NCBI GenBank assembly: GCA_007129355.1
Contig: SKVR01000178.1
Location: 1 to 34,653 of the forward strand
From: Bacteroidales bacterium
GTDB lineage: Bacteria > Bacteroidota > Bacteroidia > Bacteroidales > UBA7960
Direction of reading: 5' to 3'
Length of the DNA: 34,653 bases
Positions 1 to 34,653 of this stretch are shown in pieces (position 1 is the first letter of the stretch; each line of letters opens with the position of its first letter). The notes under the pieces were generated by a model. That model did not search any database. It was not told the DNA's origin and was given only the letters and a program-made list of their open reading frames with translations. A program made the position numbers and the translations under genes.

Positions 1-418
1 AATTAACCGAACCTCCAAATCCGAATTTTGCAAAGTATGTATTGTAACCGATTTCGCGGGTTTTCATCTTAAGTGTAACTGGGATTTCAAGATTCTGTAA
101 ACGATAAATCCTTTCCTTTTCCCTGTATAGCTGACCGTCGACAACATCCTCAATGGGAAAACTTAACTTGCCACCAAAGTACGATACATGAACACCAGTT
201 GCAAAGCTATAATGCTCAGCAAGTAAAAATTCGGCGAGAAGACCATAGGAAAAACCTAGTCGTATACCTTCACGCTCGTAGTCTTCCGTATCGGGTTTCA
301 TCCAGGCCAATGATGGTGATGCTTTCAGGCCCAGCCGAAAGGATTGAACATCCAGTGATTGCGCCAAAAGAGACGATACAATTAGTATAAGTGAAAATGA
401 TAATGCAATTTTTTTCAT
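1..418 (-). CDS. Outer-membrane beta-barrel protein, PorT-like (5' part only)
   Basis: This leftward gene starts at the ATG at 418 and runs off the left edge of the window, so only about 139 residues are visible. The N-terminus MKKIALSFSLILIVSSLLAQ is a clean Sec signal peptide with a likely cut after LLA. Behind it are alternating polar and hydrophobic stretches such as FRLGLKASPSLAWM, ALL-type strands around YSFATGVHVSYFGGKL and LQNLEIPVTLKMKT. This pattern, including the LEIPVTLK strand, is what I know from small Bacteroidetes outer-membrane barrels (OMP_b-brl / PorT type). The assignment to an outer-membrane barrel is good; a specific role such as PorT in type IX secretion cannot be decided from this fragment. 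It is transcribed divergently from gldB with a 98-base AT-rich gap. Confidence 0.75.
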   Translation of the reverse strand, partial: MKKIALSFSLILIVSSLLAQSLDVQSFRLGLKASPSLAWMKPDTEDYEREGIRLGFSYGLLAEFLLAEHYSFATGVHVSYFGGKLSFPIEDVVDGQLYREKERIYRLQNLEIPVTLKMKTREIGYNTYFAKFGFGGSVN

Positions 419-516
419 AATTTTGGGTTTTTAATTTCAGGTTGCAATATTAATCAGAATAATTGATTTTTTATATGTAGCTTTTACTGCTTTTTGTTTC
501 CCATTAATAAAATTTT

Positions 517-1545
517 ATGGCCATTCTTTGTATTCCTTTCTCAAAAATAATAAATAAACACACAATTCTTTTTATTATTATTGTCACACTTTTTTCTCAG
601 GGTTGTCGGCGCTCACCGAACTGGGAAGCAGATATATCTTCAGTAAGCATACCCGATATTGAGATTAAAAGGTACGAAAAAGTACTTTTTAATATGAATC
701 CTTTTAATATTTCTGAGGAGATTGAGCCGCATATGGATGATTTTCCGCTTTTTCTGGGCGATGAGGTTTATACCGAAACCGGACAGGCGCAGTTGTATGA
801 TTACATTACAGATCCTTTTATTCTCGAGATATGGAATGATACTTACGATGTGTGGGAAGATATTTCGCAACTGGAAGATGAACTTACCCTTGCTTTCCGT
901 TATTTTCACTATCACTTCCCGCAAAGAGAAATGCCTGAGTTTTACTCCTATGTGTCGGGACTCGATTATGAACTTCCCGTAAAATACTATGAAAATAGTG
1001 TGATCATCGGGTTGGATATGTTCCTGGGGCGTAACTACAATAATTACGAAAGGGTAGGAGTGCCCGCTTTTAAAAGAAACCGGTTTGAACCTGCTGCTGC
1101 TCCGGTTGAAGTGATGCGGGTGCTGGCAGAAGACCTCATACGTTATAACCGGCAACTTCCCGAAACCTATCTTGAGTTTATGATCCATGAAGGGAAAATG
1201 CTTTATTTCCTGGATTGTATGTTTCCCGATGTGGCTGATTCATTAAAAATATCCTATACTTCACAACAACTCGACTGGGCCGAGCGCAACCAGGGGCATG
1301 CATGGGCATTTTATCTTGACAATGAGTTGCTTTATTCAACTGACCGACAGCTGATCCAGAAATTTACAGGAGCAGCACCCTTTACAGCACCCTTTTCAAG
1401 AGGGTCAGCCCCGCGTATGGGGGTTTTTACCGGCTGGCAAATCGTCAGGGAGTATATGCGCCGCAATCCTGATGTGAGCCTTATGGATCTTTTTATTGAA
1501 AAATCTGCGAGGGAAATCCTTAATGATTCAAGGTACAGACCATAA
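517..1545 (+). CDS. gldB: GldB-like lipoprotein
   Basis: The protein of 342 residues begins with a hydrophobic signal segment (about residues 15-27) ending in SQGC, with Cys30 as the probable lipidation site. The box is loose but usual for Bacteroidetes lipoproteins. The central and C-terminal parts carry the pattern I recognise from GldB: a HEGKMLYFLDCMFPDVADS stretch around residues 225-245, followed by a WAxxNxxxxWAFYLDNELLYSTD segment. In gliding Flavobacteria GldB is needed for motility and Spr surface secretion. Homologues also occur in non-gliding Bacteroidetes, so the name does not prove that this organism glides. The gene stands alone between a divergent barrel protein and the convergent engB. 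The ATG at 517 is the only start that leaves a signal peptide. Confidence 0.85.
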   Translation: MAILCIPFSKIINKHTILFIIIVTLFSQGCRRSPNWEADISSVSIPDIEIKRYEKVLFNMNPFNISEEIEPHMDDFPLFLGDEVYTETGQAQLYDYITDPFILEIWNDTYDVWEDISQLEDELTLAFRYFHYHFPQREMPEFYSYVSGLDYELPVKYYENSVIIGLDMFLGRNYNNYERVGVPAFKRNRFEPAAAPVEVMRVLAEDLIRYNRQLPETYLEFMIHEGKMLYFLDCMFPDVADSLKISYTSQQLDWAERNQGHAWAFYLDNELLYSTDRQLIQKFTGAAPFTAPFSRGSAPRMGVFTGWQIVREYMRRNPDVSLMDLFIEKSAREILNDSRYRP

Positions 1546-1587
1546 AAAATCAGGAAACAGAATAGATTTGCGGATGTTACCCCTGCG

Positions 1588-2214
1588 CTATTGGGGTTTT
1601 ATGTGAAATTCATGATTGAAATGACCAATGAAATTCAAAATGTCATCCCGCCCTGCTTTTGTTTCGGCAGAGGTTATAAACATTTGTGGCAGCGGATCCC
1701 ATATTTCTGAAAGTTTCTTTTTATAGGCAGCAATTTGAGACTGCAGGGTTGAGCTACCCATTTTATCAGTTTTGGTAAAGACAATGACAAACGGGAGTCC
1801 TTTGCTGCCAAACCATTCCATGTTTTCAAGATCATTCTTCTGCGGCTCATGCCGGCTATCTGCCAGAAGAAAGGAACATACCAGGTTTTCGCGATTGAGC
1901 AGGTAGTTTCGGATCATCTTTTCCCAGTTGTAACGGAGCTTTTTCGATACTTTAGCAAAGCCGAATCCGGGTAAGTCGGCCAGATACCATGATTCATTGA
2001 TAAGAAAATGATTGATGAGCTGGGTTTTACCTGGTGTGGATGAGATTTTGGCCAGCTTGCCAAAGCCGGTTAGCATATTTATCAATGAAGACTTGCCCAC
2101 ATTCGACCGGCCCAGAAAAGCATATTCAGGCTTGTCAGAAGGTGGGCAGTCTTTGTAATGGGTTGAACTTATAATGAATTCGGCGCTGGTTATCAGCATA
2201 GTTTGTTTTATCAA
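1588..2214 (-). CDS. engB: Ribosome-biogenesis GTPase EngB (YihA/YsxC)
   Basis: EngB is a TRAFAC-class GTPase that assists large ribosomal subunit assembly in the cytoplasm. The 208-residue length is normal. All GTPase motifs are visible: G1 GRSNVGKS at residues 35-42, a conserved Thr at about 61 (STPGKTQ) in switch I, G3 DLPG at 80-83, G4 TKTD at 147-150, and a TSA motif near residue 181 for G5. The start at 2214 is the first ATG; a second Met five residues in (MLITSAEF) matches the usual EngB N-terminus equally well. The gene is the last of a leftward set of three, 48 bases behind the glsB-like gene, and it converges on gldB. Confidence 0.95.
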   Translation of the reverse strand: MIKQTMLITSAEFIISSTHYKDCPPSDKPEYAFLGRSNVGKSSLINMLTGFGKLAKISSTPGKTQLINHFLINESWYLADLPGFGFAKVSKKLRYNWEKMIRNYLLNRENLVCSFLLADSRHEPQKNDLENMEWFGSKGLPFVIVFTKTDKMGSSTLQSQIAAYKKKLSEIWDPLPQMFITSAETKAGRDDILNFIGHFNHEFHIKPQ

Positions 2215-2231
2215 TTTGTTTGCAAGGCAAT

Positions 2232-2261
2232 ACAGATTTCAGCTACTCCTTTGAAATCTGT
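2232..2261. repeat. Hairpin between glsB-like gene and engB
   Basis: ACAGATTTCA at 2232-2241 is exactly complementary to TGAAATCTGT at 2252-2261, leaving a 10-base loop. It begins one base after the glsB-like stop codon in the leftward transcript. No T-run follows on that strand, so it is not a standard intrinsic terminator. A processing site, mRNA 3'-end stabiliser or partial attenuator ahead of engB are all possible. Confidence 0.55.
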
Positions 2262-2262
2262 T

Positions 2263-3201
2263 TCAACTCTTTTTTTTGTTGTAAGAATTTATGTGGCGAT
2301 TCTTTTTGGTTTCGTAAATGTCGGCTATGATAAGCAGTATTCCGGTTTCCTCAACACCACCAAAGTCTTTGTTCCAGGCTGTGCCAAATGTTTTCATGGT
2401 GGGGCTCAGACTCATATATGAATTTACAAGGGGGGGCACATTTTCGCCATACTCCCTTACCCGTTGCATCAGGATTTTTTGATTCTTATCAAGGGTTTCT
2501 CCTGTAAATATCTTTTCAAATCCCGAAATATCGGTTTTGTAAGTAAGAGGATTTTTAGGTACAGCAAGATTATCCTTATCAGGGAAAAAGGTTTGCATGA
2601 AATAGAGAATAAGGTCTCTGGCTATGGGATTAAAGTGATCGTACATGGTAACCTTACCAAAGAAATATTTGATATCGGGATGGTTGACCACCAATGCACC
2701 TAAACCATCCCAAAGATTATCAAGCGAGAAAATTCCTTTTCGACTTTCTCTTGAAGGCTGATAGTTGGGTTGAACGAATGAACGTCCCAACTCAATGGTA
2801 TAAGGCAGAAGCTCTTTGATGAATTTTTCGGAATAGTTCATCAGACCTGATGTGGCCAGTTTGGGCACCCCTTTATTGTCAAGCGTTACATCATATCCCA
2901 CGATATAGCGGTAGCCGCCCACAATCTCTTTATCTACCGGATTCCATACAATCAGTTGTTTATAAGGAACTTCCCCGGTATCATATTCGTCAATATCGAC
3001 TTCTTTTCCGGTTCCTCCTCCTGCCATACGAAATGAAACTTCACGCAAACGCCCCACTTCAAGCATAACGTTTGGCGAATCATGATGCGTAATTACGTAG
3101 ATTTCATTATTGCCATTATTTGTAATTCGCATGAATTTCTCTTTGCTGAGCTCTTTCTCAAGCACTTCCCTGTCTAAGGGTTGTATAATGTCTTCTTGCA
3201 T
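2263..3201 (-). CDS. glsB: GNAT-fold N-acyltransferase, GlsB-like (glycine lipid synthesis)
   Basis: The 312-residue protein has the layout of the Acetyltransf_5 / OlsB-type N-acyltransferases: EVGRLREVSFRMAGGG near residues 48-64, a conserved DEYD, then IVWNPVDKEIVGGYRY, and an ELGRSFVQPNYQ segment at about 137-148. Such enzymes put a 3-hydroxy fatty acid on an amino-acid nitrogen. In Bacteroides thetaiotaomicron the adjacent pair GlsB/GlsA makes glycine lipids, GlsB being the N-acyltransferase. Here a PlsC-like acyltransferase lies 50 bases upstream on the same strand, which strongly supports that reading. The amino acid used (glycine versus ornithine or serine) is inferred from the phylum and cannot be read from the sequence. 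No signal peptide is visible, so a cytoplasmic, membrane-face enzyme is expected. Confidence 0.82.
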   Translation of the reverse strand: MQEDIIQPLDREVLEKELSKEKFMRITNNGNNEIYVITHHDSPNVMLEVGRLREVSFRMAGGGTGKEVDIDEYDTGEVPYKQLIVWNPVDKEIVGGYRYIVGYDVTLDNKGVPKLATSGLMNYSEKFIKELLPYTIELGRSFVQPNYQPSRESRKGIFSLDNLWDGLGALVVNHPDIKYFFGKVTMYDHFNPIARDLILYFMQTFFPDKDNLAVPKNPLTYKTDISGFEKIFTGETLDKNQKILMQRVREYGENVPPLVNSYMSLSPTMKTFGTAWNKDFGGVEETGILLIIADIYETKKNRHINSYNKKKS

Positions 3202-3251
3202 ATATCCTTTGTGTGATAGGTTTTTTGTATGGTAGTTTATACTTCAGGTTT

Positions 3252-4106
3252 TTAACCCAGTTCATAAATCTTTTCCTTAACCCATTGCGCCCATTCATAG
3301 TGTGTTTGGGTCTTAGTGAAAAGGGTGTAGGGTATAGGTCTGCCAAAGGTAATAGTCATTTTTTTGTCAGTCTGCTTAAACATTTCATCAGGAAGATAGA
3401 GCATTTCAATATTGGCCTTAATACCCAGTCTCTTTCTCAATCTTGCCAGGTTATAGAAAAATTCAGAATTTCTTCCTTCAATATAAACTGGCACAATGTC
3501 TCTTTTATGCCTGATGGCCTTGGTGATGAAGCTTTTCTTCCATTCCAGATCTTTGATAATTCCACCTTTTTGTTTTCGCGAAACCAGGCCCGCAGGAAAA
3601 ATCAAAACCAGCTGGTCTGACTCATACATATTATCAATTAATCTGACATATTCTGCAGAGTTTCTTCCATGCTTGTTAACCGGAATGAAAAGATCACTGA
3701 GATTTCTCACATCCATGAGAATATCATTGGTGATGAACTTGATATCCTTTCTTTTCTTGCCAATTACATGCATCAGGGCCATACCGTCGAGTCCTCCTAA
3801 AGGATGGTTCGATGCAATGATATAACGACCTTGAGCCGGTATGTTTCCCGGGTTAATTACCTCAATATCAGCAGTAAATCTTTCAGTGAAAATTTTCTCA
3901 AGAAAATTGAGACCCATCTGATCCTTATTTTCATCAAGGGTTTCATTTAGTTCATCTTCGTGTATAATACGCTTTAGATACCTGATGAGAAATTTCGGAA
4001 TCAAAGGGTATAATTTTCCTCCCTTTTTCCTGAAAACCTCGTCGACATCAATAAATTTCTTTTTCGGATTGTTCCCTGTCTGTTTATCCAAAGTCTTGTC
4101 CGTCAT
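3252..4106 (-). CDS. glsA: PlsC-like O-acyltransferase, GlsA-like (glycine lipid synthesis)
   Basis: This 284-residue protein belongs to the lysophospholipid acyltransferase (PlsC) superfamily. The catalytic block is ASNHPLGGLDG with His101 and Asp107, followed by substrate-binding block IPVNKHGRNS at 141-150 and block III VLIFPAGLVSRK at 167-178. The His-to-Asp spacing is HX5D rather than the textbook HX4D, and FPEG is replaced by FPAG. I believe both are typical of the hemolysin-type GlsA/OlsA-like branch in Bacteroidetes. Next to the GlsB-like gene it would add the second, ester-linked fatty acid to the N-acylated amino acid. It heads the leftward operon and is divergent from the dcw cluster across the 4107-4459 region. 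Confidence 0.82.
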   Translation of the reverse strand: MTDKTLDKQTGNNPKKKFIDVDEVFRKKGGKLYPLIPKFLIRYLKRIIHEDELNETLDENKDQMGLNFLEKIFTERFTADIEVINPGNIPAQGRYIIASNHPLGGLDGMALMHVIGKKRKDIKFITNDILMDVRNLSDLFIPVNKHGRNSAEYVRLIDNMYESDQLVLIFPAGLVSRKQKGGIIKDLEWKKSFITKAIRHKRDIVPVYIEGRNSEFFYNLARLRKRLGIKANIEMLYLPDEMFKQTDKKMTITFGRPIPYTLFTKTQTHYEWAQWVKEKIYELG

Positions 4107-4134
4107 TTGCGGATTTTTTTTTGCCCTAAAAAAA

Positions 4135-4142
4135 CAAAATTA
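4135..4142 (-). promoter_or_regulatory. Candidate -7 element for glsA-glsB-engB
   Basis: Read leftward, 4142-4135 is TAATTTTG, a full match to the Bacteroidetes sigma -7 consensus TAnnTTTG. Transcription would begin about seven bases further on, leaving roughly 20 bases before the ATG at 4106. No exact TTG is seen at the expected -33 distance. Confidence 0.5.
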
Positions 4143-4390
4143 AGGATTATTTTTTGAAAAAATATCAGGAAATCTGCTCTTGTGTTTTCTAAAGGCTAAC
4201 ACAACATGTAATTTATGCTATGAAAATGCATTTTAAGTGGTAAAACAGGGCTTTTAAATTGAAAATAAAACTACTCATAAAGTATAGTGATAAATCTACT
4301 TTGATAAACTAAATTGCAGATAATCAAAAAGATATGGGATTAGGAATTTCGGCATAAGCTGTTAATTCAGGAAAAGTTATTAACAATGTG

Positions 4391-4417
4391 TCGGAAAGTG
4401 GGAAAAAGTGGGAAAAA
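4391..4417 (+). promoter_or_regulatory. Likely MraZ operator (direct repeats)
   Basis: Two perfect adjacent copies of GTGGGAAAAA lie at 4398-4407 and 4408-4417, exactly one helical turn apart, and a degenerate copy TCGGAAA precedes them at 4391. MraZ proteins bind tandem TGGG-containing repeats with 10-base period upstream of their own gene in E. coli, and AAAGTG-type repeats in Mycoplasma. The position just upstream of mraZ and over the promoter fits negative autoregulation of the whole cluster; the repression itself is inference. Confidence 0.75.
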
Positions 4418-4423
4418 TCTCAT

Positions 4424-4431
4424 TATATTTA
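4424..4431 (+). promoter_or_regulatory. Candidate -7 element of the dcw operon
   Basis: TATATTTA at 4424-4431 matches seven of the eight positions considered in TAnnTTTG (last base A instead of G). It lies 29 bases before the chosen mraZ start. The expected -33 position falls inside the GTGGGAAAAA repeats, so a protein bound there would block RNA polymerase. Confidence 0.45.
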
Positions 4432-4459
4432 CACCTTTAAACCGCAAAGTGTAAAAAAA

Positions 4460-4927
4460 ATGGCAAATCTTTTTGGAGAATTTGTATGCAAGCTTGATGC
4501 TAAAGGCCGCTTTATGTTACCGGCAGGCCTTGTGCGACAGCTGTCTCCGGGTGATCAGGAAAGGTTTGTTATTAACCGGGGTTTTGAAAAAAACCTTACA
4601 CTTTATCCCGAAAGTGAATGGCAGAAAATTACCAGGGAGATTAACTCCCTGAACCTCTACAACAAGAAAAATCGTGAATTTGTAAGGTATTTCTACCGGG
4701 GTGCATCTGAATTAAGATCTGACTCGGCCAATCGGTTGCTGGTTCCCAAACCCCTGATGGACTATGCTGATCTTGACAAGGAAGTTGTATTATTTGCCTT
4801 TGGCAACCGCGTAGAGATCTGGTCGAAATCATTATACGAAAGTACTATGAGTGTTGAACCGGAAGATTTCTCAGTTCTTGCTGAGGATGTAATGGGGAGA
4901 ATCAACAATAAGGATCCTGAATCATGA
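4460..4927 (+). CDS. mraZ: Division/cell-wall cluster regulator MraZ
   Basis: MraZ is an AbrB-like DNA-binding protein that forms rings and controls the dcw operon it heads. I place the start at the ATG at 4460 (155 residues) because the family begins with M-x-LFGEFxxKLDxKGRFxLP, exactly what is read here. An upstream in-frame GTG at 4388 would add 24 residues translated through the operator and is unlikely. Two SpoVT/AbrB-type halves are visible: the first with DAKGRF at residues 14-19, the second with DSANRLLVPKPLM near residue 90. The start is preceded by an A-run instead of a Shine-Dalgarno sequence. The end overlaps rsmH by four bases (ATGA), which suggests coupled translation. Confidence 0.95.
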   Translation: MANLFGEFVCKLDAKGRFMLPAGLVRQLSPGDQERFVINRGFEKNLTLYPESEWQKITREINSLNLYNKKNREFVRYFYRGASELRSDSANRLLVPKPLMDYADLDKEVVLFAFGNRVEIWSKSLYESTMSVEPEDFSVLAEDVMGRINNKDPES

Positions 4928-5820
4928 CCTATCACAGGCCTGTTTTATTGCAATCCTGCATTGAAGGCCTGGGTATAAAGGCAGGAGGCACCTACGTTGA
5001 TGTAACTTTCGGGGGTGGTGGTCATTCAGGATTGATCCTTGAAAATCTGACAGATGGAAGGCTTTTAGCCTTTGATCAGGATCCCGATGCAGCGAACAAT
5101 CTGCCGGACGACGACCGGCTTTTGTTCATCAATCAGAATTTCAGGTATATGAAAAACTTTATGAAGCTGCACGGGGCAATACCAGTTGACGGCATACTGG
5201 CTGATCTGGGAATTTCTTCCTGGCAGATCGATCAGCCGGAAAGGGGCTTCTCAACAAGATTTCATGGCCCGCTTGATATGCGCATGGATAAAAAAAATGC
5301 GCTTTCTGCAAAAGAGGTTTTAAATGAATACGAAAAAAATGAGCTGGTTAAGGTGTTCAGGTTGTATGGCGAGCTCAAAAACGCTCATAAAATTGCTGAA
5401 GAAATAGCTTTCTATCGTAAGACAGAAAGTCTTGAAAACACTGAGCAGTTAAAGCAGGTTCTTCAGAAACTGGCTCCTAGGGGTAAGGAAAATAAGTTCT
5501 TTGCCCAGGTATTTCAGGCTTTGCGAATTGAAGTAAATAATGAACTTGATGTACTGAAGGAGTTTCTGAAGCAAAGTGCTGAAGTGTTGAAACCTGGCGG
5601 GCGCCTGGTAGTAATTTCATACCATTCGTTGGAAGACAGGCTTGTGAAAAATTTTATCAAAGCAGGAAACTTTGATGGTCAGCAGGAAAAAGATTTTTTT
5701 GGGAACGTGCTCGCACCAATGAAACCTGTCGGGAAACTGATTATTCCCGATGAAAAAGAGCAAACCGAAAACCCGCGCTCAAGAAGCGCAAAACTCAGAA
5801 TTGCTGAAAAAACAGTTTAA
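4924..5820 (+). CDS. rsmH: 16S rRNA m4C1402 methyltransferase RsmH (MraW)
   Basis: RsmH methylates N4 of C1402 in 16S rRNA using S-adenosylmethionine. The N-terminus HRPVLLQSCIEGL and the SAM-binding loop YVDVTFGGGGHSGLIL at residues 24-39 are characteristic. DGILADLGISSWQID (about 94-108) and ERGFSTRFHGPLDMRMD are the next family blocks, and the C-terminal PGGRLVVISYHSLEDRLVKN completes it. The 298-residue length is normal. It starts inside the last codons of mraZ and is followed after three bases by the ftsL gene, so it belongs to the same transcript. It is a usual passenger in dcw clusters with no direct division role. Confidence 0.97.
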   Translation: MTYHRPVLLQSCIEGLGIKAGGTYVDVTFGGGGHSGLILENLTDGRLLAFDQDPDAANNLPDDDRLLFINQNFRYMKNFMKLHGAIPVDGILADLGISSWQIDQPERGFSTRFHGPLDMRMDKKNALSAKEVLNEYEKNELVKVFRLYGELKNAHKIAEEIAFYRKTESLENTEQLKQVLQKLAPRGKENKFFAQVFQALRIEVNNELDVLKEFLKQSAEVLKPGGRLVVISYHSLEDRLVKNFIKAGNFDGQQEKDFFGNVLAPMKPVGKLIIPDEKEQTENPRSRSAKLRIAEKTV

Positions 5821-5823
5821 GCT

Positions 5824-6249
5824 ATGGCTGCAAACAAGTTTAAAGATCCTGTAAAGGAAAAGAAGAAAAAAGATGATATAAAACCGGGAAAAGGGATGGG
5901 GTTTTTCCGTTCGTTGCTGAATGGTAGCATTCTTACATCTGAAAAATCGCCGGATCTGATGCCCTTTCTTTTGTACCTGTCTTTTTTTGCTGTCATGCTT
6001 ATTGCCAATACCTATTATGCTGAAAAAAAGGTAAGAGAAATTGAGCGAATGCGCAATCAAGTAACGGAATTGAGAACCATATACATTTCCAATAAAGCTG
6101 AACTAATGTATCTGAGTAATCAGTCGGAAATTGCCAGACGGCTTCGCGACAGGGGATTTGTAGAATCATTGGTGCCCCCGAGAATTTTGACGGAAAGAGA
6201 GCGAAGACGAAGTTTTTTCCTCAGAATAGGCGGGGGAAACAGAAACTGA
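5824..6249 (+). CDS. ftsL: FtsL-like divisome protein
   Basis: The 141-residue protein has a very basic cytoplasmic N-terminus (KEKKKKDD near residue 11), one transmembrane segment at about 45-63 (PFLLYLSFFAVMLIANTYY) and a periplasmic coiled-coil stretch at about 66-100 (EKKVREIERMRNQVTELRTI). This topology, the size and the place between rsmH and ftsI identify it as the Bacteroidetes FtsL-like protein, although FtsL sequences are too divergent for recognition by sequence alone. FtsL forms a complex with FtsQ and FtsB that activates FtsW-FtsI; FtsQ is encoded in this cluster, but no FtsB candidate is. The cytoplasmic part is longer than in E. coli FtsL. Confidence 0.85.
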   Translation: MAANKFKDPVKEKKKKDDIKPGKGMGFFRSLLNGSILTSEKSPDLMPFLLYLSFFAVMLIANTYYAEKKVREIERMRNQVTELRTIYISNKAELMYLSNQSEIARRLRDRGFVESLVPPRILTERERRRSFFLRIGGGNRN

Positions 6250-6286
6250 TAATAAACGCAACCAATAACCCAAAAACTGAATTAGG

Positions 6287-8392
6287 GTGGATAAAAACAA
6301 AGGCGACATATTGTGGAGAATTTACCTGGTATATTTCCTTACCGTGGGCTTTGGGATTCTTATACTTTTCAAGGTTGCTTATATTCAGTTTGTTGACGGT
6401 GATGATTGGCGTGAGATGGCCAGGAATTCAACTATACGTTATGCAAATATTGATGCCATCAGGGGCGACATTCTGGCTGACGACGGAAGATTGCTGGCTA
6501 CCAGTGTGCCTGTTTATGAAATTCGAATGGATCTTCATCGCAGCGTGGTATCCGATGAGTTATTCTCTGCCGGAATAGATTCTCTTGCCTTCAGGCTTTC
6601 AAGGCTTTTCCGCGACCGTTCGCAGGCAGAATACAAACGCCAGCTTCTGCAGGCGCGCCGCAATCAGGAAAGGTATTTCCTGGTAAAACGTCATGTTTCT
6701 TATCATCAGCTTACAGAACTCCGCACATTTCCCATTTTCAGACATGGCCGGTTTAGGGGCGGATTAGTCGTAAATCCCCGTGCCCGCCGCGAAATGCCCT
6801 TTAAATCTCTTGCAGCACGCACCATCGGTTATGAAAGGGAAGGTGTGTATGTGGGTCTGGAAGGTGCATACCGCGAACATCTTGAAGGAATACAGGGTAA
6901 AAGACTGGAACAGAGAATTAGCGGGGGGCAATGGATGCCCCTGAGCGATGTGAATGAAATCAGATCGCAGAATGGTAAGGATATTATAACCACCATAAAT
7001 ATCCACATGCAGGATATTGTAGAAACTGAACTCAGGAAACAACTTGAAAAGTTTAGTGCGCAACACGGAACGGTTGTGGTAATGGAAGTGAAAACCGGAA
7101 AGATAAAAGCCATTTCAAATCTTACCCGCAATGCATACGGTAGATACGATGAAACCTATAATTATGCGGTGGGCGAAAGCACTGAGCCGGGGTCTACCTT
7201 TAAACTAGCCAGCATGATTGCACTGCTGGAAGATGGAATAGTAACACCTGATGATTTTATTCAAACCGGCGATGGGGCTACAACCTTTTACGGACGTTCT
7301 ATGCGCGATGCCAGAGAAGGAGGGTTTGGAACTATTACTGTAAAAGAAGCTTTTGCACTCTCGTCGAATGTGGCATTCGGAACCCTGGTAGAGGAAAATT
7401 ATAAACGAAATCCGCAACGTTTTCTCAACAGGATCAATGCCCTGGGGATTAACGAACCACTGGGTATTGAAATCAGCGGAGAGGGTATGCCCTATATTCC
7501 CAAACTGGGAGATGCAAACTGGTCGGGGCTTACCTTACCCTGGATGTCAATCGGATATAATGTATCATTAACCCCTTTGCAAATTTTGTCATTATATAAT
7601 GCCGTAGCTAACAACGGACGAATGATGAAACCTGTGTTTGTGGATGAAGTAAGACAAACCGGAAGAACCATTCACAGGTTTCAGCCACAGGTTCTCAACC
7701 GATCCATAGCATCAGGCTACACACTGCGCATTGTTCGTGAGATGCTTGAGGAAGCAGTTGAAAGTGGTACAGCATCCGGAATTAAATCTTCATTATATCC
7801 CATAGCAGGTAAAACAGGTACAGCTCAGATTGCCATCGACGGTGCTTACCGCAGCGGTGGCAGGGCAGCCTACAGAGCATCCTTTGTAGGTTATTTCCCG
7901 GCAGATAATCCTGTTTATTCCATGATTGTAGTTGTGCACAACCCTAAAGGATGGGTCTATACAGGAAGCCAGGTTGCAGCTCCGGTTTTTAAAACAATTG
8001 CTGATAAAATATATGCCACGAGGCAACTTAATGTGTCCGACGATTGGGCCACCAGCCCTGTGATGGCGTCCTTACCCGCTGTCAGGGCCGGTGCCCGCAA
8101 TGATATAGAAAACATTTATTCTGTTTTTGATTGCAAACTATTTTTTGCCGATGACTTGCCCTGGGTGGTAAGTTCTGTAAAAAGCAGCGATACTGTTATG
8201 GTATCGGGCCGAGAGATGATACCCAACCTGGTGCCCAATGTAGTAGGGATGGGATTGAAAGATGCCATGTATGTGCTTGAAAATTCAGGTCTTCGTGTTC
8301 GTTTTGCAGGTCGTGGTGTAGTAAGAACGCAAAGCATCCGACCCGGTATTCGCATAGCCGAAGGAAATGTAATATTTATTCAGTTGTCATAA
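6287..8392 (+). CDS. ftsI: Division transpeptidase FtsI (PBP3) with one PASTA domain
   Basis: This class B penicillin-binding protein cross-links septal peptidoglycan together with FtsW. Of its 701 residues, about 10-33 form the membrane anchor, about 50-220 the non-catalytic dimerisation region, and 255-580 the transpeptidase. The catalytic motifs are S303-T-F-K306 (PGSTFKLAS), S359-S-N361 and K509-T-G511 (GKTGTAQ). A single PASTA domain closes the protein (about 643-701, VPNVVGMGLKDAMYVLENSG). E. coli FtsI lacks it, but Bacteroidetes and Gram-positive homologues often have it. The start is GTG at 6287, the only start that includes the cytoplasmic lead MDKNKGDILWR; no Shine-Dalgarno is evident. 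It lies 37 bases behind ftsL. Confidence 0.95.
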   Translation: MDKNKGDILWRIYLVYFLTVGFGILILFKVAYIQFVDGDDWREMARNSTIRYANIDAIRGDILADDGRLLATSVPVYEIRMDLHRSVVSDELFSAGIDSLAFRLSRLFRDRSQAEYKRQLLQARRNQERYFLVKRHVSYHQLTELRTFPIFRHGRFRGGLVVNPRARREMPFKSLAARTIGYEREGVYVGLEGAYREHLEGIQGKRLEQRISGGQWMPLSDVNEIRSQNGKDIITTINIHMQDIVETELRKQLEKFSAQHGTVVVMEVKTGKIKAISNLTRNAYGRYDETYNYAVGESTEPGSTFKLASMIALLEDGIVTPDDFIQTGDGATTFYGRSMRDAREGGFGTITVKEAFALSSNVAFGTLVEENYKRNPQRFLNRINALGINEPLGIEISGEGMPYIPKLGDANWSGLTLPWMSIGYNVSLTPLQILSLYNAVANNGRMMKPVFVDEVRQTGRTIHRFQPQVLNRSIASGYTLRIVREMLEEAVESGTASGIKSSLYPIAGKTGTAQIAIDGAYRSGGRAAYRASFVGYFPADNPVYSMIVVVHNPKGWVYTGSQVAAPVFKTIADKIYATRQLNVSDDWATSPVMASLPAVRAGARNDIENIYSVFDCKLFFADDLPWVVSSVKSSDTVMVSGREMIPNLVPNVVGMGLKDAMYVLENSGLRVRFAGRGVVRTQSIRPGIRIAEGNVIFIQLS

Positions 8393-8403
8393 ATAATTAA
8401 AAC

Positions 8404-9855
8404 TTGAAATTACTCAGCGAAATATTATATAAATGTGAACTCATCGAAATACAAGGGTCAACGGATGTTGCCATTGATGGTATTACATTCGATTCCCGGA
8501 AAGTTAAAGATGGTGACCTTTTCATCGCTATACAAGGATTAACTTCCAACGGCCATGATTATATTTTACAGGCTATTGAAAAAGGAGCAGTTGCAGTGGT
8601 TTGTGAAACTCTTGCGGCGGGGCGTTCAGATGAAGTAAGTTTTGTGAAAGTTGCCAGGAGCAGAAAAGCAATGGCCAGGATAGCTGCCAATTTTTATGAT
8701 AATCCGTCTGACAGGATAGAGATAATTGGAGTAACAGGTACCAATGGAAAAACTACCATTGCCACACTAATGCATAACCTGTTCAATTCATTGGGCTACA
8801 AAACCGGACTTATATCAACCATTTCCAATAAAATCGGAGAAAAAGAAAATACGGCTGTTTACACAACTCCTGATGTTATTGCGCTGAATGCCTTGTTTGC
8901 TCAAATGGCTGAAGAAGGTTGCAGTCATTGCTTTATGGAAGTAAGCTCGCATGCTATTCACCAGGAAAGGGTTGCTGATGTGAAGTTTACCGGTGGAATT
9001 TTTACCAATATTACTCATGATCACCTGGATTATCACCATACATTTCGTGAATACATCAATGCTAAAAAAACATTTTTCGATAATTTACCCAAAGAGAGTT
9101 TTGCCCTGACTAACAGCGACGACAAAAATGGTCAGGTGATGCTGCAAAATACAGATGCTAAGAAATATTCCTATGGATTGAAAAACATGGCCGATTATCA
9201 TGGTAAAATTGTGGAAAACCTGATAACAGGATTGGTTATGCAAATCCAGGGTCGCGATGTATGGTGCAAACTGGTGGGCGAATTCAATGCTTCCAACCTG
9301 ATGGCCATCTATGCATGTTGCCGTTTGATCGGAATAGAAAGTGATGAAGCCCTGACGGCCATCAGTAGTCTTGAAGCAGTTGAAGGCCGGTTCGATTTTT
9401 TTATCAGTAACAGAAAAGTAATGGGTATTGTGGATTATGCCCATACTCCTGATGCGCTCGAAAATGTATTAAGCACCATTCATAAATTGAGAAAAAGAAC
9501 CGAAACACTGATCACCATTGTAGGATGTGGTGGTAACCGTGATGCCGCCAAAAGACCTTTAATGGCTTCCATTTCAGCATCTTACAGCGATAAGTTGATT
9601 CTCACAAGCGATAATCCACGTTTTGAAGAACCAGAGGCAATTATTGAAGATATGAAGAAAGGGCTCGACCCGGTAAGTATTAAAAAAGCCGTTGCTATTG
9701 TAAATCGCCGTGAAGCCATTAAAGTGGCAACAGCCATGGCCAGGGAAGGTGATATTATTCTGGTTGCTGGTAAGGGCCATGAGAAATACCAGGAAATTAA
9801 GGGAGTAAGGCATCCTTTTGACGATAAGGAAATACTAAAAGAGGCTTTGGCCTGA
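8404..9855 (+). CDS. murE: UDP-MurNAc-L-Ala-D-Glu: meso-diaminopimelate ligase MurE
   Basis: MurE adds the third stem-peptide residue in the cytoplasm at the cost of ATP. The ATP loop TGTNGKT is at residues 111-117, the central domain carries the usual MEVSSHAIHQERV and THDHLDYH blocks, and the C-terminal domain has DNPR at 403-406 within SDNPRFEEP. DNPR marks enzymes that use meso-diaminopimelate, whereas lysine enzymes lack it, so the peptidoglycan is probably of the meso-Dap type. The length (483) is normal. Translation must begin at TTG 8404: it gives the standard N-terminus MKLLSEIL and no ATG or GTG lies nearby. It starts 11 bases after ftsI. Confidence 0.97.
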   Translation: MKLLSEILYKCELIEIQGSTDVAIDGITFDSRKVKDGDLFIAIQGLTSNGHDYILQAIEKGAVAVVCETLAAGRSDEVSFVKVARSRKAMARIAANFYDNPSDRIEIIGVTGTNGKTTIATLMHNLFNSLGYKTGLISTISNKIGEKENTAVYTTPDVIALNALFAQMAEEGCSHCFMEVSSHAIHQERVADVKFTGGIFTNITHDHLDYHHTFREYINAKKTFFDNLPKESFALTNSDDKNGQVMLQNTDAKKYSYGLKNMADYHGKIVENLITGLVMQIQGRDVWCKLVGEFNASNLMAIYACCRLIGIESDEALTAISSLEAVEGRFDFFISNRKVMGIVDYAHTPDALENVLSTIHKLRKRTETLITIVGCGGNRDAAKRPLMASISASYSDKLILTSDNPRFEEPEAIIEDMKKGLDPVSIKKAVAIVNRREAIKVATAMAREGDIILVAGKGHEKYQEIKGVRHPFDDKEILKEALA

Positions 9856-9880
9856 AAGAATCATTTACAAAATATAAAAA

Positions 9881-11134
9881 ATGCTGTATCATCTTTTTAC
9901 ATATCTGGACAATGCATTTGACATACCCGGTACAGGATTGTTTCAGTACATTTCTTTCCGGGCGGGTATGGCATTGATCCTTTCCCTGTTTATATCCATG
10001 ATATTCGGGAAACGCATCATAAGATATCTGCAGAAAAAGCAGGTGGGAGAAACGGTGCGCAACCTGGGCCTTGAAGGTCAGATGCAGAAGCAGGGAACCC
10101 CAACCATGGGCGGATTGATTATAATAGCTTCTATAGTTATTCCGGCTCTGCTTTTCGCCAGGCTCGACAATATTTATATTTTGTTACTGATTTTCTCTAC
10201 GCTCTGGCTGGGAGGAATTGGCTTTGTGGATGATTACATCAAGGTATTTCTAAAAGAGAAAAAAGGGCTGCATGGTAAGTTTAAAATCTTAGGTCAGGTG
10301 GGTTTAGGTATTATTGTGGGAAGTGTATTGTACTTCAATGATTCTGTTGTGATACGCGAGAATGTAGTGCAACAGTTTGAATTTGTTACCACAGATGCAC
10401 TACTCGAAATGGACCGGGCTATTCCCCTGGATGCTGTGCAGAGGGAAACATTGAAATCAACAAAGACAACTATTCCGTTCTTCAAGGATAATGAATTTGA
10501 CTATTCTGTATTGCTCAGATGGATGGGCAACGGTTACCAGAAGTGGGCCTGGCTGATATTCATTCCCATAGTAATTCTCATAATTACAGCAGTATCCAAC
10601 GGGGCCAATATGACCGATGGGCTCGACGGCCTGGCAACAGGCACTTCGGCCATTATAGGTGTTGCCCTGGGCGTGCTGGCCTATGTTTCGGGTAACGTGA
10701 TCTTCTCTGATTACCTGAATATCATGTATATCCCCAACACAGGAGAAATGGTTGTGTTCATCGCTGCCTTTGTTGGAGCATGTGTGGGTTTCCTCTGGTA
10801 TAATTCATATCCGGCACAGGTATTTATGGGCGATACGGGCAGTCTGGCACTGGGTGGTATTATTGCCGTTTTTGCCATTAGCATAAGGAAAGAACTGCTT
10901 ATACCTATTATGTGTGGAGTGTTTTTCATGGAAAGTTTGTCTGTGGTAATGCAGGTAAGCTGGTTTAAATATACTCGCTGGCGTTTTGGTGAAGGACGAC
11001 GGATCTTTAAGATGGCACCTTTGCATCATCATTTTCAGATGCTTGGATATCATGAAGCCAAAATTGTACAGCGATTTTTAATTGTGGGGATCATACTGGC
11101 AGTGATTTCCATCATAACCTTAAAGGTGAGGTAG
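9881..11134 (+). CDS. mraY: Phospho-MurNAc-pentapeptide transferase MraY
   Basis: MraY transfers phospho-MurNAc-pentapeptide to undecaprenyl phosphate, giving lipid I at the inner membrane. The diagnostic blocks are present: GTPTMGGL at 72-79, DDY at 117-119, [12 protein letters not shown] at 243-254, the [10 protein letters not shown] loop at 317-326, and the C-terminal HHHF. At 417 residues it is some 55 residues longer than E. coli MraY. The excess lies mainly in a polar, non-membrane stretch at about 152-215 (rich in D, E, T and R) between two membrane helices, where E. coli has a short loop. Such an insert is known from other Bacteroidetes. It sits 25 bases after murE. Confidence 0.96.
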
Positions 11135-11139
11135 AAAAG

Positions 11140-12483
11140 ATGAGCAGCCCTGATTTGGCCATACTGGGCGGAGGTGAAAGCGGGGTAGGTGCAGCCATAC
11201 TGGCGAAAAAACAAGGATTTGATGTGTTCCTGTCGGATAAAGGTACCATCAATGAAAAATATAAAAACGTTCTTAAAAATTATGGAATTAAGTGGGAACA
11301 GAACAGGCACAGTGAGAAGCTGATTCTTTCGGCTGGAGAGATCATCAAGAGTCCGGGTATTCCTGAAACCGTTGAAATGGTAACTAAGGCCAGCCAATTG
11401 AAAATTCCGGTAATCTCCGAAATTGAATTTGCAGGCCGGTATACCGATGCACATAAAATTTGCATAACCGGAAGCAATGGCAAAACCACTACCACCTTGT
11501 TAACCGGTCATATATTGAAAAATGCCGGATACAATGTGGGCATTGCCGGAAATATAGGACGAAGTTTTGCCTGGCAGGTTGCAGAAGAGAATCATGATTA
11601 TTATGTGCTGGAGATTTCAAGTTTTCAGCTCGACGGCATGTTTGATTTCAAAGCTGATGTGGCAGTACTTCTGAATATTACACCCGATCATCTGGATCGT
11701 TACGACAACCGGTTTGAGAATTACGTGCGTTCCAAATTCAGAATACTGCAGAATCAGACTGCCGCAGATCATTTTGTTTATTTTCAGGATGATCCGGTTA
11801 TAATGAAGCAAATGGAAAGAATGAATATCAAATCCCGCTTATATCCTTTTACAGGAAAATCACAACCCTATGAAGGGGCTTATTTGAAAAATGAAAAAAC
11901 TCTGGTTATCAATATAAACGCACAGGCAATAGAAATGGAAATAAAAGATTTATCACTCGTAGGTAAACATAACGTTTACAACTCCCTGGCATCAGGTATA
12001 TCTGCCCGATTGGTAGACATCCGCAAGGAAGTTATTAAGCAAAGTCTTGCTGATTTTGAAAATATTGAGCACAGGCTTGAGCATGTATCAATGGTAAAAG
12101 GCATTGAGTTTATCAATGACAGTAAAGCTACCAACATCAACTCAGCCTGGTATGCACTGGAGAGTATGAATAAGCCAGTGATTTGGATAATGGGCGGTAT
12201 GGACAAAGGGAACGACTACAGTCAGCTTGCCGAACTTGTGCGCAGCAAGGTAAAGGCAATTGTATGCCTGGGGAAAGATAACAGACATATCATGGATGCC
12301 TTCGGGCCGATTGTTCCGGATATCATGGAAACATCAAGTGCAGAAGATGCCGTAAAATCAGCCTATTACTTGGGTGAGAAGGGAGATGTAGTATTGCTAT
12401 CCCCGGCATGTGCAAGCTTTGACCTGTTTGAAAATTTTGAGGATCGCGGCAGGCAATTTAAGAAAGCCGTGTTTGATTTGTAA
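11140..12483 (+). CDS. murD: UDP-MurNAc-L-alanine: D-glutamate ligase MurD
   Basis: MurD adds D-glutamate to UDP-MurNAc-L-Ala in the cytoplasm. It begins with a Rossmann-like LAILGGGESGVGAA (residues 6-19) that binds the UMP part. The ATP loop TGSNGKT lies at 110-116, followed by the Mur ligase blocks LEISSFQLD and NITPDHLDRYD. FINDSKATNINSAWYAL in the C-terminal half is the MurD signature, as is the ending LLSPACASFDLFENFEDRGRQFKK. The length (447) is normal. It begins six bases after mraY, and 63 bases follow before ftsW, the widest gap in the first twelve genes of the cluster. Confidence 0.96.
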   Translation: MSSPDLAILGGGESGVGAAILAKKQGFDVFLSDKGTINEKYKNVLKNYGIKWEQNRHSEKLILSAGEIIKSPGIPETVEMVTKASQLKIPVISEIEFAGRYTDAHKICITGSNGKTTTTLLTGHILKNAGYNVGIAGNIGRSFAWQVAEENHDYYVLEISSFQLDGMFDFKADVAVLLNITPDHLDRYDNRFENYVRSKFRILQNQTAADHFVYFQDDPVIMKQMERMNIKSRLYPFTGKSQPYEGAYLKNEKTLVININAQAIEMEIKDLSLVGKHNVYNSLASGISARLVDIRKEVIKQSLADFENIEHRLEHVSMVKGIEFINDSKATNINSAWYALESMNKPVIWIMGGMDKGNDYSQLAELVRSKVKAIVCLGKDNRHIMDAFGPIVPDIMETSSAEDAVKSAYYLGEKGDVVLLSPACASFDLFENFEDRGRQFKKAVFDL

Positions 12484-12546
12484 ATCATAACAGCAATAAA
12501 TGTTGAGCACAAAAAACTAAATTAAAACAACTAAATAAGATTGAGA

Positions 12547-13707
12547 ATGAAGTCCATACTGGGAAAATTACAAGGTGACAGGGTTATATGGTTTATAGTG
12601 GCCTTTTTGTCGCTTTTCTCCATACTGGCTGTCTACAGCTCAACCGGAACACTTGCCTACAGATATCAGGCAGGCAACACGGAGTATTACCTTGTAAAAC
12701 ACCTGATTATTATGATTATGGGGTTTTTCCTGATGTTTATTGCTCATAAAATCAAATACACTTATTATTCCAGGTTATCTCAGCTGGCCCTTATTGTTGC
12801 CGTGCCTCTGCTGGTTCTGACCCTAATGATGGGTACCAATATCAACGAAGCCAATCGCTGGCTCACCTTACCAGTAATTAATATAACCTTCCAGAGTTCT
12901 GACTTTGCAAAGCTTGCATTGATCATTTACATTGCCCGCATGCTCACCAAGAAACAGGACCAAATCAAAGATTTCAAGTCGGCGTTTCTACCTATTATTT
13001 TACCGGTAATTATTGTTTGTGCTTTTATTTTGCCGGCCAACCTTTCAACAGCTATTATTCTGTTTGCTACTTCGGTAGTGCTAATGTTTATTGGAAGGGT
13101 AAGCATAAAATACATTATGGCTCTTGTATTCCTCGGAACTATACTTATGAGTCTTTTTATTGCTATTTTACTGAATTCGCCTGATACCGGAAGACTCTAC
13201 ACATGGAAAAACCGTGTTGAGAATTTTGTAAGCAAAGATGGTGATACTTATCAGACCGATCAGGCAAAAATTGCCATTGCCACCGGGGGTATTACAGGTA
13301 AGATGCCAGGGAACTCGGTACAACGTAATTTTTTACCCCAGGCATATTCTGATTTTATATATGCCATCATCATTGAAGAATACGGGTTTATGGGAGGATT
13401 AATAGTTCTGTTTCTTTACCTTATTTTATTATTCAGGGGTGTAAGAATTGCACACCGGAGTCCCGGAACATTTGGTGCGTTGCTGGCCACCGGTCTTACC
13501 TTCAGTCTGGTATTTCAGGCTATGATAAACATGGCTGTTACGGTGGGGTTGTTGCCTGTAACAGGTCAGCCATTGCCCATGGTAAGCATGGGGGGTACTT
13601 CATTATGGTTTACCAGTCTGGCCATCGGGATTATTTTGAGTGTAAGCCGTAAAGTGGAGGAAATGGAGGAAGAAGTAAAGGAAGGAGGTGAATTTGTTGC
13701 GGCCTGA
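12547..13707 (+). CDS. ftsW: Septal peptidoglycan polymerase FtsW (SEDS family)
   Basis: FtsW is the multi-pass glycosyltransferase that polymerises septal glycan with FtsI as partner. About ten hydrophobic segments can be counted. SEDS blocks include NEANRWL at about 103-110 (ANRWL), FQSSDFAKLALIIYIA, LPANLSTA, a central periplasmic QTDQAKIAIATGGITGKMPGNS, LPQAYSDFIYAIIIEEYG, and the final GQPLPMVSMGGTSLW. I choose the ATG at 12547 (386 residues); a TTG two codons upstream at 12541 is possible. It overlaps murG by 20 bases. RodA shares the fold, but the location inside the dcw cluster between murD and murG supports FtsW. Confidence 0.95.
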   Translation: MKSILGKLQGDRVIWFIVAFLSLFSILAVYSSTGTLAYRYQAGNTEYYLVKHLIIMIMGFFLMFIAHKIKYTYYSRLSQLALIVAVPLLVLTLMMGTNINEANRWLTLPVINITFQSSDFAKLALIIYIARMLTKKQDQIKDFKSAFLPIILPVIIVCAFILPANLSTAIILFATSVVLMFIGRVSIKYIMALVFLGTILMSLFIAILLNSPDTGRLYTWKNRVENFVSKDGDTYQTDQAKIAIATGGITGKMPGNSVQRNFLPQAYSDFIYAIIIEEYGFMGGLIVLFLYLILLFRGVRIAHRSPGTFGALLATGLTFSLVFQAMINMAVTVGLLPVTGQPLPMVSMGGTSLWFTSLAIGIILSVSRKVEEMEEEVKEGGEFVAA

Positions 13708-14806
13708 AAATCTTAAAGTAATCATTGCCGGAGGCGGCACAGGTGGTCATGTTTTTCCTGCCATTGCCATTGCTAATGCCATAAAGTCAAAGGTGTTCGG
13801 TGCACAAATACTGTTTGTAGGTGCCAGAGGCAGAATGGAAATGCAAAAGGTTCCTGCAGCCGGGTACCATATTATCGGTCTTTATATTTCGGGCCTGCAG
13901 AGAAGACTTACGTGGAAAAACCTCCTGGTGCCCTTTAAGCTGATTGATAGTATGGTAAGGTCAAAAAATATAGTAAAAAGGTTTCGTCCGGATATTGTAA
14001 TTGGTGTAGGAGGATATGCCAGCGGGCCCCTGGTTAGGGCTGCCACAAAGCAAGGTATCCCTACTCTGATTCAGGAGCAGAACTCCTATGCAGGCCTTAC
14101 CAATAAAATACTGGCTAAAAAAGTGGATAAAATATGTGTGGCTTATGAAGGAATGGAAAGGTTCTTCCCTAAAGAAAAAATATTTCTTACAGGAAACCCT
14201 GTGCGAAATGATATATTGAATGCAAAAGGAAAAAAAGAAATTGGTTTGAATTTCTTTAATCTTTCAAAAGATAAAAAAGTTGTATTGGTTGTAGGTGGAA
14301 GTCTGGGGGCTTTATCCATGAATGAAGCCGTTAGTGAAAGTTTAAAGCTACTGGTTTATAATGATCTGCAGGTCATCTGGCAAACCGGGAAGTTTTATTA
14401 CCCGCAGGCAAAGGAAGTAGCAACAGGAATGGAAAAGTTCGGAGTAAGTGTACATGCTTTTATTGACAGGATGGATCTTGCCTATGCAGCAAGCGATCTT
14501 GTGGTATCGAGAGCAGGTGCCATAGCCGTTAGTGAAATATGTGCCCTGCAGAAACCATCCATATTGGTGCCTTCGCCCAATGTTGCCGAAGACCATCAGA
14601 CCAAAAATGCCATGGCACTGGTTAATATAAATGCTGCAGTGCTGGTGGCTGACAAAGATGTGAGAAATTCTCTGGGAGCCACAATTGTAGATCTGGTTTT
14701 CGATGAAGATAAAATATTCAAGCTTAAAGAAAGTATTGCCAGAATGTCATACCGCGATGCTGCTAACAACATCGCAGGCGTGGCACTAAGCCTGGTTAAA
14801 AAATAA
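13688..14806 (+). CDS. murG: Lipid II synthase MurG (GlcNAc transferase)
   Basis: MurG adds GlcNAc to lipid I at the inner face of the cytoplasmic membrane, giving lipid II. The N-terminal GGGTGGH motif (15-21) and the second glycine-rich IGVGGYASGP are family signatures, as is the UDP-GlcNAc-binding block around VVSRAGAIAVSE with PSPNVAEDHQTKNA after it. The length (about 372) is normal. The start is uncertain: GTG 13688, TTG 13694 and TTG 13697 are all in frame. AAGGAGG at 13682-13688, a perfect Shine-Dalgarno sequence, would fit the two TTG codons better than the GTG that it touches. All choices overlap the end of ftsW, and only three bases separate it from murC. Confidence 0.95.
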   Translation: MNLLRPENLKVIIAGGGTGGHVFPAIAIANAIKSKVFGAQILFVGARGRMEMQKVPAAGYHIIGLYISGLQRRLTWKNLLVPFKLIDSMVRSKNIVKRFRPDIVIGVGGYASGPLVRAATKQGIPTLIQEQNSYAGLTNKILAKKVDKICVAYEGMERFFPKEKIFLTGNPVRNDILNAKGKKEIGLNFFNLSKDKKVVLVVGGSLGALSMNEAVSESLKLLVYNDLQVIWQTGKFYYPQAKEVATGMEKFGVSVHAFIDRMDLAYAASDLVVSRAGAIAVSEICALQKPSILVPSPNVAEDHQTKNAMALVNINAAVLVADKDVRNSLGATIVDLVFDEDKIFKLKESIARMSYRDAANNIAGVALSLVKK

Positions 14807-14809
14807 TTT

Positions 14810-16159
14810 ATGAATATAAACAACATTCATAGCATCTATTTTCTTGGGATCGGGGGTATCGGAATGAGTGCCCTGGCCCGTTATTTCCTGTGGCAGGGTA
14901 AATCAGTTGCGGGTTACGACAGGACAGAAACCCCCCTGACCCTGCAACTGGAAGCGGAGGGTGCTAAGATACATTATCGTGAAGACCCCACTGAAATTCC
15001 GGTGAAGGTTGATCTTGTTGTTTATACTCCTGCGGTTCCTGCAAATAATGCGGAGTTTGCATTTTTGCGAAAAAGGCAGGCACCCATATACAAACGTGCA
15101 GAAATTCTGGGTTTCATTTCAGCCTCCATGCCCACGATCGCAGTGGCCGGTACCCATGGGAAAACTACTGTAACAAGTATCATTGCCCATATTTTTAAAA
15201 CGGCCGGTCTTCAATTCTCTGCTTTTATGGGTGGTATCAGTTCTAACTATAACACCAATTTCCTGGGTTCAATGAATCCTGACTGGATCATTGCCGAAGC
15301 TGATGAATATGACCGCTCTTTTCTGTATCTTAAACCTCAGATTGCTGTCATAACCTCCGTAGATCCTGATCATCTTGATATATACGGAACCTACGAAAAT
15401 CTTTTTGAATCGTTCAGGCTATTTACAGAAAATGTGAGTGCCGACGGAAATGTTATAGTGCACGGTTCTCTGGAAAAACTGGCCCGTTATCATGCCGGTC
15501 GAATGGACTATACCATAAATGCAAAGGCTGACTTTTCTATAACTGATATAAAGCTTTCCGGCGGACGGTATCATTGTAAAATGAATTTCAAAAATGAGAT
15601 TTATGACTTTGATTTTTCTGTTCCGGGTCGCCATAACCTGGAAAATGCAACTGCCGCCGCTGCAGCATGTCTGGTAGCAGCGATTTCCTGGGATGTTATA
15701 AAAGAAGCATTATCAACGTACAGGGGAGTGAAGCGCCGTTTTGAAATCCATCTTAACAGTTCGGATCAGGTTTTTGTTGATGATTATGCTCATCATCCCA
15801 ATGAAATCAGAGCTTGCATATCTGCAGCCAGAGATTTTTTCCCCGGTAAAAAGCTAACCGGTGTTTTTCAACCCCATCTTTATTCACGTACCAGGGACTT
15901 TTCCGATGGGTTTGCAGAAGCTCTTGATCTGCTTGACCAGGTAGTATTGATGCCTGTTTATCCGGCGAGAGAATTACCAATTGAAGGTGTTGATTCTGAA
16001 TTAATTTTTAAAAAACTGAATTGTAAAGATAAGTGGCTTATTAGAGACCAGGATATTTTAAAGTTTGTTGAAAATAATGAATTTGAAGTACTGATTACCA
16101 TGGGTGCAGGTAATATTGACCAGTTTGTTGAACCCATAAAAGAAAGGCTTGAGTTATGA
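14810..16159 (+). CDS. murC: UDP-MurNAc: L-alanine ligase MurC
   Basis: MurC attaches the first stem-peptide residue, L-alanine, to UDP-MurNAc. The N-terminal YFLGIGGIGMSALARY (10-25) is a textbook MurC start. The ATP loop GTHGKTT is at 114-120, with ADEYDRSFLYL and VDPDHLDIYG further on. VDDYAHHPNEI and FQPHLYSRT in the last third are the MurC-specific blocks. The length (449) is normal. The gene begins three bases after murG and overlaps ftsQ by four bases, so translation is probably coupled. MurB, MurF and Ddl are not encoded here and must lie elsewhere. Confidence 0.97.
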   Translation: MNINNIHSIYFLGIGGIGMSALARYFLWQGKSVAGYDRTETPLTLQLEAEGAKIHYREDPTEIPVKVDLVVYTPAVPANNAEFAFLRKRQAPIYKRAEILGFISASMPTIAVAGTHGKTTVTSIIAHIFKTAGLQFSAFMGGISSNYNTNFLGSMNPDWIIAEADEYDRSFLYLKPQIAVITSVDPDHLDIYGTYENLFESFRLFTENVSADGNVIVHGSLEKLARYHAGRMDYTINAKADFSITDIKLSGGRYHCKMNFKNEIYDFDFSVPGRHNLENATAAAAACLVAAISWDVIKEALSTYRGVKRRFEIHLNSSDQVFVDDYAHHPNEIRACISAARDFFPGKKLTGVFQPHLYSRTRDFSDGFAEALDLLDQVVLMPVYPARELPIEGVDSELIFKKLNCKDKWLIRDQDILKFVENNEFEVLITMGAGNIDQFVEPIKERLEL

Positions 16160-16941
16160 TAAAAAAGGTTGCAGGCATATTCTTTTATATCACCATTCCG
16201 GTTGGTGTATTTCTGCTTTTGGGTTTTGCTGTAGAAAGCAATAAAGATATTGCTTGCCGCAGTTTTATTGTAAATGTGCATGGTGATTCATATTTTCTTG
16301 ATTCATCGCATGTAATTAACACGGTATATTCAAAATTTGGAGAGCTTGAAGGAAAAAAAATCAGAGAAATCTCCCTGAGCAGCATCGAAGATATGGTAAG
16401 CAATATCTATTTTGTGAGAAGCAGCCAGGTATACAGAACCATTGATGGAGATATAGTTGTAAATGTAAAACAGCGCGAACCTTTGGCAAGAGTAATTAAT
16501 GCCCATAACGAGTCATTTTATATTGATACAAGGGGCCGAATTATGAAAACTTCTGACCAGTATACTGCAAGGGTGGTCATAGTGACCGGACATATTGCCG
16601 CAAGGTATTCTACCACGCTTGATTTGAATGCTGATGAAGACCCCGAAGACACAACGCCTTCCAAAAAAGTATTGAAAGAACTAAATGAACTTGTTCATTT
16701 TATAAGAAATAATCCTTTCTGGGATGCCTGGATCGATCAGATCTATGTTACCCGCTCTGGTGATTTTGAACTTATGCCCAAAAACGGCTCCCATGTCATT
16801 GAGTTCGGGAAGGTAAAAAATATTGATAAGAAATTCGAAAAACTCCTGTTGTTTTATCAAAATGGTCTTACCCATGTGGGTTGGAGCAGTTACAGCAGGC
16901 TCAATTTAAAATTTAAAAATCAGATTGTTTGTTCTAAATAA
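16156..16941 (+). CDS. ftsQ: Divisome protein FtsQ
   Basis: The 261-residue protein has a short cytoplasmic lead, one transmembrane segment at about 8-27 (FFYITIPVGVFLLLGFAVES), a POTRA-like domain at about 36-110 (ending VNVKQREPLARVIN) and a beta-rich FtsQ domain with FYIDTRGRIMKTS behind it. FtsQ binds FtsL/FtsB in the periplasm and recruits late division proteins. The sequence is divergent, as usual for FtsQ in this phylum, and the assignment rests on VKQREPLARV, on topology and on the place between murC and ftsA. It begins on the ATGA shared with murC and ends eight bases before ftsA. Confidence 0.9.
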   Translation: MIKKVAGIFFYITIPVGVFLLLGFAVESNKDIACRSFIVNVHGDSYFLDSSHVINTVYSKFGELEGKKIREISLSSIEDMVSNIYFVRSSQVYRTIDGDIVVNVKQREPLARVINAHNESFYIDTRGRIMKTSDQYTARVVIVTGHIAARYSTTLDLNADEDPEDTTPSKKVLKELNELVHFIRNNPFWDAWIDQIYVTRSGDFELMPKNGSHVIEFGKVKNIDKKFEKLLLFYQNGLTHVGWSSYSRLNLKFKNQIVCSK

Positions 16942-16949
16942 ATGCTGCT

Positions 16950-18224
16950 ATGGTACCAAATGAAATTATTGTAGGTCTGGACATTGGTTCAACAAAAATT
17001 GCTTGTATTGTTGGACGTAAAAATGAATACGGAAAAGTAGAAATCCTTGGATTGGGCAAAAGCCCTTCGCTCGGCGTAAGCCGCGGTGTAGTGGCTAATA
17101 TCCAGCACACGGTCGATTCTATAAGGGCTGCTGTTGATGAGGCAGAGCAAAAATCGGGTGTGGAGATCCGCGTGGTTAATGTAGGAATTGCCGGCCAGCA
17201 CATAAGGAGTCTTCAGCACCGGGGAAGTATTATGAGAAACACCATCGAAGAGGAGATCGATCAAAAGGATGTGGATAACCTCATCGATAATATGTACAAG
17301 CTTGTGTTGCCTCCGGGTCAGGAGATTATACACGTAATTCCGCAGGATTATATAATTGACAATGAACAGGGTATCAGAGCCCCGATCGGAATGTCAGGTA
17401 TTTGTCTGGAAGCCAACTTTCACATCATAACCGGTCAGTTAGCAGCAGCCCGCAATATTGAAAAATGCGTTTCCAAGGCAGGACTTGAAATTGCGGAACT
17501 GATTCTTGAACCACTTGCATCGTCTGAAGCAGTTCTGAGTGCTGAAGAAAAAGAAGCCGGAGTTGCACTTGTAGATATTGGTGGTGGCACAACAGATATT
17601 GCCATTTTCCAGGATAACATCATCAGGCATACGGCCGTAATTCCTTTGGGGGGTAATGTAATTACTGAAGATATCCGCGAGGGTTGCTCTATAATCAAAA
17701 CCCAGGCAGAAGCATTGAAAGTAAATTTCGGATCAGCACTGGCAAGTGAAAACCGGGATGAAGAGATTGTTTCCATTCCCGGGCTAAAAGGAAGAGATCC
17801 CAAAGAGATATCACTGAAAAACCTGGCCAATATCATTCAGGCGCGCACCGAAGATATCATTGAGCAGGTTTATTATGAAATCCGCAATTCAGGTTTTGAG
17901 AACAAACTCATAGCAGGAATTGTACTTACCGGTGGTGGCAGCCAGCTAAAGCATATTGCTCAGTTAGCATCCTTTATGACCGGCATGGATACGCGCATAG
18001 GCTACCCCGGAGAGCATCTTGGTAAAGCACCCTCTGATGAAGTAGCCAAACCCATGCATGCAACAGGTGTAGGTCTTGTATTGCAAGGTTTTCTTAGTGC
18101 AGAAAAAAAGAAAAGAAAGAACAATTCAACAGTTTCTACACACTCCGAAAAAACCAAAGGAAATTTCTTTGACATGATCCTGCAGAGGGGCAAACAATTT
18201 TTCGAGAATGATAGCTCTGATTAG
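16950..18224 (+). CDS. ftsA: Actin-like Z-ring anchor FtsA
   Basis: FtsA is an actin-family ATPase that tethers FtsZ to the membrane. The phosphate-1 loop GLDIGSTKIACIVG is at residues 9-22, and the phosphate-2 block VDIGGGTTDIAIF at about 207-219. The SHS2-type 1C domain lies between. GIVLTGGGSQL near residue 320 is the adenosine motif. The C-terminus TKGNFFDMILQRGKQFFEND forms an amphipathic stretch with F, M, I and L on one side and basic residues on the other, fitting the membrane-targeting helix of FtsA. The linker before it is lysine-rich (KKKRKNN). The length (424) is normal. A 99-base gap, unusual for this cluster, separates it from ftsZ. Confidence 0.97.
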   Translation: MVPNEIIVGLDIGSTKIACIVGRKNEYGKVEILGLGKSPSLGVSRGVVANIQHTVDSIRAAVDEAEQKSGVEIRVVNVGIAGQHIRSLQHRGSIMRNTIEEEIDQKDVDNLIDNMYKLVLPPGQEIIHVIPQDYIIDNEQGIRAPIGMSGICLEANFHIITGQLAAARNIEKCVSKAGLEIAELILEPLASSEAVLSAEEKEAGVALVDIGGGTTDIAIFQDNIIRHTAVIPLGGNVITEDIREGCSIIKTQAEALKVNFGSALASENRDEEIVSIPGLKGRDPKEISLKNLANIIQARTEDIIEQVYYEIRNSGFENKLIAGIVLTGGGSQLKHIAQLASFMTGMDTRIGYPGEHLGKAPSDEVAKPMHATGVGLVLQGFLSAEKKKRKNNSTVSTHSEKTKGNFFDMILQRGKQFFENDSSD

Positions 18225-18231
18225 GTCGGAA

Positions 18232-18265
18232 TTATTAACAATTTCGCTTAAAAAGCTGTTGATAA
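18232..18265. repeat. Imperfect inverted repeat in the ftsA-ftsZ gap
   Basis: TTATTAACA at 18232-18240 pairs with TGTTGATAA at 18257-18265 (one G-U pair in RNA), and GCTT/AAGC can pair inside it. TTATTAACAAT also occurs at 4377-4387 before mraZ, and AAGCTGTT occurs at both 18253-18260 and 4356-4363. It may be a protein-binding site or an mRNA hairpin between ftsA and ftsZ. No clear TAnnTTTG promoter is seen in the gap; TACCTTAG at 18305 is the nearest. Confidence 0.35.
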
Positions 18266-18323
18266 GTAATTTATTCATCACAAGTCCATTTTTTCTTAAA
18301 TAACTACCTTAGAACCAATAAAT

Positions 18324-19889
18324 ATGAATACAGATATGATAAATTTCGATTTACCAAAAAACCAATCTTCACACATTAAAGTTCTGGGTGTAGGGGGGGG
18401 AGGTAGTAATGCTGTAAATTACATGTTCAGTCAAGGTATTGAAGGTGTCGATTTTATAGTATGCAATACTGATTCCCAGGCACTCGAGGGCAGTCCCGTT
18501 CCCAATAAAATCCAACTAGGAGTAAGTCTTACGGAGGGCCGTGGCGCCGGAAGTATTCCGGCTGTAGGAAAGAATGCCGCCATAGAAGATATTGACAGGA
18601 TCAGGGAAATTCTTGAGAAAAATACCAAGATGCTTTTTATTACCGCAGGTATGGGTGGAGGAACCGGTACAGGCGCAGCACCGGTAATTGCCAAAACCTC
18701 CAAAGAAGCAGGTATACTTACGGTAGGTATTGTTACAATACCCTTCGCATTTGAAGGACGGAAAAGGAGGATGCAGGCTGAAGAAGGACTGAAAGAGCTT
18801 AAAGAAAATGTGGATGCTTTAATAGTGATATGTAACGATAAACTTCGCGAACTTTATGGAAATCTTTCCGTAACAGACGCATTTTCAAAAGCTGATAATG
18901 TTTTAACCACTGCTGCAAAAGGAATTGCTGAAATTATAACTTTAACTGGCGGTGTAAATGTAGATTTTGCCGATGTAAAAACCGTTATGTCGCAAAGCGG
19001 AGTGGCTATAATGGGTAGCGGAAGTGCCGAAGGTGAAAACCGCGCAAGCAAAGCAGTGGAAATGGCTCTTGCATCACCTTTGCTCAACGACAATAACATA
19101 AGGGGCGCAAGTAATGTGCTGTTAAATATTGTTAGCGGCAAGGAAGAGATACTAATGGATGAGATCACCGAAATAACGGACTATATTCAGATGGAAGCCG
19201 GCTCTACTGCAGATATCATCTGGGGGTATGGCAAGGATGAAAGCCTGGGTAACAAAATCAATGTTATCATTGTGGCAACAGGTTTCGGTGAAAACTCTGA
19301 TTTAGGCTATAACTTTGATGCAAAGCCTGCCAGGAAGGTGGTGCGTAACCTGGATGATAAACTCCATGTAAATGAGCAAAAGGAAGATAAAGATTCAGAT
19401 TCTGATGAAATGAAACTTATCACCAGGAAATCATTTGCCCGTCAATCAGGCTCATCCCGACCTGAGACTCCATCTGATGCATCTTCATATACCTTTAACT
19501 TTGATGTAGACGCCGATTCAGAGAAAGAATCGCAGGAACCCCGGATTATTAATAAGCAGGATAGTTATCAGTTTTCTGCAGCCAAAACAAAAGCTCAAAA
19601 ACCCGATACCGATTCAGGCGATAGAGATGAATCGCACCTGGATAATTTCGATCTCAGGAAAAAGGCTGTTGAGCGCGAACAAAGACTCAGGGACCTCAGC
19701 ATCAAGCTTAAAACCCCCGAAGGTTTACAGGATCTTGAAAAGGAACCTGCATATGTAAGACGTAATGTGCCCCTGAATAAAGTCCCTGCCAGCTCTGAGT
19801 CGCACGTTTCGCGGTATACTCTTATTGATGAGGAAGGAAAAACACAGATAAAATCCAATAACTCCTTCCTGCATGATAATGTTGATTGA
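18324..19889 (+). CDS. ftsZ: Cell-division tubulin homologue FtsZ
   Basis: FtsZ polymerises with GTP into the Z ring. The N-terminal GVGGGGSNAVN (22-32), the tubulin signature GGGTGTGA at 111-118 and the synergy loop NVDFADV at 212-218 with catalytic aspartates are all intact. At 521 residues it is far longer than E. coli FtsZ (383). The excess is an acidic, serine-rich disordered linker at about 335-465 and a longer tail. Two conserved tail elements are seen: EPAYVRRN at 474-481, which I take as the FtsA-binding peptide, and a terminal IKSNNSFLHDNVD typical of Bacteroidetes. Another Met five residues in (MINFDLPK) could also be the start. It ends the cluster, 20 bases before a strong terminator. 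Confidence 0.97.
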   Translation: MNTDMINFDLPKNQSSHIKVLGVGGGGSNAVNYMFSQGIEGVDFIVCNTDSQALEGSPVPNKIQLGVSLTEGRGAGSIPAVGKNAAIEDIDRIREILEKNTKMLFITAGMGGGTGTGAAPVIAKTSKEAGILTVGIVTIPFAFEGRKRRMQAEEGLKELKENVDALIVICNDKLRELYGNLSVTDAFSKADNVLTTAAKGIAEIITLTGGVNVDFADVKTVMSQSGVAIMGSGSAEGENRASKAVEMALASPLLNDNNIRGASNVLLNIVSGKEEILMDEITEITDYIQMEAGSTADIIWGYGKDESLGNKINVIIVATGFGENSDLGYNFDAKPARKVVRNLDDKLHVNEQKEDKDSDSDEMKLITRKSFARQSGSSRPETPSDASSYTFNFDVDADSEKESQEPRIINKQDSYQFSAAKTKAQKPDTDSGDRDESHLDNFDLRKKAVEREQRLRDLSIKLKTPEGLQDLEKEPAYVRRNVPLNKVPASSESHVSRYTLIDEEGKTQIKSNNSFLHDNVD

Positions 19890-19909
19890 TTTGTTTAGTT
19901 AAAACAGCT

Positions 19910-19941
19910 AAGCCCTCCTTGTAAAAGGCAGGGCTTTTTTT
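19910..19941 (+). terminator. Intrinsic terminator of the dcw cluster
   Basis: AAGCCCT at 19910-19916 pairs with AGGGCTT at 19930-19936, and CCTT/AAGG extends the stem past a single bulged C. A run of T follows to 19941. It stands 20 bases after the ftsZ stop codon. Confidence 0.9.
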
Positions 19942-20008
19942 ATGCATTTTTATAACCCAGGACTTTCACTTACTGTTTCAGATCATGAAGGAAGTACTGA
20001 ATTTTTTT

Positions 20009-20016
20009 TACCTTTG
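20009..20016 (+). promoter_or_regulatory. Candidate -7 element for the FKBP-type lipoprotein gene
   Basis: TACCTTTG matches TAnnTTTG exactly. It lies just after the ftsZ terminator and 80 bases before the ATG at 20096, so a new transcript with a leader of about 70 bases is likely. No exact TTG is seen at -33. Confidence 0.55.
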
Positions 20017-20095
20017 CAAAAGTTTTTTACCATCGTAATTTATATTTTATACATAGCTTTACGTTATGTTTTCATTATTAAACTCCCTGCTTTTT

Positions 20096-20554
20096 ATGCG
20101 AAAGATTGCTGTTCTTCCATTACTGCTGGCTATTACCTTTGCTTTCTGGGGTTGCCAATCCGATGATCCCGATAAAATTGCAGAACGCGATCGACAAAAA
20201 CTCCTGAAATATATTGATGAAAATGAACTGGATGCAATTGAACATTCATCAGGTCTTTTTTATGTAGTGGAACGGGAAGGTTCGGGATCTGTGCATCCTG
20301 ATCTTTCATCTTTAATCGTGATAAGATATAAAGGTAAACTTCTTGATGGAACCATTTTTGACTCAAACAATCAGGCAAAACTGCAACTGTTCAGCACCGT
20401 AAGAGGTTGGCAAATAGGAATACCTTTGTTTCGGGAAGGTGGTAAAGGGATGTTGCTTATACCATCGGCACTTGGTTACGGTTCCTTCGCACAATGGGGA
20501 ATACCACGCAATTCATGCCTTATATTTGAGTTTGAATTGCTTGGAATAATCTGA
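20096..20554 (+). CDS. FKBP-type peptidyl-prolyl isomerase lipoprotein
   Basis: The protein has a lipoprotein signal (MRKIAVLPLLLAITFAFWGC, Cys20 as lipidation site), a charged helical linker (DRQKLLKYIDENELD) and an FKBP domain: LIVIRYKGKLLDGTIFDS, then GWQIGIPLFREGGKGMLLIPSALGYG and FEFELLGI at the end. FKBP domains catalyse cis-trans isomerisation of proline bonds; the lipid anchor puts this one at the periplasmic membrane face. GldI of gliding Flavobacteria is of this type, but so are many non-gliding relatives, so I leave the symbol blank. I prefer ATG 20096 (152 residues) because it starts the signal peptide cleanly; an upstream in-frame ATG at 20066 would add ten residues. It is 22 bases ahead of the next gene. 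Confidence 0.88.
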   Translation: MRKIAVLPLLLAITFAFWGCQSDDPDKIAERDRQKLLKYIDENELDAIEHSSGLFYVVEREGSGSVHPDLSSLIVIRYKGKLLDGTIFDSNNQAKLQLFSTVRGWQIGIPLFREGGKGMLLIPSALGYGSFAQWGIPRNSCLIFEFELLGII

Positions 20555-20576
20555 AAAATCCTGAAAAAACTTTCTT

Positions 20577-20843
20577 ATGTCTCAATGGAATAGCCTCAGA
20601 GCCAAGCTTAATCATTTTAAGAAATGGCCCCAAAACTATATGTTTAAGTTTATTGTGCCATCCGAAATGGATAAAATAGCAAGGGTAGAATCGCTTTTTC
20701 ATGAATCTGCTGTTATTTACAGAAAAGAATCCTTGAAAGGAAACTTTATAAGTATTACCGCAAAACAAAACATGGATAATGCTGAGCAGATTATTGAAAT
20801 ATATAAGCAAGCGGCAAAAATTGAAAACATTGTAAGTCTTTAA
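20577..20843 (+). CDS. DUF493 (YbeD-like) family protein
   Basis: The 88-residue soluble protein matches the DUF493 family: MFKFIVPSEMDKIARVESLF, then KGNFISITAKQNMDNAEQIIEIYKQAAKIENIVSL. This fold resembles small ACT-like regulatory domains. In E. coli YbeD lies next to lipB, but its function there is not settled. The region before residue 20 (SLRAKLNHFKKWPQNY) is longer than in some relatives. It lies 22 bases after the FKBP gene on the same strand and is probably co-transcribed. No function can be assigned. Confidence 0.85.
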   Translation: MSQWNSLRAKLNHFKKWPQNYMFKFIVPSEMDKIARVESLFHESAVIYRKESLKGNFISITAKQNMDNAEQIIEIYKQAAKIENIVSL

Positions 20844-20868
20844 AGTTTAAACCTTTTACGTATTTTAG

Positions 20869-20876
20869 TATCTTTG
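20869..20876 (+). promoter_or_regulatory. Candidate -7 element for the 96-residue protein gene
   Basis: TATCTTTG matches TAnnTTTG exactly and ends 24 bases before the ATG at 20901, so the leader would be under 20 bases. No TTG is visible at -33. Confidence 0.6.
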
Positions 20877-20900
20877 CACTCAATTTAAAAATAATCAATA

Positions 20901-21191
20901 ATGGCAAACATAAAAGACCTTAAAAAAGATATCAACTTTCTCATGGAAGAAGTGATTGAAACTTGTTTCCTGCATTACCATCTCAGAGGTGAAACTCCTG
21001 AAAAAAGGGAGGAAATTGATCAGATTATTGATGATATAATTGTTACAAGAAACAATCTGATACACAAGATCAATAATCCGGAAGTTGACGGCGAAAAGGG
21101 CCCGGGCAAGAAATTCTTCAATGAAATTCTTGAAGAGATGATGCAGAAGGCCGATGAAGCTTTTGATAAATTAGGTGCTGCTGAAAAGTAA
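20901..21191 (+). CDS. Small helical cytoplasmic protein of unknown function
   Basis: I do not recognise a named family. The 96-residue protein is highly charged and helical, with no signal peptide or membrane segment. Visible traits are an N-terminal MANIKDLKKDINFLMEEVIE, a CFLHYHL stretch at 22-28, acidic helices around REEIDQIIDDIIV, and an EEMMQKADEAFDKL C-terminal helix. The gene has its own promoter-like element (20869) and its own strong terminator (21214), so it seems to be a single-gene transcript. This compact arrangement suggests steady, independent expression. I have the impression that it is conserved among Bacteroidetes, but I cannot check that here. Confidence 0.8.
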   Translation: MANIKDLKKDINFLMEEVIETCFLHYHLRGETPEKREEIDQIIDDIIVTRNNLIHKINNPEVDGEKGPGKKFFNEILEEMMQKADEAFDKLGAAEK

Positions 21192-21213
21192 ACTGATTTG
21201 AAACAGAGCAAGG

Positions 21214-21245
21214 AGGGACATTTCTTTCATAATGTCCCTTTTTTT
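21214..21245 (+). terminator. Intrinsic terminator after the 96-residue protein gene
   Basis: AGGGACATT at 21214-21222 pairs perfectly with AATGTCCCT at 21231-21239 around an 8-base loop, followed by T at 21240-21245. It stands 22 bases after the stop codon. Confidence 0.92.
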
Positions 21246-21256
21246 ATGAAGAAAAT

Positions 21257-21287
21257 TTGACTTCATATTTTCAAAAAAGTAATTTTA
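21257..21287 (+). promoter_or_regulatory. Candidate promoter of the rluB-like gene
   Basis: TTG at 21257-21259 and TAATTTTA at 21280-21287 are separated by 20 bases, the usual Bacteroidetes spacing between -33 TTTG and -7 TAnnTTTG (last base differs). It lies directly after the terminator and would give a leader of about 65 bases. Confidence 0.5.
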
Positions 21288-21359
21288 AGATGTCTGCCGG
21301 AGAGATAATTCCCATTAAAAAATGATATCAGGCAATACCCCATAATTCATATAATCGTT

Positions 21360-22391
21360 ATGAGAGAAAAATCATCATACAACAAAGGAAAAGGCCGCGG
21401 CGAAAGCTCACGCCATTCTGATAAAGGAAGAAACAAAGAACGCAGCGATGGCTTTCGATCTTCTGACAAAGACTCCCGAAGAGAAGGCCAGGATGGGTCA
21501 AAGACAGCAGGGAGAAGATCAGGTTCCTTTTCAGGAAAGTCATCTGACAAAGGCTCCGGAAGAGGAGATCAGGAAAAGTCAGGAAGATACCAGGGTGGTG
21601 GGCGGCCATTTGATAAAAAGAAAAGCTTTAAACCCCGTTATAAAAATGAACCACCTGCTCCTAAAATTTCATCTGACGGTAAAATAAGACTTAATAAATT
21701 TATTGCAAATTCAGGTGTTTGTTCCCGACGCGAAGCTGATGTACTCATCAAGGCTGGCGTAGTAACTGTAAACGGAAAAATAGTTGACGAACTGGGTACG
21801 AAAATAAATCCCGGCGACGTTGTAGTTTATGATGGTAATAAGCTTAAAGCTGAAAAGAAGGTTTATGTGCTTCTCAATAAGCCCAAAGATTTTATTACCA
21901 CATCTGACGACCCGCAAGGCAGGAGAACTGTTATGGACCTTGTGAAAAACGCCGGAGATCAGAGGCTTTATCCCGTAGGAAGGCTTGATAGAAATACTAC
22001 CGGCTTGCTAATGATGACCAATGACGGCGAGCTTGCAAAAAAACTTACGCATCCAAAATATGGCGCACGTAAGATTTATCATGTGTTTCTTGATAAACCG
22101 TTTACAAGGGCAGATATGCAGAAAGTAGCAGAAGGAGTAATGATAGACGATCAAAAAGTTATACCTGATGCCTTGGAATATGCTGGAAAGGATAACGACA
22201 AAAGCCAAATCGGGATTGAGTTGCATTCAGGGCAAAACAGGGTTGTCAGACGAATTTTTGAATCAATGGATTACAAGGTTTTGAAACTGGATCGCGTTGT
22301 TTTTGCCGGTCTTACAAAAAAAGATCTTCCCCGCGGACACTGGCGTTATCTGACCGAAAAGGAACTTAACTTTCTCAGGATGATCAAATAG
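21360..22391 (+). CDS. rluB: 23S rRNA pseudouridine synthase, RluB/RsuA family, with disordered N-terminus
   Basis: The enzyme isomerises uridine in rRNA. The folded part has an S4 RNA-binding domain at about 108-165 (IRLNKFIANSGVCSRREADVLI) and the RsuA/RluB-type catalytic domain: VLLNKPKDFITTSDDPQGRRTV, then the catalytic Asp210 in GRLDRNTTGLL, and GQNRVVRRIFESMDYKVLKLDRVVFAGL. The first 105 residues form a low-complexity tail of S, G, K, R and D with loose repeats of SDKG/SSDK and no aromatic core. Basic tails of this kind occur on RluB homologues in Bacteroidetes and may bind RNA. RluB is favoured over RsuA or RluE from the domain order, but the exact target base cannot be read. Start ATG 21360 is the first in frame. 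Confidence 0.9.
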   Translation: MREKSSYNKGKGRGESSRHSDKGRNKERSDGFRSSDKDSRREGQDGSKTAGRRSGSFSGKSSDKGSGRGDQEKSGRYQGGGRPFDKKKSFKPRYKNEPPAPKISSDGKIRLNKFIANSGVCSRREADVLIKAGVVTVNGKIVDELGTKINPGDVVVYDGNKLKAEKKVYVLLNKPKDFITTSDDPQGRRTVMDLVKNAGDQRLYPVGRLDRNTTGLLMMTNDGELAKKLTHPKYGARKIYHVFLDKPFTRADMQKVAEGVMIDDQKVIPDALEYAGKDNDKSQIGIELHSGQNRVVRRIFESMDYKVLKLDRVVFAGLTKKDLPRGHWRYLTEKELNFLRMIK

Positions 22392-22393
22392 GT

Positions 22394-22474
22394 ACGTTTC
22401 AAAACCCAAAAAATGCAAAGGCCGCAACCTAATTGTGGTTATTACGTATTAAAAGTAAACCGGGTTTTGAACGT
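22394..22474. repeat. Inverted repeat filling the rluB - AsmA-like gap
   Basis: ACGTTTCAAAACCC (22394-22407) is complementary to GGGTTTTGAACGT (22462-22474) except for one bulged base. The arms enclose 54 bases. The left arm starts two bases after the rluB stop; the right arm ends five bases before the ATG at 22480. No T-run follows, so a plain terminator is unlikely; a leader RNA structure or a small mobile repeat are alternatives. Confidence 0.5.
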
Positions 22475-22479
22475 TTCTC

Positions 22480-25074
22480 ATGATTGAATTCTTTAAGAAT
22501 AATAAACAAAACATAAGGCAATTTGCCCGTCTGGCAGTCATATCCGGACTGGTGTTCGCATTGTTCATGGCGCTTGTCATGAGTATCCTGGTATGGGTTT
22601 ACCAGGACAGAGTAAAGAACAGTTTTGTTGAAAGAATCAACGAAAGTTTAAAAACCGAAATTTACATTGATAATATATCTCTGAATATTTTCAGAAACTT
22701 TCCACTGGTATCTCTAACACTCAGTGATGTTACAATGCTGGGATCCACAGAGGTTCAGGACACTTTGCTATCTGCCAGGAGAATCTATTTTCGTTTCAGC
22801 CTGATGGATCTGATACGGCAAAACTATTCCGTAAGACAGATTGAAGTTGCCCGGGCAAAATTTGACATGAAACTCTTTGAAGATGGCATAAATAATTATA
22901 CTTTCTGGGAAGTTGCCGATGAATTTGCCCATGAAGAAAGCGATTTTAGCTTTCAGCTTCAGAGTGTAGTTTTTAACCAGGTTGAATATCGCTTCCAGGA
23001 TTTCCGCAATAATCATACGGTAAGTCTTTTGCTTAAAAAAGCCACAATGAAAGGTGATTTCCTGCGCGATAGCTACACTATGGAATTTAATGGCGATCTC
23101 TATCTCGATCATATAATCATTGGTGATGCCTATTTGGCAGGAGAACGGAATATGACCCTCGATTTTGACTTCAATGTTTTTAATAACAATGCACTGCGTG
23201 TAACAAAAGGTTATTTTACCTTTGGTAATCATGCTTTTGCCACTGATGGAATACTTGAGTTTTCAAAAGAAAATGCCTATATCGATATTAATGTTTCGGG
23301 CAGGCAATTAAAGCTGGATGATTTTATTAGAGACCTCCCTCCAATGTATGCCCGTTATTTTGATGGCTATCGCGGTAAGGGTGACTTCTATTTTGATGCA
23401 CTCCTAAAAGGGGATTTTCCAAAGCCACAGCTGGATGCTAAGTTTGGAATTAAGAAGGGAGAATTGTTTCACCGTAAGGCCAATCTGCGTTTTGATGATG
23501 TAAATTTTGATGCTTCCTTTACAAATGGAAGCAATAGAGAGCTGACTACATCAAAACTTGAGATTTCGGACTTTAATGCAAAAGTTAATAAAGGTAAAAT
23601 TACCTGTAGTGGAACCTGGCTGAATTTTTCAGAACCCAGTCTCGACTTTAAATTGTATTCCAACATAAACGCAGGAGAATGGGCACGTTTCCTTCAAATT
23701 GATACAATTTCCAGGGCATATGGAGATTTACTTGTAGATGTCGAGTTCAGAGGCAAACTGGGTAAGGGAAATTCATTTACCACCCAAAACTTTCTCGAGA
23801 GCAGGGTTAAGGGTGAAATCAGGGCAAGAGATCTGAGCATGAAATTAAAAAATGATCCACTGGATTACAACTCCATTCATGCAGACTTTTTATTCAATAA
23901 TAATGATGTAATTGTTGAAAGATTTTCAGGAAATGCATCAGAAAGTAACTTTGATATGAATGGTTATTTCAGAAATGTCCTTCCCTGGGTGTTTCTTGAC
24001 AATGAAAAACTATTAGTGGATGCGAGTCTATATTCAAAAAATCTGAATTTTAACCAATTGCTGCAACATAACGTAAGTGAGAGTGACACAACCTACAGAT
24101 TAAGCCTTTCTGATAAAATTGAATTTAACTTAAAAGCCGATATCGAAAAACTCAGCTTCCGTAAATTTGAAGCTGAAAATGTAACGGGTACACTCAGTAT
24201 GCGCGATAAGGTTTTTTATGCAGATAATGTGTCGGTTAGTACGATGAAAGGAAATATTAAGGCGGCAGGTTATATTAACGGGAAAAACGATGATTTCCTT
24301 GTTATGGGTTGCGATGCAAAGTTTAACAGGGTAGATGTTCATGACCTTTTTTACCAGATGGGAAATTTTGGCCAGCAAGGTATTGTTGATGAAAACATCA
24401 GGGGAAGAATAACAGCGCGGGCCAGTTTCGTTTCAAGATGGTCGCCTTATCTGGATATTGACTGGAATTCGCTTGAAACCACCGCCGATATCAAAGTTGA
24501 AGACGGAGAGCTTATAAACTATAAGCCCATGCTTGCATTATCAAGATTTATAAGGGTAGGGGACTTGAATGAGGTAAAGTTTTCAACCCTTGAGAACCAG
24601 ATACGAATCAAGGATCAGAAGATTATCATTCCGGACATGGAAATCAACTCAAATGCCATCAATATTAAGCTGTCGGGAGAACACACCTTTAATAACGAAA
24701 TTGAATACCGTTTGCAGGTGCTTCTATCCGATCTGCTTGCCCGTAACAACCGGCAGAATCGTAATCCCCAGGAGCAATATGGCGATATAATTGATGATGG
24801 ACTGGGGCGCACTACTCTGTTTTTGCTGGTTTCCGGAAATATTGATGATCCTGTATTCAGATATGACAGACAAGGCGTTAGAGAAAAACTAAGAGAAGAT
24901 TTTCGTCAGGAGCGCCAGAATTTACGCGAAGTTTTCAGATCGGAATTAGGACTGAGAAATGAAGAAACATTGCCGGATGAAGCAGCAATGCCACCCACAC
25001 GACGTCAAAAAGAACAGAACGACATCCGGAAACGCGAGAACGGAAAATTTGTAATTGAATGGGATGAAGATTAA
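22480..25074 (+). CDS. AsmA-like envelope protein
   Basis: The 864-residue protein has a basic cytoplasmic N-terminus, one transmembrane helix at about 17-41, and a long periplasmic part rich in beta strands. Right after the helix comes IYIDNISLNIFRNFPLVSLTLSDVTM, the start of an AsmA domain, and near the C-terminus there is a segment of the AsmA_2 type (IKVEDGELINYKPMLALSRFI, then NQIRIKDQKIIIPDMEINSN and IKLSGEHTFNNEIEYRLQVLLSDLL). AsmA-like proteins form long grooved beta structures that bridge the periplasm and move phospholipid toward the outer membrane in E. coli (TamB/YhdP group). That role is plausible here but inferred. The C-terminal 90 residues are charged and probably disordered. 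It is followed after 33 bases by ppk2. Confidence 0.85.
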   Translation: MIEFFKNNKQNIRQFARLAVISGLVFALFMALVMSILVWVYQDRVKNSFVERINESLKTEIYIDNISLNIFRNFPLVSLTLSDVTMLGSTEVQDTLLSARRIYFRFSLMDLIRQNYSVRQIEVARAKFDMKLFEDGINNYTFWEVADEFAHEESDFSFQLQSVVFNQVEYRFQDFRNNHTVSLLLKKATMKGDFLRDSYTMEFNGDLYLDHIIIGDAYLAGERNMTLDFDFNVFNNNALRVTKGYFTFGNHAFATDGILEFSKENAYIDINVSGRQLKLDDFIRDLPPMYARYFDGYRGKGDFYFDALLKGDFPKPQLDAKFGIKKGELFHRKANLRFDDVNFDASFTNGSNRELTTSKLEISDFNAKVNKGKITCSGTWLNFSEPSLDFKLYSNINAGEWARFLQIDTISRAYGDLLVDVEFRGKLGKGNSFTTQNFLESRVKGEIRARDLSMKLKNDPLDYNSIHADFLFNNNDVIVERFSGNASESNFDMNGYFRNVLPWVFLDNEKLLVDASLYSKNLNFNQLLQHNVSESDTTYRLSLSDKIEFNLKADIEKLSFRKFEAENVTGTLSMRDKVFYADNVSVSTMKGNIKAAGYINGKNDDFLVMGCDAKFNRVDVHDLFYQMGNFGQQGIVDENIRGRITARASFVSRWSPYLDIDWNSLETTADIKVEDGELINYKPMLALSRFIRVGDLNEVKFSTLENQIRIKDQKIIIPDMEINSNAINIKLSGEHTFNNEIEYRLQVLLSDLLARNNRQNRNPQEQYGDIIDDGLGRTTLFLLVSGNIDDPVFRYDRQGVREKLREDFRQERQNLREVFRSELGLRNEETLPDEAAMPPTRRQKEQNDIRKRENGKFVIEWDED

Positions 25075-25107
25075 TATAAAGATCGAACAAATCCTAAAAC
25101 TATTTTT

Positions 25108-25980
25108 ATGATCAACACAGAAAAATTTATTTATAAAACGGGTAATGGACTTTCTGAGTTTAGCCCATCGTTTTCCGAAAAATATACTTCAAAAAAAGAC
25201 ACACAGGAAGAATTTCAGGATCAAATAGCAATTTTGCGAAAGCTCCAGAGCATGTTATATGCTCAGGGCAGGCATGGTATTCTGATTATCCTGCAGGCTA
25301 TGGATGCCGGAGGAAAGGATGGGGTTATCAAGCATGTAATGTCAGGTGTAAATCCACAGGGTTGCCAGGTGAAAAGCTTTAAAGCCCCTTCCGGGGAAGA
25401 GCTTGCGCACGATTTTATGTGGCGCTGCTTTAAAGCTATGCCCGAAAGGGGCAATATTGGTATTTTTAATCGCTCATATTATGAGGAAGTGCTTATTGCC
25501 AAAATTCATCCCCGGCTACTGGTCAATCAAAATCTTCCGTTTTATCATAGTAAACTTCATAAAGACCCTGGTTTTTGGAATACCCGGTATCAGGATATTG
25601 TAAATATCGAAAAGTATTTTGTGCATAACGGTTATATGGTGTTGAAGTTTTTTCTTAATATTTCGCATGAAGAACAAAAACAGCGCTTTCTCTCGCGAAT
25701 CGATAATGCAGCAAAAAACTGGAAATTTCTAATGAGCGATGTAGATGAACGGCAACATTGGGATGAATACCGGCAGGCTTACGGCGACATGCTGGAAAAT
25801 ACTTCGCATGAACTTGCCCCATGGTATGTAATACCTGCTGATAAAAAATGGTATATGCGACTGGTAATAAGCAAAATAATTGTTGATAAACTAGAGCAAT
25901 TAAATCTCAGCTACCCGAAAGTCAATGAAAAACATATGCAGGATATAATAAATGCCAGGGAGATTTTAAAGAGCGAATGA
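25108..25980 (+). CDS. ppk2: Polyphosphate kinase 2 family protein
   Basis: PPK2 enzymes transfer phosphate between inorganic polyphosphate and nucleotides, mostly making ADP or ATP from AMP or ADP, or GTP from GDP. The 290-residue single-domain protein has the Walker A loop AMDAGGKDG (64-72), a KSFKAPSGEELAHDFMWR lid-side block (89-106) and the NRSYYEEVLI Walker B region (121-130). WYVIPADKKWYMRL in the last quarter is also conserved in the family. No signal peptide is present, so it acts in the cytoplasm. The class (I, II or III) and hence the preferred nucleotide are not decided from the motifs I can see. A short 33-base gap suggests joint transcription with the AsmA-like gene, though no functional link is evident. 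Confidence 0.93.
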   Translation: MINTEKFIYKTGNGLSEFSPSFSEKYTSKKDTQEEFQDQIAILRKLQSMLYAQGRHGILIILQAMDAGGKDGVIKHVMSGVNPQGCQVKSFKAPSGEELAHDFMWRCFKAMPERGNIGIFNRSYYEEVLIAKIHPRLLVNQNLPFYHSKLHKDPGFWNTRYQDIVNIEKYFVHNGYMVLKFFLNISHEEQKQRFLSRIDNAAKNWKFLMSDVDERQHWDEYRQAYGDMLENTSHELAPWYVIPADKKWYMRLVISKIIVDKLEQLNLSYPKVNEKHMQDIINAREILKSE

Positions 25981-26158
25981 TGTTAATTGTGTTTTTGTAT
26001 GGGGCTTAATTATTTTATAATATTGAAGATGGAAGTCCGTTAAAAAATAGTGGAGTTTTAGAAACTGTAAATCATTAAAAATTAAAAACCGGAACCAGAC
26101 TGTTTACGGATATAATAATGGAATGGTCATGTACCCATCAAATTAAAATATTTTAACC

Positions 26159-27670
26159 TTGGATATTTATAGTAAAAAGCAACGCTGGAAAATATATTTG
26201 ATTGGATTTGCTGCTGCCATAGTGGGTCTCTCGCTCTATTATACCAATATAATTGTAAATAAAATTGCAGAGGATGAGCTTCAGAAAGTTCGTATATGGG
26301 CCGATGCTGTGCAAAACAGGGCCAATCTCGTTCTTGTAACGGAGCAGTTTTTTGAAGAAATGAGAACAGAAGACCGCAAAAGGGTTACTTTGTGGGCAGA
26401 AGCTACGCGCAGGTTTATTGAAGACGAGGGTGGCGACATTTCCTTTTATGCCAGAATAATTGTAGAAAATACTACTATTCCGGTTTTGCTTGTCAATTCT
26501 CAGAATATTATTGTTTCTCACCTGAATCTGACTGAAACCGGAGATGATTCCGTTCAGCTTGAAGGTCAGCCATTCGAAGGTGAAATCAGAGAACAGTTTT
26601 CAGTATATGATCCGATTCCCATTGCATACGAGGGCCAGGTTGATTACCTGTATTACCAGGATTCATGGCTTTTTACCAATATGCGTAAGGTAATGGACGA
26701 TCTGATCGATTCTTTTCTCAGTGAGGTGGTCATCAACTCTGCCAACGTTCCGGTAATCATTACTGATAGTGCAAAAAACCGCATTATTGCTGCAGGTAAT
26801 ATAGGTAACGGCGATTTGAATGACAGCACCTACGTGCAGCAGACTATCAATGCCATGGCCGACAGAAACCAGCCCTTGATTATAGAACTTCCCTTGCACG
26901 GAACTTGTCATGTATTTTATACACACTCTTTTCTCCTTACACAATTAAGATATTATCCGGTAGCACAGTTTCTGGCAATTGGAATTTTTCTTCTTGTAGC
27001 ATATATCCTTTTCAGTACTGCAAGAAACGCTGAGCAAAACCAGGTTTGGGTCGGAATGTCAAAAGAAACAGCACACCAGTTGGGAACGCCTATTTCATCA
27101 TTGATTGCATGGGTGGAATTGTTAAAAGGACAAGGTGTTGACGAAACTACCATCAAAGAAATACAGAAAGATGTAGGGCGATTGGAAAATATTACCGAAA
27201 GATTCTCTAAAATCGGATCCGCGCCAAAACTTACTCCTTATCCTATTGCAGACGCTGTAAGAGAGAGTATTGAATACATGAAAACCCGTACCACAAAAAA
27301 GGTGAAGTTTTCTTTAAATGATCATACGGAAGAAAATCCTGCAATACCATTGAATCTCAATCTTTTTGGCTGGGTACTTGAAAATATCTGCAAAAATGCC
27401 GTGGATGCAATGTCGGGAAATGGTGCCATAACGGTTGATATTTATAAAAATACACGAAAAGCATACATTGATATTACTGATACCGGTAAGGGCATCCCCA
27501 AGGGTAAACACAAGGATATTTTCCAACCTGGTTACACCAGCAAAAAACGCGGATGGGGTCTGGGGCTCTCGCTCAGCAAGCGTATCATCGAAAATTACCA
27601 TAAGGGAAAAATTTTCGTTAAATCATCATCACCTGAAGGCACTACCTTCAGAATTGCTCTGAAACGTTAG
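26159..27670 (+). CDS. Membrane sensor histidine kinase (orphan)
   Basis: Of 503 residues, about 11-33 form a first membrane helix, 34-264 an extracytoplasmic sensing region of no recognised family, and 266-286 a second helix. The kinase core follows directly, without a clear HAMP domain: phosphoacceptor His306 in SKETAHQLGTPISSL, N-box around Asn409/Asn413 (LENICKNAVDAM), G1 DTGKGIP at 441-447 and G2 GWGLGLS at 465-471. It should autophosphorylate and pass phosphate to a response regulator, but none is encoded in this window. Translation appears to begin at TTG 26159, which gives a short lead MDIYSKKQRWK ahead of the first helix; no ATG upstream is in frame. The 178 bases before it hold no clear promoter. 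Confidence 0.93.
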   Translation: MDIYSKKQRWKIYLIGFAAAIVGLSLYYTNIIVNKIAEDELQKVRIWADAVQNRANLVLVTEQFFEEMRTEDRKRVTLWAEATRRFIEDEGGDISFYARIIVENTTIPVLLVNSQNIIVSHLNLTETGDDSVQLEGQPFEGEIREQFSVYDPIPIAYEGQVDYLYYQDSWLFTNMRKVMDDLIDSFLSEVVINSANVPVIITDSAKNRIIAAGNIGNGDLNDSTYVQQTINAMADRNQPLIIELPLHGTCHVFYTHSFLLTQLRYYPVAQFLAIGIFLLVAYILFSTARNAEQNQVWVGMSKETAHQLGTPISSLIAWVELLKGQGVDETTIKEIQKDVGRLENITERFSKIGSAPKLTPYPIADAVRESIEYMKTRTTKKVKFSLNDHTEENPAIPLNLNLFGWVLENICKNAVDAMSGNGAITVDIYKNTRKAYIDITDTGKGIPKGKHKDIFQPGYTSKKRGWGLGLSLSKRIIENYHKGKIFVKSSSPEGTTFRIALKR

Positions 27671-27677
27671 ATGGCAT

Positions 27678-27720
27678 CATGCATTTAATCGTGCATGCTG
27701 GATTTTGAACCTAAAGGTTC
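27678..27720. repeat. Two small hairpins after the histidine kinase gene
   Basis: CATGCA (27678-27683) pairs with TGCATG (27692-27697), and GAACC (27707-27711) pairs with GGTTC (27716-27720) around TAAA. Neither is followed by a T-run. They may protect the 3' end of the kinase mRNA; a weak termination role is possible. Confidence 0.35.
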
Positions 27721-27778
27721 TCAACATCATACATTTGACCTCACACATCTGACATCTCTTCTATCTCATTATTATTCT

Positions 27779-27786
27779 TATTTTTG
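27779..27786 (+). promoter_or_regulatory. Candidate -7 element of the LolA-YidD-TPR operon
   Basis: TATTTTTG matches TAnnTTTG exactly and lies 22 bases before the ATG at 27809, so transcription would begin about 16 bases before the start codon. There is no exact TTG at -33. Confidence 0.6.
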
Positions 27787-27808
27787 TATCTGAAGCTAAA
27801 TTCAGGAT

Positions 27809-28531
27809 ATGACTATGTTTATTCGTAAAATCTTTCCAATGCCAGCCATCCCTATATTTTTATTTTTTTTACTGGTATCATTTGATAACATGTCGGTTGA
27901 CAGGATTATGATGCACATGGAAAGTCAAAGCCTGCACAGGGGAAAAGTAGTTAAGGTTGAAGCAGAATTATTTTTTCATGCAGTTGATGGAAGAATGATA
28001 ACCCGCTATGTTCAGCCATCCCATCAGGTTATGATAGCCAATAATAAAGGTGAAGTTGCTCTATACAATGAAAGAGAAAATACGGTTGTTTACAGGCAGG
28101 GGCATGAATACTCCACTGAGTCGGGAATGATCCAGTTCTTTTTACAAGGAAAGACGCGGGATTTGGGTTTGTCTGATTTTGGATTTCAGCAAATGAGCAC
28201 TGAGTTTAATGATAATCTTGTTATTACAGAGTGGTTTCCCCCGGCATCGCTGTATCATTTATATAACAGGATTGAACTGGTGCATGAAGATTTCATGCCC
28301 ATATATGCTGCGTATTATGATGCTACCCGAAAACTTGTCAAAAAAGTTTATTACTCCGATTTTCAGTATTTTGGCGATGTGTATCTTCCGGGCCTTGTAA
28401 CCGAATTCAATTATATCGGTAATGACTCTGTCATAAACAGGATCAGGTTTTCGGATATAAGAATAAATTATCAGGCACTAAGTCCCTGGTTTAATTTTCA
28501 AATTCCTTCTGATGCCAAACTTCGCGATTAA
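27809..28531 (+). CDS. LolA-like periplasmic protein
   Basis: The 240-residue protein starts with a hydrophobic signal segment (MPAIPIFLFFLLVSFDN, about 11-27) and continues with the alternating-strand pattern of the LolA/LolB fold: KVVKVEAELFFHAVDGRMITRYVQP, then a helix-like segment, AAYYDATRKLVKKVYYSDFQYFGDVYLPGLVTEFN and IRFSDIRINYQALSPWFNFQIPSDAKL at the end. The final phrase, strand plus 'WFNFQIPSDAKL', is typical of LolA-like carriers (F-x-IPxxAxl). LolA carries lipoproteins across the periplasm; related proteins also handle lipids or glycolipids. Whether this is the genuine LolA is doubtful given its operon. ATG 27815, two codons in, is an alternative start. It overlaps the YidD gene by 20 bases. 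Confidence 0.7.
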   Translation: MTMFIRKIFPMPAIPIFLFFLLVSFDNMSVDRIMMHMESQSLHRGKVVKVEAELFFHAVDGRMITRYVQPSHQVMIANNKGEVALYNERENTVVYRQGHEYSTESGMIQFFLQGKTRDLGLSDFGFQQMSTEFNDNLVITEWFPPASLYHLYNRIELVHEDFMPIYAAYYDATRKLVKKVYYSDFQYFGDVYLPGLVTEFNYIGNDSVINRIRFSDIRINYQALSPWFNFQIPSDAKLRD

Positions 28532-28979
28532 AATTGTTTTCCTTTTTTTTGTGATGATTTTCACAAATACTTTTTCAGCGGCAGCTCCGCCTCGATCAGA
28601 TTTTGAAATGCTGCAGTCAAAAGAAGTTAATGAGAATGCGCATATTCATAGTCATGATATTCGTTTTATGCGCAGTCGTTCGGAGAATGTACTTATTCGA
28701 TATAATCCTGTAAGTCTGGTATTTGGCGGGTTAATGTATACTTATCAGCGAATTATTTCACCGCAGTTACCTTCCGAATGTTTATACGTGCACAACTGTT
28801 CAAACTATAGTAAAGATCTGTTTTTCGAATACGGCTTGTTAAAAGGTTTGTTCACTACATCCGACCGGTTGTTGCGTTGCAATCGATTGTCTGCACTGGA
28901 TATCCATCCATTGATGATTGATCAGAACAGTGGGAAAGTAATGGAGTCAATTGATATTTACAAATCAGATGAAAGATGA
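28512..28979 (+). CDS. YidD-family protein with an N-terminal signal peptide
   Basis: Residues 64-135 match the YidD (haemolytic) family: YNPVSLVFGGLMYTYQRIISPQLPSECLYVHNCSNYS and then EYGLLKGLFTTSDRLLRCN. All three conserved cysteines are there (90, 96, 123). YidD in E. coli is an 85-residue inner-face protein that helps YidC insertion and is encoded beside rnpA and yidC. Here the protein has 155 residues: a signal peptide (about 1-25, ending FSAAA-PP) and some 40 linker residues precede the domain. The usual Pro before the second Cys is Asn. If the signal works, the domain lies in the periplasm, on the opposite side from E. coli YidD. It overlaps both neighbours (20 and 4 bases). Confidence 0.85.
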   Translation: MPNFAIKIVFLFFVMIFTNTFSAAAPPRSDFEMLQSKEVNENAHIHSHDIRFMRSRSENVLIRYNPVSLVFGGLMYTYQRIISPQLPSECLYVHNCSNYSKDLFFEYGLLKGLFTTSDRLLRCNRLSALDIHPLMIDQNSGKVMESIDIYKSDER

Positions 28980-29848
28980 GCCATAACAGAAAAAGCATCT
29001 TTCTTTTTGCCTTTTTTATTCTGAGCTTTTCTTCTAAGATAGCAGCGCAGCAGAATGTTTCCTCCGAGCTGAGATTCATCAATCATATGCTTGGCAGGCA
29101 AAATTACGATGAAGCGCTTTTTCTGCTCGAAAACCTGCAAACCAAAACGTTGAGTCAGAAAGATTCAGTTAATTATCTGCTTGGCTGGACACTTTATGGC
29201 CGTAAAGAACTTAATGCTTCGGCATATTATCTTTCTCTGGTAACCGAAGACAGTCCATGGTTTGAAAAATCAAGGTTCTTTGCAGCTTATAATCAAGCTT
29301 ATTTGCGTGAAACAAATTATTCACGGGAACTTCTTGGTTTTTTTAATGAAAATTCATCGGATCAGGTAGTTTTTATGAAGAATTTTCAGCTTGCTGGCAT
29401 GGCTCTGCTGGAAAGGGAAATGGATGAATTTGAGCATCATGCTAAAAAATTTACCGGAAATTTCAGTTTCACTGCAACAGAAGAAAGAAAACTGAATGAA
29501 TATTATAACCAGATTTCTGAAATGCCATACAGATCTCCTTTTGTTGCAGGAATCATGTCGGCAGCAGTGCCCGGACTGGGGCGAATTTATGCCGGAAAAA
29601 CTGCCGAAGGTATTTCCAGCCTTTTATATGTGGGGGCTTTGCTTGCCACCTCCTGGGATTTATATAACAGATTAGGTGGAAATAATCCGTTTTTTATCAT
29701 TTCAGCCAGCCTGTCCGGAATTTTTTATGTCGGAAACATTTGGGGGAGTGCTGTGGCTGTAAACAGAGTTCAAAGAGAATTTAATTATGAAATGGATCAA
29801 CGCATTTTGCTTGATATGCATATTCCTTTGCGTAAGCTTTTTCCCTGA
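28976..29848 (+). CDS. TPR-like periplasmic protein with C-terminal membrane hairpin (paralogue A)
   Basis: I do not recognise a named family for the whole protein. The 290 residues show a signal peptide (about 1-24, ending KIAA-QQ), a helical-repeat part at about 30-180 (NYDEALFLLENL, ELNASAYYLSLV, TPR-like), and a hydrophobic C-terminal module at 186-262. This module starts SPFVAGIMSAAVPGLGRIYAGKTAEG, with PGLGRIYAG at 199-207, and resembles the TM2/DUF5683 type (PGxGxxYxG, then two or three membrane segments). The next gene encodes the same layout, so the two are tandem paralogues. The gene starts on the ATGA shared with the YidD gene, and its last 62 bases overlap the next gene. An envelope location is likely; function unknown. 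Confidence 0.82.
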   Translation: MSHNRKSIFLFAFFILSFSSKIAAQQNVSSELRFINHMLGRQNYDEALFLLENLQTKTLSQKDSVNYLLGWTLYGRKELNASAYYLSLVTEDSPWFEKSRFFAAYNQAYLRETNYSRELLGFFNENSSDQVVFMKNFQLAGMALLEREMDEFEHHAKKFTGNFSFTATEERKLNEYYNQISEMPYRSPFVAGIMSAAVPGLGRIYAGKTAEGISSLLYVGALLATSWDLYNRLGGNNPFFIISASLSGIFYVGNIWGSAVAVNRVQREFNYEMDQRILLDMHIPLRKLFP

Positions 29849-30680
29849 TTCAGCTTATGCACAGAAAGATAGCAATGCTTTTCTTGAGGAGGGCCGCGAC
29901 CTTTTCAGGCAGGGCTATTACTTTGAGGCAGGAATTGCATTTGAAAGGGCTTATTTTTTTACCACTGATAACAGAACCAGGCTGGAAGCTAATCTGGAAA
30001 GGGCCGAGGCTCTCAAGCAAACAGGCGAGTATCTTAAAGCCCGCAACGATTTACAAAGAACTCTGCATCTGAGACAATTTCCTGAACTACATTTTCAATT
30101 ATTGTACGAACTGGCTTTTTGTGAATATATGCTGGGAAATTATTCCAATGCTTCAGGTAGTTTGGCGCAACTCAAACATTTTTATCCCGACGAATATTTC
30201 TCAGAAGAAATCCTTACGCTGCATGCTTTAGCTGGTGTTATGGCTGAAGACATCTCGCTGGCGCAGGAAAAAACAATTGAATTAATAATGTACCGGAATA
30301 ATGAGCCATATATAACGGATAGCTTGATTGCAAGATCAATGGTTTTGTTTTGTGAATGCTCTGCACCCATTTTAAGATCTGAGAAGACAGCCAGCCGTTT
30401 TTCTACGTTTATTCCCGGAGCGGGTCATTTTTATGCAGGTTATCCAGGAAAAGGATTACTGAATGCCGGCTCACAACTGGCATCACTCGGACTGGCAGCA
30501 TTTATGGGGTTGAATAATTTTTATGTCAGTGGTTTTGTAGTGGGTCTGGGCATGTTTCAATCCTTCTATTTCGGGGGTGTCAGACAAGCTGCTTTTCTTG
30601 CAGAGCAAAGAAATCTTAATGAGATGGCCGTATTTAAAGAACTGCTGAAGGAATTTATTCTGAGTTTGAATCATGATTAG
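29787..30680 (+). CDS. TPR-like periplasmic protein with C-terminal membrane hairpin (paralogue B)
   Basis: The 297-residue protein repeats the layout of the gene before it. A signal peptide (about 1-25, ending SAYA-QK) leads into TPR-like helices at about 28-165 (FLEEGRDLFRQGYYFEAGIAFERAYF, EALKQTGEYLKARNDLQ, LAFCEYMLGNYSNASGSLAQL). A hydrophobic module at 203-266 follows, with PGAGHFYAG at 210-218, GKGLLNAG and then FYFGGVRQAA. The similarity to paralogue A is strongest in this module. The signal peptide is encoded entirely inside the 62-base overlap with paralogue A. The signal sequence only exists from this ATG, which argues for the start despite the overlap. It overlaps the next gene by eight bases. 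Function unknown; an envelope scaffold or assembly role is a guess. Confidence 0.82.
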   Translation: MKWINAFCLICIFLCVSFFPDSAYAQKDSNAFLEEGRDLFRQGYYFEAGIAFERAYFFTTDNRTRLEANLERAEALKQTGEYLKARNDLQRTLHLRQFPELHFQLLYELAFCEYMLGNYSNASGSLAQLKHFYPDEYFSEEILTLHALAGVMAEDISLAQEKTIELIMYRNNEPYITDSLIARSMVLFCECSAPILRSEKTASRFSTFIPGAGHFYAGYPGKGLLNAGSQLASLGLAAFMGLNNFYVSGFVVGLGMFQSFYFGGVRQAAFLAEQRNLNEMAVFKELLKEFILSLNHD

Positions 30681-31578
30681 AAAAATTACAACGGTTATTA
30701 TTTATCGAAGTTTGATCATCTGGTTGTTCATTCTGTTCAGGGTGTCATTGTTAACGGCATCTGGCCTTACCTCTCTTTCTCATGAAACCATGTTGGCTCT
30801 TTACGATTTCAGGTTTCATCATGCAGATTCATTGATTCATATTATGGAAGAAACTTCTACGGATCATTATCTTCCCCATCTGACAAGAGCAAACTATTAC
30901 TGGTGGAGAATCATAAGTGAAAATCCCGGATTAGATCTACAGCAATTTTATATTTCCAATTTGAATAATGCAGAAAATATCATCAGGCAAATGGTAAAAG
31001 ATAAGCAATATGACTATGCCGATGTTTTTCACTTTATTAATCTTTATGCTCTCAGAGCCCGGCTTGACCTGATCAATGGCGAATACACCAAAGCCCTGAT
31101 GCACATGAAAAACTGCGTGGATTTTATCGGGCTAGCACTTGGGAGAGAACAAATACATGAAAATTTTTATCTGACTTCTGGTCTCTACAATTATATGACC
31201 GAATACGGCAGTAGAAGGTACCCCTTCTTTCGTCTTTATATATTGATGTATCCCAAAGGGAATATGAAACTTGGAATTAGCCAGCTTGAAACTGCAGCCA
31301 AAAGCCAGGATTTGGTATTACAAACCGAAGCCCGGTATTTCCTTATGAAAATATTTCTTGAGCTTGAACAGGACCATCAAAAAGCTTTGGAGCATGCAGG
31401 ATGGTTAGCAACAAAATATCCCGGGAATCTTATTTATCTTTACCATTATCATGAACTTCTTTCTGTAAACAATCAGGAAGCAAAGGCAAATGCAATCAGG
31501 AAGTTATATTTTGAACGAATTAAAAGTAATACACACCTGAGTTCGGTTCAGCGGCAATATCTGGAAGGGTTGTTATAA
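30673..31578 (+). CDS. Helical-repeat (TPR-like) exported protein
   Basis: This 301-residue protein has a hydrophobic N-terminal segment (about 9-29, IIYRSLIIWLFILFRVSLLTA) that is either a signal peptide or an anchor. The rest is helical with TPR-like pairs: HETMLALYDFRFHHADSLIHIMEE, LINGEYTKALMHMKNCVDFIG, LKIFLELEQDHQKALEHAGWLA style repeats, and LYHYHELLSVNNQEAKANAI. In the middle there is a conserved-looking block with NFYLTSGLYNYM and PKGNMKLGISQLETAA. This GLYNYM/GLxxL pattern I know from several uncharacterised Bacteroidetes TPR proteins. It ends the five-gene unit, with its stop codon inside the terminator hairpin. Function unknown. Confidence 0.8.
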   Translation: MIRKITTVIIYRSLIIWLFILFRVSLLTASGLTSLSHETMLALYDFRFHHADSLIHIMEETSTDHYLPHLTRANYYWWRIISENPGLDLQQFYISNLNNAENIIRQMVKDKQYDYADVFHFINLYALRARLDLINGEYTKALMHMKNCVDFIGLALGREQIHENFYLTSGLYNYMTEYGSRRYPFFRLYILMYPKGNMKLGISQLETAAKSQDLVLQTEARYFLMKIFLELEQDHQKALEHAGWLATKYPGNLIYLYHYHELLSVNNQEAKANAIRKLYFERIKSNTHLSSVQRQYLEGLL

Positions 31579-31614
31579 AAAAAAGCTTTGTGCCCGATGC
31601 ACAAAGCTTTTTTT
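31577..31614. terminator. Bidirectional intrinsic terminator
   Basis: AAAGCTTTGTGC at 31582-31593 pairs perfectly with GCACAAAGCTTT at 31599-31610 around CCGAT. T follows to 31614, and the left side has eight A from 31577, giving a U-tract on the other strand too. It therefore serves both the rightward five-gene unit and the convergent TM2 gene. Confidence 0.92.
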
Positions 31615-31632
31615 AAAAATATGTATTTAAAC

Positions 31633-32049
31633 TTACCACATAAAGAATTTCGGATTATCGATATATTGACTTATGTCATTATTTACCAGTCCGATCAGAA
31701 GCATAATCCAGTCAATGGTTGCAACTATACCACAACCGCCTAAAGTAAGAATATATCCCACAATAGTACCAGTTGATGTACCCAGATAAGCCCTGTGGAT
31801 ACCCAGGTAACCCAGGAACCAGCTTAATAGAAAAGCTACCAGCGGATCCTTGTTTTCTTCAAAAAATGCTTGATTTGCATAACCCATATCTGCCAGAGGA
31901 GCGAGGGGTTCCACGTGGTTGAAATCTACTAATTCTGCCCTGGCAAACAAATCGTCAATTGCTAAATTGTCCAGGTGATAGGATGTACCGGCTTGTGTGG
32001 CAAACACTCCTATGAAAATGATAATCAGTAATGTCAGAAATTTTTTCAT
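31633..32049 (-). CDS. TM2-domain protein with signal peptide
   Basis: The 138-residue protein starts at the ATG at 32049; a TTG two codons upstream is possible but gives no better signal. Residues 1-20 (MKKFLTLLIIIFIGVFATQA) are a signal peptide. A polar part of about 45 residues follows, and then a TM2 module at about 67-125: DPLVAFLLSWFLGYLGIHRAYLG, a short turn, GTIVGYILTLGGCGIVATIDWIMLLIGLV. TM2 modules form two-helix hairpins and are common in Bacteroidetes, with no agreed role. It is the third protein within 4 kb having such a hairpin, after the two paralogues on the other strand. A perfectly spaced promoter lies just upstream. Confidence 0.85.
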   Translation of the reverse strand: MKKFLTLLIIIFIGVFATQAGTSYHLDNLAIDDLFARAELVDFNHVEPLAPLADMGYANQAFFEENKDPLVAFLLSWFLGYLGIHRAYLGTSTGTIVGYILTLGGCGIVATIDWIMLLIGLVNNDISQYIDNPKFFMW

Positions 32050-32096
32050 AAGCAATAGTTTTTGTTAATTAATACTAATTATTTAAGAAACATCTA

Positions 32097-32126
32097 CAAA
32101 AATAAATAATAATATATCAATTGCAA
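32097..32126 (-). promoter_or_regulatory. Promoter of the TM2-domain gene (consensus Bacteroidetes type)
   Basis: Read leftward, TTG (32126-32124), 19 bases, then TATTTTTG (32104-32097) give both elements at the standard spacing. Transcription would begin at about 32090, leaving some 40 bases before the ATG at 32049. This is the best promoter match in the window. Confidence 0.75.
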
Positions 32127-32202
32127 GTATTTTGTTGATGAGAAAGTGTTAATATCATGAATTTATGTTTGATATGTGGATGTAAGTGAGGTGCCCATTC
32201 GT

Positions 32203-32226
32203 CGCCCGGCTGCCATTTGGCAGGCG
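32203..32226. repeat. GC-rich hairpin in an AT-rich gap
   Basis: CGCC (32203-32206) plus TGCCA (32211-32215) pair with TGGCA (32218-32222) plus GGCG (32223-32226), with CGGC bulged out on the left. The surroundings are AT-rich, so this patch stands out. It has no T-run. A dispersed intergenic palindrome (REP-like) or a trace of inserted DNA are possible. Confidence 0.4.
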
Positions 32227-32251
32227 TAGCAATTAGTTCCTTATTAAAAGA

Positions 32252-32614
32252 TTACAAGGTTGGATAAAAAGCATCTTCGATATGATGCACCTTATGTTGA
32301 TCTCCCTTGATTAGAACAGAAATGATATCAAATCGTGTTTCAACGTCCAGATTATTTAACTGGATGTAAAAATTTGCTGCTTTTATGAGGTTTTTTTGCT
32401 TTGCTTTGGTAACAAATTCTTCGGGTTCACCAAAATAATTGGTGCTGCGGGTTTTTACTTCGGCAACGACCAGAATGTCATCTTTCTGCGCTATGATGTC
32501 TACCTCAAGTGACCCTTTTCGCCAGTTGGTTTCCAGTATTTTGTACCCGTTCTTACGAAGATATCCTGCTGCCATATCTTCTCCCTTGTTTCCAAGTTCA
32601 TGAAATTCCGCCAT
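32252..32614 (-). CDS. yraN: YraN family (UPF0102) nuclease-like protein
   Basis: The 120-residue protein matches the YraN family, which has the restriction-endonuclease-like (Holliday-junction resolvase type) fold. The N-terminal GNKGEDMAAGYLRKNGYKILETNWR is characteristic, and the likely metal-binding residues are Asp39 (LEVDIIA), Glu52 and Lys54 (VVAEVKTRS). Despite the nuclease fold, no activity has been firmly shown for the family. The start ATG at 32614 gives the standard N-terminus. The gene lies 82 bases downstream of pssA on the same strand; co-transcription is possible, as no terminator is seen between them. Confidence 0.93.
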   Translation of the reverse strand: MAEFHELGNKGEDMAAGYLRKNGYKILETNWRKGSLEVDIIAQKDDILVVAEVKTRSTNYFGEPEEFVTKAKQKNLIKAANFYIQLNNLDVETRFDIISVLIKGDQHKVHHIEDAFYPTL

Positions 32615-32695
32615 AATTTAATAAAATTGGTTCAAAACATATATCTCTTTCATCTTCAAATCTGCCTAACAATTGCATTCTTCATTATTTGTGAT

Positions 32696-33439
32696 TCACT
32701 TATTCAGTTTACCAGCCAGGAAATCTGCCACAGATAAAGTTATATAAAATATCATAATCAAAGGAACCGCATGCCACCAGAATATCACCAGCAGCAATAC
32801 CGTTCCGGCAAGAAATACATAACGAATGAGATTGTCAGCCAGCTTAAAGTTCTTAAATTTCAGTGAAAATAACGGAAGGTTTGCTACCATGAACCAGGAA
32901 AGGAACAATGTAATTCCGATCAACATCCATTCATTGGCAAGCATCCAGGAAAATAGTGGGTGCCAGATTGAAGAAGACGAACCAAAATGCACTGCAAATG
33001 GAAGAGAAAGGATAAAAATGGCATTGGCAGGAGTTGGTAAACCAATGAATACATCGCTTTGCCTGGCATCAACATTAAAGATGGCCAGGCGAAGTGCCGA
33101 AAAGATAGTTATAGCAAAAGCAATGAAGGGCAATACATTAATATCGGAAATCCATATCGCCGAACCGGAAGATGCATCCTGGAGTAATCGGAAAAGCACT
33201 ACTGCCGGTGTAAAGCCGAAACTTACCATATCCGCCATTGAGTCAAGCTCTTTGCCTATATCGCTGTATGATTTCAGCACCCTGGCTACAAAACCGTCGG
33301 CAAAATCAAAAAATGCTGCTATACCAACAAAAATGGCAGCTAAATGAAATAAACCTTCAAAGGCAAATACTATGGCAATACTTCCTGATAATAGATTTAG
33401 CAGGGTAAGTATATTAGGAATGTGTTTTTTAACTTGCAT
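32696..33439 (-). CDS. pssA: CDP-diacylglycerol-serine O-phosphatidyltransferase PssA
   Basis: This integral membrane enzyme makes phosphatidylserine from CDP-diacylglycerol and serine, the precursor of phosphatidylethanolamine. The full CDP-alcohol phosphotransferase motif D-x2-DG-x2-AR-x8-G-x3-D-x3-D is present: D45, D48, G49, A52, R53, G62, D66 and D70. About seven hydrophobic segments follow the opening IPNILTLLNLLSGS, which is typical of the type II (Bacillus-like) PssA. VSFGFTPAVVLF after the motif also supports serine as the acceptor over glycerol phosphate. The length (247) is normal. The decarboxylase gene psd, often next to pssA, is not in the window. Confidence 0.93.
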   Translation of the reverse strand: MQVKKHIPNILTLLNLLSGSIAIVFAFEGLFHLAAIFVGIAAFFDFADGFVARVLKSYSDIGKELDSMADMVSFGFTPAVVLFRLLQDASSGSAIWISDINVLPFIAFAITIFSALRLAIFNVDARQSDVFIGLPTPANAIFILSLPFAVHFGSSSSIWHPLFSWMLANEWMLIGITLFLSWFMVANLPLFSLKFKNFKLADNLIRYVFLAGTVLLLVIFWWHAVPLIMIFYITLSVADFLAGKLNK

Positions 33440-33487
33440 AAAAAAAATATTTCAGGTTTTTATTTTTTCTCAATGTCAGGATTTAAT

Positions 33488-33495
33488 TATATTTG
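33488..33495 (+). promoter_or_regulatory. Candidate -7 element for the 82-residue protein gene
   Basis: TATATTTG matches TAnnTTTG exactly and lies 20 bases before the ATG at 33516. No TTG is found at -33. It supports the later start instead of a longer reading frame that would run through the divergent pssA gene. Confidence 0.6.
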
Positions 33496-33515
33496 ATTCA
33501 TTAATTGAGCGTGTT

Positions 33516-33764
33516 ATGAATACACCCGAATTCAATAAATATCCTCTAAAGGAAAAGGTATACCTGGTATTTGAGCATGGTAATGAAATAGCCACCAGGA
33601 AATTCCTGTATTTCAATATCAAGCTTTATACTCTTTTCGGTTTTTTTGCTGAAGTATGGTATGTACCCAACAGCAATAAAATTGAAAAGGTGGAGACTCT
33701 AAATACTGATGAGATATTAAGCCTTTATAAAAATGAATTCGATATTTCGGAATTGTTAAAATAA
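33516..33764 (+). CDS. Small protein of unknown function
   Basis: I do not recognise a family. The frame stays open upstream to 33372, but that stretch overlaps the 5' end of pssA and the promoter element at 33488, so I use the ATG at 33516 (82 residues). The protein has a polar N-terminus (MNTPEFNKYPLKEKVYLVFEHG), an aromatic-rich middle (KFLYFNIKLYTLFGFFAEVWYVP, about 28-50) that could form beta strands or a short hydrophobic patch, and a charged C-terminal helix (TDEILSLYKNEFDISELLK). No signal peptide is seen. The mix suggests a small soluble alpha/beta protein. It is divergent from pssA and 209 bases before the peptidase gene. Confidence 0.75.
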   Translation: MNTPEFNKYPLKEKVYLVFEHGNEIATRKFLYFNIKLYTLFGFFAEVWYVPNSNKIEKVETLNTDEILSLYKNEFDISELLK

Positions 33765-33900
33765 GCATCCGTAAAATTAGAATTTTTAGTTTAATTAATG
33801 TACCTGCCTTTATTTTGATTTTCAGTATATCTTAAGTTCAAAATAGAATTATTTTTTTCTGCCTGCCTTTCAATTCTTTATCTCTTTATCAAAAATGTTT

Positions 33901-33908
33901 TATTTTTG
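33901..33908 (+). promoter_or_regulatory. Candidate -7 element for the S9 peptidase gene
   Basis: TATTTTTG matches TAnnTTTG exactly. It precedes the ATG at 33974 by 65 bases, giving a leader of nearly 60 bases. There is no exact TTG at -33. Confidence 0.6.
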
Positions 33909-33973
33909 GCATCAAATCATTTCATTTCAATTCACGGTGTAAAAATTTAATTCTTAAAATCCGGCAATAAAAA

Positions 33974-34653
33974 ATGATAAAAAAAGTATTCTTCTCAAAA
34001 AATACATTAATATTCATCACTGTTAGTTTCTTATCAATTCAATTTCAACCATCCTTTGCCCAGATTACCCTTGAAAGTATCTGGAAAGAGCGCACTTTTG
34101 TGCCCCAAACCATTCGCCTTGGTAAAAGTATGCTTGACGGAGAGCATTATACAAGGGTTGAAAATAATTACCAGATAAATGTATATGCTTATAATACCGG
34201 TGAATTCGTTCGGACTTTACTTGATATTGAAGGCGAGCTTGTCGATGAAACCGAAGAAACAGCCCGTATAGATAATTATTTTTTCAGTCCGCAGGAAGAT
34301 AAGCTTTTACTTGCATTCAATACGGAATCCATTTACAGGTATTCTTCTATCTCCGATTTTTTCGTGTATGATATTTCTGAGAAAACATTTACACCACTTT
34401 CTGAAAATGGCAGACAAAGAATCCCTCAATTCTCACCTGATGGGAGCAAAATAGCATTTGTAAGAGATAATAACATATTTATTGCAGATCTGAATTCAGG
34501 TGCAGAATATCAGGTAACGACCGATGGAAAGCATAATGAAATAATCAATGGAACAACCGACTGGGTATATGAGGAAGAATTCGGCTTTACGAAGGGTTTT
34601 CAGTGGTCACCAGATGGAAAAAAAATTGCTTATTACCGTTTTGACGAAACTCA
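33974..34653 (+). CDS. Dipeptidyl-peptidase IV-like S9 peptidase (5' part only)
   Basis: Only the first 226 residues are present, because the window ends inside the gene. A signal peptide is visible (about 1-29, ending PSFA-Q). The propeller domain of DPP-IV follows, with repeats such as YFFSPQEDKLLLAF, PQFSPDGSKIAFVRDNNIFIADL and FQWSPDGKKIAYYRFDE. The block DWVYEEEF at 196-203 contains the double glutamate that holds the substrate N-terminus in DPP-IV enzymes. They release X-Pro or X-Ala dipeptides; the catalytic Ser-Asp-His domain would lie beyond the window. In Bacteroidetes such enzymes are periplasmic and serve peptide use. The ATG at 33974 starts the signal peptide and is supported by the upstream promoter element. 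Confidence 0.92.
   Translation, partial: MIKKVFFSKNTLIFITVSFLSIQFQPSFAQITLESIWKERTFVPQTIRLGKSMLDGEHYTRVENNYQINVYAYNTGEFVRTLLDIEGELVDETEETARIDNYFFSPQEDKLLLAFNTESIYRYSSISDFFVYDISEKTFTPLSENGRQRIPQFSPDGSKIAFVRDNNIFIADLNSGAEYQVTTDGKHNEIINGTTDWVYEEEFGFTKGFQWSPDGKKIAYYRFDET

Follow-up and report, generated by a model that had tools for sequence, protein, structure and literature searches.

A conserved gene module of Bacteroidota joining an exported-type YidD paralogue to paired TPR-hairpin proteins and, in part of its range, a predicted LolA-fold protein

Four neighboring genes of a Bacteroidales bacterium, called A, B, C, and D here, form a real module whose products work together, a conclusion well supported by the recurrence of their order in many genomes and by their co-inheritance even where they are dispersed. 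Each part belongs to a known family or is related to one: a protein of predicted LolA/LolB fold (A), an exported-type YidD protein (B), and two paralogous proteins with tetratricopeptide (TPR) repeats and a membrane hairpin (C and D). The assembly corresponds to no known system and is an exported YidD with fixed partners. The genes lie in a window of 34,653 nucleotides, the whole of the DNA stretch analyzed (contig SKVR01000178.1 of assembly GCA_007129355.1), with the following features:

27730-27786, forward strand: candidate promoter stretch holding the element TAnnTTTG twice (27730-27737 and 27779-27786), from alignment with loci L032, L033, and L034
27809-28531, forward strand: gene A, putatively exported protein of predicted LolA/LolB-type fold, 240 aa (PF17131 E 0.0059, below cut-off; AlphaFold pLDDT 80.4)
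28512-28979, forward strand: gene B, YidD-domain protein, 155 aa (PF01809 1.9e-14; TIGR00278 above cut-off)
28976-29848, forward strand: gene C, export-type N-terminus, TPR-like helices, half-helix with PGLG turn and two membrane helices (AlphaFold pLDDT 89.8; C/D alignment)
29787-30680, forward strand: gene D, paralogue of C (TPR_2 1.8e-4, below cut-off; C/D alignment)
30673-31578, forward strand: gene E, helical protein with export-type N-terminus, an optional companion (no Pfam family; TPR_19 weak in 2 of 12 relatives)
31578-31614, forward strand: stem-loop terminator separating E from the convergent gene W (16-pair stem; 31575-31625 folds at -20.2 kcal/mol, z -8.1)
31633-32055, reverse strand: gene W, TM2-domain protein with export-type N-terminus (PF05154 49.6 bits, cut-off 27.9)

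The original prediction, made from the sequence of this locus, described five overlapping rightward genes, each with a signal peptide or hydrophobic N-terminus, between a TAnnTTTG promoter element and a strong terminator. Most of this description stands: all five reading frames are present, with overlaps of 20, 4, 62, and 8 bases (the 62-base start of D overlaps the end of C in another frame), export-type N-termini are seen in all five by a home-made hydrophobicity rule, and the folding energy bears out a strong terminator, a stem-loop that is unlisted by a consensus terminator scan. The promoter fared less evenly. The element is present twice (read by eye), and both copies fall within stretches conserved in L032, L033, and L034, with substitutions in L034, but the full TTTG-spacer-TAnnTTTG pattern by itself does not exceed chance (1 found versus 2.27 expected).

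Gene B carries the YidD label securely, at 53.6 bits to PF01809 (cut-off 27) and 57.2 bits to TIGR00278 (cut-off 40), as had been proposed. Ordinary YidD, the membrane protein insertion efficiency factor, acts on the cytosolic side, where it assists YidC-dependent insertion, and its function is poorly understood. B consists of a hydrophobic export-type segment (residues 1-27), a spacer, and the YidD domain (residues 73-131), with three cysteines at positions 90, 96, and 123. It keeps the core motif CxxxxxCSx[YF] and the conserved R of the family (PF01809, TIGR00278) but is not an ordinary cytosolic YidD, which is short, has no export segment, ends in a PWGGxGYDPV tail, and is encoded beside rnpA; B has an export-type N-terminus, a spacing of 51-81 residues, no PWGG tail, and a location away from rnpA, and it is tied to C/D. 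The residue ahead of the conserved R is D or E in exported forms (DRLxRC type) and K, R, or N in ordinary copies, where the PWGG/DPVP tail follows. By our home-made rule, the first motif cysteine comes 51-81 residues after the export-type segment in 71 of 79 B-family reading frames; exported and canonical forms were sorted by distance to this cysteine, and three B rows lacking the motif were dropped. The source genome also encodes a second YidD of 83 aa (L002, 1474-1725), beside the Ribonuclease_P (rnpA) and HEM4 (hemD) genes. This is the ordinary copy. B found a strong match in 25 of 59 relatives searched, and 23 of these 25 had at least one further YidD match, so B is an additional paralogue. 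The further match in one relative, G012, belongs to a second cassette. A PDB sequence search with the B profile returned no match.

The description of C and D as two TPR and membrane-hairpin paralogues is confirmed: the proteins align end to end at 15% identity and share a PGxGxxYxG hairpin motif. The AlphaFold model of C (15 sequences in the alignment) has helices at 30-182, 188-197, 209-233, and 238-288, which make up an N-terminal segment, TPR-like helices, a half-helix with the PGLG turn, and two predicted membrane helices, the last extending beyond the membrane. Against the PDB this model has no fold match at E ≤ 0.001, with weak TPR matches only, and a PDB sequence search with the C/D profile gave only TPR proteins among the 60 matches listed. 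A tree of 163 C/D rows, which include 75 pairs, places 74 of the 75 first genes on one side and 74 of the 75 second genes on the other, the exception being G041, where the two genes stand in swapped order around B. The C side has a support of 92 and the D side one of 86 (SH-aLRT only, by a quick method, leaving out L115 and three fused rows of unsure placement), and the root split itself is without support. Because first and second genes occupy the two sides of the tree, these sequences suggest a single old duplication whose products have been retained as a pair. In 42 of 77 pairs (counted by hand) D starts 53-77 bases inside C, most often 62, so that one large section of the family has its two reading frames tied to each other; most loci outside the class have a short overlap or none.

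Two known groups of proteins come nearest to C and D. The first is the set of TM2, DUF5683, and DUF6677 hairpin families: W is a TM2 protein, C and D carry the PGxGxxYxG motif, and 22 C/D members gave weak matches to DUF5683 in 10, DUF6677 in 5, and TM2 in 3 (E ≤ 1 for TM2). C/D differ in falling below the TM2 and DUF cut-offs (one member was compared with the cut-offs) and in adding a TPR part, periplasmic in our reading. C and D of the window are themselves unlisted against TM2 at E ≤ 10, and the C/D profile matches W weakly over 42 columns, at a probability of 4%. The second is YfgM, the TPR protein that acts with PpiD at the Sec translocon. Its structure 8zht gives a weak, non-significant alignment with the TPR part of C (TM 0.68 by the length of the target, E-value 0.18), and we know of no hairpin or YidD partner of YfgM.

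The label "LolA-like" for A is upheld by fold and not by sequence. A scores 18.1 bits against LolA (TIGR00547, cut-off 112) and 16.7 bits against LolA_like (PF17131, cut-off 30), and a PDB sequence search with its profile gave nothing better than E 0.067. Its AlphaFold model, from an alignment of 7 sequences, has 90 Foldseek matches at E ≤ 0.001, with LolA and LolB structures among the top ones, and reaches Z ≥ 8 to 94 chains, which places A by predicted structure in the half-barrel fold of the LolA/LolB superfamily. The best PDB fold matches are the DUF1329 protein 4z48 (Z 17.3), Porphyromonas gingivalis LolA3 (Z 16.6), and P. gingivalis LolB (Z 15.8), and LolA structures stand at Z of about 9-13 (one at 11.4). 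The predicted fold of A is closer to LolA3 and DUF1329 than to LolA, and A differs from the LolA, LolB, and LolA3 proteins of Bacteroidota in scoring far under the LolA models and in adjoining YidD and TPR-hairpin genes. LolA3, its near fold relative, has a role of its own according to the accessible part of PMC13103446.

The question posed with the original prediction, whether the five families stay together in other genomes, was put to the test, in part on a sample of 294 genomes of the order other than the source genome. C/D occur in at least 66 of these genomes (hits at E ≤ 1.1e-14 covering the hairpin) and a separate exported-type YidD in at least 57 (hits at E ≤ 6.5e-16 whose open frame spans 126 aa or more), both counts read by hand from the matches listed; A occurs in 46. 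All 57 genomes with the exported YidD also have C/D (Fisher p 1e-51), as do 44 of the 46 with A (Fisher p 3e-33), both tests ignoring shared descent. Among the matches listed, 16 borderline YidD rows (frames of at least 121 aa) comprised 15 with the ordinary tail and one of exported type, in G137, which becomes the 58th genome with an exported YidD and also has C/D. Of the two genomes with A and no C/D, G038 and G050, the first has A followed by a YidD gene truncated at a contig end, so its C/D may be missing from the assembly. Conversely, an exported YidD in some form accompanies C/D in 62 of 66 genomes among the matches listed, where none was found in G070, G078, G103, or G200, the C/D gene of G078 lying at a contig end. 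Across the phylum, C/D hits at E ≤ 1e-16 in at least 43 of 395 genomes (read by hand) indicate that the module is patchy.

Gene order gives the same picture of A, B, C, and D kept together, with E not constant. The 60 regions with the strongest C/D hits (L099-L158, not a random draw) hold 62 C/D clusters, 53 of them tandem pairs, and B adjoins or is fused to 48 of the 53. Among the five tandem pairs that lack B are those of G068, G089, G110, and G213, where A and B adjoin on a contig separate from C and D; in G090, A, B, C, and D lie on four contigs. A accompanies 28 clusters of this set, W 14, and E 12, and neither W nor E stands beside a cluster without A. When clusters were picked by B instead (28 of them), A was nearby in 26, W in 23, and E in 15. 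Loci from families outside the class are mostly B-C-D without A, which is present in L100 and L102. The proposed five-gene system thus has to be redrawn: E is optional, one set of families outside the class lacks A, W was left out, and the fixed core is B, C, and D. Export-type N-termini recur throughout by the home-made hydrophobicity rule, in 51 of 54 A proteins, 149 of 165 C/D proteins, 24 of 25 E proteins, 34 of 35 W proteins, and 4 of 4 fusions.

Gene fusion is a classic sign of physical or functional partnership, and six reading frames carry YidD and a C/D-type protein in a single chain (in G434, G251, G240, G075, G321, and a second locus of G127). The fused YidD accounts for four C/D genomes without a separate exported YidD (G075, G240, G251, and G321); in G240 the YidD motif is partly lost, and in G321 the YidD match is weaker (2e-8). 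The G127 frame of 455 aa joins one YidD domain to two hairpins (by eye).

The interpretation we prefer, held tentatively and somewhat short of probable, is an envelope module of Bacteroidota around the exported YidD paralogue, in which C and D are the scaffold, A is a carrier, and the inner membrane has YidD at its outer face. The module proteins would be exported by Sec, as the home-made rule suggests. The TPR domains of C and D would lie in the periplasm, their C-terminal hairpins anchored in what we assume to be the inner membrane, and the two proteins could form a two-part scaffold that holds the YidD domain at this membrane's outer face, opposite to the side on which ordinary YidD acts. 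There YidD might receive or shield hydrophobic segments of an envelope client, and A, as a lipid- or lipoprotein-binding carrier, might take hydrophobic cargo onward through the periplasm, with W (through its TM2 hairpin) and E as putative accessories in the version that contains A. Since 22 of the 66 C/D genomes among the matches listed have no A, the central step must lie with B, C, and D, lipid carriage cannot be the central task, and A may be a client-specific outlet. The earlier idea, in which the TPR proteins scaffold a periplasmic assembly or delivery system at the inner membrane, is, we infer, compatible with this anatomy. A bolder version, which we regard as rather doubtful, is an undescribed cell-envelope machine in which an obligate C/D heterodimer holds YidD at the outer face of the inner membrane, and which in Bacteroidia passes its hydrophobic clients to a LolA-fold carrier of its own; a single-chain ancestor or derivative of the heterodimer could survive as the YidD-TPR-hairpin fusions. 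If true, this would be a periplasm-facing device for the insertion or extraction of membrane or lipid-anchored proteins.

Other explanations would assign the same genes different work. A might bind a glycolipid or other small lipid in place of lipoproteins, with B, C, and D organizing a site of lipid or pigment synthesis or transfer at the membrane. The greater closeness of A in fold to LolA3 and DUF1329 than to LolA proper points this way, and in the accessible parts of the sources LolA-fold proteins do occur in such settings, as with LolA2 and LolB2 in the Flavobacterium johnsoniae flexirubin operon (PMC11885536), and P. gingivalis LolA3 shows no appreciable pairing with LolB (PMC13103446). 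Yet by eye there is no constant lipid-synthesis neighbor gene among the loci listed, and most fetched loci outside the class have B-C-D without A, which leaves lipid handling an unlikely account of the module. We give somewhat less credence again to the YidD domain having been repurposed, its exported form having no role in insertion and serving as a small domain with cysteines that is structural, binds metal, or perturbs membranes: B of the window has lost the PWGGxGYDPV tail and has D/E in place of K/R/N before the conserved R, and several families outside the class have lost the third cysteine, but the core CxxxxxCSx[YF] and its spacing to the conserved R are retained. The mechanism of ordinary YidD is also too poorly known for a loss of it to be judged.

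It is very unlikely that the N-terminus of B is an uncleaved anchor, or that B stays in the cytosol, merely adding dosage to ordinary YidD and YidC. Some N-terminal segments do lack a clear cleavage motif under the home-made rule; on the other hand, the segment stands 51-81 residues before the domain, unlike in ordinary YidD, and the six fusions join YidD to domains that have their own export segment when unfused. We regard it as highly improbable that unrelated envelope genes stand together by chance in a region that rearranges slowly. The kinase and polyphosphate kinase genes upstream are likewise kept within the family, but A, B, C, and D are co-inherited when dispersed, are found as fusions, and recur in other families with different flanking genes.

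We found no described system of YidD with TPR-hairpin proteins in the open-access literature, and none is described in the accessible parts of PMC13103446, PMC11885536, PMC12419801, and PMC8082313. In the text available for each, YidD is one table entry in PMC8082313, neither YidD nor TPR was found by term search in PMC11885536, and neither YidD nor TM2 was found by term search in the lipocone paper, which mentions LolA-like operons. A widespread exported YidD with fixed partners offers a new handle on the function of the YidD domain, and the module is a concrete candidate for the movement of hydrophobic proteins or lipoproteins in the Bacteroidota envelope, an open question according to the accessible part of PMC13103446.

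Two comparisons concern the wider setting of the locus. As a candidate anti-phage defense system it was rejected, with a PADLOC match in 0 of 6 proteins at E ≤ 0.01. Of 295 genomes of the order, 265 have GldN, which gives a comparison for dependence on the type IX secretion system (T9SS) low power; C/D occur with no GldN match in G189 and G240.

The companion genes differ in character. E has no Pfam or NCBIfam family (the weak TPR_19 matches in two of 12 relatives aside), its profile shows no relation to the C/D profile, and a PDB sequence search with it gave one match at E 0.42; in many cassettes the gene is absent or located elsewhere. W is a TM2 protein by its PF05154 score and was omitted from the earlier five-gene set though a convergent and recurrent neighbor. 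It adjoins 23 of the 28 clusters selected by B and 14 of the 62 selected by C/D, and accompanies the module no less regularly than E.

The 62-base overlap between the two TPR-hairpin paralogue genes, C and D (window 29787-29848), is read in two frames, each of them conserved: in the frame of C it encodes the C-terminal end of the protein, of the IPLRKLF type, and in the frame of D a predicted export segment of the FCLICIFLC type. Some relatives carry two diverged cassettes per genome (loci L050, L058, L132, and L139), and at two of these loci both cassettes lie on one contig, as follows.

Double-cassette stretches
L050 336-6792, two cassettes, tail to tail
L058 3405-10546, two cassettes, tail to tail

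The gene for the helical protein E looks to have been lost recently in one relative's genome, G016, because a remnant with three in-frame stops (contig C47, 103732-103929) adjoins the intact A-B-C-D cassette of L054.

In exported YidD forms from families beyond Bacteroidia (L101, L103, L107, L116, and similar loci), the third cysteine is gone (DRFTRD versus DRLxRC), and the DP motif near the end is retained.

Upstream of the cassette, window 25108-27670 encodes a PPK2-type kinase and a sensor histidine kinase; the kinase gene adjoins the cassette within the family, but not regularly outside it. The convergent neighbouring gene W (window 31633-32055, minus strand) encodes a TM2-domain protein whose C-terminal NPxFFMW is strikingly invariant (13 of 13 aligned relatives).
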